64,000 bases of DNA from Koleobacter methoxysyntrophicus. GTDB taxonomy: Bacteria > Bacillota > Thermosediminibacteria > Koleobacterales > Koleobacteraceae. Under the pieces are notes generated by a model. That model had not been told where the DNA came from and ran no database searches. It saw only the letters and a list, made by a program, of their open reading frames with translations. The position numbers and the translations under genes are program-made. Location of the stretch: positions 2,678,888 to 2,742,887 of the forward strand of contig NZ_CP059066.1 in assembly GCF_017301615.1 (NCBI RefSeq). Reading direction: 5' to 3'. Each line of letters begins with the position of its first letter. The stretch's first letter is position 1. Positions 1 through 64,000 of this stretch are shown piece after piece.

Positions 1-170
1 ATAACTCTCCGTGCCTCAAGCAGTCCTTTATAGTATTCCATCTCTTTTTTTAATGCTTTTATATAATCGGGAATCAGGTATTCCATATCACTATATGAAT
101 TGAAATCACAGTAATAGCATTTCCTTTTACAGAAAGGTATATGAATATATAACCCTATTTCCCTATTCAT
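1..170 (-). CDS. hemW: HemW-like radical SAM coproporphyrinogen/heme chaperone, N-terminal part (runs off window)
   Basis: Only the first 56 or so codons are present. The start of the reading frame contains the radical SAM cluster motif CKRKCYYC (C-x3-C-x2-C) right after GLYIHIPFC, the usual N-terminus of HemW (formerly called HemN-like). The ATG at 170-168 follows an AAGGGAG Shine-Dalgarno that overlaps the lepA stop codon, so the gene is translationally close-coupled to lepA. gpr-spoIIP-lepA-hemW is the conserved order in Bacillus and Clostridia. By family knowledge HemW binds an Fe-S cluster and heme and is thought to deliver heme; the exact role here is inferred from family only. Confidence 0.88.
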   Translation of the reverse strand, partial: MNREIGLYIHIPFCKRKCYYCDFNSYSDMEYLIPDYIKALKKEMEYYKGLLEARRV

Positions 171-188
171 ATCAGACAGTCATCTCCC

Positions 189-1988
189 TTAATCCATTTT
201 AAGCACCGCCATAAAAGCCTCCTGGGGAACCTCTACGCTTCCAACCTGTCTCATTCTCTTTTTCCCTTCTTTTTGCTTTTCTAACAGTTTTCTTTTGCGG
301 GTTATGTCACCACCATAACACTTCGCCAGCACATTTTTTCGAAGGGCCTTTATAGTTTCCCTGGCAATTATCCTGTTTCCTATAGCGGCCTGGACTGGAA
401 TTTCAAACATATGTCTCGGAATTGATTCCTTTAATTTTTCTACTATACGCCTCCCTTTATAATAAGCCTTGTCCTTATGAACTATAAAAGACAGTGCATC
501 AACAGGTTCGCCATTTAAAAGGATGTCCAGTTTTACCAAATCAGATTTTTTATAATTATGAAACTCATAATCCAGAGAAGCATATCCCTTTGTCCGGGAT
601 TTTAGAAGGTCAAAAAAATCATAAATAATTTCACTTAAGGGCATTTCATAAGATAGTATAACCCTGTTTTCATCCATATAACTCATATTTTTGAATATAC
701 CCCTTTTTTCCTGGCATAGTTCCATAACTGTTCCTACATATTCATTAGGAAGCATTATAGTAGCTACAACATAAGGTTCCATGATTTCCTCAATTTCTAC
801 GGCCGGGGGGAAATTCGTGGGATTATCTATCTGAAGAATCTCTCCATTAGTCTTTTTAACTTTATAAATCACACTGGGTGCTGTAGTAACAAGGTCAAGT
901 TTATGCTCCCTTTCAAGCCTTTCCTGAATTATCTCCATATGAAGTAAACCTAAAAAACCGCAGCGAAATCCGAAACCTAAAGCTGCAGAAGTTTCAGGTT
1001 CAAAAATCAGGGAAGCATCATTTAATTTCAGCTTTTCAAGGGCGTCCTTAAGGTCTTCATAATCAGCCCCATCAGCAGGATACATGCCACAAAACACCAT
1101 GGGATTAATCTTTCGATATCCGGGCAGAGGCTCTGATGCAGGATTCTTAGCATCGGTTATAGTATCCCCAACCCTTGTATTTTTGACATCTTTGATTGCT
1201 GCAGCTAAAAACCCTACTTCTCCTGCCGTCAATTCATCTATAGGAACCATATCAGGTTTAAATACACCTACTTCTGTCACTTCAAAGGTTTTATTTGTAG
1301 CCATCATTTTAATATTCATGCCTTTCCTTACAGTTCCATCCACAACCCTTATATAGACGATTACCCCCTTATATGGGTCATAATGTGAATCAAAAATCAA
1401 AGCTCTCAAAGGGTCATAGGGGGATCCTTTAGGTGGCGGTATTTTTTTTACTATGCTTTCTAAAACGTCCTGTATTCCTATCTTCTCTTTAGCGGAAACC
1501 AAAAGGGCATCTGAAGCATCTAGACCTATTATGTCCTCGATCTCATGTTTTACCCTCTCGGGATTTGCCCCCGGAAGGTCTATTTTGTTAATAACAGGAA
1601 CGATTTCAAGATTATGCTCCAGGGCCATATATACATTCGCCAGTGTTTGTGCTTCGATTCCTTGAGCTGCATCTACTACAAGGACAGCACCTTCACAGGC
1701 AGCCAGACTGCGGGATACTTCATAAGTAAAGTCTACATGCCCGGGGGTATCTATCAGGTTTAAGTAGTACTCCTGTCCATCTTCAGCCAAATACGTAAGC
1801 CTGACAGCCTGGGCTTTTATAGTTATACCCCTCTCCCTTTCTAAATCCATTTTATCAAGTACCTGCTCTTCCATTTCCCTTTCTGATAATAGGCCGGTGA
1901 ATTCGAGCAATCTGTCTGCCAGAGTAGATTTTCCGTGATCTATATGAGCTATAATGGAAAAATTGCGTATTCTATCCTGTTTTGTCAT
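189..1988 (-). CDS. lepA: Elongation factor 4 (LepA), ribosome back-translocating GTPase
   Basis: A 599-residue translational GTPase of the size expected for EF-4. The G1 motif AHIDHGKS is at residues 14-21, the DTPGH motif near 80 and NKID near 134, followed by the EF-G-like domains and the LepA-specific C-terminal domain ending in a basic [20 protein letters not shown] tail. It acts on stalled or mistranslocated ribosomes in the cytoplasm. The ATG has an AGAAGGAGG site 8-9 bases upstream. It sits between spoIIP and hemW; a sigma-A-like promoter just upstream (2032-2061) suggests it can be expressed independently of the sporulation genes before it. Confidence 0.97.
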
Positions 1989-2031
1989 GAATGAATTTCC
2001 TCCTTCTAGTGGTTCGATAAATCTAATAACA

Positions 2032-2061
2032 ATTATATCACCATATACTTTTTTTTATCAA
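2032..2061 (-). promoter_or_regulatory. Putative sigma-A promoter for lepA-hemW
   Basis: On the minus strand TTGATA (2061-2056) is followed after 18 bases by TATAAT (2037-2032), about 45 bases before the lepA start. It lies in the short gap after spoIIP, so it would give vegetative expression of lepA. Found by eye only. Confidence 0.55.
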
Positions 2062-2066
2062 GGATA

Positions 2067-3251
2067 TTAATCTTTTTGAGAAAGTTCCTTTAACACCTGT
2101 GCAACAACATCAGCAAACAACCTGGCAGATCTGAGGGCTTCCTCCAGGGTATTTCCATGACTGCCGATTTCTACAAGAAGGGATTTATCAAGGAGGTGCT
2201 GATTAAACCTTTCATCCCGAATATTAATCTGTCTCCCTAAACCCGGGTAGAGTTCTTCCATTTTTTCCTGTATTTTTAAGGCAAATCTATAGTTTTTCTT
2301 CCAGTTAGGATGATGAAAAAGCTTATCGGTTCCAACTACAAGCATTATCCTTGCAACATTCTTGCCATCTATTTTGACGGTTGTTAATTCTCTGGAACGT
2401 ATTCTATCCACATATGGGGCATCCCTGTGTAAATCGATGGCCACTTTAATCGAAGGGTACTTTTTTATATTCCTTTCAAAGGTATTTAAGGAATTTGTAT
2501 ATGACATCATATAGGATGGTATATCGTTCATAGTTCTGTCGTGGACAACCTTTATTCCGTATCTTTCTTCCAAATACCTTTTCATTTCTTCTCCTACCCT
2601 GACAACGGTTACATTCAAATCCTTGCTATGGTATGATATTTCTTTTGATTTAAAGGTTTCTTCAACACTCGGGCTGTAGCATTCCGTTGAGTGGGTATGA
2701 TAAATAAGAACAAGGGGGTCGTTCCCTATCTGCAACTCTTGCTGTATGTCATCATTATCTGTTAAGTGATCTCCAACTTCATCTCCTTTATCTCGTTCAA
2801 CCCCTTCTCTATAACTATTATCAGGTAAGCTATCGACAGGAGGCAATTCAATACCGGGGGTTGTAGTTGTTTCTGCTTTATAAAACGACAAAATGGGTAT
2901 CTGGGCAGTAATAAAACTGGTCGGCTCTTCAAAATTAATGTCGGTAAAAAAATAAAACAGCGATACGAAGATTCCCGGCGGTGTTCTATCAATATACTGG
3001 CTGTTGGTAATACCTAAATACGGTAATCCATGGTCTAGCACACTTATGAGGATTCCTTCCAGCTTTATTGTGCTGTTGAAATTTGTGATTTCACCAATGC
3101 CGATACCCCCTTTTTGCGAAAGGACGGCAATGGCATCTATTGGAGATAAGATTTTATACATAAAAAAAAGTATCATTAAAATAAAAAAACAGATAGATAT
3201 GGTATATACACCCTTATGAATCTTTATTGTTTTTATGTTAACCAAAGCCAT
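2067..3251 (-). CDS. spoIIP: Stage II sporulation protein P (SpoIIP), septal peptidoglycan amidase/endopeptidase
   Basis: A 394-residue protein with one N-terminal membrane segment (about residues 17-33) and a long extracytoplasmic part. The catalytic domain carries the SpoIIP hallmark LIYHTHSTECY near residue 184 and a conserved C-terminal VEIGSHGN. In the family this enzyme works with SpoIID and SpoIIM to degrade septal peptidoglycan during engulfment. It lies directly downstream of gpr, as in Bacillus subtilis. The GGGAGGAGG site is very close to the first ATG; the TTG two codons later has better spacing and may be the real start. A hairpin with a T-run between gpr and spoIIP could reduce read-through. 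Confidence 0.95.
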   Translation of the reverse strand: MALVNIKTIKIHKGVYTISICFFILMILFFMYKILSPIDAIAVLSQKGGIGIGEITNFNSTIKLEGILISVLDHGLPYLGITNSQYIDRTPPGIFVSLFYFFTDINFEEPTSFITAQIPILSFYKAETTTTPGIELPPVDSLPDNSYREGVERDKGDEVGDHLTDNDDIQQELQIGNDPLVLIYHTHSTECYSPSVEETFKSKEISYHSKDLNVTVVRVGEEMKRYLEERYGIKVVHDRTMNDIPSYMMSYTNSLNTFERNIKKYPSIKVAIDLHRDAPYVDRIRSRELTTVKIDGKNVARIMLVVGTDKLFHHPNWKKNYRFALKIQEKMEELYPGLGRQINIRDERFNQHLLDKSLLVEIGSHGNTLEEALRSARLFADVVAQVLKELSQKD

Positions 3252-3283
3252 CCTCCTCCCTCATAAAGTTATATTCTTAAAAT

Positions 3284-3316
3284 AATAAAAAAATGAGGCT
3301 TTGCCCCATTTTTTTT
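3284..3316 (-). terminator. Hairpin terminator/attenuator after gpr
   Basis: On the minus strand ATGGGGC, a 3-base loop and GCCTCAT form a stem that is followed by a run of T. It overlaps the gpr stop codon and lies upstream of spoIIP, so it may partly uncouple the two genes. Confidence 0.65.
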
Positions 3317-4289
3317 AATGTAGATACCTTGTAACTTCGTCAAAGGTTATTCCCGGATGTAGGGCAATGTTTAATCCTCCAGCCAGTACCCGTGCTAAAT
3401 CATCTACAATAGTATCTATTTCCTTAGGAGTAACCATAAGATTACCAACAAAAGGAGATATGACCTCATATATCAACCGGTATTTTTCATTTTTATCCAT
3501 ATCTTTCAGAAGCTTGTAGAAAGAAGAACCTTTTTCGGTTTGCTCCATCAGAGAATCTATTAGCATATCAAGGGTATCATTAGCCATAGTAGCTGCATCT
3601 ACCACTGTAGGAATACCTACAGCAATTACGGGAACCCCGAGGGTCTCTCTTGTAATACCCATTCTCTTATTCCCTACCCCCGATCCAGGATGAATACCGG
3701 TATTAGAAATCTGAATTGTTGTGCTCACTCTGGCCATATTCCTGGAAGCCAGCGCATCTATAGCAATGATCAAATCGGGTTTAACCTTTTCAATTACTCC
3801 CTGAATTATTTCTCCTGTTTCAATCCCGGTAATTCCTAATACCCCCGGGGCTATAGCACACAATGACCTGACCCCCTTTTCCATTTCACCAGTAGGAGTC
3901 TCCATAATATGTCGGGTTATGAGAAGCTGTTGAATTACCTTAGGGCCTAAGGCATCAGGTGTTACATTCCAGTTACCCAGGCCTACAACCATAACAGTAG
4001 CATCTATCGGTAGTCGGCTTAAATTCTTTATCTCATCAGCGAAGTTTTTGCTTACTTCTTCCTGAAGCAAAACATCTTTTTCTCTGAGTTTCGGGACTTC
4101 CAGGGTTATATAGTCTCCTGGGGGTTTACCCATAATTTTCTCGGCTTCCTCTGTTTTTATTTTAACCCGGGTTATTGTGATATTATCCGACTTATCCACA
4201 TCCACTTCTACCCCCGGAATTTCTTTGGGGTATTCTTTACTAACCAATTCTCTTGCCTCAATGGCTAGGTCGGTTCTTTTCTCTATCAA
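3315..4289 (-). CDS. gpr: GPR germination protease for small acid-soluble spore proteins
   Basis: A 324-residue member of peptidase family A25. It is made as a zymogen in the developing spore and cleaves SASP during germination. The N-terminus (RTDLAIEARELVSKE) matches the conserved pro-region and its cleavage zone, followed by the GLGNWNVTPDALGP block and IAIDALASR. The start is a TTG 7 bases after AGGAGGGG. In known systems it is transcribed in the forespore by sigma-F/sigma-G. Its presence next to spoIIP marks an endospore former. Confidence 0.96.
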   Translation of the reverse strand: MIEKRTDLAIEARELVSKEYPKEIPGVEVDVDKSDNITITRVKIKTEEAEKIMGKPPGDYITLEVPKLREKDVLLQEEVSKNFADEIKNLSRLPIDATVMVVGLGNWNVTPDALGPKVIQQLLITRHIMETPTGEMEKGVRSLCAIAPGVLGITGIETGEIIQGVIEKVKPDLIIAIDALASRNMARVSTTIQISNTGIHPGSGVGNKRMGITRETLGVPVIAVGIPTVVDAATMANDTLDMLIDSLMEQTEKGSSFYKLLKDMDKNEKYRLIYEVISPFVGNLMVTPKEIDTIVDDLARVLAGGLNIALHPGITFDEVTRYLH

Positions 4290-4297
4290 ATTTACCC

Positions 4298-4390
4298 CTC
4301 CTGAAACTTATTAACCATATCTACCTTTTTAACTTTTATTGTTGAAACCTCTGGTGCTTTACTCCTGGAACGTATTAACCATATCTACCT
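4298..4390. repeat. Two copies of a 29-bp direct repeat upstream of gpr
   Basis: The bases at 4298-4326 and 4362-4390 agree at all but two positions, and 18 bases (4309-4326 and 4373-4390) are identical. The period is 64 bp, and the first copy contains the gpr ribosome-binding site. This looks like a local tandem duplication of the gpr leader. Confidence 0.7.
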
Positions 4391-4444
4391 GCGTTATTTG
4401 AATTCTACCGTAATAAACTGGAGATATAGTCGCCGGATAATATT

Positions 4445-4771
4445 TTATCTCAACTGAGTAGGAACAAAGAGATCCACTACACCTATGACAAGGGACGCTA
4501 AAAGTGCTCCCCACCATGTAACATTAATAGCGGGCACTATATATTGGGAAAGGTATATTACAATTGCCGCTGTTATAAAACCCACCAATCCGCGGCTCCT
4601 AGGTGATATTTTTTCCCCTAAAACACTCTCAACAACAAAACCTAAAATGGCTATTACCACCGCAGCCAGTAAAGCTCCTGTAAAACCTGCAACACTGAAA
4701 CCTGGAAGTAAAAATCCTATAAACATCAAAACCAGGGCAGATACAATAAACCTTATTACCAAACCGAGCAT
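4445..4771 (-). CDS. Small four-helix membrane protein, holin-4/YvlD-like
   Basis: A 108-residue hydrophobic protein with about four membrane helices, Gly/Val/Ile-rich, ending in VDLFVPTQLR. Composition and length resemble the phage-holin-4-2/YvlD family of small membrane proteins; the function is unknown. I chose the ATG at 4771 because AAGGAGGTG lies 6 bases upstream; a longer frame to 4807 has no such site. It stands alone between gpr and the divergent rpsT. Confidence 0.75.
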   Translation of the reverse strand: MLGLVIRFIVSALVLMFIGFLLPGFSVAGFTGALLAAVVIAILGFVVESVLGEKISPRSRGLVGFITAAIVIYLSQYIVPAINVTWWGALLASLVIGVVDLFVPTQLR

Positions 4772-4875
4772 AGTTTTCACCTCCTTGCTGTGAAATTTCT
4801 GTTTCAATCATAATTTATATTAACCTTATATTTGCAATAATATACAGATTGATTTCAAAAGTGGACTATAGTCCC

Positions 4876-4904
4876 TTGCTTTTTACTTCCATCCGTGATA
4901 AAAT
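4876..4904 (+). promoter_or_regulatory. Putative promoter of rpsT
   Basis: TTGCTT (4876-4881), a 17-base spacer and TAAAAT (4899-4904) lie about 40 bases before the S20 start. A 12-bp palindrome, GGACTATAGTCC (4863-4874), is immediately upstream. Confidence 0.5.
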
Positions 4905-4942
4905 TAAATCTGTTATGGTTAGGAAATAAGGAGGTGAAATTT

Positions 4943-5215
4943 TTGGCTAACATTAAATCAGCCCAAAAAAGGATAAAGACAGCAAAAATCAGAAACCTGC
5001 GGAATAATATAATAAAAACTGGCATAAAAACCGCAATAAAGAAATTTGAAAAAGCCATCGCTGAAGGTAATATCGAAACAGCCGAAAAAACTTTAATAAA
5101 TGCTGTTAAAACACTAGATAAAGCCGTTTCCAAAGGCGTAATCCATAAAAATATGGCTGCTCGAAAGAAATCTAAACTGTATGGTAAATTTAATAACTTA
5201 AAAAATGCAAGCTAA
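4943..5215 (+). CDS. rpsT: 30S ribosomal protein S20
   Basis: A 90-residue basic protein starting MANIKSAQKRIKTAKIRN, the typical S20 N-terminus. It binds 16S rRNA early in 30S assembly. The start is TTG at 4943 with AGGAGGTG 8 bases upstream; a longer frame beginning at 4895 overlaps the promoter and is rejected. It is monocistronic and ends at a strong hairpin terminator, divergent from the YvlD-like gene. Confidence 0.96.
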   Translation: MANIKSAQKRIKTAKIRNLRNNIIKTGIKTAIKKFEKAIAEGNIETAEKTLINAVKTLDKAVSKGVIHKNMAARKKSKLYGKFNNLKNAS

Positions 5216-5225
5216 CGTTTTATTC

Positions 5226-5260
5226 GGAAAGGTAACTGTAGCCTTTCCTTTAATTTTTTT
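5226..5260 (+). terminator. Rho-independent terminator of rpsT
   Basis: GGAAAGG (5226-5232) pairs with CCTTTCC (5242-5248) and is followed by a T-rich run. Confidence 0.85.
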
Positions 5261-5353
5261 ATTTAATTTCTTAAACACGAGCTTTCATTCCAAATATAAA
5301 TTTTTATTCAATTTTTAGCAGGAATTTCATCATATAAATAGAATATATATAGT

Positions 5354-5377
5354 CGTTATGTTTGCAAAAGCATAACG
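5354..5377. promoter_or_regulatory. Inverted repeat operator candidate before tupABC
   Basis: CGTTATG, 10 bases, CATAACG: a perfect 7-bp inverted repeat about 60 bases before tupA. Its CGTTAT/ATAACG arms resemble ModE-type molybdate/tungstate operators, so an oxyanion-responsive repressor is plausible. No modE-like gene is in this window. Confidence 0.5.
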
Positions 5378-5439
5378 GCTTGACTAAAATGAAAGTGTGT
5401 TTTAGAAAGGGAAATAAGATAAGGAGGTAGAATGTAAAA

Positions 5440-6360
5440 ATGTATGACAATTTAAAAAAACCGCTTTATCTAGCTATTATGTTCTTTATAAGCATAGGCT
5501 TGTTTATAGCTGGATGTACGAAAACCGAAGACTCCAAATCTAATGCAACCCCCCCTGAAGAATTAATCCTCGCCACAACAACCAGCACAGATGATTCGGG
5601 GCTCCTTGACATTTTAATTCCCAATTTTGAAAAGGAAAACAATGCTGCAGTTAAGGTAATAGCCGTAGGAACCGGGCAGGCTTTAGGACTAGGTCGAAGG
5701 GGAGATGCTGATGTTATCCTGGTTCACGCAAGAAACCTGGAAGATCGCTTTATCGAAGAAGGCTATGGCGTTGATCGGGAAGATGTAATGTATAATGATT
5801 TTATAGTTGTGGGCCCTAAAAATGACCCGGCCGGAATCAAAGGTATCAAATCAGTTGAAGAGGGTTTTTCTATCTTACTAGAAAAAGGCAGAAAAGATAA
5901 AGAAGTAGTTTTTGTCTCTAGAGGTGATAATTCAGGAACTCATAATAAGGAAAAAGGGTTATGGGAAAATTTGGGGTATGTAAATTTATCAGGAGAAACA
6001 TGGTATAAATCGATAGGTCAAGGTATGGGAGAAACCTTAACCATGGCTAATGAAATGCGTGCATATACATTAACGGATAGAGGAACCTATCTTGCTCGGA
6101 AAAAGGATCTTGCCAATCTTGAAATAGTTATAGAAGGAGATGATAAGCTCTTTAATCCTTACGGGATAATGGCAGTTAATCCCAAGGTTCATCCTCATGT
6201 AAATTATACCTTAACAAAAAAATTTATAGATTACATGATTTCTTATGAAGTGCAACAAAAAATATCTGAGTTTGGTACTGATAAATATGGTCAACCCTTA
6301 TTTTTCCCGGATTCAAAGGAATGGAAAAAGAAAAATCAAAACCGTCAAAACGGGAATTAA
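5440..6360 (+). CDS. tupA: Tungstate-binding lipoprotein (TupA) of an ABC transporter
   Basis: A 306-residue extracytoplasmic solute receptor. It has a hydrophobic signal peptide ending in a lipobox (IAGC, Cys about residue 26) and the TupA/PBP-like hallmark ATTTSTDDSGLLD. It is followed by a permease and an ATPase gene in one operon. The family binds tungstate with high affinity for tungsten enzymes such as aldehyde oxidoreductases and some formate dehydrogenases. The ATG follows AAGGAGG at about 12 bases. Tungstate rather than molybdate is inferred from the TTTSTDDSG motif and gene order. Confidence 0.92.
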   Translation: MYDNLKKPLYLAIMFFISIGLFIAGCTKTEDSKSNATPPEELILATTTSTDDSGLLDILIPNFEKENNAAVKVIAVGTGQALGLGRRGDADVILVHARNLEDRFIEEGYGVDREDVMYNDFIVVGPKNDPAGIKGIKSVEEGFSILLEKGRKDKEVVFVSRGDNSGTHNKEKGLWENLGYVNLSGETWYKSIGQGMGETLTMANEMRAYTLTDRGTYLARKKDLANLEIVIEGDDKLFNPYGIMAVNPKVHPHVNYTLTKKFIDYMISYEVQQKISEFGTDKYGQPLFFPDSKEWKKKNQNRQNGN

Positions 6361-6386
6361 ATTATTGAAAATTGGGAGTGGTTGTA

Positions 6387-7094
6387 ATGAATGAAATAAC
6401 GGGAGGTTTAAAAGAAGCCCTTCTGCTCCTTATTACCCTCGACTCTCAGGTAACTAAAATAATTTACCTCTCAATGTATGTCTCGGGATTAGGTTTATTG
6501 ATTAGTGCGGTTGTGGGGATACCGCTGGGTAGCTGGCTGGGGCTTACCAATTTCAGAGGCAAACGCGTAGTAGTTGCTCTTTTATATACCGGAATGGGCT
6601 TTCCTCCCGTTGTAATCGGGCTTTTTGTATTATTGCTCCTTTCTAAAAGCGGTCCATTGGGATTCCTGGGCTGGCTTTATACTGTCAAGGCAATGGTGCT
6701 AGCCCAGGCCATTATTTCTTTTCCCCTTGTTGCCGGTTTTACTATGGCTGCTGTAATGGGAGTTGATAGAAATCTCCGGAGACAGCTTAAAGCCCTCGGG
6801 GCCAGTAAAATTCAGACAACATATACTATTTTAATGGAAGCCAGGATTGGAGTTCTGGTATCTATCATAGCCGGCTTCGGCAGTATAATTTCTGAAGTAG
6901 GGGCTGTTATGATGGTAGGTGGCAATATTGAAAATTTTACCCGTGTCCTTACCACTGCTATAGTTCTTGAAACAAGGAAGGGTAACTTCAGCCTGGCTAT
7001 AGCTTTCGGTATCATTCTTCTTTTATTATCCTTTATCGTGAATTTCGCTATGTTACATTTCCAGAAGAAGGAGCTTTTATCGTATGATGAATAA
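6387..7094 (+). CDS. tupB: Tungstate ABC transporter permease (TupB)
   Basis: A 235-residue integral membrane protein with about five helices and the permease EAA-type loop (LKALGASKIQTTYTILMEAR) that contacts the ATPase. I used the ATG at 6387 with GGGAGTGG upstream rather than a TTG 15 bases earlier. It lies 26 bases after tupA and overlaps tupC by 11 bases, so translation is coupled. It forms the transmembrane channel. Confidence 0.92.
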   Translation: MNEITGGLKEALLLLITLDSQVTKIIYLSMYVSGLGLLISAVVGIPLGSWLGLTNFRGKRVVVALLYTGMGFPPVVIGLFVLLLLSKSGPLGFLGWLYTVKAMVLAQAIISFPLVAGFTMAAVMGVDRNLRRQLKALGASKIQTTYTILMEARIGVLVSIIAGFGSIISEVGAVMMVGGNIENFTRVLTTAIVLETRKGNFSLAIAFGIILLLLSFIVNFAMLHFQKKELLSYDE

Positions 7095-7830
7095 CTCGGA
7101 AGGATTTCTTTATTTTTTAAAAGGAATAAAACATTTTTATCAAAAGAAAAAAGTGTTATCAATAGATGAACTGGGAATTATACCCGGAGAAATCTTTGGT
7201 ATATTAGGCCCCAGCGGAGCGGGCAAAAGCACATTGTTGAGGCTTTTGAATTTTTTAGAAAAACCTACTTATGGTACTATTTTTTATTCGGGGGAAAAAT
7301 ATGGTTCAGATTATCCACTTCCTCAACTCCCTGTTATTAGGGAAATAACAACAGTATTTCAAAATCCCATTCTCCTTAACACAACTGTGTATAAAAATGT
7401 AATCTATCCTTTAAAGATAAGGGGTATGAAAGTGGAAAAGAAAAAGGTGATGGATCTACTGACTTTGGTAGGATTAAGCGAAAAGGCATGTTCCCCAGCA
7501 ATAAAACTTTCGGGGGGAGAAGCTCAAAGGGTGGCCCTTGCCCGGGCCCTTGTATTCAATCCCAGAGTTCTACTTTTAGATGAACCGACAGCAAACCTTG
7601 ATCCTGCCAACATATCTATTATAGAAAGGCTTATCACACAGACAAATAAAACAAACAAAACTACGATTATTATAGTAACCCATAACATTTTTCAAGCAAA
7701 AAGGTTGTGCAGCAGGGTCTTACTTCTAAATGAAGGTAAACCCGTGGAACTGAATACAGCCAAAAACTTCTTTGAAAACCCTGAATGTAATTTCGCAAAG
7801 TCTTTTATAGAAGGTAAAATAATCTATTGA
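7084..7830 (+). CDS. tupC: Tungstate ABC transporter ATP-binding protein (TupC)
   Basis: A 248-residue ABC ATPase. Walker A is GPSGAGKST (about residues 42-50), the signature is LSGGEAQR, Walker B is LLLDEPTANLD, and the switch His is in VTHN. It energizes tungstate uptake with TupA and TupB. The two adjacent ATG codons at 7084 and 7087 follow AGAAGGAG. The gene overlaps the end of tupB and is followed by a hairpin terminator. Confidence 0.93.
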   Translation: MMNNSEGFLYFLKGIKHFYQKKKVLSIDELGIIPGEIFGILGPSGAGKSTLLRLLNFLEKPTYGTIFYSGEKYGSDYPLPQLPVIREITTVFQNPILLNTTVYKNVIYPLKIRGMKVEKKKVMDLLTLVGLSEKACSPAIKLSGGEAQRVALARALVFNPRVLLLDEPTANLDPANISIIERLITQTNKTNKTTIIIVTHNIFQAKRLCSRVLLLNEGKPVELNTAKNFFENPECNFAKSFIEGKIIY

Positions 7831-7864
7831 AACCTTTTCTAGGAAAGAAAAGGGTTTTTTTTTA
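7831..7864 (+). terminator. Terminator of the tupABC operon
   Basis: AACCTTTTC and GAAAAGGGTT form a hairpin with a 6-7 base loop, followed by nine or more T. Confidence 0.85.
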
Positions 7865-7955
7865 TTTTTTACCACTCATAAATGGCTAAAACTTAGTAAA
7901 AAATAAAAATGGTTACAATATATATTAATTTTAATAATTAAGGAGGTGTTTTTCT

Positions 7956-8552
7956 TTGGATAGTGTTCAACAGCTGCAACAACAGATTCAACAATTTCAA
8001 CAAAACCTGAATACCATAACCCAAATGGCAAGTCAATTAGCGCGTTCAGAGCAACAGAATCAGTCTCAGCTGCAGCAGCTGTCCCAATCTGAATCAAGGG
8101 CTGTGCAGCAACTCCAACAAATTGAAAGAATGTGTAATAATGTTAGCCAACAGGTTCAACAGCTGGGTAATGTAGCTCGGCAGGCTATAACCCAGGCATC
8201 TGCACAACTAGGCGTTGGAGGACAATTTTACCAAGGAACGATGGGGCAACAATATGGCCAGGTTCAGACAGGACAACAGGCCGGTCAATTCGGCCAAGGT
8301 CAAAACTTCGGCCCTGCATACCTAGGCCAGGATATCCATCGTCAGGGTCAACTAACAGCACCCAAACCAACTTATCCAGCTTACAATAAAAATGATCAAT
8401 ATGGAAGTCATTACCAGTATGCAAGAGGTGAATACGGAGGCCAATACGGTACCAGCCCTCAGTATGGTTCAGCACAGCAGCAAACATTTCAGTATTCACC
8501 ACAATTTGAAAATCCATGGTACTATGGCTTTACCCCCCAGCAGCAGCAGTAA
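7956..8552 (+). CDS. Glutamine-rich low-complexity protein, unknown function
   Basis: A 198-residue protein of unusual composition. The first 80 residues are a Gln/Ser-rich, probably helical coiled-coil-like segment (QQLQQQIQQFQQNL). The rest is a Gln/Gly/Tyr-rich tail with repeated QYG, GQ and YG units, ending QQQQ. It has no signal peptide or membrane helix. The start is TTG, 9 bases after AAGGAGGTG. I recognise no family; the Tyr/Gln/Gly repeats resemble spore-coat or self-assembling proteins, but that is only a compositional analogy. It is monocistronic and ends at a strong bidirectional terminator shared with convergent holA. Confidence 0.8.
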   Translation: MDSVQQLQQQIQQFQQNLNTITQMASQLARSEQQNQSQLQQLSQSESRAVQQLQQIERMCNNVSQQVQQLGNVARQAITQASAQLGVGGQFYQGTMGQQYGQVQTGQQAGQFGQGQNFGPAYLGQDIHRQGQLTAPKPTYPAYNKNDQYGSHYQYARGEYGGQYGTSPQYGSAQQQTFQYSPQFENPWYYGFTPQQQQ

Positions 8553-8557
8553 CAGTA

Positions 8558-8595
8558 ACATAAAGAGGAGCTTTAGATAAGCTCCTCTTTTATGT
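8558..8595. terminator. Bidirectional terminator between the Gln-rich gene and holA
   Basis: AAAGAGGAGCTT pairs with AAGCTCCTCTTT around a 5-base loop, with A and T flanks on both sides. It serves two convergent genes. Confidence 0.85.
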
Positions 8596-8618
8596 TGCAC
8601 GGGGCATGGGTGATAGCG

Positions 8619-9632
8619 TTAGGATAATACGGCCGATACCTTTAACAACAAAATCTCGATGGCTAATTTGGGTTCAATAACCCCTTTCTTTATTTCTACA
8701 TCAGTTTCAAGGGCAAAATTTAGGGCATGATTTAACTGTTTTAAACTAAAATTGTTCCCTTGTGTTATAGCTTTTTTTAATACAAAGGGGTGTTCTTTTA
8801 AGGTCTCTTGAATATCTTTAAAGCTTAAGCCATTTTGTAATAGTATCAAACACCTGTAAATAAGCCTTATCTGCCGTATTATCATAAATAAGATCCAGAT
8901 GGATGATTCCCCTTCCTTCAACATATCATTCAAAATGGATATGGCCCTACGGAAATCTTTCTGCCCTAAAGCATCAATCAGAAGAAAAACATTATTTTCA
9001 AGGGTTTTCCTTAAGATTGGGAGTATATCATCCTGTTTTATGAATTCCTTTTCCTCTCCCACGTATGTTATTGCTTTCTTAATTTCGCTATCTAATTCCT
9101 CCAGGTTTCTGTTAAAAGTATTTGCAAGGAAAAGAGCTGTTCTTTTATCTATTTTTTTACCTTCATGGCTGAATCTTTCTTCTATCCATCTGATAAGTGC
9201 ATTACCTTTTAGAGGTTGAAATTCTGTTACTATACCTTTTTTTTCAATGGATTTATATATTTTTTTTCTTTTGTCAACCGTTGAGGAAATAAGTATCATG
9301 CATATATGAGAGGGAAGATTCTCAATAAAATCAGTAAAAGTTTTTTCAGAATCTCGATCCCCTATAAGGGACAAAAAGTCCCTAATAACAACCACCCTTT
9401 TTTGAGAAAAAAAAGGCATTGTTTCTGCCAAAGCAATTATATCTTCTAATTCTTCATCTTTTCCTTCTACCAGCGAATAATTCATTTCGTCAACTTCTTT
9501 TTTTACAAGGGTTTTACGAATAAAATTAACAATTTCTCTTATTAAAATCTCCTCACTACCATAAAAAAGATATAGGTTTCTTAAATTCCCCGATTTAATC
9601 TCCTTAATTAGTTCAACATAGCCCATATCCAT
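8619..9632 (-). CDS. holA: DNA polymerase III delta subunit (HolA)
   Basis: A 337-residue clamp-loader delta subunit: an N-terminal DNA_pol3_delta fold (LYLFYGSEEILIREI) and a helical C-terminus. It opens the beta clamp during loading by the delta/delta-prime/DnaX complex. I placed the start at the ATG at 9632, 9 bases after GGAAAGG; an upstream ATG at 9656 is weaker. It is near comEC and upstream of no other gene, a common arrangement (comEC-holA) in Firmicutes. Confidence 0.9.
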   Translation of the reverse strand: MDMGYVELIKEIKSGNLRNLYLFYGSEEILIREIVNFIRKTLVKKEVDEMNYSLVEGKDEELEDIIALAETMPFFSQKRVVVIRDFLSLIGDRDSEKTFTDFIENLPSHICMILISSTVDKRKKIYKSIEKKGIVTEFQPLKGNALIRWIEERFSHEGKKIDKRTALFLANTFNRNLEELDSEIKKAITYVGEEKEFIKQDDILPILRKTLENNVFLLIDALGQKDFRRAISILNDMLKEGESSIWILFMIIRQIRLIYRCLILLQNGLSFKDIQETLKEHPFVLKKAITQGNNFSLKQLNHALNFALETDVEIKKGVIEPKLAIEILLLKVSAVLS

Positions 9633-9776
9633 CACCGTTAACCTTTCCATTAACATCTCATTTACTTTAGATATATTGTACTATAGCAAATTATATATGT
9701 AAAGGAATTAAGAGTTATCCAGATATGGCAATTATCCTGAAGGCAGGTTATTTTTAATAAGCCCTCTGAAAGGATT

Positions 9777-12107
9777 TCACCTGTCAACGGTAGTTTTTAC
9801 AACAATTCCCTCCCCGTCAGTTCTTATAGTTATCCCTCCATCGAGGTCTGTTCTATAAACTCGAGCCCCTGTATGCTCTAATCTTTCAATTACCCCTTCA
9901 TGGGGATGACCAAAGGCATTATTTCTACCAACTGATATAATAGCATATTTGGGATTCACTTCCTTTATAAATGAAGGTGTTGATGATGTTATGCTGCCGT
10001 GATGAGGAACTTTCAATACTGTAGAGTCCAAAGAGTATCCCAACTGCAATATTTTACCCTCTGCTTCCTTTTCGATATCACCGGTAAATAGAAAGGATAT
10101 ATTTCTGTAAATCATCTTTAAAACAAGTGAATTATTGTTTTCATCTCCTGGGCCTTTATGTTCAATATCATCAGGATGAAAGACATAAAAAAACAAATCA
10201 TCGTCTATTTTAAAATAGTCCCCTTTTTTCAAGGTTATAACAGGTATATTGAGTTTTGTAATCTTTTTTAGCAGCTCATTGTAATTTTTGCTCAAAACCT
10301 TCTGTGGGGCTTGTATAAAATAATCCACTCTGATTTCATCAAGAACAGGAATCATGCCTTTTATATGATCATCATGAATATGGGACATAATCATTATATC
10401 CAGTTTTTTTACACCCTTATATTTTAAAAAGGGCAAAATCACATCCCGGCCTATATCAAAATCACCAGAATAATAATCGGGAAGGCCGCCGCTATCAATC
10501 ATAATATGTCGACCCTCCGGGGTCTTTATGTAAATAGCATCCCCCTGGCCTACATCAATAAAGGTAACCTCCAGCAGTGAATCATTAAATATAATAATAA
10601 ACCATACGACAAATACTGTTAAAATCAAACCTAAAACAAAACCCTTCTTATATCTCAAAAAAACGGATAGAAAAGCAATATAATATGAACATATCAACAT
10701 TATTGAAGGTAATGGAATGCTAACGCTGGAAAAAGGAAGGGAACTGAAAAATAGGGCTAAATTTATTACCGTTTTTATAAGAAAACTATTAAAAACAGCT
10801 ATTAAACTACCAAGGGGCAAAAATATAAATGCCGCAGAAATCGATAAAAAGCCTAAAACGATGATTAGTCCCATAAGGGGTAATACCAGCAGATTGGTAA
10901 AAACAAAAATAAGGGAAATATTCCCAAAATAATAAGCTATAAGGGGGAGAATTCCCAGCTGGGCAGAAAAGGTAACTGAAGTTAAATCTGCTATCCTGTC
11001 AGGTAAAAATCTCAACAATCCTTTTATTTTAGGAAAGGATATAATTATTCCCATGGTTGCTCCAAAAGACAGTTGAAATCCCGGCATAAATAGGGCAAGG
11101 GGGTTTATGATGAGAATAATCAGAGCAGCAGCTGAAAGGCTTGTCAGATAGTCCCTTTCCTTTCCGAATTCTATACCCAGAAGCGTAATAACGCTCATAA
11201 TTCCAGCTCTTACTACAGAAGGTTTCCCTCCTACCATAATAGTGTAAAGTATGATTCCTAAAGTCGTTATTATTAAAGCTGGAACCCTCTGCCCAACTTT
11301 CCTTGAAATAAAATATAACAACGCCACAATAAATCCCACATGTAGCCCTGAAATGGCCAATATATGATATATTCCGCTATCGCTAAAGGCCTTTATAATT
11401 ACCGGCGATACTTCTCCCCTCATACCCAAAATGATACCCGATAGAACGGTTCCTTCCTCACAGGGGTATAGCTCTTTAATCATCCCTGATATTTTTTCTT
11501 TATATTTGTATATAACAGTTTTTAATGGATTGGAATATCTTTTCCCCAGGAAATTAATGTCATACTCCCGGACATATAGATTACCACAAATCCCCCTGGC
11601 CAATAGGTAGTCCTTATAATTAAACCCTCCCGGATTGCGCTTACCTGCCGGGAGAAACAGGGTGCCCCTAACGCTCAAATGATCGCCATATTGATAAATC
11701 CTGCTACCTTCTTTAAATTCAGTTTTTACCTGTATATTACCATTAACTATATATCTTTTATTATTTTCTACAGCCCTATGGGTCTTTAAAATATATACGA
11801 CTTCCGCTTCTTTTATCAAAGGCTCTTCTACGACAGTCCCTTCTACCAATATTTCCTTTCCGGAAAATTCAATTATATTCCCTTCTCTCAAATAAATAGA
11901 TGTATTTACAGCGAATATCCCGCAAAAAATTATTATAAAGGGAAAAATATACGAGTGTCCTTTAGGTTTCCTTAAAAGAACAATGGCATATATTATCAAT
12001 CCAGCAAAAAGAATGATAAAAGAAGGGATAACGGGTAAATAAATAAACCTACCCATTACTATACCAAATATATAAAGTATTGTTATTTTTATCAGACTTC
12101 GTCTCAT
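9777..12107 (-). CDS. comEC: ComEC/Rec2-type DNA internalization channel with MBL domain
   Basis: A 776-residue protein with N-terminal membrane helices and a DUF4131-like extracellular region, the Competence membrane domain (about 220-490, with GLHVGFIVALL), and a C-terminal metallo-beta-lactamase domain with MSHIHDDHIKG and VPHHGS metal ligands. It forms the inner-membrane channel for single-stranded DNA during transformation; the MBL domain is thought to degrade the other strand. The start is the ATG at 12107 with GGAG 7 bases upstream; an extension to 12185 overlaps an upstream terminator. comEA is present elsewhere in the window. Confidence 0.93.
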   Translation of the reverse strand: MRRSLIKITILYIFGIVMGRFIYLPVIPSFIILFAGLIIYAIVLLRKPKGHSYIFPFIIIFCGIFAVNTSIYLREGNIIEFSGKEILVEGTVVEEPLIKEAEVVYILKTHRAVENNKRYIVNGNIQVKTEFKEGSRIYQYGDHLSVRGTLFLPAGKRNPGGFNYKDYLLARGICGNLYVREYDINFLGKRYSNPLKTVIYKYKEKISGMIKELYPCEEGTVLSGIILGMRGEVSPVIIKAFSDSGIYHILAISGLHVGFIVALLYFISRKVGQRVPALIITTLGIILYTIMVGGKPSVVRAGIMSVITLLGIEFGKERDYLTSLSAAALIILIINPLALFMPGFQLSFGATMGIIISFPKIKGLLRFLPDRIADLTSVTFSAQLGILPLIAYYFGNISLIFVFTNLLVLPLMGLIIVLGFLSISAAFIFLPLGSLIAVFNSFLIKTVINLALFFSSLPFSSVSIPLPSIMLICSYYIAFLSVFLRYKKGFVLGLILTVFVVWFIIIFNDSLLEVTFIDVGQGDAIYIKTPEGRHIMIDSGGLPDYYSGDFDIGRDVILPFLKYKGVKKLDIMIMSHIHDDHIKGMIPVLDEIRVDYFIQAPQKVLSKNYNELLKKITKLNIPVITLKKGDYFKIDDDLFFYVFHPDDIEHKGPGDENNNSLVLKMIYRNISFLFTGDIEKEAEGKILQLGYSLDSTVLKVPHHGSITSSTPSFIKEVNPKYAIISVGRNNAFGHPHEGVIERLEHTGARVYRTDLDGGITIRTDGEGIVVKTTVDR

Positions 12108-12167
12108 GTTCTTTCTCCAAAAAGACTTTTTCCTTTTTATTCTATCATAAGGACATAAAAAATTGTA

Positions 12168-12205
12168 TAAAAAAATCTGCCTCACTAAAATAGGGGCAGA
12201 ATTCT
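12168..12205 (-). terminator. Terminator after the small gene upstream of comEC
   Basis: On the minus strand ATTCTGCC pairs with GGCAGAT, with a 13-base loop, followed by seven T. It separates the 66-residue gene from comEC. Confidence 0.7.
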
Positions 12206-12207
12206 TT

Positions 12208-12408
12208 TTATTTTACTATGAAATAACAGGCATCGATATCATCCTGTTTCGCCCTGGGCAGTTTAATCCTTAGTTCATTTACGATTTCCTCACTAATTTC
12301 TAGGTTTTTATCACCCAAAATCCTGTGACATACTATTTTACTTGCAAAGGATTCTTTGTGAGACTGAACAAAGGAAATAATCTCCTGTATTTTTCTTTCT
12401 CTTTCCAA
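12208..12408 (-). CDS. Small protein of unknown function (66 aa)
   Basis: A charged, mostly helical 66-residue protein ending DDIDACYFIVK. A TTG at 12408 has AGAGGTG 9 bases upstream and is preferred over a GTG at 12420 that overlaps the ribosome-binding site. It has two cysteines, no membrane segment, and its own terminator. I do not recognise the family. Confidence 0.6.
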   Translation of the reverse strand: MERERKIQEIISFVQSHKESFASKIVCHRILGDKNLEISEEIVNELRIKLPRAKQDDIDACYFIVK

Positions 12409-12621
12409 ATTATGCCACACCTCTTTCTGTTTTATTTTTTAATTTTTTCTGGGCCGTTTTGGCCAAAATAAAAATCTTTTCGGTAAATTAGCCGTTGTCT
12501 TATACAGAGTTTCTTCTCTTTATAGTTCTACTTTTTTTATGTTTTTATTCCTCTGAATAAATCATAATAAAAATCGGAAAAATAGAAATAACATCGATTC
12601 ATTTAAACGTGAGGTGATGAT

Positions 12622-12819
12622 ATGGCAAGTCCTCATCAACTAAAGGCAGTAGCCCAATCCTGCCCCGAGTATATCTATGTAGGAAATGTAAGAAACGGTC
12701 TCTCCGCTTTATTAAATGAAAGCACAGATGTAAGATGTGATACATGTATTCACTGGGAAGACGGCAGATGTAATATAAATATCTACGATAATATACTTAC
12801 AAGTCTCGACCAAACCTGA
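12622..12819 (+). CDS. Small Cys-containing protein of unknown function (65 aa)
   Basis: Starts MASPHQLKAVAQSC with GAGGTGATG upstream. The second half has CDTCIHWEDGRC, a CxxC plus a third Cys seven residues on, which could bind metal or an Fe-S cluster. I do not recognise a named family. It is followed by an interrupted small frame and a terminator, so the two probably share a transcript. Confidence 0.7.
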   Translation: MASPHQLKAVAQSCPEYIYVGNVRNGLSALLNESTDVRCDTCIHWEDGRCNINIYDNILTSLDQT

Positions 12820-12833
12820 AAGGAAGTATAAAA

Positions 12834-13010
12834 ATGCCGAATAGAAAAGGTGTTTCACATAACGATAAGAACTTCAACAGGAAATCATTTAACGGTGAAT
12901 TATAACCCCAACCTAGGGAAATTAAATCTCAGGAAGCTCAACTGGAAAGCACCCATGACCACGGAGGTAGAAGGGATCACAAATTAAAAATGGAAGAAAA
13001 AACAGATTGA
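12834..13010 (+). pseudogene. Small frame interrupted by an in-frame TAA (58 codons in all)
   Basis: An ATG with AAAGGAAG 7 bases upstream opens a 23-codon frame (MPNRKGVSHNDKN...) ending in TAA at 12903-12905. The same frame then stays open for 34 codons to TGA at 13008. Both halves are hydrophilic and similarly composed, which suggests one small protein split by a nonsense change. It could instead be a real 23-residue peptide followed by chance coding. Confidence 0.45.
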
Positions 13011-13045
13011 ACCGCCCAACATGGGTAGTTCAATCTGTTTTCATT
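13004..13045 (+). terminator. Terminator after the small Cys-protein transcript
   Basis: AGATTGAAC pairs with GTTCAATCT, with an inner CCCA/TGGG, followed by a T-rich run. Confidence 0.8.
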
Positions 13046-13109
13046 TATATTAAAGGATCTTTAAATATTTTTATTGAATATATATCAAAAAAATGAAAGG
13101 ATGATATTT

Positions 13110-13952
13110 GTGGAAGGTTTTAATATGTTTTTTAATCTGTTTTTCCTTTTCTTTATTCTTTCTTCCCTGATACCTATGATAAAACAGAGGAATCTGGAAA
13201 TGAATAGAATCAGGTTAATGCAGCAGTTTGAAAGAAAACGGGGTTCGAGATTTATTTCCTTGATCCACCGTCAGGAAGCTCTGTCCTTTTTAGGTTTTCC
13301 CATTTCGAAATACATTACTATCGAAGATTCGGAACAGATACTAAGAGCAATAAGACTTACGCCTCCTGATATGCCTATAGATATCTTGCTTCATACGCCT
13401 GGAGGTCTTGTTTTAGCTTCTGAACAGATTGCTCATGCCCTTTGGCGCCATCCCGCTAAAGTAACCGTATATGTGCCCCATTATGCTATGTCAGGGGGGA
13501 CATTAATAGCCCTTGCCGCTGATGAAATAATAATGGATGAAAATGCAGTTTTAGGCCCTGTGGACCCGCAAATCGGAAAATATCCCGCTGTCTCTATATT
13601 AAAGGTAATGCAAACTAAAGATAAAAATAAAATAGATGATGAAACCCTTATCCTGGCCGATATAGCAGAAAAGGCCGTAAGGCAGGTGGAAGAAAGGGTA
13701 TATAACCTCGTAAAAGATAAGATCCCTGAGGATAAAGCGAAAGCATTGGCTGCAAAACTGTCAAGGGGAGAGTGGACCCACGATTATCCTATTACCTGTG
13801 ATCAGCTGGCAGAATTAGGATTCCCTATATGCGATAAGCTCCCAAAGGAAATTTATGACCTCATGGATTACTATCCCCAGCCTCCCCAGCGCAGGCCATC
13901 TACCCAGTATATTCCTGTCCCCTATTTCGATAGAAAGGATTCTATAGGCTGA
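13110..13952 (+). CDS. SDH-family Clp-fold membrane serine protease-like protein
   Basis: A 280-residue protein with one N-terminal membrane helix and a ClpP/SppA-like crotonase-type domain: LLHTPGGLV (oxyanion-type glycine loop), YAMSGGTLIAL (candidate catalytic Ser in SGG) and LGPVDPQIG. This matches the SDH_sah family of periplasmic-type serine protease homologues. Substrate and role are unknown; membrane-protein quality control is a guess. The GTG start at 13110 has AAAGGATG upstream. Its C-terminal tail is Pro/Gln-rich. It ends at a bidirectional terminator convergent with the TRAP permease. Confidence 0.8.
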   Translation: MEGFNMFFNLFFLFFILSSLIPMIKQRNLEMNRIRLMQQFERKRGSRFISLIHRQEALSFLGFPISKYITIEDSEQILRAIRLTPPDMPIDILLHTPGGLVLASEQIAHALWRHPAKVTVYVPHYAMSGGTLIALAADEIIMDENAVLGPVDPQIGKYPAVSILKVMQTKDKNKIDDETLILADIAEKAVRQVEERVYNLVKDKIPEDKAKALAAKLSRGEWTHDYPITCDQLAELGFPICDKLPKEIYDLMDYYPQPPQRRPSTQYIPVPYFDRKDSIG

Positions 13953-13966
13953 GATAAAAGTATAAA

Positions 13967-13998
13967 AAAACCTTCCGCAAGGAATTCCGGAAGGTTTT
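13967..13998. terminator. Bidirectional terminator
   Basis: AAAACCTTCCG and CGGAAGGTTTT form an 11-bp stem with A/T flanks on both sides, between two convergent genes. Confidence 0.85.
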
Positions 13999-14007
13999 TA
14001 CTTTTTA

Positions 14008-15981
14008 TTATGTGGTTACTTTTACTTTCTTTCTGCCTTTTAAATGTCTTGGTATTCTGGGACGCTGGATAAAGTAGATCAAAATCATGAGAATAAGACC
14101 TACAAGGTTTGATATTTTTTCCGGGTGTACCAGGAATAATCCTGCGATAAACAGGACAATTCTTTCCCATGCCCTACAGTTTGCTACAAAGAATCCCGAA
14201 ATAGCTCCTCCAATGGCTATCATTCCGATAATTGCTGTTATAACAGCCACCAATACCGTTGTAAAAGTAGCATTAACCAATACAAGCACCGGAGAAGTTG
14301 CAAATATAAAGGGTATAATATAAGCAGCAAAGGCTATTTTAAAGGATTCGAAACCAGTTTTAAAAGGGTTTGACCCTGCAATACCGGAACCCGCAAAAGC
14401 TGCAAGAGCAACAGGGGGAGTAATATCGGCAATTATACCGAAATAGAAAACGAATAAGTGAGCAGCTATTAATGGTACTCCTAAGGTTACGAGAGCCGGT
14501 GCTGCTACCGTCGCCTGAATGATATAGTTTGCAGAAGTCGGAACTCCCATGCCTAGAATAATAGAAGCTATCATAGTAAACAGCATCGTTACATAAAGAT
14601 TGCCACCTGAAATCTGAATTATCCCATTGGCAAACTTAATACCAAGGCCTGAAAGGGTAACTATTCCAACAATAATACCTGCAGTTGCACAAGCAAGGGC
14701 TACACCAATGGCTGACCTGGCTCCATTTTCAAGGGCTTCTAGAATGTCTCTAAAACTCATTCTGGTATCAGGCCTGATATAGCTTACAGCAATCGTCATA
14801 AGGATTCCATAAAAGGCTGCCTTCATAGGAGTCTGGCCTTTAACGAGAAAATATACTATACCAAATATAGGCAATGCAAGGAACCATTTTTGTTTTAAAA
14901 GCCTGATCCAGTCAGGTAACTGACTCCTGTCAAGACCTCTTAATCCTGACTTTGTGGCTTCAAGATGAACCATAACAAATATGCCAGTAAAATACAGCAA
15001 GGCAGGGATAGCTGCCGATGCCGCAATGGTTAAATACGGGAAATTTGTAAATTCTACCATAATAAAAGCGGCCGCACCCATTATAGGAGGCATTAACTGA
15101 CCTCCTGTTGAAGCAGCTGCTTCAACGGCTGCTGCAAATTCCTTTCTATAGCCCACACTTTTCATCAAAGGTATTGTAATTGATCCGGTTCCAACAGTAT
15201 TGGCAACAGAGCTGCCGGTAACAGTGCCTTGACTGGCACTGGCTACAACGGCTGCTTTAGCCGGTCCTCCGGTTGCTCCGCCTGTTATACCTAAAGCAAG
15301 GTCAGTTAACCAGTCCCCTATCTTGGTTTTCTTCAAAAAGGCTGCAAATACCAGAAAGAGGAATATAAACGTTGCCGAAACGGATGTTGGAATGCCTAAA
15401 ATAGATTCTGTGCTTAACCATCCGTAAGTAGCAATTCTATGGATGCTATAACCCCTGTGGGCGAGAAAACCGGGGAATAATTTCCCGAAATATGCATATA
15501 TCAGGAAAAAAGATGCAAGCGCAACTATTACGGGCCCTACTACCCTTCTTGTAGCTTCTAGGACCAGAAGAATTGCAATAATGGAAATATACATATCTGT
15601 TGACGTATATGCGCCGGCACTATGCATTAGCCTTTGATAGTGGATAATATGGTAGCTTGTTACTACTACAGATAGAAAAGCGAGTATATAGTCATAGAAA
15701 GGGATCCTGTTGCTTTTGTCATTTCTGTTGAAGGGATATAACAAATACGTCAGCATAAGAGCAAAACCGACATGGGGAGCCCTTTGTAGGGTAGAAGGAA
15801 ATACTCCAAAGGCCGCAGTATACAGCTGGAATAAAGCCCATACAATTGCTATAAAGGTTATTACTTTTTTCCAGTTATTTGTAAATCGGCGATAGCTGTA
15901 TTCTCTATCATATTTTGCCATTAATTCTTCTTGATCAATTATCTCCTCCTGCAGGTTATTTGGTTTGTTTTCTTTATCCAT
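14008..15981 (-). CDS. TRAP transporter fused permease (TAXI type)
   Basis: A 657-residue polytopic membrane protein combining the small (4TM) and large (DctM-like) TRAP subunits, as is usual for TAXI systems. Conserved stretches include GTVTGSSVANTVGTGSITIP and GQLMPPIMGAAAF, which belong to the large-subunit transport core. It imports a solute delivered by the TAXI receptor using an ion gradient. GGAGG lies 7 bases before the ATG, and its start overlaps the end of the DUF1850 gene. Glutamate or a related amino/organic acid is a possible substrate (see the nearby GlnK/GlnL-like system). Confidence 0.92.
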   Translation of the reverse strand: MDKENKPNNLQEEIIDQEELMAKYDREYSYRRFTNNWKKVITFIAIVWALFQLYTAAFGVFPSTLQRAPHVGFALMLTYLLYPFNRNDKSNRIPFYDYILAFLSVVVTSYHIIHYQRLMHSAGAYTSTDMYISIIAILLVLEATRRVVGPVIVALASFFLIYAYFGKLFPGFLAHRGYSIHRIATYGWLSTESILGIPTSVSATFIFLFLVFAAFLKKTKIGDWLTDLALGITGGATGGPAKAAVVASASQGTVTGSSVANTVGTGSITIPLMKSVGYRKEFAAAVEAAASTGGQLMPPIMGAAAFIMVEFTNFPYLTIAASAAIPALLYFTGIFVMVHLEATKSGLRGLDRSQLPDWIRLLKQKWFLALPIFGIVYFLVKGQTPMKAAFYGILMTIAVSYIRPDTRMSFRDILEALENGARSAIGVALACATAGIIVGIVTLSGLGIKFANGIIQISGGNLYVTMLFTMIASIILGMGVPTSANYIIQATVAAPALVTLGVPLIAAHLFVFYFGIIADITPPVALAAFAGSGIAGSNPFKTGFESFKIAFAAYIIPFIFATSPVLVLVNATFTTVLVAVITAIIGMIAIGGAISGFFVANCRAWERIVLFIAGLFLVHPEKISNLVGLILMILIYFIQRPRIPRHLKGRKKVKVTT

Positions 15982-16484
15982 ATTACTGCCTCCTCTCTAA
16001 TGTAATTCAAAAGGGGCTCCTTCCTGACAATAATCTTCACAAGGCCGCCGGGCCTGTAAAGCTCTTTAAGAACAATTTCGTCATCTCTGAAATAAAGGGT
16101 GTGATTCGAAATTACCATACCTATTCTTACAAGAAGCTCGTCGAAAAATGTATTATAATTATAAACCCTGAATATCCCATCCTTTATCTCCCATTTTGTA
16201 GATCCTTCCGGATAAGCCGGAAGGTTGGGGCTATTTGTATTGAATATCATCTCATAGATACTAATTTTTAAATCATCGGTTATTTCATAAGTTTCAATAA
16301 CTGGCTGTCGACTTATAGAGTGAATCCATTTTACCGTAAATTTATCGCCCGGCCTCGTTAAATTATGGTATAAAAGGATGCTGGTATTGTCTTTCTCCAG
16401 CGAATATACTTTAAGAGATGTAACAGAATAAAAGTTTACTAGAATTATAATGAAAATAATTAAAATTACAAATTTTTTTTGCAT
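15939..16484 (-). CDS. DUF1850 protein associated with TRAP-TAXI transporters
   Basis: A 181-residue protein with an N-terminal membrane/signal segment (FVILIIFIIILVNFYSV) and an extracytoplasmic domain with IHSISRQPVIETYEI, the DUF1850 core. Such proteins are repeatedly encoded between TAXI receptors and fused permeases; their role is not known. It overlaps the permease start by 43 bases. Confidence 0.8.
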   Translation of the reverse strand: MQKKFVILIIFIIILVNFYSVTSLKVYSLEKDNTSILLYHNLTRPGDKFTVKWIHSISRQPVIETYEITDDLKISIYEMIFNTNSPNLPAYPEGSTKWEIKDGIFRVYNYNTFFDELLVRIGMVISNHTLYFRDDEIVLKELYRPGGLVKIIVRKEPLLNYIREEAVIWIKKTNQITCRRR

Positions 16485-16493
16485 TATTTGTAA

Positions 16494-16515
16494 AGGCCGG
16501 GTTCAAACCCGGCCT
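16494..16515 (-). terminator. GC-rich hairpin between the TAXI receptor and DUF1850 genes
   Basis: AGGCCGGGTT-CA-AACCCGGCCT is a 10-bp perfect inverted repeat. On the minus strand it is followed only by TTTAC, so it may act as a partial terminator or a 3-prime stabilizing stem favouring receptor mRNA over the downstream genes. Confidence 0.6.
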
Positions 16516-16524
16516 CACCCCCTT

Positions 16525-17514
16525 TTACATCATCCCTTTTTCTTTATAGTATTTTATTGCACCGGGATGAAAGTCAGTAGTAACCCCATTTAAAGCATTT
16601 TCTAATTTGATCTGGTCTTTGCGGGCATGACCTATATCCTCTGTCTTTTCGTACATTATTTTTGCCAGCTGGTATACAAGGTCTTCATCCAGGTCTTCCC
16701 TTACATATAGAACTGCCTGAAGAGCTACAGTATGGATATCGGGATAGGGCTTCCCTTTATAACTATATGTCCCTGCAGGAATCACATGGGGAGCCACTAG
16801 AGGAAATTTTTCCTGAAGTTTTTTCAACTCATCCCCTGTAATCTCCATAAACACTATTTCTCTTGCTGTCAGAAGGTCAACTATCGCTGCACCGGGGGCT
16901 GCTATAACGTTCCATGCCGCATCAAGTTGACCGTCTTTCATCTTATTTACTGCATCTCCGAAGGTATCATAGTGGACTTCCATATCATTCAGGCTTAAAC
17001 CATATGCTTCAAATATGTGAGGAGTAGTAGCTGCAGTTCCACTCCCTACAGGACCGGGAGCTACTCTCTTCCCTTTTAAATCCCTTACAGTCTTAATACC
17101 ACTTTCCTTTAATGCTACACCCTGAATAATTTCTGGGTAGACAACACCAACTGCTCTGAAATTCTTGATTGGCTTATCAAAAGAACCCTTACCTAACCAC
17201 GCATCTTCAGCAATATTGTTCATGGCCATTACTATGTCGGCTTCACCGCTGGCAAGAAGCCGGATATTTTCAACAGATGCACCAGATGGTTGAACTGTTA
17301 CCTGAACTCCTTCGATATTTTCACTCCATACATTAGCTATAGCACCGCCTAAAGGAAAATAAGTTCCTGCTGTTCCACCAGTTGCAAAAGACAACTCTAA
17401 TTTCTTTGATTGCTGAGTTTCTCCACCACTCTCTTTTGGACCACAACCTGCCAGAGCTAGAGCCCCTATTAGCAGGCTAACAATCAAGAGTGCCACAGTC
17501 TTTTTCTTTAACAT
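16525..17514 (-). CDS. TAXI-family TRAP solute-binding lipoprotein
   Basis: A 329-residue receptor with a lipoprotein signal (LALAGC, Cys about residue 24) and the TAXI signature ATGGTAGTYFPLGGAIANV. It captures solute outside the membrane for the fused permease two genes downstream. The ATG follows AGGGGGAAA. By family knowledge the structurally studied TAXI receptor bound glutamate or glutamine, but substrates vary. First gene of a three-gene operon. Confidence 0.92.
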   Translation of the reverse strand: MLKKKTVALLIVSLLIGALALAGCGPKESGGETQQSKKLELSFATGGTAGTYFPLGGAIANVWSENIEGVQVTVQPSGASVENIRLLASGEADIVMAMNNIAEDAWLGKGSFDKPIKNFRAVGVVYPEIIQGVALKESGIKTVRDLKGKRVAPGPVGSGTAATTPHIFEAYGLSLNDMEVHYDTFGDAVNKMKDGQLDAAWNVIAAPGAAIVDLLTAREIVFMEITGDELKKLQEKFPLVAPHVIPAGTYSYKGKPYPDIHTVALQAVLYVREDLDEDLVYQLAKIMYEKTEDIGHARKDQIKLENALNGVTTDFHPGAIKYYKEKGMM

Positions 17515-18052
17515 TCTTTTTTCCCCCTTTTTAGTTTTAATTTTAAGATTCGAATAGTTTATTTTTCAATAATCACCTCCTTCTTATCTTTCGATAACAG
17601 GCAGTTTATTTCGGAATAATGAAATTTTTTATTCATAAAAGGTATTCAAATGCAATTATTCTTTTATTATTTATATTCTTCTTAACTCTTTAAATTCCTT
17701 CTATAATTTACAAAATAATCATTACTTTTTTTCTTTAATATTTTCCATGCCATAAAAGGAATTTAAAATAAATATCAATAATATCTTAATAGACATATAA
17801 TTCTTTTTTACTCATTACTACTGAAAATAACAAAAAAAATTTATATTTATAATATATTAAATATATTTTGTATTTGGATAAGTATGTCTTGGATAAGCAG
17901 AATACTCCACCGGTCGGAGACATTGCTTTTAAGTTTAAAGCATTACGGGAGTTATTCAATAAAATTTCAATGATACACCAAACTAACCCATTTTTTGATA
18001 TAATAATTATGATATACAAAAATATATTTATACTTTTTGGAGGTAATAACTA
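17515..18052. other. 538-bp AT-rich divergent intergenic region (TRAP operon / sensor kinase)
   Basis: It holds the leaders of both divergent operons. On the minus strand a strong GGAGGTGATT site at 17580-17571 precedes a TTG-initiated 8-codon frame (17569-17543) upstream of the TAXI receptor, a possible leader peptide. TTGGATAAG occurs twice at about 17872-17898. I see no riboswitch or clear operator. Confidence 0.45.
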
Positions 18053-19381
18053 TTGTTCAGGAACTTTTATAAAAAGATATTAATTACAGCAGGTTTAACA
18101 GCATTAATAGGTGAAGTTTATTTTTATCCTTTCGGTACAGGTTTTCGCTTTACGGCTGGGGTTATAGCTATTTCCTTTTTAACTCTATACTTTAAAGAGA
18201 TTCCCGAAACTATTTTAATACCTTTTTCCGGCGTCATAGTTTTCATGTTCAGGGTTTTTTTAAGTACCATTCTACGAGATACACCTCTTATACATGCAAT
18301 AAATTTACATTATCCTTCTTTCTTTTTTTATTTGACTTATGGCCTAATTTTAAAGTTTGCAAAAATTAGATTATTGTTAAGATATCCCGTAAATTTCATT
18401 TCAGTAATGGCTTTAGCTGACATATGTTCTAATATGGTAGAGCTTTGTATAAGACATGAAATGAACCTTGTATATATTCGAAATGTTTTAACCCCTGTAA
18501 TAGGAGTTGGATTAATACGAAGTATTATAACTTTTTCCTTCTACTGGCTTATAGAGCGGTATAAACTTATAATACTGAATGAAGAACATCAAAAACGCTA
18601 TTCGGAACTTTTAGAACTTCTATCGGAGCTAAAAGCAGAACTCTTCTACATGAAAAAATCTACCAATGACTTAGAAAACGCTATGAAAGAAGGTTATGAA
18701 TTATACCAGCAATTAAACGGGCAGTTAAATGAAAATGAAATTTCTACTTTAAGAAAAAAGGCCTTAAATTTAGCTAAAGATATCCACGAGATTAAAAAGT
18801 GTTATCTTAGAATCTCCTCAGGCTTTATGCAGCTCATGCCGGAAGAAAAAAAAGAAGGTATGGCCATGAGTGCAATTTTATCTATAATACGGACTAATAC
18901 TGAAAGATGGATGAATACCAAAGGTATAAAAGCTGAATTAAGGATTTATCTGGAGAGAGATTTAATAATAACTAAATATTTTACCCTTTTTTCAATTTTA
19001 AATAATTTATTAAACAATGCTCTAGATGCTCTTGAAAAACAAAAAAACGGAATAATAGAGATTAAATTGTGCGTTATCAATGATCAATATATAAAACTAA
19101 TGGTTTTTGATAATGGCCAGGGTATAAATCCGAAAGACCTGCCTTACATCTTTGAACCCGGATTTTCAACGAAATTTATGGAAGATGGTTCAATTTCTAC
19201 GGGTTTAGGGCTCACTCATGTCAAAAACCTTCTAGAGGAAATGGATGGTAAAATCACCGTTAAATCATACCCTGGAAAAGGAACTAAATTTGAAATATTA
19301 ATCCCATTGCATAAAAGGTTTACAAAAATCTTTGATACAAGGGGGACAACCTATGAAGTTCAGGTTGATGGTCGTAGATGA
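18053..19381 (+). CDS. Membrane sensor histidine kinase, GlnK/YcbA-like
   Basis: A 442-residue kinase. About five or six membrane helices fill residues 5-170, followed by a coiled coil, a phospho-acceptor region around His245 (DIHEIKK), and a GHKL ATPase with N-box NNLLNNALDALE (317-328), G1 DNGQG (353-357) and GLGL (384-387). The DIHEIKK acceptor and the partner regulator resemble B. subtilis GlnK (YcbA), which responds to glutamine. The start is TTG with GGAGG 10 bases upstream. It overlaps the regulator gene by 29 bases. Confidence 0.88.
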   Translation: MFRNFYKKILITAGLTALIGEVYFYPFGTGFRFTAGVIAISFLTLYFKEIPETILIPFSGVIVFMFRVFLSTILRDTPLIHAINLHYPSFFFYLTYGLILKFAKIRLLLRYPVNFISVMALADICSNMVELCIRHEMNLVYIRNVLTPVIGVGLIRSIITFSFYWLIERYKLIILNEEHQKRYSELLELLSELKAELFYMKKSTNDLENAMKEGYELYQQLNGQLNENEISTLRKKALNLAKDIHEIKKCYLRISSGFMQLMPEEKKEGMAMSAILSIIRTNTERWMNTKGIKAELRIYLERDLIITKYFTLFSILNNLLNNALDALEKQKNGIIEIKLCVINDQYIKLMVFDNGQGINPKDLPYIFEPGFSTKFMEDGSISTGLGLTHVKNLLEEMDGKITVKSYPGKGTKFEILIPLHKRFTKIFDTRGTTYEVQVDGRR

Positions 19382-20219
19382 TGATAAAGCTCTAAGGCGG
19401 ATACTAGCTAACATTATTGAGAATAATAATCTCGGGGAAATAGTAGACGAAGCTTCAGATGGAGAGGAAGCAGAGGGAAAAATAATCGCATTAAAGCCGG
19501 ATATAGTTCTTATGGATCTATTGCTTCCCGGTAAAGATGGTATTGAGGTTATACATAATATTAAAAAAAGGGGGATAAAGACCTACTTCATAATGATTTC
19601 ACAGGTAGAGGCTGAAGATTTGGTAACACAGGCCTATAAGAGCGGTATAGAGTTTTTCATCCATAAACCGATTAATACCATCGAAACAATAAAAGTAATA
19701 TCTAAGGTTGAGGAAATTATAAAATTAAAAACAACCTTTCAAATGGTAAGAGATACTGTAATCAGTATCGAAAAACCGGATTCGGAAATATATGTTAATA
19801 GAAATACAAGTCGGATTGATTTTTTACTTGCAGATTTAGGTATATTAGGGGAAGCTGGAAGTGAGGATATTAGAATAACTATTGAAAATTATGATTCTCT
19901 CAAAGATAATATAAACAATCTTCAAGACCTGTATGAATTTCTTCATAACTATTATATATCCAAAGGCAAAAAGAAATCCTCGGATTCTAAAGCTATAGAA
20001 ATGAGGATTCGTCGGGCTATAACCAAAGCATTACAGAATATTGCCTCAATGGGTACAGAAAATTATGACAGCGAACAATTTTTGCGATATGCTCCAATCC
20101 TTTTCGATTTTAAAGAAATAAAAAAAGAAATGGATTATGTTAGGGGCAAATCTAAAAAAGGGGGAAAAATAAATATCAAAAAATTCATTGAAGGAAGCAT
20201 ACTGCTCTGCAAAGAATAG
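19353..20219 (+). CDS. Response regulator with YcbB/GlnL-type output domain
   Basis: A 288-residue protein. The receiver domain has Asp9/Asp10, phospho-acceptor Asp55 (VLMDLLLPG), Ser83 and Lys105 (HKP). The C-terminal region (FLLADLGILGEAGSEDI... RRAITKALQNIASMG) resembles the YcbB DNA-binding domain of B. subtilis GlnL, which activates glutaminase and glutamine transport. I start it at ATG 19353 after GGGGGA, inside the end of the kinase gene. The divergent TRAP-TAXI operon is an obvious candidate target; this is inference. Confidence 0.85.
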   Translation: MKFRLMVVDDDKALRRILANIIENNNLGEIVDEASDGEEAEGKIIALKPDIVLMDLLLPGKDGIEVIHNIKKRGIKTYFIMISQVEAEDLVTQAYKSGIEFFIHKPINTIETIKVISKVEEIIKLKTTFQMVRDTVISIEKPDSEIYVNRNTSRIDFLLADLGILGEAGSEDIRITIENYDSLKDNINNLQDLYEFLHNYYISKGKKKSSDSKAIEMRIRRAITKALQNIASMGTENYDSEQFLRYAPILFDFKEIKKEMDYVRGKSKKGGKINIKKFIEGSILLCKE

Positions 20220-20259
20220 ATTCTAACTCAATATAAAGCAATGTAGTACGTTAGAATCT
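20218..20259. terminator. Long-loop hairpin between convergent genes
   Basis: AGATTCTAAC pairs perfectly with GTTAGAATCT around a 22-base loop, between the response regulator and the MBL gene. T-runs are weak, so its role as terminator is uncertain. Confidence 0.45.
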
Positions 20260-20272
20260 GCTATTTAAAAAT

Positions 20273-21010
20273 TTATATAATATAAGTTTTACCCTCAAGG
20301 GCTATGTTGACATCGACTGTTTCAATTTGCTTGGCTTCTTTTAATATATCCTCCGGTTCATGGGTCGGCCAGAAATGGGTCAAAAGCAGTCTTTTTACCC
20401 CCGCTTTATAACCAATCATTGCCGCCTGCCGGCCGGTCATATGATATTTACCAACCTCTTCGTTATAATCCATCTCTCTTAAGGCCGCTTCACAAAGAAA
20501 TAGGTCTATATCTTTAGCTAAAGATATTAAGTTTTCGTCATATCCTGTATCAGCGGAATAAAGGATTTTTTTGCTTCCTTTGATTGCTACCAACCCCCAG
20601 CACATAACAGAATGTTTTACAGGGAAAAAGTCAATATTTATCTCACCGATTTTGTACCTCTTATCACCATTAATAGTTTCGATATCTATAGCATCTTTAT
20701 ACTTAATCAGTTCTACCAGTTCACCGGGGCTTTCAGGCACATATACTTTTAAAGGCCCCCTTTGTCCTGATAACAAAAGACTATCCACAGCATACCTCAA
20801 AGTCATAAGGTCACTAAAATGATCCCAGTGGAGGTGGGACAGGATAACAGCTGAAAGGTTTTTAATGGAACAATACTTCTGCAGTCTGCTAACTACACCG
20901 CTTCCACAGTCAATTAAGACCTTTACCATGTCATCCTCTAATAAATATCCAGAACATGCCCTCCCCTCAGCAGGATATGCTCCACAATTTCCTAATACCG
21001 TTAATTTCAC
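20273..21010 (-). CDS. MBL-fold metallo-hydrolase, RNase Z-like
   Basis: A 245-residue single-domain metallo-beta-lactamase fold protein. The metal-binding motif is SHLHWDHFSD (about 58-67), followed by downstream ligands in YSADTG and LTHFWPTH. It most resembles the RNase Z/ElaC-like hydrolases often annotated as MBL-fold proteins; a tRNA-processing role cannot be claimed. It is cytoplasmic, with no signal peptide, and monocistronic. Confidence 0.85.
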   Translation of the reverse strand: MKLTVLGNCGAYPAEGRACSGYLLEDDMVKVLIDCGSGVVSRLQKYCSIKNLSAVILSHLHWDHFSDLMTLRYAVDSLLLSGQRGPLKVYVPESPGELVELIKYKDAIDIETINGDKRYKIGEINIDFFPVKHSVMCWGLVAIKGSKKILYSADTGYDENLISLAKDIDLFLCEAALREMDYNEEVGKYHMTGRQAAMIGYKAGVKRLLLTHFWPTHEPEDILKEAKQIETVDVNIALEGKTYII

Positions 21011-21050
21011 TGGTATCCATCTCCTTTTTGATTAAATAAATTTATCATTA

Positions 21051-22448
21051 TTATTTGTAAATAACAAGATTCTTCCCCTGTTTCTTTGCTCTATACATAG
21101 CGTTATCTGCTTCAATTATAAGCCTTTCCCAATTATCGGCATCTTCAGGAAAAGTCGCTATTCCAATACTCGCTGTTAAAAATATTTTTTTATTTTTTTT
21201 ATTTTTCAACTCCCCACAGGATAAATCTATCATGCTAATATTATTTCTAATTTTATTTGCCACAATAAATCCGCCCTGTTTATCCGTTTCAGGTAAAATT
21301 ATCCCAAATTCTTCCCCTCCATACCGCGCAACAATATCACTTTTCCTAGTATTACTACATATTATAGCCGCAACCCTTTTTAAAATCTGGTCTCCTACCG
21401 GATGACCAAAGGTGTCATTTACCAGTTTAAAATCATCCAGATCGATCATTAGAACGGTAAGAGGTCTTTTATATCTTCGTGCCTCATAAACCTCTTTTTC
21501 AAGCTTATTTATGAAATACCTATAATTATAAAGGTTTGTCAACTCATCTGTAATAGCCTGTTTTTTAGCAGATTCCATCAACCGGGCATTTGCAATAGCG
21601 ATTGAGACTTGTTCCGCAAAAAGCTCCATATATTTTATCTCCTTCGGAGTAAAAGCATCCAAATCCTTACTTTCAATATTTAATACCCCTAGCACCTTCC
21701 CTTTGTGTTTTATCGGAACAGCAAGTTCAGATCTGGCTCCCTCAACACCGCCAATGTACCTTTTATCCTTGGTTACATCTCGTACAAGTATCGTTTCACC
21801 CTTTTGGGCAGCAGTACCGGTAATACCCTGACCCAGTTTAACCCTGAACCCTGGTTTTATTTTTTCTTGATAATGCCTTAATGAAACAATTTCCAGATAT
21901 TCATTTTTTTCATCAACTAATAAAATAGCAATGGCAGAATACCCGAAACTTACGTCTATTAGTTCTATCAGCTTTTCCGATAATTCTACAATATCTAAAA
22001 TAGATGATGTAATTTTTATGGTATTATAAAGAAATTCATATTTACTTTGGGCTTCCATTAGATTCTCATAAAGGACCTTTAACCTTTTGTTTTGGTGCCT
22101 CATATTATTTGAAAGACACCCGGTTATTATTCCAACTACTGGAAAGTTTAGTAATAGAGGAATATATTGCATAATTTCTTCAAAAAACAGATTCAAATCA
22201 TTTTTATCGAATAAATTAGCAATAATAATAAAATTGCTTATCAATGCAGAAATAAGGCCGGCTTTCAACCCGCCAACCATAGCTGATATAATTACCGGAA
22301 AAATTAAAATCATATGCATGGCAAAAACCGGTTCATAAAATCCAATAAAAAGCAGATATACCATGTACCATAGAAAAATAAAAAAGTATATTCTTAATTT
22401 CGGTTTACCGAATATATTTTCACATATTATTTTTAAAATAGAATCCAT
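21051..22448 (-). CDS. GAF-GGDEF diguanylate cyclase with N-terminal membrane region
   Basis: A 465-residue protein. About four to six hydrophobic helices occupy residues 15-120, a GAF sensor domain covers about 150-290, and a GGDEF domain ends the protein with the active-site motif RYGGEEFGIIL. GGEEF is a catalytically competent variant. It makes c-di-GMP from GTP in response to an unknown ligand. An HD-GYP protein at 42708 may be an opposing phosphodiesterase. It is divergent from ddl. Confidence 0.9.
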   Translation of the reverse strand: MDSILKIICENIFGKPKLRIYFFIFLWYMVYLLFIGFYEPVFAMHMILIFPVIISAMVGGLKAGLISALISNFIIIANLFDKNDLNLFFEEIMQYIPLLLNFPVVGIITGCLSNNMRHQNKRLKVLYENLMEAQSKYEFLYNTIKITSSILDIVELSEKLIELIDVSFGYSAIAILLVDEKNEYLEIVSLRHYQEKIKPGFRVKLGQGITGTAAQKGETILVRDVTKDKRYIGGVEGARSELAVPIKHKGKVLGVLNIESKDLDAFTPKEIKYMELFAEQVSIAIANARLMESAKKQAITDELTNLYNYRYFINKLEKEVYEARRYKRPLTVLMIDLDDFKLVNDTFGHPVGDQILKRVAAIICSNTRKSDIVARYGGEEFGIILPETDKQGGFIVANKIRNNISMIDLSCGELKNKKNKKIFLTASIGIATFPEDADNWERLIIEADNAMYRAKKQGKNLVIYK

Positions 22449-22851
22449 GAAGGTAGCCCACCTTCTTTTAGTAATCTAAACTAAATCCAATAAACACTAT
22501 ATATTATTAATTTTTATATATTCGGTATTTTTTTCTTTTTTCCTGCTTGAGGTATTGAAAAAAAATAATAATAGATAAGATTTTAAAGTGCTAATAGCTT
22601 TTCTGAACAAGGTTTTTCCATCCCATTTAAGCTATTATATAACTATAACATTACAGCCTTATTTTAAATATAATACGCTGTCTTCAGGGCATCTTTTCCC
22701 TTTATTATACTTTTAAATTGATATTCTTTCAATAAAAATATATTTTTATATAAAATATTCCTATATTAATTATCTATTGAATAAAAATTAAATAAAGGTT
22801 ACAATTTAGAATGAGGCTTTGTTCTGTTACTTTCTGAAAGGAGATGTTCAG
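22449..22851. other. 403-bp AT-rich divergent intergenic region (diguanylate cyclase / ddl)
   Basis: Apart from the ddl ribosome-binding site, the only structure seen is an 8-bp inverted repeat AATAGCTT (22593-22600) / AAGCTATT (22629-22636) with a 28-base loop. I find no c-di-GMP riboswitch motif or small gene. Confidence 0.4.
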
Positions 22852-23931
22852 ATGAAAAAAAAGAGGATAGGTGTAATCTTTGGTGGACAATCAGGGGAAC
22901 ATGAAGTATCTTTAATGTCTTCAACTTCTATTATAAAGGTAATAGACAGGGAAAAGTACGATGTAGTCATGATAGGAATAACAAAAAATGGGGAATGGCT
23001 GTTATATAACGGGGATGTTGACAAAATCAAATCAGGAGAATGGGAAAAAGAAGGAATTAGGGCTTTTTTCCCGCCAAATGCTAATTATAAGGGATTAATA
23101 ACCTTCAGTAACGGTAAAGAAGAATTTCACCCCCTTGATATTGTATTCCCGGTCCTCCACGGGCCAAGAGGCGAAGATGGAACAATCCAGGGGCTTTTTG
23201 AAATTTCGCAAATTCCTTATGTTAGCAGCGGGGTAATGTCATCTGCCCTGGGAATGGATAAATTCTTTTCAAAAAAACTATTTGACCATGCCGGCCTTCC
23301 CATTGTTAAATATAAGGTTTTCCATAAAAAAGAAATCCTCCTCGATATAGAAACGATTATTCAGATAGTTGAAAGGGATTTAGGGTATCCCTGTTTTGTT
23401 AAACCCTGCAATCTAGGGTCTAGTGTTGGAGTAAGTAAGGCTCATAATCGTCCTGAACTTATCGATGCCCTCCAGATAGCGTCAAAATACGATAGGAGAG
23501 TCCTTGTAGAAGAGTTCGTTAAAGCCAGGGAAATCGAACTCTCTGTTTTTGGTAATAATGAACCTAAAGTATCTATTCCGGGAGAAATTATACCATCAAA
23601 CGAATTCTACGATTATGTTGCCAAGTATTTTGATGGGGGAAAAACCAAACTGATCATTCCGGCTCCTCTTTCTGAATCTGTAATAAAGAGATTTCAGGAA
23701 CTTGCGTTAAAAGCATATAGAGCACTGGATTGTTCCATATATGCCCGGGTAGATTTCTTCTATAATGAGGAACAGGATAAAATTTACATTAATGAATTAA
23801 ATACAATTCCCGGCTTTACCCATGCAAGCATGTATCCAAAACTATGGGAAGCTACAGGGATCTCATATCCACAACTTATTAATAAACTTATAGACTTAGC
23901 ATTTGAAAGGTACGAAGAAATTAAACAATAA
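22852..23931 (+). CDS. ddl: D-alanine--D-alanine ligase
   Basis: A 359-residue ATP-grasp ligase that makes the D-Ala-D-Ala dipeptide of peptidoglycan. The N-terminus has GVIFGGQSGEHEVSLMS, with the conserved Glu that binds the first D-Ala, then HGPRGEDGTIQG, and ending NELNTIPGFT with the ADP/metal residues. The ATG at 22852 follows AAAGGAG at 8 bases; a frame extending to 22819 is rejected. It is monocistronic. Confidence 0.96.
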   Translation: MKKKRIGVIFGGQSGEHEVSLMSSTSIIKVIDREKYDVVMIGITKNGEWLLYNGDVDKIKSGEWEKEGIRAFFPPNANYKGLITFSNGKEEFHPLDIVFPVLHGPRGEDGTIQGLFEISQIPYVSSGVMSSALGMDKFFSKKLFDHAGLPIVKYKVFHKKEILLDIETIIQIVERDLGYPCFVKPCNLGSSVGVSKAHNRPELIDALQIASKYDRRVLVEEFVKAREIELSVFGNNEPKVSIPGEIIPSNEFYDYVAKYFDGGKTKLIIPAPLSESVIKRFQELALKAYRALDCSIYARVDFFYNEEQDKIYINELNTIPGFTHASMYPKLWEATGISYPQLINKLIDLAFERYEEIKQ

Positions 23932-23955
23932 AAGCCTTTTCGGATTTTTTTATCA

Positions 23956-23987
23956 TTGCCCCCTGCATGGGGGTCTATTTTTTTTTA
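23956..23987 (+). terminator. Terminator of ddl
   Basis: CCCCC-TGCAT-GGGGG (23959-23973) followed by TCTA and a run of at least nine T. Confidence 0.8.
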
Positions 23988-24009
23988 CCCCTTTTCCCTC
24001 TTCTATTTA

Positions 24010-24468
24010 TCATACCCTTATACCCTTTCTCATCTTTATTCTAGAAATCAATATATGTGTATCTATTCTTTTGATTCCTTTTAAAGAATATATATTTCGT
24101 CTTAAAAATTCTTCAAGGTCTTCATTTAATTCAAGGATAGCATGGACATGAAGCAGACTTGAACCTGTCATTTGATAGATATCGGTAATGCTTTCATATT
24201 CAGCCAGTGTTTCAGCCACTCTATACAGGTATTGGGGTTCAACTTCAATGGTAAAATAAGCGGATACGTTTCTTCCCACCTTCTGGGGGTTAATAATTAT
24301 TGTAAACCTCTCGATTATTCCCCTTTCTAATAGAGACTCGATACGGCTCTTAACTGCTACCCTTGATAGGTTAACTTTTTTTGCTAAATCCACATAAGAC
24401 ATTCTTCCATTTTCCATAAGATAATTCAAAATTTTACTGTCTATTTCATCTAAATTTGAAAATTGCAT
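24010..24468 (-). CDS. Lrp/AsnC-family transcriptional regulator
   Basis: A 152-residue protein. The N-terminal AsnC-type helix-turn-helix (LDEIDSKILNYLMENGRMSY... LSRVAVKSRIESL) is followed by a ligand-binding RAM-like domain (YFTIEVEPQYLY... VHAIL). The family senses amino acids and forms octamers or dimers. The ATG follows AAGGTGGGG. It is 25 bases downstream of the chromate transporter gene on the same strand, so the two may be co-transcribed; the ligand is unknown. Confidence 0.88.
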   Translation of the reverse strand: MQFSNLDEIDSKILNYLMENGRMSYVDLAKKVNLSRVAVKSRIESLLERGIIERFTIIINPQKVGRNVSAYFTIEVEPQYLYRVAETLAEYESITDIYQMTGSSLLHVHAILELNEDLEEFLRRNIYSLKGIKRIDTHILISRIKMRKGIRV

Positions 24469-24493
24469 TATATCCCCACCTTTTCGATTAATA

Positions 24494-25024
24494 TTACCTT
24501 ATAAAAAAACCTCCATATGCCAGTGCCATCACAACCACAATAGCAGGGTGAATCTTTAAAAATTGAATTAAAACCAGGCTTAATGCTGCTATTGCAATCG
24601 CTGTATAATTGGTTAATGAATTAGGAATCATATCCCATATAAGAAGGCCTAAAAGAATAATGACAACAGGTTTAATAGCTTTAATCATACCTTTTATCTG
24701 AGGTAGGTCTTTAAATACCGACATGATGTTGTACAGCAAAAGCATTACAAACAAAGAAGGCCCTATCATCCCAAGGACAGCCATAAAGGCCCCGGGCAGG
24801 CCGGCTACTTTATAACCGATATATCCCGCCATCTTTGTGGCAATGGGGCCGGGTAAAGCATTGCCAATGGCAAGCACCTGGCTAAATTCATCAATGGTCA
24901 GCCACTTATAATTTTCTACTACCTCAATCTGAACCAAAGGAATTGAAGAAGGCCCCCCTCCATACCCTAAAACCCCAACCCTTCCGAATGCGATAAATAA
25001 TTGCAATAGTTTCAATAGTTTCAA
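24494..25024 (-). CDS. Single-domain chromate transporter (CHR family)
   Basis: A 176-residue membrane protein of the short-chain CHR type: FGRVGVLGYGGGPSSIPL, the conserved gating FGRVG/GGG region, and LAIGNALPGPIATKMAGYIGY. The start is TTG after GAGGGGGG, and the frame begins with two tandem 9-base TTGAAACTA units. Short CHR proteins normally come as an adjacent pair that works as a heterodimer; only one is here. True substrate unknown (chromate or another oxyanion). Confidence 0.88.
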   Translation of the reverse strand: MKLLKLLQLFIAFGRVGVLGYGGGPSSIPLVQIEVVENYKWLTIDEFSQVLAIGNALPGPIATKMAGYIGYKVAGLPGAFMAVLGMIGPSLFVMLLLYNIMSVFKDLPQIKGMIKAIKPVVIILLGLLIWDMIPNSLTNYTAIAIAALSLVLIQFLKIHPAIVVVMALAYGGFFIR

Positions 25025-25179
25025 TAGTTTTCCCCCCTCTATTATTCAAGAACCTCAAATTTCAAATAAGTACCGGATGGTTTTTCAAAAAGAAAAATAA
25101 CTTTAACATTATGATAGCATTAGCGGCTTATTTCTGTCAATAATTAAATAACTTACTTCGTTATGCCTGATTCCTTAAT

Positions 25180-25204
25180 AAAAAAGCCTGCCCAAAAAGG
25201 ACAG
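25180..25204 (-). terminator. Terminator of the sel operon
   Basis: On the minus strand CTGTCC, five T, GGGCAG, then GCTTTTTT. It lies 43 bases after the selB stop. Confidence 0.8.
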
Positions 25205-25246
25205 ATTAAACTTTCAATTGCGCAGAAGATGTCGTCTGTTCCATAT

Positions 25247-27142
25247 TTACCTTAATACCCTCTCATCATCGACACGGCGTGTAAGCTTTATGTCATCAAA
25301 ATGTTCTAAAAGGGGTAAAGCAAATTTTCTCGTAGTCTTCAAAAGATCTCTGAATTCTCCAAGGTTTATTTTCCCTTTTTCTTTTAGGTGCTTTATAAGA
25401 AGTTCTCTGGCTTTTGAATAATATTCACTATGAAATACAATATCTTCTCTTACTTTTATTAATAGGCCCATTTCAATCATTGAATTATAAATAGAGGCTA
25501 TCTCTTCTTTGCTGGAATTAATACTATTAAAGAGCTCTTCTATCCCCGGTGGGGTAAATCCCCCTTTTAAATATAAATCCTCAATATATACCTTAAGCTT
25601 CTCCTGTTCAGGGGAGTAACTGACTTGAAAATCCTTTAATGCGATTATACCCTCCTTGCTTTTTATCGTCCCCTTTTTTTCATATTTATCAAGCAATAGC
25701 TGAAACCCCTGAGAAGGCAATTTCAACTTCTCTCTAAGCTCCTCTTTTGAAATACCGCGTTTTAAAGGAAACTTTTTATGAAATTCCCTCAATATTTCAA
25801 TAATTTTGTTTTCTACCCTATTCAAAAAATCCTTGTGAAGAAATACATCCTTTTGATTAATTCTTGCCTTTATCACAATGCAATTCATAATTAGTCTTTC
25901 TAGGGTAGCTTTGAAGTCTCTTCTGCCGTAAAGGTTAAAAAGCTCCCCTTCGACAGGAAAATCTGGACTCTTCTCCATTATAATACAGCTTAATAACTCT
26001 TCGGAAGTCCCCTTCTCCCTCAACAGCAATTCATTTATTATCTTTTTATTGAAAGCCTTTTCTCTCTTTGTGCTAACTTTTAGCACTTCTCCGCCCCCTA
26101 TGGTAGTTAATGGAGAATAGGTTCTCAGAACATATCTATCTCCCGGAAGGACGGCCACGGGTTCTTCTAACCTAAACTGAACAAAGGCCTTTTCTCCTGG
26201 ATTTAATTCTTTTTTATCAAGGAGAACACACCGACATATTACCTCCTTTGCCCCTATATGAAGCCTGACTCTTTCTAGGTTCTTTAAGGGTTTGGTAATC
26301 CCTTTAAGGAGGGTAAGGCTGCAGTCTAGAAATTCTGTATTCCTTAATAGACCCTTTTGTGCAAATACATCTCCCCTGTGAATCTCATCTACCTTTATTC
26401 CAACCAGGTTTATAGCTACCCTTTGGCCTGCCAGTGCTTCATTAACATCAGTTCCGTGAACTTGAAGAGAGCGTACCCTGGAAATGTAACCTTGTGGCAT
26501 GACCTCACCCTCATCATTTACCCTGATCCTCCCTGAAATAAGGGTACCTGTTACTATAGTTCCAAATCCTGAAATGGTAAAAACCCTGTCAATAGGCATT
26601 CTAAATGGTAAGCTTACATCTTTAGGTTCAATAGCTTCAGTCATTGCGTCTATAACTTCCACTAGTTCTTGAAGGCCCTCCCCTGTTTTTGAAGATACAG
26701 GAATAACAGGAGAACCCTCTAAAAACGTCCCTTTAACTTCTTCGTGTATATCCTGTGTCACAAGCTGAAGCCAGTCATCATCCACAAGGTCCTTTTTAGT
26801 TACTACTATAACCCCTTTTTTTATATTAAGGAAAGAAAGGATATTCAGGTGTTCAAAGGTTTGGGGCATCATACCTTCATCTGCAGCAACTACCAGCAAT
26901 ACCAGGTCAATTCCGCTTACCCCCGCAAGCATATTTTTTATAAACCTTTCGTGCCCGGGGACATCTATTATTCCCGCTCTCCTTCCGCTGGGGAGATCGA
27001 AATAAGCAAAACCCAGATCTATGGAAATCCCTCTTTCCTTTTCTTCTTTTAGACGATCTGTTTCAATTTGGGTTAATGATTTTATAAGAGCGGTTTTCCC
27101 ATGGTCAATATGTCCTGCGGTTCCTATTATTATATGTTTCAA
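25247..27142 (-). CDS. selB: Selenocysteine-specific elongation factor SelB
   Basis: A 631-residue translation GTPase. Residues 1-170 carry the G domain ([25 protein letters not shown]), followed by EF-Tu-like domains 2 and 3 and four C-terminal winged-helix repeats that bind the SECIS RNA hairpin. It brings Sec-tRNA to in-frame UGA codons. The start is TTG with AGGGGGG upstream. It is the last gene of the selD-selA-selB operon, whose first gene itself contains a UGA-Sec codon. Confidence 0.95.
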
Positions 27143-27162
27143 GGTAAGTCCCCCCTAAAAGT

Positions 27163-28599
27163 CTAATTATTATCTCCAGTAATGCTGTCTACTATGCTCA
27201 TCAGGGCATCGGCTATTATTTCCACCTCACCGTGCTGGATCGACCTTACATCTAAGATAAGGAGGTCCTTTTCGATTCTCGTAATTATCGGTATTTCATT
27301 CAACCTTAGTCTTTTTTCTAAATCACAAACCGATAATCCCGGAATAGATACAGATACACCTTTTGAAGGCAATTTATCAACGGGGAATGCCCCACCACCT
27401 ACTATAGAATAGGTTTCTATTATATCTGTTTTTACCCTTTTGCCTAATCTTTCCTTTATAGCCTTGTATAACTCGTTGGCCCTTTCTGAAATTTTTTCCG
27501 GCGACAGGGTAAGCATCTTAAGGGTAGGGATTTCCTTCAAAGCTTTTGACTCATCTACATATAATTTTAACACGTATTCTAAGGCCCCTAAGGTCATTTT
27601 GTCTACCCTTAATGCCCTTGTAAGGGGGTGTTTTTTAATCCGGTCAATATACTTCCTTTTCCCCACAATAATTCCACCCTGAGGTCCGCCCAAAAGCTTA
27701 TCCCCGCTAAAGGTAACCACATCAATGCCGGCCTTTATACTCTGCTGTACCGTGGGTTCGGGGGATAAACCATATTTTGAAAGATCAATCAATGTACCGC
27801 TGCCCAGGTCTTCTATTACCGGAATATCATATTTTTGCCCAAGGAATACAAGTTCTTCACTTTTTACAGCAGATGTAAAACCACAAATAGCATAATTACT
27901 CGTATGGACCTTTAACAGGGCCCCGGTATTTTCATTTATCTTTTCTTCATAATCTCTGAGATATGTTTTATTTGTAGTACCGACTTCAATTAGTTTTGCC
28001 CCGCTCTGGGCCAATACCTCCGGGATGCGGAAGGACCCTCCTATCTCAACCAGCTGTCCTCTAGAAATAATAACTTCCTTTCCAGACGCAATGGCACTCA
28101 AAACAAGGAGGACCGCTCCCGCATTGTTATTAACAACCATTGCCCCTTCTGCCCCTGTAAGAGAACATAATATAGGCTCCACATGACTGTAGCGACTTCC
28201 CCGCTCCCCCTTATCGATATCATATTCCAGGGATGAATAGCCTGATATGATACTGTAAAGGTGCTCTCTTATCGACGCCGGCAGGATAGACCTTCCTAAG
28301 TTGGTATGAAGTACTGTTCCGGTAGCATTCACTACTCGCTTGAGGCTGGGTTTGAATTTCTTTTCAACCCATATAATTACATTCATAACGATGTTATCCA
28401 GAATTCTTTTATCGTCTAACTCCTCTTCCATTTTTCCTTCCCATTTTAAAATTTTTTGCCGTTCTCTTTCTATAACTTCCCTAATTGTATCTGCAATAAT
28501 CTCTTTAGGATAAAGACCCTCTAATTCTTTTATTTTCTTTGAATTTAAAACAATATCAACAGCAGGAAGTTTTCTTAAAACCCAATTTTTTTCCTGCAT
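27163..28599 (-). CDS. selA: L-seryl-tRNA(Sec) selenium transferase SelA
   Basis: A 478-residue PLP-dependent enzyme that converts Ser-tRNA(Sec) to Sec-tRNA(Sec) using selenophosphate. The PLP lysine region is TFSGDKLLGGPQGG, and the N-terminal tRNA-binding domain begins LRKLPAVD. The ATG at 28599 follows GGGAGG by 6 bases; a longer frame to 28647 overlaps selD and is rejected. selB starts 20 bases downstream. Confidence 0.95.
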   Translation of the reverse strand: MQEKNWVLRKLPAVDIVLNSKKIKELEGLYPKEIIADTIREVIERERQKILKWEGKMEEELDDKRILDNIVMNVIIWVEKKFKPSLKRVVNATGTVLHTNLGRSILPASIREHLYSIISGYSSLEYDIDKGERGSRYSHVEPILCSLTGAEGAMVVNNNAGAVLLVLSAIASGKEVIISRGQLVEIGGSFRIPEVLAQSGAKLIEVGTTNKTYLRDYEEKINENTGALLKVHTSNYAICGFTSAVKSEELVFLGQKYDIPVIEDLGSGTLIDLSKYGLSPEPTVQQSIKAGIDVVTFSGDKLLGGPQGGIIVGKRKYIDRIKKHPLTRALRVDKMTLGALEYVLKLYVDESKALKEIPTLKMLTLSPEKISERANELYKAIKERLGKRVKTDIIETYSIVGGGAFPVDKLPSKGVSVSIPGLSVCDLEKRLRLNEIPIITRIEKDLLILDVRSIQHGEVEIIADALMSIVDSITGDNN

Positions 28600-28636
28600 A
28601 ATATTCCTCCCATTCAGCACTATATAATCTATCTCA

Positions 28637-29677
28637 TTATTCTTCAATAACTATGGGGAATTCTCCTTTTTTCTCTACCCTGCCTATCACCCTGGCATCT
28701 TTTACTCCCCGGGAATGAAGCTTTTCTATCAGATTCTTTCCCTTTTCAGGAGAAAGGGAGATTAATAATCCCCCTGAAGTTTGAGGGTCGAATAATATAT
28801 CCCTCATAAATTCAGGGACACATTTATCAAATTTTACACATCCTTTAAGGTAATTCCTGTTTTTATATGCACCTCCCGGAATGATTCCCATCTTTGCCAG
28901 ATCCTCGGCAGGTTTTAGAAATGGAATTTTAGTAAAGTTAAAAATCATTGTTACATTACTGGCAACGGCCATCTCGTAACCGTGACCCAGCAAGCCAAAA
29001 CCCGTTATATCGGTACAGGAATTAACACCTGTTTCCAGCATTAATTCCCCGGGAATCTTATTAAGCGTCGACATAACCCTAACGGCTTCTTTTTCATCTT
29101 CAGGGTCTAGAAGGTCTCCCTTAATTGCCGTCAAAATTATACCTATTCCCAGAGGTTTTGTAAGGACCAGAATATCCCCAGGGCGGGCATTGGAATTCCT
29201 AATTATATCCTTCGGATGAATTACCCCCATAACGGATAGGCCGTATTTGGGTTCCTTATCTTCAATAGTATGCCCACCTCCTATTATCCCCCCCGCCTCT
29301 TTTACCTTATCAGCACCTCCTTCAAGGATTTCCTTGAGTATCTCCAAATCTAAATCTGCCGGAAAACATACAATATTCAAAGCCATAAGCACTCTTCCTC
29401 CCATGGCATAAACATCACTAAGAGCATTAGCAGCCGCTATCTGGCCATAGACAAATGGGTCATCAACCACAGGAGTAAAAAAATCAATGGTGTGGATTAT
29501 TGCTTTATCCTCACTAATTCTATAAACTGCCGCATCATCGGAGGTTTCTAGACCTACCAGCAAATCCTTATCTGTTCTAACAGGTAACTGTCGCAGAACC
29601 TGCGACAGGGCATCAGGCCCAATCTTTGCTCCTCACCCTGAGCTGCATGTCATCTGTGTTAATCTAGCTTCTTTCAT
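28637..29677 (-). CDS. selD: Selenide, water dikinase SelD, itself a selenoprotein (UGA-encoded Sec15)
   Basis: A 346-residue ATP-dependent synthase of selenophosphate. The true start is the ATG at 29677 (GGGGTGA upstream). Codon 15 is TGA at 29635-29633, in the context TCSSG-U-GAKIGPDAL, where SelD has its catalytic Cys or Sec. Without read-through the frame appears to start only at 29563 and loses the active site. A hairpin with a GCAGGTTCTGC apex follows the UGA. After the stop, TSDDAAVYRI, GGGHT and PLGIG blocks are typical of SelD. It heads the selD-selA-selB operon. Confidence 0.95.
29588..29608 (-). promoter_or_regulatory. Bacterial SECIS-like hairpin in selD
   Basis: On the minus strand CTGTCGCAG and CTGCGACAG form a 9-bp stem around a GTT loop, starting about 24 bases after the UGA. 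The apex GCAGGTTCTGC closely resembles the GCAGGUCUGC apex of the E. coli fdhF SECIS, which SelB binds. Confidence 0.75.
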
Positions 29678-29741
29678 GCAATTCACCCCTATCTATCTGG
29701 TGTACAGTCCTGATAAAAGGATTTGGATGTAGCTAAAACAT

Positions 29742-30359
29742 CTACTTCACCCTAATCATATCTTTAATATCCTCATATTTGCTAGCTCCTATTCCAGAAA
29801 CCTTCATAATATCCTGAGATGATTGAAATGGGCCATTTCGGGTCCTGTAGTCAATTATCCTTTGGGCAAGGACAGGTCCAATTCCCGGTAGACTCTCCAG
29901 TTCTCTTTGGTCTGCAGTATTAATATTAATCCTATTGTCCGTTTCAACAGTCTCTGCAATATATTGTTCTGTAATAGTTTCATTTTTCCTCGGTACATAT
30001 ATCTTTTCTTCATCAACTAGTTTTTTAGCTAAGTTAATAGCATCAGGGTCAGAATCTTCCACCATCCCTCCTGCCATATTTACAGCATCTATAACCCTTG
30101 ATCCTTCTTTTAGTTCATATACTCCCGGCTGTTTAACAGCTCCACTTACATGTACAATCACAAAAACAGGCTCCTTTTCCCTTTCCTGCTCCCCGTCACC
30201 GGCAAATACTTCTTTAATAGGGGTAGTGTCCTTTTTATAGGCATCAATATCCAGACGAGGATGGTTATTTTTAGAATATATTAAATAAGATAGGCCTATT
30301 AGCATTATTATAATTAAAGCTATAATCAACAACTGCTCCCTTTTCGTAAAATCAATCAT
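29742..30359 (-). CDS. comEA: ComEA-like helix-hairpin-helix DNA-binding competence protein
   Basis: A 205-residue protein with one N-terminal membrane helix, an SLBB domain (VHVSGAVKQPGVYELKEGSRVIDA), and a C-terminal double helix-hairpin-helix (INTADQRELESLPGIGPVLAQRI... VSGIGASKYEDIKDMI). It binds incoming double-stranded DNA outside the membrane and hands it to ComEC. The ATG at 30359 has GGGTGAT upstream; a longer frame to 30422 overlaps the neighbouring gene and is rejected. Confidence 0.92.
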   Translation of the reverse strand: MIDFTKREQLLIIALIIIMLIGLSYLIYSKNNHPRLDIDAYKKDTTPIKEVFAGDGEQEREKEPVFVIVHVSGAVKQPGVYELKEGSRVIDAVNMAGGMVEDSDPDAINLAKKLVDEEKIYVPRKNETITEQYIAETVETDNRININTADQRELESLPGIGPVLAQRIIDYRTRNGPFQSSQDIMKVSGIGASKYEDIKDMIRVK

Positions 30360-30385
30360 CTTATCACCCGAATCTAAAATTTGAT

Positions 30386-30781
30386 TTATTTGCTGTATTT
30401 CCCCAACTCGACCATTACACACTTATTATATATGACTTTCATATTTCCTTCTTGGGCTAATCTTACAGCTTTAGGGCTTCCGGCCCCCGGCTGTATCCAC
30501 AGATTTTCAATACCCAACCCCTTGCACTTCTCTACTTCCTTTTCAGTCATTGCAGGGGGTATTACGAAATTTACCACCTGGGGCTTTTCAGGAAGGCTGT
30601 TGAGGTCGGGATAACATTTATCACCATCGATTTCTTCTGCTCTCGAATTAACAGGATATACCGTATATCCATTTTCTTTTAATGTCTTATAGATTTTATA
30701 TCCAAATTTATCGGGATTTGTAGATGCCCCTAAAACAGCCCAGACCTTTTTATCCAGCATTTCTTTGATTAAATCGCCCAT
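30386..30781 (-). CDS. CoA-binding (Rossmann-fold) protein, YccU-like
   Basis: A 131-residue protein with the CoA_binding fold: VWAVLGASTNPDKFGYKIYKTL nucleotide loop, VYPVNSRAEEIDG and IQPGAGSPKAV. It resembles the stand-alone CoA-binding domain of succinyl-CoA synthetases (YccU family). Function in the cell is unknown. GAGGAGTG lies upstream of the ATG. It sits between leuS and comEA. Confidence 0.85.
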   Translation of the reverse strand: MGDLIKEMLDKKVWAVLGASTNPDKFGYKIYKTLKENGYTVYPVNSRAEEIDGDKCYPDLNSLPEKPQVVNFVIPPAMTEKEVEKCKGLGIENLWIQPGAGSPKAVRLAQEGNMKVIYNKCVMVELGKYSK

Positions 30782-30861
30782 TTTAAATCACTCCTCATTG
30801 AGTTTATTTTTAGTGGCTATTAAGTATTTCTATAAATATTAAATGATTCCTTTTTCAACGA

Positions 30862-30891
30862 AAAATAAACCACAGGGATTACCCCTATGGT
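30862..30891 (-). terminator. Terminator of leuS
   Basis: ACCATAGGGG and CCCTGTGGT form a hairpin on the minus strand, followed by TTATTTTT. Confidence 0.75.
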
Positions 30892-30895
30892 CTGT

Positions 30896-33370
30896 TTATT
30901 TCACAACTATATTAACTAATTTCTTGGGAACCACGATGGTCTTAATAATCTCTCGGTTCTTAACATAATTCTTGACCTTATCCCGTGCAAAGGCCTTTTC
31001 CTTAATTTCCTCTTCCCCAGCTCCAGAATTTATATTAATCTTATCCCTGACTTTACCATTTATCTGAATTACAATAGTTATTTCATCCCGTTTCAAGGCA
31101 TCTTCATTCCATTCAGGCCAATCCATTAAATGGACACTACCTTTTTTTCCAATTTTCTCCCATAATTCTTCGGCTATATGGGGGACAAAAGGAGATAAAA
31201 GGATAATAAGATTCTCTATAGCTTCACCTATAATCCATTTGTTGCTGTCAGAAATATCATCCTTATTATCATTAATACCATTTACGAGTTCCATTATGGC
31301 ACTAACTGCTGTATTAAAGTTGAACCTTTCTTCGATATCTTCTGTTACCTTTTTTATAACATAATTAGTAAGGTACAGCAATTCTTTTTCTGCATCAGGT
31401 AGATTAGGATAATCTACTTTATCCGGCTTATGGAATTTCCATGGAATAAATTCATTAACCAATCTCCAAACCCTGTTTAAAAACCTGAATGAACCTTCTA
31501 CACCCTGATCTGACCAATCTAAATCCCTTTCAGGCGGTGAAGCAAAGAGGATAAATAAACGTGCAGTATCGGCACCATATTTACCGACTATTTCTTCAGG
31601 GCTGACTACATTTCCCTTTGATTTTGACATTTTTGCCCCTTCTTTTATTACCATTCCCTGCGTAAGAAGGTTGGTAAATGGTTCCTCAGTATTAACATAC
31701 CCCATATCATAAAGGACCTTTGTAAAGAACCTGGCATACATAAGATGAAGAATAGCGTGTTCTACACCACCTATATATTGATCTACAGGCATCCAGTAAT
31801 CTACATCTTCCTTTTTAAAAGGTAATTCACTAGAGTGAGGAGAGGTAAATCTAAGGAAGTACCATGATGAACAAACAAAGGTATCCATTGTATCTGTTTC
31901 CCTCTTAGCTGGTCCTCCGCACACCGGACAATTGGTATTTAAGAATTCTTCACAATCTATCAACGGTGATACTCCCCTAGGGTTGAATTCTACATTATCC
32001 GGTAAAATTACCGGAAGGTCTTTTTCCGGAACGGGAACAGTACCGCATTTATCACAATATATAATAGGTATAGGAGCGCCCCAGTATCTCTGCCTTGAGA
32101 TAAGCCAGTCTCTCAGACGGTAGTTAACCTTTCTTTTTCCTATTCCTTTTTCTTCCATATAATCAGCTATTTTAACCAGACCTTCGTAATTCTTTAACCC
32201 GTTAAACGGGCCTGAGTTTACCATAATCCCGTCTCCTGCATATGCCTGCGTCATATTATCCTCTTTCAGAGGTTCTTCTTCGGGTTGAATTACAACCCTT
32301 ATGGGGATCCCGTATTTCCTAGCAAATTCAAAATCTCTCTGATCATGAGCTGGAACACCCATTACAGCTCCTGTTCCGTATTCCATAAGGACATAATTTG
32401 TTATCCAGATGGGAATCCGCTCTCCATTTATTGGGTTTATAGCGTACTGACCCGTAAATATACCTCTCTTCTCTGTTTCCTCTGAAGTCCTCATTTTTTC
32501 ATTGTATTTCTGTATCTCTTTAATAAAGGCCTTTACCTGGTTTTCATATGGGGTTCCCTGAACTAATTTAATAACAAGGGGGTGCTCAGGGGCAAAAACT
32601 ATATAAGTAACACCGAATACAGTATCCTGGCGGGTGGTAAATACAGGTATCTCATCTCCCGTCCTTTCAGCCTTAAAGATTATTTCTACACCCTCGCTCT
32701 TACCAATCCAGTTGTGCTGCATTGTTTTAACCTTCTCAGGCCAACCCGGGAGCTTTTCCAGGTCCTGAAGGAGCCTATCTGCATAATCGGTAATCTTGAA
32801 AAACCACTGACTAAGCTCTCGCTTTTCTACTGAGGTTCCACATCTTTCACATTCACCATCTATTACCTGTTCATTTGCCAGTACAGTTGCACATGATGGA
32901 CACCAGTTAACAGGAGCTTTTTTCTTATAAGCCAGACCTTTCTCATAGAATTTCAAAAAGAACCATTGAGTCCATTTATAATAATCAGGGTGGCATGAAG
33001 CAACTTCCCTGTTCCAATCATAGCTTATGCCCAATTCTTTCAACTGCTTTTTCATATTTGTAATATTTTCCCATGTCCATTTAGAGGGATGTATCCCGTG
33101 TTTAATTGCGGCATTTTCTGCCGGTAGACCGAAGGCATCCCATCCCATAGGGTGCAATACGTTATAACCTCTCATCCTTTTAAATCTCGCTACTACATCC
33201 CCTATGGAATAATTCCTTACATGCCCCATGTGGAGTTTCCCTGAAGGATAAGGAAACATTTCAAGGCAATAATACTTGGTTTTGCTCTCATCCCTGGTTA
33301 TTTTATATATCTGATCTTCTTCCCATTTCTTCTGCCATTTTTTTTCGATTTTGTTAAAGTCATATTTCAT
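30896..33370 (-). CDS. leuS: Leucyl-tRNA synthetase
   Basis: An 824-residue class I synthetase. The HIGH-type motif is in [17 protein letters not shown] (about 38-54), the CP1 editing domain is in the middle, and the KMSKS motif is AKMSKSKGN (about 578). It charges tRNA-Leu in the cytoplasm. AAAGGAGG lies upstream of the ATG. Expression is probably controlled by the T-box leader just upstream, which unusually contains a tRNA-Ala gene. Confidence 0.97.
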
Positions 33371-33401
33371 AAACCCTTTCCTCCTTTACTGCATAATAAC
33401 A

Positions 33402-33730
<329 letters not shown>

Positions 33731-33731
33731 A

Positions 33732-33760
33732 ATTATAAGATACTTTTTTTTATATGTCAA
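33732..33760 (-). promoter_or_regulatory. Consensus sigma-A promoter of the T-box/tRNA-Ala/leuS transcript
   Basis: TTGACA (33760-33755), 17-base spacer, TATAAT (33737-33732): both boxes match consensus. It overlaps the 3-prime end of rsfS. Confidence 0.9.
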
Positions 33761-34109
33761 GTATATCAAGTTCAACTTTTTCAGCATCCCTCCACAGGCG
33801 CTCAAGGTCATAAAAAGCCCTATCTCTTTCGTGAAATATATGGACAACAACATCGCCGTAATCAAGGAGAACCCACCGGGCATCACTATAGCCCTCTTTG
33901 TGATGAAGGTTTATTCCTGCTTCGAACATTTTTTTATCAACTTCGTCAGCCAGGGCTTTAACCTGTACAAATGATGCACCACTGGCAATAACAAAGAAAT
34001 CGGCAATAGTTGAAACCTTGTAAATACCCAATAAAACAATATCTTTCGCTTTTTTGTGTTCCAGGGCTTTTACTGCAATTTCAGCGATCTCTTTTGTGTC
34101 TTTTACCAT
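33750..34109 (-). CDS. rsfS: Ribosome silencing factor RsfS
   Basis: A 119-residue protein of the RsfS/Iojap family: DIVLLGIYKVSTIADFFVIASGAS and HKEGYSDARWVLLDYGDVVVHIF. It binds L14 on the 50S subunit and prevents subunit joining under starvation. AGGAGGGAC lies upstream of the ATG. nadD, yqeK and rsfS normally form one cluster; here nadD-yqeK lie about 3 kb upstream, separated by LCP, ytaF and antiporter genes. Confidence 0.93.
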   Translation of the reverse strand: MVKDTKEIAEIAVKALEHKKAKDIVLLGIYKVSTIADFFVIASGASFVQVKALADEVDKKMFEAGINLHHKEGYSDARWVLLDYGDVVVHIFHERDRAFYDLERLWRDAEKVELDILDI

Positions 34110-34200
34110 CCATGTCCCTCCTGGTTATCTGTGGTTTTCAACAGTAAGTATATTATTCTCTTCTTCAAAAAAATCATTTTTCCTCTTTATTTTTTCATGT

Positions 34201-35172
34201 TCAATCAAAAAAAATCACACCCAAGATAATTATATACGATATATAAATAACCAGCAAAAAAACTGCTACCCATCTCTCTATTTTCGAATCAATAATGCCT
34301 GACAAAAGCAAAACCATCATTAAAAAAAGAGAATAAGGCATATCGAAGATTTTAACCTGTGGCGCTATTTTAAGAGGATTTATAGTGGCAGCCATGCCAA
34401 TTACCATCAATAAGTTCAATATATTCGCTCCCAAAATGTTTCCTATTGAAATACCCTGATAGCCTTTCATAGTAGCTGTAAAAGAAGTGATTAGCTCTGG
34501 AAGTGATGTTCCTATTGCAATCATTGTCAGACTAATAACCCTTTCAGGAACTCCTAAAATCTGGGCAAGTATTACACCATTGTCTACAGACAGTTTTGCT
34601 CCGCTCATTACACACACAGCCCCTATAATGAATTTTATGACATTGATTATCCAGTTTCCTGTAGAAACCTCTATTTCTGGTAGTAAATCTTTTTTAAAAA
34701 TTGACTCAATTAGATTTAAAACAATATACAACAGTAATAAGGCTAATAGAGCTATTCCTTCTGCCCTATCAACGGTATTATCTTTTAACAGATATAGCAT
34801 CAAGAAACCTATTCCTAACATAGTTGACCCTTTATAAATAAAAAAACTTCTTTCGATATAATACGGTTTAATAAGACAACAGACCCCTAATATCAAACCA
34901 ATATTGCAAATAGTCGAACCTATAGCATTCCCTATAGCTATTCCAGGATGCCCATCCCAGGAAGCAAATGAAGAAACCACCAGCTCAGGAAGGGTTGTAG
35001 CAAAACTGACAACAGTAGCTCCCATGATAACCTTTGGAATCCTGGCCATATCAGCCATCCATACGGCGGACTCCACAAACCAGTCTGCCCCTTTAATTAT
35101 CAATATCAATCCCAAAACAAAAAAAAATACCACCGGTCCAAAATAAACCAATCCGTGTTCCCCCTTTTGCAC
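34201..35172 (-). CDS. Calcium/sodium (CaCA) antiporter, YrbG-like
   Basis: A 323-residue membrane protein with about ten helices and two inverted alpha-repeats, each with an acidic transport motif: VVSFATTLPELVVS... GNAIGSTICNIGL and IAIGTSLPELITS... GNILGANILNLLM. It exchanges cations (typically Ca2+ for Na+ or H+) across the membrane. The start is GTG with AAGGAG 4 bases upstream, or the TTG eight codons in, which has AAGGGGG at better spacing. Confidence 0.9.
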   Translation of the reverse strand: MQKGEHGLVYFGPVVFFFVLGLILIIKGADWFVESAVWMADMARIPKVIMGATVVSFATTLPELVVSSFASWDGHPGIAIGNAIGSTICNIGLILGVCCLIKPYYIERSFFIYKGSTMLGIGFLMLYLLKDNTVDRAEGIALLALLLLYIVLNLIESIFKKDLLPEIEVSTGNWIINVIKFIIGAVCVMSGAKLSVDNGVILAQILGVPERVISLTMIAIGTSLPELITSFTATMKGYQGISIGNILGANILNLLMVIGMAATINPLKIAPQVKIFDMPYSLFLMMVLLLSGIIDSKIERWVAVFLLVIYISYIIILGVIFFD

Positions 35173-35243
35173 CCGTCTCCTTAAATTGTATTTGGACCGG
35201 TTTAAAATAATTACACTATTTTAATGAACATTTTTTAGTGTTT

Positions 35244-35870
35244 TTAAAGTATTCTTAATATACCTATTAAAACAAGGATGATTCCCGGAAGAAATTTTGT
35301 GCTATTCTTAATCGAATCATAATTAAATACAAACCTCCCTATCTTAATTCCGGTAATAATGGCAAGGGGTGTAAACACACTTGTGAGCAATACAGTTAAC
35401 CAGAGATTATATCCCGTAACCCCTGCTCCTAAACCTGCTCCGAGGGAATCAAGGGCTAGTGCTGTTCCAAGCAACCAGGCCTCTTTAAGGTTTATATCCC
35501 CTGAAATATCCATATCAGCTTTGACAGGCTCCTTCAGTATTTTTATTATCAAACCCAGTGATTTTATTTTTATATGCAGGAGGGGCTTAATACCATTCTT
35601 GTGGTCGGAAAAATGAACTTTATAAACGGAGCTAAGACCTACTGATATTAAGATTAATGCCCCTAAAGCCACGGCCAGTCTCGATGAAAGGTATGTTGAC
35701 AGGATTATACCCGCTTTCATGGCAATCAAAAGAAAACTGATGGTAATAATAGAAATAACCGTAAGGGATAACGGCGGTATATTAATCTCTCTCATCCCAT
35801 AGCTGACACCTGTCATAAAAGCGTCTACACTTATAGCTAGAGCCAGCAAAAATACTGTAAATATTTCCAT
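35244..35870 (-). CDS. ytaF: YtaF-like sporulation membrane protein (MntP fold)
   Basis: A 208-residue protein with about six helices in two repeats, beginning FLLALAISVDAFMTGVSYG and later LALDSLGAGLGAGVTG; the paired Asp in DAF and DSL resemble MntP-family metal exporters. This matches the YtaF sporulation membrane proteins. Transport function unproven. No signal peptide. It lies upstream of the antiporter gene on the same strand. Confidence 0.85.
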   Translation of the reverse strand: MEIFTVFLLALAISVDAFMTGVSYGMREINIPPLSLTVISIITISFLLIAMKAGIILSTYLSSRLAVALGALILISVGLSSVYKVHFSDHKNGIKPLLHIKIKSLGLIIKILKEPVKADMDISGDINLKEAWLLGTALALDSLGAGLGAGVTGYNLWLTVLLTSVFTPLAIITGIKIGRFVFNYDSIKNSTKFLPGIILVLIGILRIL

Positions 35871-35973
35871 TGAATATCCCCTTTCTGTATCCCAGCTACC
35901 AATTCAAATTAATTGTAATATTATACATCTTAATCACGAAATATATTTATGTTTTCGCTTGTAACCAATAAAA

Positions 35974-36032
35974 AATGTCAGAGCGCAACGCTTCTCCCTC
36001 TTAATATGCTTCTTCAAGGAAATCCTGACATG
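35974..36032 (-). terminator. Structured element downstream of the LCP gene
   Basis: ATGTCAG and CTGACAT close a 57-base element containing an inner GAG...GCTC stem, and the minus-strand side ends in six T. It may be a second terminator or the leader of ytaF; I cannot decide between these. Confidence 0.4.
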
Positions 36033-36073
36033 GGCTTACTATTATTATTTTATGAGTATTATTATAATTGGTG

Positions 36074-36103
36074 AAAAAAAAAGAACCCCATTCAAAGGGT
36101 TTT
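36074..36103 (-). terminator. Terminator of the LCP gene
   Basis: On the minus strand AACCC-TTTGAAT-GGGGTT followed by C and nine T, just after the stop codon. Confidence 0.8.
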
Positions 36104-36105
36104 AT

Positions 36106-37290
36106 CTATTTCCTACCCAATATAATGAGGATATCAGCATCTGCATCCATAAAATCTTTTTGCACTAACTCTGACCCGCCTACTAAAAGAGCGATCTTTT
36201 TTGCTTGTTCTATATTGCCATCTCTGTATATGATCACAGTATTTTCGTAATCAAATTTGTCGGCATTTCCTGTGCCTACCACATTAAAGCCTTCCTTTTT
36301 TAAATCTTGAGCAACCCTGTTTGCTAAACCTGCCTCACCGGTCCCATTTAAAACCTGAATCCTGATATCGGAATTTAATGAATCTATATCTCTCAAAAGG
36401 TCATCTACCATCTCTTTCATCCCTGATTTATCTATAATCCAGTAGCTTATACCGTTGATATATTCGTCTACTCCCGGTAATGTATCCATTTTAATATTAT
36501 TATAGTCGATATGTCTTGCCATGTCAGCGTACTTCACTATTTCACCGGGCTCCATATTGGTTTCCACGTAATTTGGTAAAATTGCAGCAATGCGCGGTAA
36601 TTTCAAGACCGTTCCCGGCTGCAGTACCTTTTTCGCCAAAGCAGACATAAACTTCTGCTGAGCTGCAATCCTTCCGATATCACCATTTGGGTAATGGCGG
36701 TATCTAACAAACTCCAGGGCTTTTTCTCCATTAAGAAGCTGAAGCCCTTTGTTTAAATGAATATGCAAATCCTGTGCATAGTCATCATAATGCATTGATC
36801 GCTCAACATATATTTCGACACCACCCAGAGCGTCAACAATCTGTTTAAATCCTTCATAATCTACTTTTACATAGTAATGGATAGGTATATCCAATAAATC
36901 CTTAACAGTCTTTATTGCTAATTCAGGCCCTCCGTACGCGTGAGCTGCATTTATTTTGTCAATGCCACGACCCTGAATATTCACCCTACTGTCTCTAGGT
37001 ATAGAAAGTACATTTACCTTTTTATCATTAGTATCTATGCTGACTACAAACATTGTATCGGATCTTTTATGGTTTCTGCTTTCCTGAACCCCGATAACCC
37101 CTGCATCTAACCCTAAAACCAGCACGTTTATTCGTTCATGAGGTGATTTTATCGGATCCGTTTCTTTTTCAATTTCCTTCTCTTTTTCGGGGTCAGGTTT
37201 AAAACTTGTAAGATATGCGTAAAACCCTGAACCTATAGCTAACAGGAAGCAGAATAAAACAAATAATATAATAAAAATAGGTTTTTTCAA
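36106..37290 (-). CDS. LytR-CpsA-Psr (LCP) family cell-wall ligase with LytR_C domain
   Basis: A 394-residue membrane-anchored protein. One N-terminal helix (FIILFVLFCFLLAIGSGFYAY) is followed by the LCP catalytic domain with VLVLGLDA, RSDTMFVVSID, LSIPRDSRV and KINAAHAYGG, and a C-terminal LytR_C domain (IRVQVLNGTGEAGLAN-like). The family attaches anionic polymers to peptidoglycan. The start is TTG and overlaps the yqeK stop as TTGA, so translation is coupled; GGAGGAGAAG precedes it. Confidence 0.9.
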   Translation of the reverse strand: MKKPIFIILFVLFCFLLAIGSGFYAYLTSFKPDPEKEKEIEKETDPIKSPHERINVLVLGLDAGVIGVQESRNHKRSDTMFVVSIDTNDKKVNVLSIPRDSRVNIQGRGIDKINAAHAYGGPELAIKTVKDLLDIPIHYYVKVDYEGFKQIVDALGGVEIYVERSMHYDDYAQDLHIHLNKGLQLLNGEKALEFVRYRHYPNGDIGRIAAQQKFMSALAKKVLQPGTVLKLPRIAAILPNYVETNMEPGEIVKYADMARHIDYNNIKMDTLPGVDEYINGISYWIIDKSGMKEMVDDLLRDIDSLNSDIRIQVLNGTGEAGLANRVAQDLKKEGFNVVGTGNADKFDYENTVIIYRDGNIEQAKKIALLVGGSELVQKDFMDADADILIILGRK

Positions 37291-37883
37291 CTGCTTCTCC
37301 TCCCCCTCCCGGTCTTTTGCTGTTTAAATAATATATCGTTTCTTGCTATGACTGAAAGCGGATGAATAAGCTGATTGTTCGAAATAACATAATTTATAGT
37401 GTTGTTCAATGCCAATAAGAGGGCTTTGTCCAAATCAGCAAAAGCCTGCTTTCGCAAAACATCAACACCCGGAAATGCTCTATTCGGCTCAATATAATCA
37501 GCTATATATATTATTTTATCAAGTAGGGTCATTGAACTATTCCCTGTAGTATGGAAATAAATAGCCCTTAAAATATCCTTATCACATATTTTGAAATCAT
37601 GCAGGGCAATTCCTGCTCCGACAGGCCCATGTAATAGCTGTAATTGTCGTCTTTCTACATCTCCTATAAGTATACCAAACTCCCCGGCTTTTTTCAATAA
37701 TACCTCCTCAGGGAGGTCCCTTGCACAATCATGTAAAAGGGCAGCAAGCACTGTTTTGTTTATGTTGTACCTATATCTCAACGCTAATTTAATAGATACT
37801 TCCTTTACACCCAGGGAGTGTATATATCGTTTACTGGTAAGAAAACCCCTTATTTTTTCCTGAATCTTTATCATCTCTTGCAT
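37287..37883 (-). CDS. yqeK: YqeK HD-domain hydrolase (symmetrical Ap4A phosphatase)
   Basis: A 198-residue HD-domain protein with HSLGVKE, LLHDCARDL (HD motif) and HGPVGAGIA metal ligands. By family knowledge it cleaves diadenosine tetraphosphate to ADP. The ATG at 37883 follows GGGAAG; a TTG eight codons earlier is less likely. It lies between nadD and the LCP gene in one operon. Confidence 0.9.
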   Translation of the reverse strand: MQEMIKIQEKIRGFLTSKRYIHSLGVKEVSIKLALRYRYNINKTVLAALLHDCARDLPEEVLLKKAGEFGILIGDVERRQLQLLHGPVGAGIALHDFKICDKDILRAIYFHTTGNSSMTLLDKIIYIADYIEPNRAFPGVDVLRKQAFADLDKALLLALNNTINYVISNNQLIHPLSVIARNDILFKQQKTGRGRRSS

Positions 37884-37928
37884 TTTAATCTTCCCATCTT
37901 TCAGCAAACTAATTTTATAATTTACAAT

Positions 37929-38534
37929 CTATTTATATAGACCGTTTTTAATTATATAATGTTCCACACTTTCGGGTAAAAGGTACTTTATTGATCGCCC
38001 TTCTTTTACCCTTTTTCTTATATCCGTAGAAGAAATAGCCATCGCAGGAACTTCAAGTGAATAGATGTTCCTTTTATAGACCTTTTTTATGTATTCTATT
38101 TTTTTATTCAGTTCCGATAATTCATAACCCGGCCTGGTTGCTGCAACAAAATAACACAAATCCAAAAGGGCATCTACCTGTTTCCATGTTATTATCTCTA
38201 AAATAGCATCTGCCCCACTAATGAAGAACAGACTCGCTTTATTCCCGAAGATCTGTTTAAATTGTTTTATTGTATCGATTGTATATGATACACCTTCTCT
38301 ATCGATTTCTATTCTTGAAACTTCAAAAAATGGATTTGTAACTGTTGCTAAAACTGTCATCAGATACCTATGGGATGAATCCGTGACTTCATATTCCTTT
38401 TTATGAGGCGGCTTCCCTGTAGGAACAAAAATTACGTAATCCAGATTATAATTTGTTCTAACAGCTTCAGCCGTTACCAGATGCCCATAATGTATAGGAT
38501 CAAAAGTTCCCCCCATTATTCCTATTCTAGTCAT
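37929..38534 (-). CDS. nadD: Nicotinate-nucleotide adenylyltransferase
   Basis: A 201-residue nucleotidyltransferase of NAD biosynthesis. It carries [19 protein letters not shown] (the GxFxPxHxGH motif, residues 6-18), [10 protein letters not shown] and the C-terminal [10 protein letters not shown] signature. It adenylates nicotinate mononucleotide. Gene order nadD-yqeK is conserved in Firmicutes. AGAGGAATGGGG precedes the ATG. Confidence 0.95.
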
Positions 38535-38654
38535 TTTTCCCCATTCCTCTCATTTTCAATTTCTAATAATTTTTTTAATATACCCGGGGTTTTCTTAATG
38601 TTAAAAGTAATTCCGGTCATTCCAATTATTATTTATTAGTATGAATCAATCATA

Positions 38655-38687
38655 AATAAAGACAGACCTGCTCTATTAGTCTGTCTT
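38655..38687 (-). terminator. Terminator after the obg-linked small gene
   Basis: AAGACAGAC and GTCTGTCTT form a 9-bp stem on the minus strand, followed by TATTTATG. It separates the ribosomal/obg operon from nadD. Confidence 0.7.
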
Positions 38688-38748
38688 CAGGTAAAAGCCC
38701 GATAAATAATAAACACGGGTCTCTTGACAAATTGATCTGAAATTTAAG

Positions 38749-38946
38749 CTAGATTATGCTTTTTAGGTCATCTCGCTCTTTTCTGATTTTCCTGCGTCGA
38801 AGCTCATAGCTGGGATCTCCTTTTTTCCAACCCCCTCTATTCTTTTCTTTAGGAGTCATATTTTCATTAATTATAAACTCGTCCTTTGCAAGGCAGTAAT
38901 ATATATCCTGCCCCTGCTTGCAATTGTTGCAATGAAAGCATTCCAT
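38749..38946 (-). CDS. Small CxxC protein downstream of obg (65 aa)
   Basis: Starts MECFHCNNCKQGQDIYYC, with CxxCxxC plus a further Cys, a possible zinc or Fe-S site, followed by a basic tail (RRRKIRKERDD). GGGGG lies 8 bases before the ATG. It is 31 bases downstream of obg and probably co-transcribed. I do not recognise a named family. Confidence 0.7.
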   Translation of the reverse strand: MECFHCNNCKQGQDIYYCLAKDEFIINENMTPKEKNRGGWKKGDPSYELRRRKIRKERDDLKSII

Positions 38947-38977
38947 TAACTAAACCCCCATAAATAGTATTGAATAA

Positions 38978-40264
38978 TTAGGATTGGTAATATTCAAATT
39001 CTATATCCTTTATCCTTACTATATCCCCCTCCTTGATACCCAGTTCTTTAAGGTCATCTTCAATTCCCATGCGCTGAACTATCCGCTGAAATCTTCTCAA
39101 AGCTTCTTCGTTATTAAAATCGGTCATAGCAGCAAGTCTTTCAATTCGCCGGCCTTTAATGACGAAGGCTTCTCCCTCTTTTTTGATATCATATCCCTTT
39201 TCTTCTAAAGGAGAATCCCTAAATACAATTTTTTCTTCAGAAAACTTTTCCTCTAAAGCCTTTGCTTTCTCTCTTTTTAAAACTTCATAAACATAATATA
39301 CCATCTGTTTAAGGCCTGTTTTAGCAACTGCAGATATAGGAAAAACCTTATAGCCTTCTTCTGTAAGTTCCTGTTGAATTCTAGAATAATTTTCCTTCGA
39401 AGGAGGAAGGTCCATTTTATTCACTGCAACTATCTGAGGTTTTGCAATAAGCTTTTCATTATATTCTTTTAGTTCAAGGTTAACCAATTCAAAATCCTTT
39501 AAGGGATCTCGCCCTCCCATACCGGACCCATCCAAAACATGTATAAAAACCTTTGTTCTCTCTATATGGCGTAGAAATTGATAACCCAGGCCAGCTCCTT
39601 TATGAGCGCCCTCAATAAGACCCGGTATGTCGGCCATTACGAAACTTTCACCATCTTCTATCTTTACCACACCAAGATTAGGCATTAGTGTTGTAAAGGG
39701 ATAATCTGCAATTTTAGGTTTAGCTTCAGTTAATACAGATAAAAGGGTTGATTTTCCCGTATTGGGTAAACCTATAATACCTACATCAGCAATAAGTTTT
39801 AACTCAAGGATAATCCATTTTTCCTCACCGGGCTCTCCCTTTTCTGCAAAGGTAGGTGCCTTACGGGTAGGTGTAGCAAAACGAGTATTTCCCCTACCTC
39901 CCCGACCACCTCTTGCCACAATAACTTCTTCTCCCTCACTAACCAGGTCAGCAATAATCTCACCTGTATCTGCATCTTTTACAACTGTACCGGGGGGAAC
40001 CTTTAAAATAAGGTCAGAAGCATTTCTTCCACTTTTATTGCTTCCGCCACCATGCTCGCCCCTTGGAGCTTTGTAATGCCTTCTATATTTAAAATCTATA
40101 AGGGTATTTAGGCCCGCATCAACTTTGACAATTACATTGCCTCCCCGCCCTCCATCTCCACCACTGGGGCCTCCATAGGGGACGTATTTTTCTCTTCGGA
40201 AAGCCACAACACCATTTCCCCCATCTCCACCTTTAACAAAAATTTTAACTCTATCTAGAAACAT
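38978..40264 (-). CDS. obg: Obg/CgtA ribosome-assembly GTPase
   Basis: A 428-residue GTPase. The glycine-rich Obg fold covers residues 1-158 (VKGGDGGNGVVAFRREKYVP), the G domain follows with GLPNTGKSTLL, DIPGLIEGAH and NKMDLP, and a C-terminal OCT domain ends the protein. It takes part in 50S assembly and, in Bacillus, stress and sporulation control. It lies directly after the Spo0B-like gene, as in Bacillus. Confidence 0.96.
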   Translation of the reverse strand: MFLDRVKIFVKGGDGGNGVVAFRREKYVPYGGPSGGDGGRGGNVIVKVDAGLNTLIDFKYRRHYKAPRGEHGGGSNKSGRNASDLILKVPPGTVVKDADTGEIIADLVSEGEEVIVARGGRGGRGNTRFATPTRKAPTFAEKGEPGEEKWIILELKLIADVGIIGLPNTGKSTLLSVLTEAKPKIADYPFTTLMPNLGVVKIEDGESFVMADIPGLIEGAHKGAGLGYQFLRHIERTKVFIHVLDGSGMGGRDPLKDFELVNLELKEYNEKLIAKPQIVAVNKMDLPPSKENYSRIQQELTEEGYKVFPISAVAKTGLKQMVYYVYEVLKREKAKALEEKFSEEKIVFRDSPLEEKGYDIKKEGEAFVIKGRRIERLAAMTDFNNEEALRRFQRIVQRMGIEDDLKELGIKEGDIVRIKDIEFEYYQS

Positions 40265-40357
40265 CTAAATCACCCTGTTTTCTTCTTTAATATTATATCA
40301 AGGGTTCTGCCCTTATTCAATAATATTTGATCTATATTCTGTAACACATTAAATTTT

Positions 40358-41203
40358 TTAAGTTGGAGTATTTGTAATATAATGCTTTCTTGATAGTTTT
40401 TTTGTTGAAGGATTGAATCTAATTTTAAATACAGTCTCTTCTTTCTTAACCTCAACCTTCATACAATTTCCGTTTTCAGATATATGACCATCTAATTTTT
40501 CTATCTGATCCTTTATTCTGTTCGATAAAGCGGCATTATAACATAGTATTAGATAGATACCATCCTTATTATTGCTTCTTAAATGTATTAAAATTCGTTT
40601 ATTTTTCACATTGATATTTTTAAATTCAGCTATAATTGAAAATAAAAGCATTTTCATGCAATAACTTAATTCTTCCCTATCTTTTTCAGGAACAGCCATT
40701 CGTCGGAAAAATAGTTCATCTACCTCTATGTTGATATATATATTGTATTTTCTTGCCAGCCTCAAGGCTGAAAAGAAAATAGCTTTTAGTGGTCGGAACT
40801 TTATTCTTGACATCTGGCTTGTAGTTGTTGTTTCCTCGGTTATTTTTTTTATCTGAGGATTTATTTTATCATATTTTTTTAATTGAACAAAACCGGAAAT
40901 TACCTGCAAACGATTAAGAAAATCGTGTTTTTCTAACCTTAAACACCTTACAATATCCCTGCATAACCTGTATTCCTTTTTTATATTGATGTATTTTTTG
41001 CGATATTTGCTCATATTGAGTATGGTTATTATTAACTCCAGGATAAAAATGTTTGTCCCTATTGCTAATATAATAAAAGTCTTTCCACCCTTTTTAATTA
41101 GAATTAGACTTAATAAAACTAGGAATAACCACTGAATGCCAAAAACAAGAAAATAAAAATTCCCCTTATTTTTCTTAAATATGTTTATAAAATGCATGCC
41201 CAT
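40358..41203 (-). CDS. Membrane-anchored Spo0B-like phosphotransferase/sensor kinase relative
   Basis: A 281-residue protein. Two N-terminal membrane helices (about 18-36 and 43-62) are followed by a SPOB_a-type helical hairpin with LEKHDFLNRLQVISGFVQL, in which His93 is the likely phospho-acceptor. The C-terminal domain lacks recognizable ATP-binding G boxes. Between rpmA and obg this is the positional equivalent of Bacillus spo0B. I start it at ATG 41203 with GGAGTG upstream; a longer frame would begin inside the rpmA terminator. Confidence 0.8.
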   Translation of the reverse strand: MGMHFINIFKKNKGNFYFLVFGIQWLFLVLLSLILIKKGGKTFIILAIGTNIFILELIITILNMSKYRKKYINIKKEYRLCRDIVRCLRLEKHDFLNRLQVISGFVQLKKYDKINPQIKKITEETTTTSQMSRIKFRPLKAIFFSALRLARKYNIYINIEVDELFFRRMAVPEKDREELSYCMKMLLFSIIAEFKNINVKNKRILIHLRSNNKDGIYLILCYNAALSNRIKDQIEKLDGHISENGNCMKVEVKKEETVFKIRFNPSTKKLSRKHYITNTPT

Positions 41204-41317
41204 AAAACGCACTCCAATAGAAATTAAATAAAACTCTATAACATATTCTACCGTATCCCATGATTTTCCTTCTATATTCAGCAGTATAAATTTATTCTTT
41301 TTTATTCTTAATCGAAA

Positions 41318-41348
41318 TAAAATAACCCCAATCATTTAGACTGGGGTT
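41318..41348 (-). terminator. Terminator after rpmA
   Basis: On the minus strand AACCCCA and TGGGGTT pair around an 11-base loop, then ATTTTATTT. It partly insulates the Spo0B-like gene. Confidence 0.7.
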
Positions 41349-41369
41349 TAATGTATAAGAACAACACGG

Positions 41370-41672
41370 TTATTTGGCTACCATAACAGCTTCCCGGTCA
41401 GTATAAACACTTACCTGTTTTGAGTCTTTACCCTTCCTTTCAAAACTAACAAATCCATCTATTTTTGCAAACAAGGTATCATCTTTTCCGCGACCAACAT
41501 TAATTCCTGGTTTAATTTTCGTACCCCTTTGTCTCACCAGAATACTGCCTGCAGTAACGTATTGACCATCATGACGTTTTACACCTAATCTTTTGGAAAT
41601 ACTGTCTCTACCATTTCTTGAACTACCGACACCTTTTTTATGAGCAAATAATTGCAAATTCATTCTAAACAT
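41370..41672 (-). CDS. rpmA: 50S ribosomal protein L27 with cleavable N-terminus
   Basis: A 100-residue L27. The start [24 protein letters not shown] carries the Firmicute-type N-terminal extension ending LQLFA, which Prp removes before the mature HKKG end. L27 reaches the peptidyl-transferase centre. The ATG at 41672 follows GGAGGTG. Its gene directly follows the protease gene prp. Confidence 0.95.
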
Positions 41673-41673
41673 T

Positions 41674-42018
41674 TTAAACACCTCCTTCTTTTACTACAAC
41701 TCTAATATATTCGGTATAGACTTTTTCTATTTCCTTAAGGCCAAGGACCATAGTTTCCAGGATTATTCCCGTCTTCTGACACAAATCCTTCTCAAGATTT
41801 GCGGGCAATATTAAACACATAAATCCCTCATCCATTTCTAAACTTATGGAAATATTCAATAGTTCCGTCAGGCCCAGAACTGCCGTTTGGACGATACCGG
41901 AAACCGCTGCACAGACAATATCTTTACCAATATCATCGTAACCGGAATGGCCTTTGACCATTACTTTTTTGATGCACTTCCGTTTATCCCTTGTAACTTC
42001 TACTCTTATCATTTCCAT
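41674..42018 (-). CDS. prp: Prp (YsxB), cysteine protease that processes L27
   Basis: A 114-residue protein with the catalytic His in VKGHSGYDD and catalytic Cys in [13 protein letters not shown]. By family knowledge it cleaves the N-terminal extension of L27, an essential step in some Firmicutes. It lies between rplU and rpmA, the standard order. AGGATAG precedes two close ATG codons (42018 and 42012). Confidence 0.93.
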
Positions 42019-42025
42019 TTCTATC

Positions 42026-42337
42026 CTAAAACTGGATATTTTCTATCTGGACCCTGGTAAAGGGTTGTCTGTGTCCCTGTTTTCTGCGATAGTTTTTCTT
42101 TGCCTTATACTTAAATACTATGACCTTTTTCCCTTTTCCGTGGTTTAATACCTTCCCTAAAACTTTTGCCCCTTCTAAATAAGGCTGACCAACAGAAAAA
42201 CTATCACCTTTAGAAATAGCAAGAACTTTATCAAATTCTACAGTTTCACCTTCTGGAATATCCAATTTCTCTACCCGCAGGATGTCCCCTTCCTGAATCC
42301 TGTACTGTTTTCCTCCTGTTTCAATTATAGCATACAT
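42026..42337 (-). CDS. rplU: 50S ribosomal protein L21
   Basis: A 103-residue L21: [20 protein letters not shown] at the start and [12 protein letters not shown] near the end. It binds 23S rRNA. It heads the rplU-prp-rpmA operon, preceded by an L21-type mRNA leader and a consensus promoter. GAGGAGGTG lies upstream. Confidence 0.96.
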
Positions 42338-42339
42338 TT

Positions 42340-42440
42340 ATCAAATGCACCTCCTCTACCAAAACTCGCCGAAATCGGGTATTATCCTCCTAGATAATTT
42401 AAACCCGTCCCGTGCGGTTACACGTAGCCCACAGACTACC
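42340..42440 (-). promoter_or_regulatory. L21 ribosomal-protein leader (autoregulatory mRNA structure)
   Basis: The 5-prime UTR on the minus strand contains a CGTG/CACG hairpin and the block TAGGAGGATAATACCCGA followed by CGGCGAGTTTTGGTAGAGGAGGTG, which matches the L21 leader seen upstream of rplU in Firmicutes. It is thought to be bound by L21 for feedback control. Confidence 0.75.
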
Positions 42441-42446
42441 GAAAGT

Positions 42447-42475
42447 ATTATAGCATACAGGGTATACCTTGTCAA
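42447..42475 (-). promoter_or_regulatory. Consensus promoter of the rplU operon
   Basis: TTGACA (42475-42470), 17-base spacer, TATAAT (42452-42447), both matching consensus, about 110 bases before rplU. Confidence 0.88.
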
Positions 42476-42622
42476 ATTCTTTTCCTTTCTCTCAGAGATA
42501 AAGCATGGATTTTGAAGCACAGAACCATCAAGGTTTGCAGGAATACTAAAGTAAAAACTCTTCTATGAAATCGTGAAAGATAAAGGATTTTTAGCTTTTT
42601 CCATGCGTCAGCTCTGTTATTC

Positions 42623-42651
42623 TTGATAAAAGATTTACAATAGGTTATAAT
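42623..42651 (+). promoter_or_regulatory. Promoter of the HD-GYP gene
   Basis: TTGATA (42623-42628), 17-base spacer, TATAAT (42646-42651), 56 bases before the ATG. Confidence 0.7.
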
Positions 42652-42707
42652 TGTGCTAAACAAAAATATTTTATATTCCAACTAGTAATTAACTTTCGGA
42701 GGTTGCT

Positions 42708-43796
42708 ATGAGATTTATACCATCTAATTGTATAAGGGAAGGAATGATTCTTGCCAAACCCCTTCAGGATTCTTACGGAAGAATACTTCTGGCAAAGGGT
42801 ACTATGTTAAAGCAATCATATATCAAAAAGATCCTGGAAATTGGTTATAATGGAGTATATATTGAAGATAAATTTACAAAAGATATTCAAACAATTGATG
42901 TTATAAGTAATGAACTAAGGATAAGTACTGTAAAGTGTTTAACAGAATTCATGGAAAACTTGAATTCCAGTTCCGAGACCTTTGATACAGATATTAAGCC
43001 TATCAAATTAAAAATAAATGAAATAATAAATGAACTGTTGCAAAAAAGGGATGTGATGGTAAATATTATCGATTTAAAAATCTTTGACAAATATACATAT
43101 TTTCACTCGGTAAATGTAACCGTTATTGCATTAATTATAGGTATATCCCTGGGGTACAACAAAGAACGATTATATGAACTCGGAATAGGTGCCATCGTTC
43201 ATGACATTGGAAAGGTATTTATCCCAGAAGAGATACTTAAAAAACCTGAAAAACTGTCCGGTACTGAATTTGAAATAATAAAATCCCATCCTTTAGAAGG
43301 ATTTAAGTATTTACAAAAACACTTTGATATCCCATCTACCTCTAGGATCATTGCATTAATGCATCATGAAAAAATCGACGGCTCAGGTTACCCAAAAAAA
43401 CTAAAGGACGACGAAATCCATGAATATGCTAAAATTGTTTGCATTGCCGATGTATATGACGCATTAACATCAGACAGGCCTTATAGAAAGGCTTACCCGC
43501 CATCCCATGCCATCGAGTATATCATGGGAGGAAGTGGTCGACTTTTTGATTCCGAGCTGGTAACAGTTTTTACAAAGAAAATTGCTCCTTATCCTGTTGG
43601 AACATATGTTAGGCTGAGTAATAACCAAATAGGAATAGTAACAGAAAACTTTGAAAACTGCTGCCTTAGACCTAGATTGAGGATTGTTAAAGACTCTAAT
43701 GGAAAAATCGTAGAACCTTATGAAATCAATTTGAGAGATGATCCTAATATGAGGAATCTAACGATAATTGAAATATATAATGATGTTGTAGGGTAA
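42708..43796 (+). CDS. HD-GYP domain phosphodiesterase
   Basis: A 362-residue protein. An N-terminal domain of about 100 residues is followed by an HD-GYP domain with HSVNVT, VHDIGKVFIP (HD) and HHEKIDGSGYPKKL, where GSGYP is a common GYP variant. It likely hydrolyses c-di-GMP. CGGAGG lies 6 bases before the ATG. It is isolated between the ribosomal operon and a convergent glycosyltransferase gene. Confidence 0.88.
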   Translation: MRFIPSNCIREGMILAKPLQDSYGRILLAKGTMLKQSYIKKILEIGYNGVYIEDKFTKDIQTIDVISNELRISTVKCLTEFMENLNSSSETFDTDIKPIKLKINEIINELLQKRDVMVNIIDLKIFDKYTYFHSVNVTVIALIIGISLGYNKERLYELGIGAIVHDIGKVFIPEEILKKPEKLSGTEFEIIKSHPLEGFKYLQKHFDIPSTSRIIALMHHEKIDGSGYPKKLKDDEIHEYAKIVCIADVYDALTSDRPYRKAYPPSHAIEYIMGGSGRLFDSELVTVFTKKIAPYPVGTYVRLSNNQIGIVTENFENCCLRPRLRIVKDSNGKIVEPYEINLRDDPNMRNLTIIEIYNDVVG

Positions 43797-43825
43797 ACAT
43801 TAAAAAAACAAACTTCTGTATGTCA

Positions 43826-44503
43826 TTATATATATCTTCTTTCAATACATTTCTTCAAAAAAACCTTTAGAATTGATACCAGCTGCTTTCCCCTGTGTAA
43901 AAAACCTTTGAGGTTTCTTCCCTTTCCCCTGTGGGTCATGTTCACGGGAACTTCCATAACCCTAAAGCCCTGGTCCAAAACATCCAGGGTCATAGCAACC
44001 TCCGCCCCATAGCCCGATGCAAATCCCTTTAAATTTTCTAATACTCTCCGGCTAAAGGCCCTCTGCCCTGAAAGGGGCGAATTGAATCTCTTACCCTCTA
44101 AAAGGTATATCCCGGTAGTAGCTATTACCTTTGCAATACCAAAGCCATCTTTCCTTCCTGTAGGGGGAAAACGGGCTATAGTCATATCAGCCTCTCCTCT
44201 TAATATGGGGTTAATTAGCTTTTGGACTTCTTTTGATGAGTCCCCTATATCCCCGTCCAGGAAAACGATTATATCTCCATCTGTTGCTTTTGATCCTGTA
44301 CTTAAAGCCTCCCCTTTACCCATGTTTTTAAAATGGGAAATTACTTTAGCTCCCGTTTTCTCGGCTTCTACTGCCGTTCTATCGTTAGAACCATCATCAA
44401 CCACAATTATTTGTTTAACACCGGGTAGTTCCTTCACCCCTTTTATAGTATCAGCAATATAATCTTCTTCATTATAAGCTGGAATGATAACGGATACCTT
44501 CAT
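43826..44503 (-). CDS. Family 2 glycosyltransferase
   Basis: A 225-residue GT2 enzyme starting KVSVIIPAYNEEDYI, with VDDGSND (nucleotide-sugar loop), FLDGDIGD (DxD-like metal motif) and SGQRAFSRR acceptor loop. It lacks membrane segments. This is the glucosyl-3-phosphoglycerate synthase/dolichol-phosphate mannosyltransferase-like group; donor and acceptor are unknown. Start at ATG 44503 after GAGGAGG. Confidence 0.85.
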   Translation of the reverse strand: MKVSVIIPAYNEEDYIADTIKGVKELPGVKQIIVVDDGSNDRTAVEAEKTGAKVISHFKNMGKGEALSTGSKATDGDIIVFLDGDIGDSSKEVQKLINPILRGEADMTIARFPPTGRKDGFGIAKVIATTGIYLLEGKRFNSPLSGQRAFSRRVLENLKGFASGYGAEVAMTLDVLDQGFRVMEVPVNMTHRGKGRNLKGFLHRGKQLVSILKVFLKKCIERRYI

Positions 44504-44581
44504 GCAATAAGGCCTCCTCATAAAAATCTTGATTCATTATATTATTTACCCTAATTTAAAAAATAAAAGTATATAACCATC

Positions 44582-44618
44582 AAAATAAAAATGGGAAAAG
44601 CCTTGAGAATCTTTTCCC
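44582..44618 (-). terminator. Terminator of the DUF1893 gene
   Basis: GGGAAAAG pairs with CTTTTCCC on the minus strand, followed by ATTTTTATTTT. Confidence 0.8.
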
Positions 44619-44619
44619 A

Positions 44620-45039
44620 TCATATCCTTAGAAATGCCCGTATTTTCCTGGTAAGTTCAACGGGGTCCTCACTATCTCCTGTTAACTTTTCTATAGGGCA
44701 CAAATCCGTCTGTTCTCTGTTCAGTATATACTGAACTACTTTTCCCTTCTCTACATAAGCCCCTTTTTGTTCTAAATATTTTAGTGCCCTTTCACTGATT
44801 ACTTTAGCAAAAAAATGTTTTATGCCTGCGTTATAGGATAAAACTGCAGCCGCCTTTCCCAATACCTTGTCAGCAATACTAGCACCATCAAGCTTGGTTT
44901 TCATATCCTCAATAATTGATAGTATTGGAATTATACCCTTTTCTGTTCTCTTCGCTAGAATCTTTCCATCTTTAACTAGAACAACCGAAAGAGAGGAATC
45001 ACACAATAAACTCCTTTTTGCTAGTTCTAAATCACTCAT
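44620..45039 (-). CDS. DUF1893 domain protein
   Basis: A 139-residue soluble protein, LAKRSLLCDSSLSVVLVKDGKILAKR... GKAAAVLSYNAGIKHFFAKVISE, typical of the DUF1893 family, whose fold resembles deaminases. Function unknown. AAAGGGGAC precedes the ATG. This is the last core gene before the accessory island. Confidence 0.8.
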   Translation of the reverse strand: MSDLELAKRSLLCDSSLSVVLVKDGKILAKRTEKGIIPILSIIEDMKTKLDGASIADKVLGKAAAVLSYNAGIKHFFAKVISERALKYLEQKGAYVEKGKVVQYILNREQTDLCPIEKLTGDSEDPVELTRKIRAFLRI

Positions 45040-45140
45040 ACACAGTCCCCTTTCGAATATACCTGATAACTAATAATTATCTTTCTTTTTTAAAGCAGAT
45101 TTATCAAAACCCGATTAAATCAAGCTTTTCAAAAATTAGA

Positions 45141-45186
45141 ACAGCCGCAAGCGCTGTTTTGCTAACGAGATTGCTAACGAGAAATG
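45141..45186. repeat. Hairpin and tandem 12-bp repeat at the integrase 3-prime end
   Basis: AACAGC/GCTGTT form a hairpin (45141-45157). TTGCTAACGAGA occurs twice in tandem (45159-45170 and 45171-45182), the second copy covering the integrase stop codon. Its position at the border of core and island suggests a link to the attachment site; no second copy was found at the far end. Confidence 0.5.
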
Positions 45187-45932
45187 AGCTGAGAAAAAAA
45201 GGAATCTATTAACTCCGCAATTTTTTTCTTCATTTCCAAATCGACATGAGCATAGACGCTGTCCAGCATGCCGGTATCTGTATGGCCTGCCCATTCTGCT
45301 ATTTTTTTGAAATTAACATCTTTATCGACAAGCAGAGTTAGATTTATATGTCGCAAAGAGTGGAAGGAAAAATCTGTTAAATTGTGTTTTCTGGCATGAT
45401 ATATAAATTCGCTTGAGAAAGAGTCAGGATTGTATGGTTCGCCGTTATTTTTGCTGAAAACGAGATTGTTTTCTTTATATGCAGCACCTAACAGCAATTT
45501 GTTTTGAGCCTGCTCTTTTTTTTGTTTTGTTAATTCCGAAACTACGAATTTGGGGATAACCAGTATTCGTTTGCTAGATCTGCTCTTGGGCGGTACAAAA
45601 ATTATTTTTCCGCCGACAGATTGAATGGTGCGGTTTACCACAAGCTGTCTTTCTTCTATGTTTATGTCATCCCAAAAAAGCCCCAGCACTTCACCTAAAC
45701 GAAGCCCCATGCCTATTGCAATTATTGCCGGTCTATAATATTTTGTATCTTTCATTTTCCGCAGAAAATTTATTATATCAAGCATATTGAAATTGATCTT
45801 TTTAGGCTCTTTTCTCTTGACAGGTCTAACAGAATCTGCCGGACTGTAAGGAATTAGTTTCCATCTCACTGCGTCGCTTAGACTTTTTTTGATGACAGCA
45901 AGATGAAGAAGCAGGGTGCTTGCCAAATATAA
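45174..45932 (-). pseudogene. Tyrosine recombinase (ICE/phage integrase), N-terminus lost to an IS3 element
   Basis: About 250 codons remain: part of the core-binding domain (LAVIKKSLSDAVRWKLIPYSPADSV) and the whole catalytic domain with Arg in GMGLRLGEVLGL, HSLRH, GHTDTG and Tyr in SVYAHVD. The N-terminal arm-binding domain is missing and the frame runs directly into the terminal repeat of the IS3 element at 45933. It probably mediated integration of the original island next to the DUF1893 gene and can no longer be functional. Confidence 0.85.
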
Positions 45933-46196
45933 TGCCCCCCCGTTGTCAAGACATATTTTGAAAAAATTTAAGCTACTTTTTACAACCCCTTTCTTTTAGA
46001 TGTTTTGTGTACTTCAAAGTCTCTAGCAAAGCCAGAGCAAAAAAGTTTTTTAAGCGCTGTTTACAATGAGTGGGTCCCGTATGATAGCCTGCCAAGGCGA
46101 CAGCCGCACTTCCCTCAATGCCACATCTGCATAGCCCTTCTACGAGGGATGGGTGGCTGTCTTTTCGGCTGTTTTTCATATGGGGGAGGCTCGTTG

Positions 46197-47010
46197 TCAA
46201 CTGGATTCTTGAAAAAGTTTTTTGCCCCCTATTTCCCCAAAATAAACTTCTGCAGGTGTTTTATACCCTAGTGACTGATGAGGTCTTTCATAGTTGTACT
46301 CATCAATATACTCTGTTATTCCTTGTCTTACCTGCCTTGGAGTCTCATACTCCATTCTGTAAATCTTTTCGTACTTTAAAGAGCGGAAAAAGCGCTCTGT
46401 TATTGCATTATCTGTGGCTCTGCCTTTACCATCCATACTGATTTTTATGTTGTTCTCTTTAAGTAAATCTATATAATCGTTACAGGTAAAATGACTTCCT
46501 TGATCACTGTTAATTATTTCAGGCTTTCCCGTTATTAATCCTTTCCTTACAGCTGTAAGTACAAATGATTTCTCCAGGGTTTGTGAAAGCTTCCAACTGA
46601 CAATGTACCTGGAGTGCCAGTCAATTAATGCCACAAGATACATCCAGCCATGCTTCATCCGTATATAGGTAATATCTATTCCAAAAACCTGATTAGGACG
46701 CTCTATTGGTAAATTTCTCAGTAAGTATGGGTATGTATGATGTTGCTTGTTTCTCTTACTTAAGTTCGGACCTGGACATATACCTTCTTACCCTTTTGCG
46801 GTTTATTTCATACCCATAACGCTTTAGCATCGCTGTTATCCGCCTGTATCCATATGTAGGCCATCTGGTATAGATCTCATCAATCTTGTGCTTTATTTCA
46901 ATTTCCTCAGGTGATATTGGCACAGGTGTATAGTATATGCTTGTCCTGTTAATATCTAGAAGCTCGCATTGACGCTTAACTGTAATTTCCTTGCTATCCT
47001 TTTCAACCAT
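46197..47010 (-). pseudogene. IS3 transposase OrfB (rve integrase core), frameshifted by an internal deletion
   Basis: The N-terminal part (MVEKDSKEITVKRQCELLDINRTSIYY, HTH_21 region YGYRRITAMLKR) ends at 46756 in RRYMSRSELK. The rest continues in another frame from about 46770 with PNLSKRNKQHH... VFGIDITYI... IINSDQGSHF... RATDNAITERFF, which contains the DDE residues. Around RRYM the residues usually seen before YPGPNL are missing, so a short out-of-frame deletion explains the break. Not functional unless suppressed. Confidence 0.85.
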
Positions 47011-47029
47011 TGCCTTACGCTCAGATTTG

Positions 47030-47326
47030 CTATGTTTTGAACCCAGATTTTTTTTTCAACCAGTTAACCTCTACAGTTAGCTGGCCTATCTCTTTTAATA
47101 ATTCCTCCCTTTCGGATTCATACTTTTTCTTGAGCTTATCAGCTTCAGTTTCTCCTCGACTAAATGCTGAAGTCATATTCTCTAAAAACTGCTGTTTCCA
47201 TCGGTGCAACTGGGTGGGATGGATACCATACTCAGAGGATATCTGACTTACAGTTTTTTCCTCTTTGAGTATTTCCAATACTACTTTTGTTTTAAATTCT
47301 GCTGTGTAATTTTTTCTCTTATCCAT
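47030..47326 (-). CDS. IS3 transposase OrfA (helix-turn-helix)
   Basis: A 98-residue protein with the IS3 HTH (YTAEFKTKVVLEILKEEKTVSQISSEYGIHPTQLHRWKQQFL) and a leucine-zipper-like tail. A run of nine A near its end is a possible slippage site toward OrfB. OrfA binds the IS ends. Confidence 0.9.
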   Translation of the reverse strand: MDKRKNYTAEFKTKVVLEILKEEKTVSQISSEYGIHPTQLHRWKQQFLENMTSAFSRGETEADKLKKKYESEREELLKEIGQLTVEVNWLKKKSGFKT

Positions 47327-47380
47327 AGTTCTTATTATAGCTTAAATTTGCCTGTTTGTGTGTCTTAATTTCTGGGTTCA

Positions 47381-47843
47381 TTATAATCTGTGTTTTATCT
47401 GCAGGTTTTGCCGGGGTAATAACAGCTTCATCAGGTAAAACATTGTTTTTAAAAAATTTAAGTCGTAGATGCAGTTTTATTCCTGCTTTGGTTTTTCTAA
47501 AGGTTGCCCACAGGTATTTTGATAAACACAGGCTAATGGTAATTGAATCAATCAGGTAGATTTGACCTATGTTATGCTTGATGTTTTTAAAACCAATTTC
47601 CGCTGCTGCCTGTAAGATAATGTTTTTGAGCAGTATGTGCAGCAGCTTTGGAGGAAGGGTGCGCAACCTGCGGGATATTTGAGAAGCACTGATGGAGTCA
47701 AGCTTAATTGTTTTGCTGAACTTATCGTTATTAAGTGTGTTGCTGATATCACGTAAACTCTTTTGCTGTTGTAGCTGGGCGTGGACCAAAAGTTTGATAA
47801 GCTGTGGTGTTTTCAGTTTCTTTATGTATTTGTCAATGTTCAA
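47381..47843 (-). pseudogene. IS4-family transposase, N-terminal fragment
   Basis: About 154 codons of an IS4-type transposase: an N-terminal DUF4372-like region (KTPQLIKLLVHAQLQQQKSLRDIS... SASQISRRL) and the start of the DDE domain (YLIDSITISLCLSKYLWA). The frame is cut at PADKTQ by the IS3 end, and the C-terminal half is absent on the other side of the IS3. Confidence 0.8.
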
Positions 47844-48157
47844 AGTTTGTAGCTTTTGTAAAAATTTTTTATTTAAAATAGGTTGAAACAGTTAGGAAAA
47901 TGTGGATTTTGTGGTATCCTTGCCTTGCATTTTTTTACACTCCTTATATTAGAGATTTGGGCAAGGACTACCCTTATCTCTATTATAAGGACTTTTTCTT
48001 TAAAGTACAAGTGTTTTCTTTGATTTTCTATGATATTTACTACTTGACAAATCTTGATTTCATTTATGCAACGTTAGTGAGTTTCAAAAAGAAGGAGGAA
48101 ACTAAAAAAAGATGTCGAATTTAAATATGTAACTAAAAGTGGATAAGGAGTAGGCTT
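47844..48157. other. 314-bp AT-rich gap before the TcmP gene
   Basis: Probably the left end of the IS4 remnant and the promoter region of the TcmP operon. A TTGACA lies at 48044-48049, but the -10 box is poor. No terminal repeat could be defined. No gene seen. Confidence 0.4.
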
Positions 48158-49255
48158 ATGGCAAACGAGAAGAAATATATTGAGGGATATCCATTTTATT
48201 TTTGGGAAATTAAAGATCATACTAAAGTTAAACATAGAGTTTTTGCTGACTATTTTGACAAATATGTAAAGCTAGTTGGAAAATATCACGATATTAATTA
48301 TATTGATTGTTTTGGGGGATGTGGAGCATATGTTGATGAAAATCAGGATATTTATTTTGGCTCTCCTATTTTAGCAGCATTCATAGCACAAGAAAATACA
48401 GAAAAATTAAATCGTAAGATTAGGATTTTTGTTATAGATACAGATAAAGAGAATTTAGATAATCTTCAAAAAATAATTGAATTTAAAAATATAAAAATAC
48501 CGATTGAACTAATTAAGGATAATTACAAAGAAGGTACAGAAAAAGTTTTACAAAAGTATCCATCTACTCCTACTTTTTATCTAATAGATCCTTTTGGATA
48601 TTCCTTAGATTATAAGTTTTTTACAACAACACACAATAATAAAAGGTCAGAGATAATAGTAACCTTTATGTTTACTGCATTGAATAGAGGAATTTCTATC
48701 GAAAAAGTAAGACAAACAATAAATAATTTATACGGAACAGATGAGTGGGAAAAAATAAAAAATTTAAGGGGATATGAACGTGAAAGAGCTGCTGTAGGTT
48801 TATTTATTAAAAAACTAGAAGAAATATTTTCATATGTCAAAGAATATAGGATAAGTTTTCCTGATAAAGATAGAACATATTACTATTTAATTCATGGAAC
48901 TAATCATCAAAAAGGACTTAGGATAATGAGTTCTTCTTTTGCAAAACATAACGATGGAAATTTAGAGTATAAGGGACCTAAACAAAATCAAAAGTCACTA
49001 TTTGATATGGAAGAATTTAAAATAAATGAAATAAGTAAATTTTTATTTAGAAAATATAAAAATAAAGAAGTAAGTTTCTTAAACATAGTTATTGAAAGTA
49101 TTAAAAATGGATATGGCGAGACCTTTGTAAGAAAGACATTATCGAAATTAGAAAAGGATGGTAAAATTCAAATAATTCGTAGACCACAATATACTTTACA
49201 AGGGCATGAAAGGAAAGGCATTGAAGAGAATGATATTATTGTTTTTAAGGAGTGA
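48158..49255 (+). CDS. tcmP: Three-Cys-motif partner protein (TcmP-like), methyltransferase-like fold
   Basis: A 365-residue protein. YIDCFGGCGAY (48-58) looks like the SAM-binding motif I of class I methyltransferases, VIDTD follows (acidic loop), and LIDPFGYSL (about 142-150) resembles motif IV. The C-terminal 80 residues look like a winged helix (SFLNIVIESIKNGYGETFVRKTLSKLEKDGKI). TcmP proteins are known as partners of three-Cys radical SAM-like proteins; biochemical function undetermined. AAGGAG is 7 bases before the ATG. The radical SAM gene follows after 7 bases. Confidence 0.8.
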   Translation: MANEKKYIEGYPFYFWEIKDHTKVKHRVFADYFDKYVKLVGKYHDINYIDCFGGCGAYVDENQDIYFGSPILAAFIAQENTEKLNRKIRIFVIDTDKENLDNLQKIIEFKNIKIPIELIKDNYKEGTEKVLQKYPSTPTFYLIDPFGYSLDYKFFTTTHNNKRSEIIVTFMFTALNRGISIEKVRQTINNLYGTDEWEKIKNLRGYERERAAVGLFIKKLEEIFSYVKEYRISFPDKDRTYYYLIHGTNHQKGLRIMSSSFAKHNDGNLEYKGPKQNQKSLFDMEEFKINEISKFLFRKYKNKEVSFLNIVIESIKNGYGETFVRKTLSKLEKDGKIQIIRRPQYTLQGHERKGIEENDIIVFKE

Positions 49256-49262
49256 AAACAAA

Positions 49263-50111
49263 ATGGACAAAATTATTAGGAAAAGTTTACTCTATAGATC
49301 TGGGGTTGAATATGGAGATTATACAATAAACCATGTTATTGGATGTTCTCATGGCTGTAATTTTCCTTGTTATGCATTTATGCTTTCCAAGCGGTTTGGA
49401 AGAGTAAGGTCTTATGAAGAATGGATTAAACCTAAGATAGTTTCTAATGCCTTAGAGCTTTTGGATAAAGAGATACCAAAATTAAAAGATAAGATTCACT
49501 TTGTTCATCTAAGTTTTATGACGGATCCATTTATGATAGGGTATCCGGAAATTGTTAAATTATCTTTAGAGATAATAAAAAAATTAAATAAAAATGGAAT
49601 AAAGGTGACCACATTGACTAAGGGTTTATATCCTGACGAGTTACTAGACAAAACAAATTATGATACTGGTAATGAATACGGAATTACCTTAGTTTCGTTG
49701 GATGAAAATTTTAAAAGGATTTATGAGCCATATTCCTCAAATTATAGAGATAGAATAGAAAGTTTAAAAAAACTTCATAATGCAGGGCTCAAAACATGGG
49801 TAAGCATTGAACCTTATCCAACTCCAAATATTGTTAATCAAGACTTAAGGGATATTTTAAATGAAATATCGTTTGTTGATAAGATTATTTTTGGAAAGCT
49901 TAATTATAACAAAAAGGTTAGTGAATATTTATGGTACAAGGAGTTTTATAATTATTGCAGCGATGTAGTAATAAAGTTTTGTGAACAGCACAATATAGAA
50001 TACCATATAAAAGAAGGTACTATTACAAAAGATGCTCCTTATATACTTGAGGGTCATAAAAAAGGTACAGAGAAACTATTTTACACTAATGAAAAAGTAG
50101 CCATAAAATAA
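49263..50111 (+). CDS. Radical SAM-like protein with C-x3-C-x3-C motif, TcmP partner
   Basis: A 282-residue protein. The cluster motif is Cys28, Cys32, Cys36 (GCSHGCNFPCYAFM), which is not the canonical CX3CX2C spacing, followed by HFVHLSFMTDPFMIGYP and TKGLYP, typical of the spore photoproduct lyase-like radical SAM group. Co-operonic with TcmP and overlapping its Shine-Dalgarno region, so they act together, perhaps in nucleic-acid or nucleotide modification; this is inference. AAGGAGTG precedes the ATG. A terminator follows. Confidence 0.82.
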   Translation: MDKIIRKSLLYRSGVEYGDYTINHVIGCSHGCNFPCYAFMLSKRFGRVRSYEEWIKPKIVSNALELLDKEIPKLKDKIHFVHLSFMTDPFMIGYPEIVKLSLEIIKKLNKNGIKVTTLTKGLYPDELLDKTNYDTGNEYGITLVSLDENFKRIYEPYSSNYRDRIESLKKLHNAGLKTWVSIEPYPTPNIVNQDLRDILNEISFVDKIIFGKLNYNKKVSEYLWYKEFYNYCSDVVIKFCEQHNIEYHIKEGTITKDAPYILEGHKKGTEKLFYTNEKVAIK

Positions 50112-50137
50112 GACTCAATTATCAATTTTTTTCTATA

Positions 50138-50168
50138 AAACGGGATTGTCTCCCGTTTCTTTTTTTAC
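50138..50168 (+). terminator. Terminator of the TcmP/radical SAM operon
   Basis: AAACGGGA-TTGTC-TCCCGTTT followed by C and seven T. Confidence 0.85.
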
Positions 50169-50191
50169 AAAATTTTGAGGGAGGGATAATT

Positions 50192-50559
50192 TTGAAAAAA
50201 ATATACGTCTGCTACCAGAAAATATTTATGACGCTTTAGTTAATTTAGCTTCTAGAAGAAATGAGCCCATTTCAGCTGTTGCAAGAAGAATGCTCATAGA
50301 ATCAATTACCACTGAAGCAGCAAATGATGGCATTGATAAAGTGACGGAAGCTGTAAGAAAAGCCATGCGGGATGTACTAAGACCGACAGAGGACCGGCTG
50401 GCCAAACTCATGGCAAAAGCAGCAGTAGCAGCAGCCACAGCAATGTACATGAATGTCCAGACCATAGCAGATTTAGGCAAACACAATGCTGTTGAAATTT
50501 ACAATGAAGCAAGAGTTAAGGCAGCTACCTATCTCAAAGAAAGAGATGGTAGTGAATGA
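50192..50559 (+). pseudogene. Ribbon-helix-helix-like mobilization accessory protein, frameshifted at a run of seven A
   Basis: With one extra A in the run at 50195-50201 the TTG at 50192 (GGGAGGGAT upstream) would read MKKNIRLLPENIYDALVNLASRRNEPISAVARRM..., a CopG/RHH-like start, continuing to 50559. As sequenced, the start and the body are in different frames. The body is about 120 codons with an Ala-rich helical end. It overlaps the next start as ATGA and resembles small accessory proteins before relaxases. Polymerase slippage on the A run could rescue it. Confidence 0.65.
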
Positions 50560-50675
50560 GCTTCCCTTTTGTGATGAAGATAGCCTTCTACACTCCAACA
50601 GCTAAAAACCAAGCGAGGAACAGCGCTCACGTCCAGTACATCGCAACAAGGCCGGGAGCAGACAGAGCGGGCTGA
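50556..50675 (+). pseudogene. Relaxase (MobP-like) start, truncated by an IS3 element
   Basis: Thirty-nine codons: MSFPFVMKIAFYTPTAKNQ... HVQYIATRPGADRAG. The HVQYIATR block resembles the N-terminus of MobP-type relaxases of Firmicute mobilizable elements. The stop codon is supplied by the IS3 terminal repeat at 50673. Confidence 0.6.
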
Positions 50676-51190
50676 CCCCTTAAATTTGGACAACTTGTCT
50701 TAATAACTAACTAAATCGCAAAATCTTATCGTTTTTTAAGGGGGAGCAGCGGCCTTGACATCTACCCCGCATGTGGTATTAATTTATCGCCGACGGGGCG
50801 GCTCCGGGGGGATATACCACAATTTACAGTACCTCCCGTCCGTCTTTCCATGATACCAAATGCGGGGTCTCCGGCTCTCAAGGCTTCCCTTACGGCGCCA
50901 CCTGCTAATAAGTTTTAAACCTCAAGGGCTCACCAAGGGATATACTTTTTAAATTACACCTTAACAGATGGAATTTTAATATTATGTCTATTGTTTATAA
51001 ACTCATGTGGTGACATGTATTTCAAGCTGGAATGAATTCGAGTTTCGTTATAATACCGTATGTAATTAGTAACAGTTTGATAGGCCTCTGCATAGCTTTG
51101 GAATTCGTATAGGGACATGCATTCATCCTCCAAAATCCTATGAAATGCTTCAATGTGTGCAATCATATTCGGTGTTTTGCAAGGAATACG
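50673..51190 (-). mobile_element. IS3-family remnant with a structured tail
   Basis: One terminal repeat (TGACCCCTTAAATTTGGACA, 50673-50692) and the C-terminal end of OrfB remain. The 260 or so bases between them are GC-rich and contain a long-range inverted repeat: ACCCCGCAT-TGGTAT near 50770 and ATACCA-ATGCGGGG near 50860. The other end is lost near 51190. Confidence 0.75.
50954..51183 (-). pseudogene. IS3 OrfB C-terminal fragment
   Basis: About 75 codons including AHIEAFHRILEDECM, which contains the last catalytic Glu, and YNETRIHSSLKYMSPHEF, the usual IS3 C-terminus. The first two catalytic Asp are missing. Confidence 0.85.
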
Positions 51191-51219
51191 TTCATGTACC
51201 AGGGGGCTAATAAGAATAG

Positions 51220-51588
51220 CTATTCCTTTAATAATTTGCTTAATTCCTTATCAAAGGTATAAACCTCGTGATTTCTTACCCTGTGATAGGCATAGAGCAG
51301 TGTATCCACAAAATCCAGTTTTCTTTTGCTATAAAGGTTTAATGCTTCTTTTAATATTTCAATATCATCGACTTTTAAGTTGCCGTAATCAAACAGCTCT
51401 CGCAAAGTATTACTTATTTCATCATTTTCTACTTTCTACACCTTTTCCAGTACATATACAACTTCAGCTATAACTTCATTCGGGAGAAATACTTCATTAT
51501 TTTCTAATATTTCCGCAGCTTTTTCTGATAATTCCTCTGCGTCATCTAAAAGATACCTTAAAACTATATTTGCATCAACTATTTTCAT
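51220..51588 (-). pseudogene. PIN-domain toxin (VapC-like) broken by an in-frame TAG
   Basis: The frame starts at ATG 51588 with MKIVDANIVLRYLL (PIN first acidic residue), continues through LPNEVIAEVVYVLEKV, meets TAG at codon 51 (51438-51436), and continues with ELFDYGN... LDFVDTLLYAYHRVRNHEVYTFDKEL, the second half of the PIN domain. A single base change (TAC/TAT to TAG) explains it. It overlaps the antitoxin gene by 14 bases, the usual order antitoxin-toxin. Confidence 0.85.
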
Positions 51589-51823
51589 GTTTTCTCACCG
51601 CCGCATTTGCCCAGGCTTCCTTTTCTTTTTCTTGAAGCTCTTTATTTTTATATTTCGTCAATGCTCCCCTTACATTCTTCTTTTTCTGCTCTTCTAAATC
51701 TGGATTATCCATATTTTCGTATGGCAATATGATTATCTCGACTTTTTTACTTTTTAGCTCTTCCGGAATGTCTATTATACCGGCCAATATATCGCTATTT
51801 GCAACTTTTCTTATGAATTTCAT
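51575..51823 (-). CDS. Antitoxin partner of the PIN toxin
   Basis: An 82-residue protein with an N-terminal beta-rich part (SDILAGIIDIPEELKSKKVEIIILP) like small AbrB/SpoVT-less antitoxins, and a charged helical C-terminus that could wrap the toxin. AAAGGGGTGA precedes the ATG. It is intact while its toxin is broken. Confidence 0.7.
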   Translation of the reverse strand: MKFIRKVANSDILAGIIDIPEELKSKKVEIIILPYENMDNPDLEEQKKKNVRGALTKYKNKELQEKEKEAWANAAVRKHENS

Positions 51824-51977
51824 TATTAATCACCCCTTTCAGCGCAACCAAAAACCCCTGCTTATTAATTATACCATTTAAATCAAGATTATAACACAAT
51901 CAGTTGCAGAGCTGAAGCACGAAAAAAAAGGTTCTTCGCTATTTTGAATGGGTAACATTATTAAATAATAACTACTC

Positions 51978-52352
51978 TCAACATAAAGCAGGTAAACCAT
52001 AGTCAAGGTCACTGGCAATTATGTAAGATATTGTAATGAAATTTTCCTTGTTTCGGTAACCTCTAGCCCTTGCTTTGGCAGCCTGAATTAAACTGTTCAA
52101 TCCTTCTAATAGGCCGTTGGTAATCCGAGAAGAAAACCAGTTTAAGATACCTCCCCAGTGGTCTTTGATGGTGTAGGCAGCCTTAACTATGGGGACCAGC
52201 CGGCTGTGGGTAGCCCAAAAATACCAGCGCTTTAGAAACTCTTCCCCGGCTTTGCGATCTGGTTGCTCAAAAAAGCTTCTTAAGGAAAGCTTTATATTAT
52301 ACGCCTTGACTGTATCCAGGTTCTCGTATTTTAGACTCTCTAACTTCTTTTG
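51978..52352 (-). pseudogene. ISL3-family transposase C-terminal fragment
   Basis: About 125 codons read ...LKYENLDTVKAYNIKLSLRSFFEQ... ITNGLLEGLNSLIQAAKARARGYRNKENFITISYIIA, the conserved ISL3 C-terminus including the last catalytic Glu in GLLEGLN. It is cut at the left end of the ISNCY element. Confidence 0.85.
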
Positions 52353-52429
52353 TGTGATTATCTTGTGATAATGTCACCTTATAATTATCGTGATAAAATG
52401 TCACTATGAAGAAAGAGGTGCATTATCTT

Positions 52430-52541
52430 ATGACCCAAGAACAATTAAAAAAGTATCAGGTCATTTCAATGGCCGCAGAAGGCAGGATAACCATCAGGGA
52501 AGCTGCAGAAAGTTTAGGCCTTAGCGAACGCCAAATCAAAC
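52430..52541 (+). pseudogene. 5-prime end of the split ISNCY transposase gene
   Basis: Starts MTQEQLKKYQVISMAAEGRI with GAAAGAGGTG upstream and continues to ERQIK at the IS1634 boundary. Its last 94 bases are repeated exactly beyond the IS. Confidence 0.85.
52448..52541 (+). repeat. Target-site duplication of the IS1634 element, left copy (94 bp)
   Basis: Identical to 54430-54523. Flanks the IS directly. IS1634-type elements are known for long, variable duplications. Confidence 0.9.
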
Positions 52542-54429
52542 CCCAACTTTGACACTTCATCTGCCGTAAACCCTGATAAAATGGGCATATTTCGAACTAA
52601 ATTTGTACATTTTAGGACTACAAAATAGCCCTTTGAATGTTAAAGGGTAAACTCTTCTACGGGAATCACATTTTTCAGGGGTTTGATTCGCAGGACACGA
52701 AGAATCTTACTGCTCAGGTCTGTACCTTTGGTCTTGATGAAAAACCTCTTCTGCTCAATCTCAACCTCAGCAAAGTTCATGGAATTCAAAGCTTCACGAA
52801 TCTTATCCGGGGAGGCCGTCTCACCAGCTTTTTTCAGTTTGAATTCCAATGTTCTTTCCAGCAGGAAGGCCAAAAAGCAAATTAAGAAGTGCCCTTTAAT
52901 CCTCGGTTCGGTCCAATGAAAAATAGGCCTGACCTCCAGAGTACTTTTCATGATCCGGAACGATTCTTCGATCTTCCACAAGGTATGATAGGCTTCCAGC
53001 GCATCCTGGGGTTTTATGTCCTGCTCATTGGTCTGGATACCGTAGTAGCCGTCAAACCGTTCATCTCTGGCTATGGCTTCTTGGTCTAGATACCAGACCT
53101 CTTCGCCGGAATTTTTGAGGTATTTTTTGCCACCGCGTTTGTTGCTGGCCGTAATCTTGGATTGATCTTTTAAAAGCAGTTCGGCCTTTTGAATGAGCCT
53201 TTCTCGATCTTTTTGGTCTTTTCTGGCTCTTTTAGACGAATATGTAATGATAAGTTTTTCTTTTAGTTCGCAGGTCTTACCGTCTTGTTTGAATCTGTTA
53301 ATGTGGTCTATTACTTTGTAGAGTACCTTTTCGTCTTGATCTGAACTTAATTCGATATAACCTTCTGGGTCAAAGACCTGTTCCTCTATCTTTCTGCCCA
53401 TGTTCTTGAACCGTGCGGCAAAGATGTAGCTGTAGTTTCTATCGACGATCCTTTTCAGGTTCAGCTTGCTGTTTATACCCCTGTCAGCTACTATGATGAC
53501 CCTGCGAATACCAAAACGCTTCTCTAGTTTCTCAAGTGCCGTATCCAGGGTCTTGCCGTCAAAGGTGTTGCCGGGAAACAGTTCATAGCCGATAGGTCGG
53601 CCTTCACAGTCAACCAAGAGACCCAATACTACCTGGACTTCATTGAACTTCCCGTCTTTGCTGAAACCGAAATCTCTCAGTGTATCCGCTTTGACGCTCT
53701 CGAAGGAAAAGGTGGTTACATCATAAAATACTACGTCTACCTGCATATTGAAGAGGTTTCGGTTTTTATGAAACATTAATTCTTCTATTTGCTCTTTCTG
53801 GATATGGATGATGTCTAGTGCACGGTACAGGTGGTGTAATTCTACGTTCGGCAGCTGCACATAATACCCTTGGTTGGCATAAGTGGCTAACTTGCTCTTC
53901 GGCTGTAAAAGATGCTGGATGACCATGAGAAAACAGGCATTGCTCAAGTTAAACTGGGTCTTCCCTTTTTCTTTTATCCGGGTCAGTATCTTATCAAGTT
54001 CAAACACCTCCCAGATTTTTCTGTAGACGAGGTAGCCCCAGTTTACTATCCTTGCATCGGAAAAGCTTTCTAGGTCAATGACTTTCTTTGCCTTGGAAAG
54101 CTCTAACAGCCTCATTCCAAGACGCTGGAAGCTGGGGTTGTTCTCTATCTCGTCTAATCGACCCAGATTCAGAAGCACCCTATGTTTTACGTTTTTGCCC
54201 TCTCGATAGGATTCTACAAGCTGTGCGTATTTGTATTTTCCTGATTGGGTAATTTTGATGAACATAGGTATATTATACCACTATATGGCTTTGTAGTCAA
54301 TTACATCTGGAATATTTATTATGAAATATTGCCACTACATTTTTTAGAGCTTAAAATATAATATGCCCATTTTTCAAGGGTTCCAAGCCCTTAATTCGAA
54401 AAAAATCGCTCGCAACTGTCAAACTCGGG
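52542..54429 (-). mobile_element. IS1634-family insertion sequence, 1888 bp, apparently intact
   Basis: Terminal repeats CCCAACTTTGACACTT and (complement) CCCGAGTTTGACAGTT agree in 13 of 16 positions. One full-length transposase gene lies on the minus strand. It is flanked by a 94-bp direct duplication. Confidence 0.9.
52640..54265 (-). CDS. IS1634-family transposase
   Basis: A 541-residue DDE transposase of the IS4 superfamily: catalytic Asp in VVFYDVTTF, Asp in IIVADRGIN, and Glu in LWKIEESFRIMKS (the YREK-like motif). The N-terminus, FIKITQSGKYKYAQLVES, is typical of IS1634. Full length with no stop or frameshift, so the element may be active. Confidence 0.93.
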   Translation of the reverse strand: MFIKITQSGKYKYAQLVESYREGKNVKHRVLLNLGRLDEIENNPSFQRLGMRLLELSKAKKVIDLESFSDARIVNWGYLVYRKIWEVFELDKILTRIKEKGKTQFNLSNACFLMVIQHLLQPKSKLATYANQGYYVQLPNVELHHLYRALDIIHIQKEQIEELMFHKNRNLFNMQVDVVFYDVTTFSFESVKADTLRDFGFSKDGKFNEVQVVLGLLVDCEGRPIGYELFPGNTFDGKTLDTALEKLEKRFGIRRVIIVADRGINSKLNLKRIVDRNYSYIFAARFKNMGRKIEEQVFDPEGYIELSSDQDEKVLYKVIDHINRFKQDGKTCELKEKLIITYSSKRARKDQKDRERLIQKAELLLKDQSKITASNKRGGKKYLKNSGEEVWYLDQEAIARDERFDGYYGIQTNEQDIKPQDALEAYHTLWKIEESFRIMKSTLEVRPIFHWTEPRIKGHFLICFLAFLLERTLEFKLKKAGETASPDKIREALNSMNFAEVEIEQKRFFIKTKGTDLSSKILRVLRIKPLKNVIPVEEFTL

Positions 54430-54523
54430 AAAAAGTATCAGGTCATTTCAATGGCCGCAGAAGGCAGGATAACCATCAGGGAAGCTGCAGAAAGTTTAGG
54501 CCTTAGCGAACGCCAAATCAAAC
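54430..54523 (+). repeat. Target-site duplication of the IS1634 element, right copy (94 bp)
   Basis: Identical to 52448-52541; contains codons for YQVISMAAEG through ERQIK of the transposase. Confidence 0.9.
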
Positions 54524-55722
54524 GCCTGAAAAAAGGAGTGATGGAAGAAGGGCCGGCGTTCCTAATCCACAAAAATACAGGCCGAAAACCACAGCATGCA
54601 TTTACTGATGAAATCAAGAACAAAATTATCGTATTAAAGCAATCCGATATTTACAAAGACGCTAATTTCATGCATTTTGTGGAACTCCTTGCTGAACATG
54701 AGGATATAAGTATAAGTTATTCCTGTCTACACACCATTTTGACTAATGCGGGTATCAAAAGCCCTAAGAAACGCCGGAGATTCAAATCACATCGTCGCAG
54801 AAAGAGAAAGCCTCAGGAAGGCCTCCTGATCCAAATGGATGCTTCTCCCTTTGAATGGTTTGGCACCGATGAAAAATTTACCCTCCATGGTGCTATTGAT
54901 GACGCTACCGGTAAAATAGTCGGCCTTTACCTGGCTAAAAATGAGTGTCTGCAAGGGTATTTTGAGGTTACCTGGCAAATCTTAACTAAATACGGTATCC
55001 CTGTAAGTATCTATGCTGACAGGCACAGTATATTCCTTTCTCCAAATGCATCTAAACTTACGATTGAAGACCAGCTTACCGGCAAAGTAGTTAATGCTAC
55101 TCAGTTCGGCAGGGCTATGAATGAACTCGGTATTACCCTTATTCCTGCACGTTCCCCTCAAGCCAAGGGCAGGGTGGAACGGCTCTGGGAAACTCTTCAA
55201 AGCAGGCTCCCTATCGAGTTTAAGATTGCTGGTATTACTACTGTGGATCAGGCTAATGTGTTTTTATTGCAGTATATGGATAAATTTAATTCTCTGTTTG
55301 CTGTTGAAGCTCAAGTTTCTGAATCGGCTTACAGGCCTATTTCGGATGATGTTGATATTGCCCACGTGTTGTGTGTTAAATATCAAAGAACTGTTGATAA
55401 CGGTGGTGTGTTTTCTTTCTACGGCAAGCATTTCAAGGTTGTTTGTGATGGTGCTGTCCCTCCACGGGCAAGAATAAAAGTCTTGGTAAGCCCCGTCTTT
55501 GCTGTGAAAGCTCAATATAAGGATACTGTGTTTGATACGATTCCTTATGTGAAATCTAAAAAGACTCAAAAATCTAAGCCTGTTGAGAAAAAGACATATA
55601 GCCTACCTGACAGTCATTATTATAAGTATGGGCATTCTCTTGTTAAAAAGGTCTCTTTTGAGGATAGTGATAGGGATATCCTTAATATGCTTGAGGAAAT
55701 CTTCCTTACTAATTATGCTTGA
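54451..55722 (+). CDS. ISNCY/Mu-type transposase, nearly complete after the IS1634 insertion
   Basis: A 423-residue frame. It has an N-terminal HTH (RITIREAAESLGLSERQIKRL), a DDE core with Asp in LIQMDASPFEW, Asp in IYADRHSIF and Glu in GRVERLWE, and a Mu-type C-terminal barrel. The IS1634 duplication restores all but the first 14 codons, so an internal ATG (MAAEG) could give a functional enzyme if transcribed. It resembles ISNCY (ISDol1/IS1202-like) transposases. Confidence 0.85.
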   Translation: MAAEGRITIREAAESLGLSERQIKRLKKGVMEEGPAFLIHKNTGRKPQHAFTDEIKNKIIVLKQSDIYKDANFMHFVELLAEHEDISISYSCLHTILTNAGIKSPKKRRRFKSHRRRKRKPQEGLLIQMDASPFEWFGTDEKFTLHGAIDDATGKIVGLYLAKNECLQGYFEVTWQILTKYGIPVSIYADRHSIFLSPNASKLTIEDQLTGKVVNATQFGRAMNELGITLIPARSPQAKGRVERLWETLQSRLPIEFKIAGITTVDQANVFLLQYMDKFNSLFAVEAQVSESAYRPISDDVDIAHVLCVKYQRTVDNGGVFSFYGKHFKVVCDGAVPPRARIKVLVSPVFAVKAQYKDTVFDTIPYVKSKKTQKSKPVEKKTYSLPDSHYYKYGHSLVKKVSFEDSDRDILNMLEEIFLTNYA

Positions 55723-55911
55723 ATTTATTCCTCTAACCGGGCTTGATTTATTCTTAGTTATGGAGTGAGGCCTGTCAAGGGCGGGCTATGCCCGTTCACT
55801 TTACCTTTGACTGACCGAAGGGAATAACTATAATTCTAAAGGCCTAGTTAAGAATTGTTATTTAAGATGACATTTTTTCAAATTATTGACAATTAAACTA
55901 AACGCTTTCGT

Positions 55912-57168
55912 TTATGGATATGCAATTCTATCAGGAATCCAACAATCAGCATTAATTGATTCCATATATCTAATTTTTTTACTAATTGTCTCTAATGAGC
56001 GAACTTTACGCATAATTTCTTTACCAAATTGTTTGTGCTCAAAACTTTTTGAATAAAATGGGAATCCATGTCTTACACATATATTTTGTTTCCTTACATT
56101 TTTTCGAAACTGCTTTATTAAAGCATCTGTCCATCCAGTTTTTTCATGGATATAATAATCTTTTGAAGTTTGACTTGTTATTCTGGAATTATAATTGTCG
56201 CAAGTTTGATTTAAAGGCCTATATCTGCAATCCGCTATTTGGACCTTCCATTCCCAACATTTGATTCTTTTTTTTTCCATTTCCTCAAATGGAATATCCC
56301 AATTATAAAGCATAAAAATAAAAATCTCTTTAGTTTTATATCCCGCATTAATTAATATATCAATCTGTTTTTTAATTGTATTATATTCTTCATACTTCCA
56401 ATCCCAAGCAATTCTAGGATACCTAAACCCAGCATCTTTAATCATTTTTGCAAGATATGGTTTTTCTAATAATATTCTTCCATCAAAACCACTTTGACTT
56501 TCAATCCATTCAATTTTTCTGGCTTTCTTTATTTCTATAAGTTCTTTAAGAATATCCTCGATATAAGGGTTCATCAACAGGTTATTATCGTAAATTACAA
56601 CTTTTTCATACTGTATTTCATTTTTTATACTTTTCTTGGGAACAAATTCAGGTTCGATTCTCCAAGTTCCACAGAATGAACATTTCCGTTGACACCCTCT
56701 AGATGTATGTATGATCTGATAATCAATGGGATGAGAATTTGCATTTTTTATCAAATCGTATGCAGGAAGTTGAGTTTTTGTATATTCTTCTACCTCTGGA
56801 ATAACCCCCTGGTATACTTCATCGCAATTTGTATATTCTTTGCAATCTTCTGGCATTAAAGAAGCATAAATTCCACCAACTATGACTTTTGCATGAGGAA
56901 ATGTTTTTTTGTAATATTTAACAGCATCTCTGACATATTTTGCCCAATAAGTAAATAGAGAAGTTACCCAAATTTCACTAGGATTAAATTCTATAAGCTC
57001 TTTAATATTTTCTGAATTTTTGGGGATTCCTCTTATAAGTTTTACTTGGTAGCCATGATCTCTTAAATAACTAGCAATTTTGAGTAATCCAATAGGTAAA
57101 AAATTTTTATGGTTTTTACTTTTTGGTGGAATTGGAAAGTCTGGTTCAATTAAAAGAATCTTTTCCAT
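55912..57168 (-). CDS. Radical SAM protein with cobalamin-binding-like N-terminus (last gene of the five-gene operon)
   Basis: A 418-residue protein. The first 140 residues (ILLIEPDFPIPP... LPIGLLKIASYLRDHGY... KVIVGGIYASLMP) resemble the B12-binding domain of B12-radical SAM proteins. The cluster motif is CQRKCSFC (C-x3-C-x2-C), in TSRGCQRKCSFCGTW. Downstream FEEMEKKRIKCWEWKVQIADCRYRPLNQT follows. Substrate unknown. GGCGGGAG precedes the ATG, and the gene overlaps its upstream neighbour by 23 bases. Linkage to a DndD-like ATPase suggests DNA or nucleotide chemistry, by inference only. Confidence 0.85.
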   Translation of the reverse strand: MEKILLIEPDFPIPPKSKNHKNFLPIGLLKIASYLRDHGYQVKLIRGIPKNSENIKELIEFNPSEIWVTSLFTYWAKYVRDAVKYYKKTFPHAKVIVGGIYASLMPEDCKEYTNCDEVYQGVIPEVEEYTKTQLPAYDLIKNANSHPIDYQIIHTSRGCQRKCSFCGTWRIEPEFVPKKSIKNEIQYEKVVIYDNNLLMNPYIEDILKELIEIKKARKIEWIESQSGFDGRILLEKPYLAKMIKDAGFRYPRIAWDWKYEEYNTIKKQIDILINAGYKTKEIFIFMLYNWDIPFEEMEKKRIKCWEWKVQIADCRYRPLNQTCDNYNSRITSQTSKDYYIHEKTGWTDALIKQFRKNVRKQNICVRHGFPFYSKSFEHKQFGKEIMRKVRSLETISKKIRYMESINADCWIPDRIAYP

Positions 57169-57583
57169 TGCAGCTCCCGCCTAAACCCATTTCTTCATAA
57201 AGTTCAAATAAATCTTTTTCCAATTTCTTGTTAAAAGTTCCAAAAGATGAAGATTTCATCTCGTCTACTAATATTTTAATTCCAGCATGTGCATATTCTT
57301 CTGCTATTTTAAATACTTCATCTTTGTTAGATAAAATTATTAGACCCTTAGTAGTTATGGCTACAGCATTTAATAAAGCATAATCTTCTGCTTGTAGATC
57401 TTTAATCAAGAAAAAACCTTCCTTTGTTTCCAAGGAACGCCTAACTCCATTTTTAAATCCAAATGCCATAGCAAAGAGAAATTGCTCTTTTCTTGTTTTT
57501 CCCTCAAAGATTTCCTTACTTAATTCATTGTAGAGATTCCTATCTTTTTTGTCTATATTTATTCTATCTGGCATTTTTGACAT
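57146..57583 (-). CDS. 145-residue protein of unknown function in the DndD-like operon
   Basis: A soluble protein: RINIDKKDRNLYNELSKEIF... EQFLFAMAFGFKNGVRR... LQAEDYALLNAVAITTKG... VFKIAEEYAHAGIKIL. No motif I can name. The stop of the ATPase gene and its ATG overlap as TAATG, with GGAGG upstream, so translation is coupled. Its size is somewhat above that of DndE but I see no DndE sequence match. Probably a partner or DNA-binding subunit; inference. Confidence 0.75.
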   Translation of the reverse strand: MSKMPDRINIDKKDRNLYNELSKEIFEGKTRKEQFLFAMAFGFKNGVRRSLETKEGFFLIKDLQAEDYALLNAVAITTKGLIILSNKDEVFKIAEEYAHAGIKILVDEMKSSSFGTFNKKLEKDLFELYEEMGLGGSCNGKDSFN

Positions 57584-59547
57584 TACAATACCTCCATTTT
57601 CACTTCTTTTTCATTATGAGACATGTTAAATCTGTATCTATTAGAAGCCTTAGGATCTAAAATGCTTGAAATATCAAAGGAATAATCGTCAGGGGTAAAA
57701 AGTAATATTACCTGTTTATTTTTACTAATTAGAGAAAGTGTATCAACAATATTTTTTCTTGGTTCTCCAGAGACCATAGCAAGAGGACGGTCTATTATAA
57801 TTGGAGAATTAAAACCTGAAACTTTATGAAGAGCTATTGTAAACGCAAGGGTTAAGATTTCTCTTTCTCCACCAGAAATTGTTCCCAAACATTCGTATCC
57901 CATGGCATGGATAAGATTTATGTTGTAATTCTCATCAACTTTAATGTTCTTAAAACTTTCCTTTTTCCATATAAGATTGAAAAATAGTTTTTTTGTTTCT
58001 GATTCGATATTACTTCTTATCTCGCTTGTTATTTTTTCTTTTGTCTTATCTAATACCTCTAAGGTCCTAACACAAAAATCAATACACTTTTTTAATTTAG
58101 TAATCTTTTTTTCTCTATTGAGTTCATCATCTAATTTTTTCTTAAAATTTTCAATATCTTGTTCAAGTTGTTGTTTGTTTGACTTTAAAATACCTAATTT
58201 TTGTTGATTGTTATCGTAAATTTTTTCGAAATTCATTCTTTCCTCATGCCATTCTTTTATTTTTTCAGTATTGTAACCACTTAATTTCCTGTCAATTTCA
58301 AATATATTTTCTTCAATTTCTTCAAGTTCTTTATTGTATTTTTGAATTTCTTTTGATATTTTCTCAATATTTATTTTGAAATATTTTACTTCTTGTGAAT
58401 ATCTATTTAGAAAACTTTCCATGGACAAAAGCTCTTGAGCTATTTCTGATGACATACTTATCTCGTTAAGCAATTTTTCTATTTCTTTTTTAGCTCTATC
58501 ATCAAGTTTTCTTCCGCATATTGTACAAATATTATTTTTAATAGTTTCTTCCAGTAAAATTCTATCAATGGTTGGTGGTATTTCTTTAGCCATTTTCTTG
58601 CTTTTAACAACTTCTTTAGACTTGCAAATGGCAGGCCAAAGCATTATTATTTTACCATATTCGTATAACAAACCCTGTTTTTGGATTTCTTTTTCCTTCT
58701 TGTATTCTTCTTTTTCTTTTTTTGATTTTATTAATTTTCCTCTTTCTTTCTCAAGTTTTTCGACATCAGGCAATTCTCTTAATTTTTCTTCATATTCTCT
58801 AATTTTTTCTTTAGCTATTGCTATTTGTTGTTCACACTCTTCAATTTCTCTAGAAACTTCTCTGTACTCATTTTCTTTTTGCTCTAAATATTCTCTTGTT
58901 TCTTCAATTTTTGGATTTATTTTACCGGCATCTTTCCTAAATTCTTTTAAAATTATTTCGATTTTCCTGTACAATTCGCTTAACATTTCAACTTGAGAAA
59001 TTGCAGAAACAGTATGCCGTATATTTTGACCTGTAGCTTCTCTAAAATACCTATCTAACTTTTCTCCATCAAAAAAGAAAAACTCTCTTATTTTTTTAGG
59101 AACAAACCGTTCTACACAAGATTCGGCATCTTCACCCTCGAGTATTTTTGTATTTCCTTCATTATCAGTAATTTTTACTTCAAGAACTTCGGCTTGTTTT
59201 TGAGGAATATCTTGTCTGTTATATACTCTAAACATCGATTTTCTTGTGAAAATTATTTGACTATTGTTCTCTGTTTCTATCCAAACTTCTGCTACAACAT
59301 TTACATCTTTTTCGTATTCTGTTTCCGATATAACTTTAAGATTTGGCAGAGGTAATTGTTGAAAATCTCTTGATAAATAAGATTCATCGCCATAAAGACA
59401 CCAATTAATGGCATTTAAAAGATTTGTTTTCCCTGTACCCATAACACCAATAAAAATGTGTAAATCGTTAATATGTGTTTTACTTAATAGTATTTCTATA
59501 TCTTTAAACTGACGGTAATTCTTTAGAACAATTTTCTTTATTCTCAC
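57583..59547 (-). CDS. DndD-like SMC/Rad50-type ATPase with zinc hook
   Basis: A 654-residue protein. Walker A GVMGTGKTN is near residue 35, the DndD-type FFFFDGEKL near 155, two long coiled coils flank a CxxC zinc hook (CTICGRKL), and the C-terminus has the ABC signature TISGGERE and the Walker B variant PIIIDRPLA. Size and the FFFDGEK block resemble DndD of the DNA phosphorothioation system, but dndA, dndB and dndC are not in the window. Start is GTG at 59547 (GGGGTGA upstream) or GTG at 59556. It overlaps the 75-residue gene upstream. Confidence 0.85.
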   Translation of the reverse strand: MRIKKIVLKNYRQFKDIEILLSKTHINDLHIFIGVMGTGKTNLLNAINWCLYGDESYLSRDFQQLPLPNLKVISETEYEKDVNVVAEVWIETENNSQIIFTRKSMFRVYNRQDIPQKQAEVLEVKITDNEGNTKILEGEDAESCVERFVPKKIREFFFFDGEKLDRYFREATGQNIRHTVSAISQVEMLSELYRKIEIILKEFRKDAGKINPKIEETREYLEQKENEYREVSREIEECEQQIAIAKEKIREYEEKLRELPDVEKLEKERGKLIKSKKEKEEYKKEKEIQKQGLLYEYGKIIMLWPAICKSKEVVKSKKMAKEIPPTIDRILLEETIKNNICTICGRKLDDRAKKEIEKLLNEISMSSEIAQELLSMESFLNRYSQEVKYFKINIEKISKEIQKYNKELEEIEENIFEIDRKLSGYNTEKIKEWHEERMNFEKIYDNNQQKLGILKSNKQQLEQDIENFKKKLDDELNREKKITKLKKCIDFCVRTLEVLDKTKEKITSEIRSNIESETKKLFFNLIWKKESFKNIKVDENYNINLIHAMGYECLGTISGGEREILTLAFTIALHKVSGFNSPIIIDRPLAMVSGEPRKNIVDTLSLISKNKQVILLFTPDDYSFDISSILDPKASNRYRFNMSHNEKEVKMEVL

Positions 59548-59731
59548 AATTCTCACCCCAGCTTTCAGAATATAGAATTATTTTCTTTCTATATACATCT
59601 TTCCACCACCAAGAACCAGCATGTTCAGTTTCTTCATAAAATAACTCTATTAAGAAATTGATTATATCCTCATCTTCGCTACATTTTTTGAGTCCTTTTA
59701 TTATTCTTTCATTAATTCTATCTTTGCTCAT
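59504..59731 (-). CDS. 75-residue protein of unknown function in the DndD-like operon
   Basis: A small acidic, Trp-rich protein: RINERIIKGLKKCSEDEDIINFLIELFYEE, then AGSWWWKDVYRKKI. The ATG overlaps the helicase stop, and the end overlaps the ATPase start by about 44 bases, so it is locked into the operon. I do not recognise the family. Confidence 0.65.
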   Translation of the reverse strand: MSKDRINERIIKGLKKCSEDEDIINFLIELFYEETEHAGSWWWKDVYRKKIILYSESWGENCENKENCSKELPSV

Positions 59732-61854
59732 AGTTTCCCCTCCTTCATTTTGTTTTTGATATCAGATATCAATTTTAAAGCATCAGCATTGTTAACTGCA
59801 ATTTCTGCTATTTCTTTGTACCTTTTTAATTCTTTCTCGAAAATTTTCCATTCCAGTTCTTTTAATTCATGAGGTAAATTTTTGTCCAAGGAAGGAGCAA
59901 CTATTATATCATAAATAGTAGCTTCACTTTTACTCGAATACCTTCTAATTACTCTTCCTATGCGCTGAATGTACTCCCTTGAATTTCCACTACTTGCCAT
60001 CAAAATTGCAGCTCTAGCTTGAGGAACATCTATTCCTTCATCTAAGCATTTCATAGCAACTAAAACTTGATACTCTCCAATCGCAAATTTTTTAAGTAAA
60101 TAATCTCTTTCCGATAAACCATTATATTTCTTATCAGGTTTTGTGCTTTCTTCCATTGTAAAACGATGAGAGTTTATTCCTTCTTTGCTAATTATCCTCA
60201 TAATTTCATCTATTTGTTGAGGGGTACAATATATTAGAGTATATTTAATAGGATTAAGTTTTTTCAAAATTTTTTTTAAAACGTCATATTTTCTTTTTGC
60301 ATTTTTAATTATATTTGCTCTTGCAAAAAGTAAATTTTCCAGAATTTCATCTTTTTCTTCGCTGTTCTTTGCTGTAAAATATTTCACAACTATAGTTCTT
60401 GTTTTGTCAAGATATTCTTCTAATTCTTCTTCAGTTAACGATACAAACTTCGGTTTATATCTATAAGGTGTAAGATAAGTTTTCCCGATAGAAGGATTTA
60501 TCTTAGTAATAGCATCCTTTAAGCTAAACTCATAAACAATTCCTCCAAAATAATCATAAATTTTTTGAGTGCCAATACTATCAAACCATCTTTGGGGAGT
60601 AGCACTAAGCCCCAATCTAAAATCATATTCTTTTATTAAGCCTTTCCTGCTTTTCTTAGCACCAAGCCAATGAACTTCATCTGCTATCAACATAATATTG
60701 AACTTTCTTTTATTTCTTTGTATTATTCTGATGAAATCATCTGAAGAGAATGTACGATGAGTTGTCAAAACAATAAGCTTTTTTATATAACCCAATTCTA
60801 GGTCTATTAATGAGTTTGCAAATTTATCTTTCCATTGTACGCCACTATAAGCTAAGATTAAATTATCATATTCTATACCAAATTTCTTTATCTCGTTCTT
60901 CCATTGATTTGTTAAATGCTGATAAGAGCAAGTTATTATAAGCAAAACTTTGGACTCGTCTTCAAAAATTTTATTAGCACATCCTAAAGCAGTAAATGTT
61001 TTGCCAGTACCAGTAGCCATTTCAAAAATTCCGCTCGAGTTATTCTTTAACCATGCATCAATTGCATCTTTTTGATACTTGTAGAGTTCTATTTTTTTCT
61101 TTTTTCTTTTTGTCTTTTCATACCATCTATCTAATTGTATATCCTCTATATCCTTCGGTGCAATCTCCAGTAACTTTTTCTTTACAGCATGAGGAAGACT
61201 TATAGTTTTAACCTGCTGAGACGAACCATTCCAAAATCTATAAAACTTTTCAATGTCAGATTTGGCGTAATCCTTTTCTTCTTCTATCCAACTTCTAAAC
61301 ACTTTGAATTCTTCTACATTATTAAGCCATCCAGATGCCGTCTCATTAATAGATCCACTGAAAGTAACAATATTCCCTTCAGAGTCCTTCATAATACCTA
61401 CCTTTTGATGAAAAATCCCTTTTATTTGTAATTCATCCTGCTTTAAAGGAAAACCATTTTCATTATATGGAATTGCTACTCTAATTTCTAGTTTGTTATT
61501 AGCAACCATCCATCCTAAGGCAAATATGTGGTCTCGAATGAAATCTTCGCCCAATTTGTTCAGTTCCTGCGACATTTTTTTTCCGATATAATTTTCCGGA
61601 TGCTCCTTGGCTTCTATTATTGCATTTAAATCATCTTTTGTTAATTTAGGACATACTATTAATTTTATTATTCCTTTATTTCTTATAAAGGTCGATATAC
61701 CTTTAGCTGCTATTGCTAAAGAGGTTGATGAAAAAAAGCCTGCGAGCCTATAATATTCAGTTGATTCGTTAAGTACTGGAATATAAAAATCGTGCAAAAT
61801 ATCGTCACAATCTGAGGAATATGTTCTTTTAAGTAAAATTGTTTTTAAACCCAT
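59728..61854 (-). CDS. PLD-domain superfamily 2 helicase (first gene of the five-gene operon)
   Basis: A 708-residue protein. Residues 1-220 form a phospholipase D-like nuclease domain with HQKVGIMKD (HxK) and SGSINETASGW. Residues 255-700 form an SF2 helicase with ATGTGKT (Walker A), LIADEVHWLG (DEVH box), LGLSATPQRW, LVAMKCLDEGID and QRIGRVIRR. PLD-helicase fusions occur in several bacterial defence and restriction systems. AAGGGG lies 9 bases before the ATG. No clear promoter is visible; the gene starts 34 bases after a degraded integrase, so it may be read from there. Confidence 0.9.
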   Translation of the reverse strand: MGLKTILLKRTYSSDCDDILHDFYIPVLNESTEYYRLAGFFSSTSLAIAAKGISTFIRNKGIIKLIVCPKLTKDDLNAIIEAKEHPENYIGKKMSQELNKLGEDFIRDHIFALGWMVANNKLEIRVAIPYNENGFPLKQDELQIKGIFHQKVGIMKDSEGNIVTFSGSINETASGWLNNVEEFKVFRSWIEEEKDYAKSDIEKFYRFWNGSSQQVKTISLPHAVKKKLLEIAPKDIEDIQLDRWYEKTKRKKKKIELYKYQKDAIDAWLKNNSSGIFEMATGTGKTFTALGCANKIFEDESKVLLIITCSYQHLTNQWKNEIKKFGIEYDNLILAYSGVQWKDKFANSLIDLELGYIKKLIVLTTHRTFSSDDFIRIIQRNKRKFNIMLIADEVHWLGAKKSRKGLIKEYDFRLGLSATPQRWFDSIGTQKIYDYFGGIVYEFSLKDAITKINPSIGKTYLTPYRYKPKFVSLTEEELEEYLDKTRTIVVKYFTAKNSEEKDEILENLLFARANIIKNAKRKYDVLKKILKKLNPIKYTLIYCTPQQIDEIMRIISKEGINSHRFTMEESTKPDKKYNGLSERDYLLKKFAIGEYQVLVAMKCLDEGIDVPQARAAILMASSGNSREYIQRIGRVIRRYSSKSEATIYDIIVAPSLDKNLPHELKELEWKIFEKELKRYKEIAEIAVNNADALKLISDIKNKMKEGKL

Positions 61855-61887
61855 ATTCAGACCCCTTTTGAAGTAATTCTCTTTTTC

Positions 61888-62492
61888 CTATTCCCACGCC
61901 AGCTTATTTACACTCTTCTGCAGGTCTCTCCTCGTCGGCCTTGTGTACCTTGCCGTTACATTCAGATCCGAATGGCCGGCAAGTTCGGCCACCCTGTCAA
62001 GGCTTTCCCCTGCATCCACCAGGGCCTTGCAGAAGGTATGCCTTAAAACGTGCGGTGTTATATCTTCCAGCCTGGCGTTGTATGCGTATTTCTCTATCAT
62101 ATATTCGATATTCCGGATGGTCATGGCCCTGCCGGTCTTCCCCGGAAACAGCGGGCCGGGTTCGCTTCCTCTTACGGCAAGCCAGTTTTTCAGCGCTTTT
62201 CTGGCCGTCAGGTTGAGCGGTACTTCACGGTATTTATTTCCCTTGCCGGAGCGTACGGTTAGATAACCGCTGCAGGTTTATAACCCCTGTTCTGCAGATG
62301 CCTCTTGAATTCTGCTATATCCAGCGGTCCCACCGATGCTGTTTCGGGCAGTTCACCGGCTGTTTCCTGATACCATTTTATAAATTTTTTTAGATCGGCC
62401 AGATATGCTTCTATTGTTCTGAGGCTAGAGTCTTTTCCTTTTAAATACTGTTTAAATTCAGGAATAATACCGTACACAGCCTGCAGTTTCAC
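61888..62492 (-). pseudogene. Tyrosine recombinase (XerC/D-like) with an internal deletion
   Basis: The N-terminal core-binding half (62492-62259: KGKDSSLRTIEAYLADLKKFIKWYQ) stops at AAVI. A second frame from about 62255 reads VRSGKGNKYREVPLNLTARKAL... and contains HVLRHTFCKAL, GHSDLNVTARY (HxxR, GH, Tyr) to 61888. About 90 residues including the first catalytic Arg are missing, and the halves are in different frames. The codon use is more GC-rich than the core. Confidence 0.85.
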
Positions 62493-62505
62493 CCCTTTTA
62501 AATAA

Positions 62506-62885
62506 TTATTTTTTTTCGATATATTTTATAAGTGCCTTTCTCACGGCATCCTCATAACCGTCAGAAAACCTCCGGAGCACCGACAGGGACGGGCCATCGT
62601 TTTCCTGACGCCATTTTTCGTAGTTTTCGAGTTTTAAGGCGTCTTTGATAAATCTTATCACGGCCGGAAGCCAGTTGGTTTCGTTATATTTTTCCTGCGG
62701 ACCCGCATAATAGGTATCCAGATCGAGTTTCTTTTTGGCCTCCGGCAGAAACCCGCCCAGTCTGACCCTGATCGTTTCTATATGGGGTCTTTCTGTCTTC
62801 TGTTTCTGTCTCCATTCCAGATACTCGGCTTCGCTGAATTTTGTTTTTCCAATATCCTTAATGTAATAATTTCTTACTTTTATTA
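62506..62885 (-). pseudogene. Open frame without a start codon, unknown function
   Basis: About 125 codons (KTKFSEAEYLEWRQKQKTERPHIETIRV... LPEAKKKLDLDTYYAGPQEKY... IEKK) ending at 62506. No ATG, GTG or TTG is in frame at the 5-prime side, so the start is lost or an ATT is used. I do not recognise it. It lies just upstream of the degraded integrase and is GC-rich like it. Confidence 0.5.
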
Positions 62886-62953
62886 TAGAGAAATTTTAAT
62901 AAAGAATCAAAAAGAATCAAACTCGAAATCAAAAATTAATAATTGAATTGTGA

Positions 62954-62969
62954 TGTAACATATGTTACA
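62954..62969. promoter_or_regulatory. 16-bp perfect palindrome, candidate operator
   Basis: TGTAACATATGTTACA, 42 bases before the ChrB-like start and overlapping the likely promoter zone. A site for a dimeric repressor is likely; which one is unknown. Confidence 0.65.
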
Positions 62970-63010
62970 ATTTAAATTATAAACAGATGTTGCATAGAAA
63001 GGGTGAGCTC

Positions 63011-63553
63011 GTGAAAAAAAATTTATTTTGGATGATTTTAATTTATAAAGTCCCGGCAGAACCTTCCACTTTGCGCGTCAGGGCGTGGCGCAAAATAAAG
63101 GACATGGGTGCACTGTACCTGCAGCAATCGGTGGCCATATATCCAAAAATAAAACACCTGGTGGAAAAATTTTCAGACCTTGTGGCGGAGATAAGGGCGT
63201 CGGAGGGGGAGGCGTTATTATTTGAAGTGATTAATCTTTCCGGAGAGGAAGAAGAAGCCCTCATTTTTAAATTTAACGAGCAGAGGAACCTGGAGTACAG
63301 AGAACTTATGGACAAGTGTGAGGACTTTTTTGCCGAGATAAAAAAAGAGACGGAGAGGCAAAATTTCACCTTTGCAGAATTGGAGGAAAACGATGAGGAA
63401 CTCGACAAGCTTTCGAGATGGTATGAAAAAATAAAAGAAAGAGATTTTTTTGAAGCATCGATGAGGCAAAAAGCCGAAGAGATGCTTGCAAGATGCCGTG
63501 AGATGTTTTTCGAATTTGCCCAGACCGTATATAAAAAAGAAGGGACGATGTGA
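63011..63553 (+). CDS. ChrB N-terminal domain-like protein
   Basis: A 180-residue cytoplasmic protein: LFWMILIYKVPAEPSTLRVRAWRKIKDMGALYLQQSVAIYP matches the ChrB_N domain of chromate-resistance regulators, followed by a coiled-coil, Glu-rich part. I start at GTG 63011 with AAAGGGTGA upstream. It is 1 base from the MFS gene, so the pair may form an export or stress module. The chromate link is by family name only. Confidence 0.8.
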   Translation: MKKNLFWMILIYKVPAEPSTLRVRAWRKIKDMGALYLQQSVAIYPKIKHLVEKFSDLVAEIRASEGEALLFEVINLSGEEEEALIFKFNEQRNLEYRELMDKCEDFFAEIKKETERQNFTFAELEENDEELDKLSRWYEKIKERDFFEASMRQKAEEMLARCREMFFEFAQTVYKKEGTM

Positions 63554-63554
63554 T

Positions 63555-64000
63555 ATGTTTAACATTATATTGCTGGGTCTTACAAGCCTCCTTACTGATA
63601 TAAGCACCGAGATGGTTTATCCTCTATTGCCCATATTCCTGACTACAAAGCTGGGAGCCACTCCCCTTATTGTTGGCACCATCGAAGGAATAGCCGAAAG
63701 TCTTGCCAGCCTTCTGAAAGTGTTTTCCGGATATTCTTCCGACAAAATGAAAAAGAGAAAACCTTTTGCCATTGCCGGATACGGATTTTCTACCATAGGC
63801 AAGGTGTTGCTTTATCTTGCAGCATCATGGCATTTTGTGCTGGCCGGAAGGATGGCAGATAGATTTGGCAAAGGGATCAGAACTGCTCCCAGGGATGCCC
63901 TTATAGCCGAGTCGGCCGGTGTGGGCAGCCGCGGAAGGGCCTTTGGGCTTCACAGGGCTATGGATACCCTTGGTGCCACTATAGGGGTAGTGCTGGCTTA
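63555..64000 (+). CDS. MFS transporter, N-terminal part (runs off window)
   Basis: About 148 residues of a major facilitator: GLTSLLTDISTEMVYPLLPIFL, the loop GYSSDKMKKRKPF between helices 2 and 3 (the MFS motif A position), and GRMADRFGKGIRTAPRDALIAE. It matches the MFS group often linked to multidrug/metal export. The ATG follows GAAGGGACG. Co-transcribed with the ChrB-like gene. Confidence 0.88.
   Translation, partial: MFNIILLGLTSLLTDISTEMVYPLLPIFLTTKLGATPLIVGTIEGIAESLASLLKVFSGYSSDKMKKRKPFAIAGYGFSTIGKVLLYLAASWHFVLAGRMADRFGKGIRTAPRDALIAESAGVGSRGRAFGLHRAMDTLGATIGVVLA

Follow-up and report, generated by a model that had tools for sequence, protein, structure and literature searches.

What marks self DNA for a PbeABCD restriction module that has no dnd genes beside it is the question raised by a five-gene operon (55912-61854) in the window, the whole 64-kb stretch of DNA that was analysed. 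All five ORFs are intact and lie on the minus strand with interlocking ends: pbeA and pbeB share an ATGA overlap of 4 nt, pbeB and pbeC overlap by 53 nt (44 nt if pbeC begins at the GTG at 59547), pbeC and pbeD meet at TAATG, and pbeD overlaps the fifth gene, encoding a radical SAM (rSAM) protein, by 23 nt. The ORF listing of the window agrees, coordinates included, with an earlier sequence-only reading that had proposed a same-strand operon with overlapping ends; the placement of the operon in a mobile island with integrase remnants, made in the same reading, is likewise confirmed. At the edge of the island, a broken tyrosine recombinase (61888..62492, minus strand; pieces 61888-62124 and 62259-62492) adjoins the operon, as do two transposase-like genes (52640-54265, minus strand; 54451-55722, plus strand), all three being identified by eye. 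The G+C content of the operon is 29.6%, compared to 36.4% for the window.

PbeA (59728..61854, minus strand) is a 708 aa protein in which an HKD/PLD nuclease-like domain is fused to an SF2 helicase; it matches the PADLOC PbeA model at 780 bits and NCBIfam dnd_restrict_1 at 431 bits, and shares up to 60% identity with PbeA of other loci. The HxK...D motif HQKVGIMKD (residues 149-157; 61384..61410, minus strand) has H149, K151, and D157 invariant in a three-way alignment and is accompanied by GS.N and the SF2 helicase motifs; Pfam matches are ResIII and Helicase_C, with PLDc_2 weak, and the helicase with a PLD-type nuclease domain that had been read from the letters is present. PbeB (59504..59731, minus strand) is a small protein of 75 aa whose place and size fit the published PbeB; it is 47-51% identical to small ORFs at the equivalent place in loci L012 and L013, and similar small ORFs are found between pbeA and pbeC in L010, L012, L013, and L020. 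PbeD (57146..57583, minus strand) is a dnd_assoc_4-like protein of 145 aa that matches TIGR04062 at 31 bits (E 2e-7), under the cut-off of 74 for that model, and has 58% identity to ORFs at the equivalent place in L012 and L013. The haloarchaeal counterparts of PbeB and PbeD are 66 aa and 152 aa, respectively (PMC6459918). PbeD has been described as a DndE cognate; the match between PbeD and DndE in a profile comparison was not significant.

PbeC (57583..59556, minus strand) is a 657 aa ABC ATPase with Walker A, a CTIC zinc hook (58516..58527, minus strand; both cysteines invariant in a three-way alignment), an SGGE signature, and FFFFDGEKL, and it matches Pfam AAA_23. The start of pbeC is possibly the GTG at 59547, because this position aligns with homologues and has GGGGTG upstream. 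The protein had been called a DndD-like ATPase; the zinc hook and the FFFFDGEKL block are indeed there, however the profile scores place it in the PbeC/CxC clade rather than with DndD (PADLOC PbeC 592 bits vs. DndD 164 bits), and the zinc hook is absent from canonical DndD (PMC10853773). Judged by these matches and by the gene order pbeA-B-C-D, which is that of the module, four of the five genes are PbeABCD, a named CxC-ATPase module with experimentally tested antiviral function (PMC6459918, PMC10853773). The sequence-only reading had offered the whole set as a candidate undescribed system, to be given up if it matched a named one; for the four core genes such a match is what was found, and the PbeA and PbeC scores rule out an undescribed system there. 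The finding lies in the fifth gene, the core being already known.

PbeABCD is known to act together with Dnd DNA phosphorothioation and normally depends on a sulfur mark in the host's own DNA. No dnd genes were found near the locus, and DndC was not found in the genome (TIGR03183, E 1e-5), which rules out a remaining Dnd system elsewhere in it. A linked dndCDEA set is not needed for the module to carry the Pbe name, since 320 of the 553 PbeAC published by Xiong et al. (~58%) are without dndCD; about half of these are also without methyltransferases, and the authors posed the question of their modification partner (PMC6459918). The inactivity of solitary pbeAC is among the possibilities named in that work, and the operon could correspondingly be an inactive PbeABCD remnant that has lost its Dnd partner, as the broken integrase of the island and the DndC-free genome would allow. 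This is quite improbable, as every ORF is intact with conserved motifs, and similar intact rSAM-linked sets are retained across bacteria and archaea.

The rSAM protein (55912..57168, minus strand; 418 aa) is the proposed DNA-modifying partner, an assignment drawn from Pfam matches, an AF2 model, and its recurrence as a Pbe neighbor. The B12-binding match is over its cut-off (48 bits); the Radical_SAM match is under (26.3 bits, cut-off 29.5), with the assignment supported by the CxxxCxxC motif and the fold, in which a TIM barrel is predicted alongside a Rossmann B12-binding domain. The cluster motif, CQRKCSFC (56671..56694, minus strand), has three cysteines that are invariant in 16 homologues. 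The AF2 model resembles the structures of AprD4, TokK, CysS, and OxsB, which have the predicted fold, CxxxCxxC, and a B12-binding-like domain in common with rSAM; however, identity is 11-14%, and the substrates of the known members are small molecules. The best structural match is AprD4, whose B12-like domain lacks a working cobalamin. Searches of PDB sequences with the rSAM and helper profiles gave no significant match, and plasmid records searched at E 1e-10 contained no match to rSAM. A prokaryotic viperin was considered and rejected, as the PADLOC viperin models had no match and the one match to a different model was at chance level.

The rSAM gene is not a peculiarity of the window. Across Bacillota, Bacteroidota, and several archaeal phyla, 20 Pbe loci have an rSAM of the same family beside pbe: 17 scored loci, L225 (an additional Pbe locus in the genome of L010), L141 (a viral contig with rSAM next to pbe), and L229 (a new Pbe locus found via PbeC alone). 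In L222 and L223 the link is probable across contig breaks. The co-occurrence that the earlier reading had asked for is thus seen across phyla for rSAM and Pbe. The fraction of loci with rSAM in the 36-locus sample is inflated, because three rSAM-bearing loci served as its seeds. Every Pbe locus obtained by PbeC-only searches (window, L008, L009, and L229), the chosen center genome aside, carries rSAM. Among 398 genomes of the phylum, the three with Pbe are also the three with a close rSAM; a PbeC search of 10 genomes of the order of G133 added nothing.

Mobile-element cargo that often sits beside defense genes, functionally unlinked to Pbe, would account for an rSAM gene among transposase and integrase remnants whose family is abundant on viral contigs. 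This is highly unlikely given the overlapping genes in the window, an order that is kept in L012 and L013 (rSAM identity 69% and 54%), the rSAM of every PbeC-only locus, and the correlated divergence of PbeA and rSAM (r 0.72; reached in 0 of 5000 permutations); furthermore, a fusion of rSAM to a 230-aa helper protein lies upstream of pbeA in four loci and in L141. It is very likely that rSAM is a partner of Pbe.

The partner also alternates with the dnd genes. Flanking dnd genes are found at none of the 17 rSAM-linked loci and at 8 of 14 complete rSAM-free loci (Fisher p 3.8e-4), and none of the eight dnd-linked Pbe loci has rSAM; this exclusivity holds per locus and not per genome, as dndC occurs elsewhere in the genomes of L027 and L037 and rSAM elsewhere in that of L014. 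Replacement of DndA/DndC by rSAM, as first suggested, is supported in kind; the replaced set is, however, the whole of dndCDEA. In the window and in about 20 other bacteria and archaea, rSAM stands in place of the dnd genes, which hints at a type of DNA mark that has yet to be described. Self-marking for the PbeABCD restriction module of the operon is probably the task of the B12-type rSAM enzyme, in place of the Dnd phosphorothioation enzymes. The rSAM enzyme, guided by a DNA-scanning pair of PbeC and PbeD, would chemically modify host DNA, while PbeA, through its helicase and PLD-type nuclease domains and together with PbeB-D, would block or cut unmarked DNA; the chemistry could be a B12-dependent methylation or else a radical change of the AprD4/OxsB type, made at the sugar or base. 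DNA is the likelier substrate of rSAM, the putative mark would protect self, and the module is presumed to be active.

Relatives of rSAM are fused to or paired with helpers, namely the 230-aa protein, a DndB/DGQHR protein, or a GHKL ATPase, which may contribute to guidance; the window locus is without all three. The DndB/DGQHR helpers are related to proteins that assist Dnd and Dpd DNA modification, and a DpdB-like DGQHR protein is beside rSAM in L015, L016, and L221, a feature shared with Dpd 7-deazaguanine modification, although neither rSAM nor PbeABCD is among the parts of Dpd and no DpdA-type transglycosylase was noticed there. For the 230-aa helper, Pfam and NCBIfam gave no match of note, and a fold comparison with the PDB found nothing at E 0.001 (best match the Roquin ROQ domain, 0.08); it may be a DNA-binding helix-turn-helix protein. 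GHKL ATPases are known restriction partners (PMC2292703), and one occurs in a second, six-gene cassette on viral contigs, ParB-Nuc-SNF2-ParB-rSAM-GHKL, which contains an SNF2 helicase and ParB-like genes. The MORC/paraMORC systems of Iyer et al. 2008 similarly combine a GHKL ATPase, an SF2/SNF2 helicase, and nuclease genes; their partners are DNA methylases, radical SAM being unmentioned in that paper, whereas the partner here is rSAM (PMC2292703). The DndB/DGQHR partners and the second, restriction-like cassette strengthen what is a reasonable case for a DNA mark.

No viral match came from the window rSAM on its own, from the window and MCV1 rSAM sequences together, or from the window PbeA; alignments of other rSAM members retrieved hundreds of relatives on viral contigs, mostly without Pbe, and the enzyme is therefore not Pbe-specific. 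It is an evenly balanced proposition that this phage-rich family writes an undescribed DNA modification, which cells have coupled to at least two different restriction modules, PbeABCD and the ParB-nuclease-SNF2 cassette, as a self mark that is neither phosphorothioate nor methylase-made, the coupling running via helpers that can be exchanged (230-aa protein, DGQHR, GHKL ATPase). A Pbe partner that leaves DNA unmarked is rather unlikely; such an enzyme would either act on one of the Pbe proteins or produce, as viperin does, a small molecule or nucleotide analog that serves as an additional effector or signal. In its favor, the closest structures in the PDB belong to small-molecule enzymes, the substrates of OxsB are deoxyadenosine nucleotides, and viperin is an example of an rSAM enzyme that makes antiviral nucleotides. 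Against it, rSAM has no PADLOC viperin match, an anti-phage compound is not expected from a family common on phages, rSAM alternates with dnd modification genes, and its helpers are DndB/DGQHR, GHKL, and ParB-like.

CxC systems were reportedly first described by Krishnan et al. in 2020. The haloarchaeal DndCDEA-PbeABCD system of Xiong et al. 2019 shares the order pbeA-B-C-D, the HKD-helicase, and the zinc-hook ABC ATPase with the window locus, which differs in having no linked dndCDEA, no DndC in the genome, and a B12-type rSAM gene after pbeD (PMC6459918). The CxC ABC ATPase-DndE systems with cytosine methylases described by Rakesh et al. 2024 likewise join a CxC-ATPase core to a modification partner other than phosphorothioation; that partner is a methylase rather than rSAM, and the text mentions radical SAM solely for DndC chemistry (PMC10853773). 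The recurrent rSAM partner provides a concrete answer to the question of Xiong et al. for many dnd-less PbeAC. If rSAM does mark DNA, it would represent a new chemistry of DNA self-recognition in bacteria, archaea, and phages, and the first functional lead for phrog_9298, a large phage protein family. The genomes carrying the locus include those of Mitsuokella jalaludinii DSM 13811 and Peptacetobacter hominis.

The operon at 55912-61854 (minus strand), read from sequence alone as five genes with overlapping ends, is borne out, with all five intact in the window. Its products, in order, are PbeA, a 75 aa small protein, PbeC, a weak match to dnd_assoc_4, and a B12-binding radical SAM protein (rSAM); PADLOC scores PbeA at 780 bits and PbeC at 592 bits. 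Gene order and product sizes fit pbeABCD as known from H. jeotgali A29, a haloarchaeon (pbeB, 66 aa; pbeD, 152 aa; PMC6459918). PbeABCD corresponds to what Rakesh et al. call the CxC ABC ATPase system, which comprises an HKD nuclease-helicase, a small protein, a zinc-hook ATPase, and a DndE cognate (PMC10853773); based on matches, order, and sizes, the first four window genes are therefore this module, and the effector module of the operon is already known. The ATPase, previously taken to be DndD-like with a zinc hook, does carry the hook, a trait of the CxC clade, and is nearer to PbeC than to DndD. The sequence-only reading also considered the five-gene set to lack a named system; this fails for the first four genes, but no mention of their coupling to a B12-type radical SAM enzyme in place of phosphorothioation enzymes was found in the papers searched.

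PbeABCD has been shown to work together with DndCDEA phosphorothioation (PMC6459918); a genome search found DndC to be absent from the window organism. Xiong et al. reported 320 of 553 PbeAC pairs without dndCD nearby, 155 of which adjoin candidate base-modifying genes; the partner was left open for the remainder (PMC6459918). Within the phylum PbeC is present in 3 of 398 genomes, and a CxxxCxxC radical SAM gene adjoins pbe in both non-window loci. These two rSAMs are ~54% identical to each other and connect to the window rSAM via a Marinitoga phage protein (E 5e-40 versus the window rSAM, 3e-22 versus that of the Pbe-rSAM locus L008). In reverse searches of the 398 genomes, the close type of rSAM is confined to the three PbeC genomes, and six others contain distant copies only (≤75 bits); the chance of three genomes coinciding in 398 is ~1e-7, or 8e-6 if loose copies are counted.

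A scan of the PbeA N-terminal domain against ~85,000 species genomes gave 36 loci. An rSAM gene lies alongside Pbe in 17 loci (this sample plus the window and L008; L030 and L009 are one locus, counted once), a fraction that is not a general frequency, since the sample was seeded with rSAM-bearing loci. Three layouts recur. In the first, shared by the window, L012 (69% rSAM identity), and L013 (54%), rSAM follows pbeABCD. In the second, seen in Bacillota and unplaced bacteria, rSAM and a 200-250 aa helper lie 5′ of pbeA; the two form a single fused protein in L023, L025, L026, and L027, and in L030 rSAM lies downstream instead. In the third, rSAM is accompanied either by a DndB/DGQHR protein, in L015 and L016, or by a GHKL ATPase, in L010, whose Bacteroidota genome carries a second Pbe-rSAM locus, L225. 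The viral contig L141 features a fused rSAM-helper, pbeA, pbeC, and a PbeD-like ORF; two probable cases, L222 and L223, are divided by contig ends. As an out-of-sample check, 397 genomes from a different family were searched with PbeC alone; apart from the chosen centre genome, this gave one new Pbe locus, L229, ordered rSAM-helper-pbeA-pbeC and then a PbeD-like ORF. The helper is fused to rSAM in five loci and its predicted model is confident (pLDDT 92), with no match in Pfam or PDB; the family (L032:9279-9983 and relatives) is all-helical with motifs KYGENH and LS.ST..RR..N. Beside rSAM in L224:908-6630 are a sigma-70-like gene (~350 aa) and then a DEAD helicase (~1070 aa); the same pair type, judged solely from lengths and N-terminal sequence, adjoins the L008 locus (L008:3046-7339).

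Genes of dnd lie beside pbe in eight loci (L014, L017, L019, L021, L034, L036, L038, L041), none of which has rSAM there, and dnd is found in none of the 17 rSAM loci (Fisher p 3.8e-4, with 14 rSAM-free loci with complete pbeA-pbeC as the comparison set). Pfam neighbor tallies, in which single-member families are listed in part, agree with this: rSAM-free loci give DndE 7, D12 methyltransferase 5, and PAPS reductase 5, and the families with at least two matching neighbors in rSAM loci include none of the three. Genome-wide the alternation is softer, with dndC elsewhere in two rSAM genomes and rSAM elsewhere in one dnd genome. The PbeA tree, its deepest branches weakly supported, needs three changes for rSAM-linked loci and five for dnd-linked loci. 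Distances between PbeA proteins correlate with those between rSAM proteins (r 0.72, reached in 0 of 5000 permutations), as joint inheritance would lead one to expect. That rSAM and Pbe are functionally linked is considered very probable.

The AlphaFold2 model of the window rSAM (mean pLDDT 82, lower near the cluster loop) matches the cobalamin-type radical SAM enzymes AprD4, TokK, CysS, and OxsB. Two of these, TokK and CysS, are methylases; AprD4 has a sugar as its substrate, and OxsB has deoxyadenosine nucleotides. As these reactions differ, the fold leaves that of rSAM unfixed. Genomic context points to DNA as the substrate, through the DGQHR/DndB and GHKL partners and the conserved cassette on viral contigs. 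The Dnd and Dpd systems of DNA modification include DGQHR/DndB proteins. Restriction systems have GHKL (MORC-like) ATPases as components (PMC2292703). From this context, the most likely mechanism, held with moderate confidence, is that rSAM would place a mark on DNA; the leading rival is an effector consisting of a modified protein or a small molecule. In the Methanoregula genome that carries L014, an rSAM-DGQHR pair (L221:7728-10237) adjoins genes of 1116, 269, 646, and 1024 aa, with no Pbe there; these may form a third set of partners.

Relatives of rSAM on viral contigs (IMG/VR, L061-L220) number at least 479 and at least 151 in two scans; the phage relatives correspond to the family phrog_9298. 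They sit among DNA-metabolism genes, often near methyltransferase or ParB genes, which lends weak support to a DNA-acting rSAM as such genes are common in phages. A tight rSAM-GHKL ATPase pair occurs in ten viral-contig loci, seven of which (L069:1408-8783, L071, L073, L074, L101, L109, and L075) carry a conserved set of six genes: ParB-like, ~140 aa nuclease-like (IGEAKT), SNF2 helicase, ParB-like, rSAM, and GHKL ATPase; in L075 the ~140 aa gene went undetected. This cassette is a candidate undescribed restriction-like or defense system. In the partial cassette L162, ParB-Nuc-SNF2-ParB lies next to a Bacillota-type rSAM and a homolog of the 230 aa helper; two restriction-like modules thus seem able to exchange rSAM-helper pairs. 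Just beyond the window's island, at 62987-63998, a gene resembling the N-terminal region of ChrB (chromate resistance) is followed by an MFS transporter, both as judged by eye.
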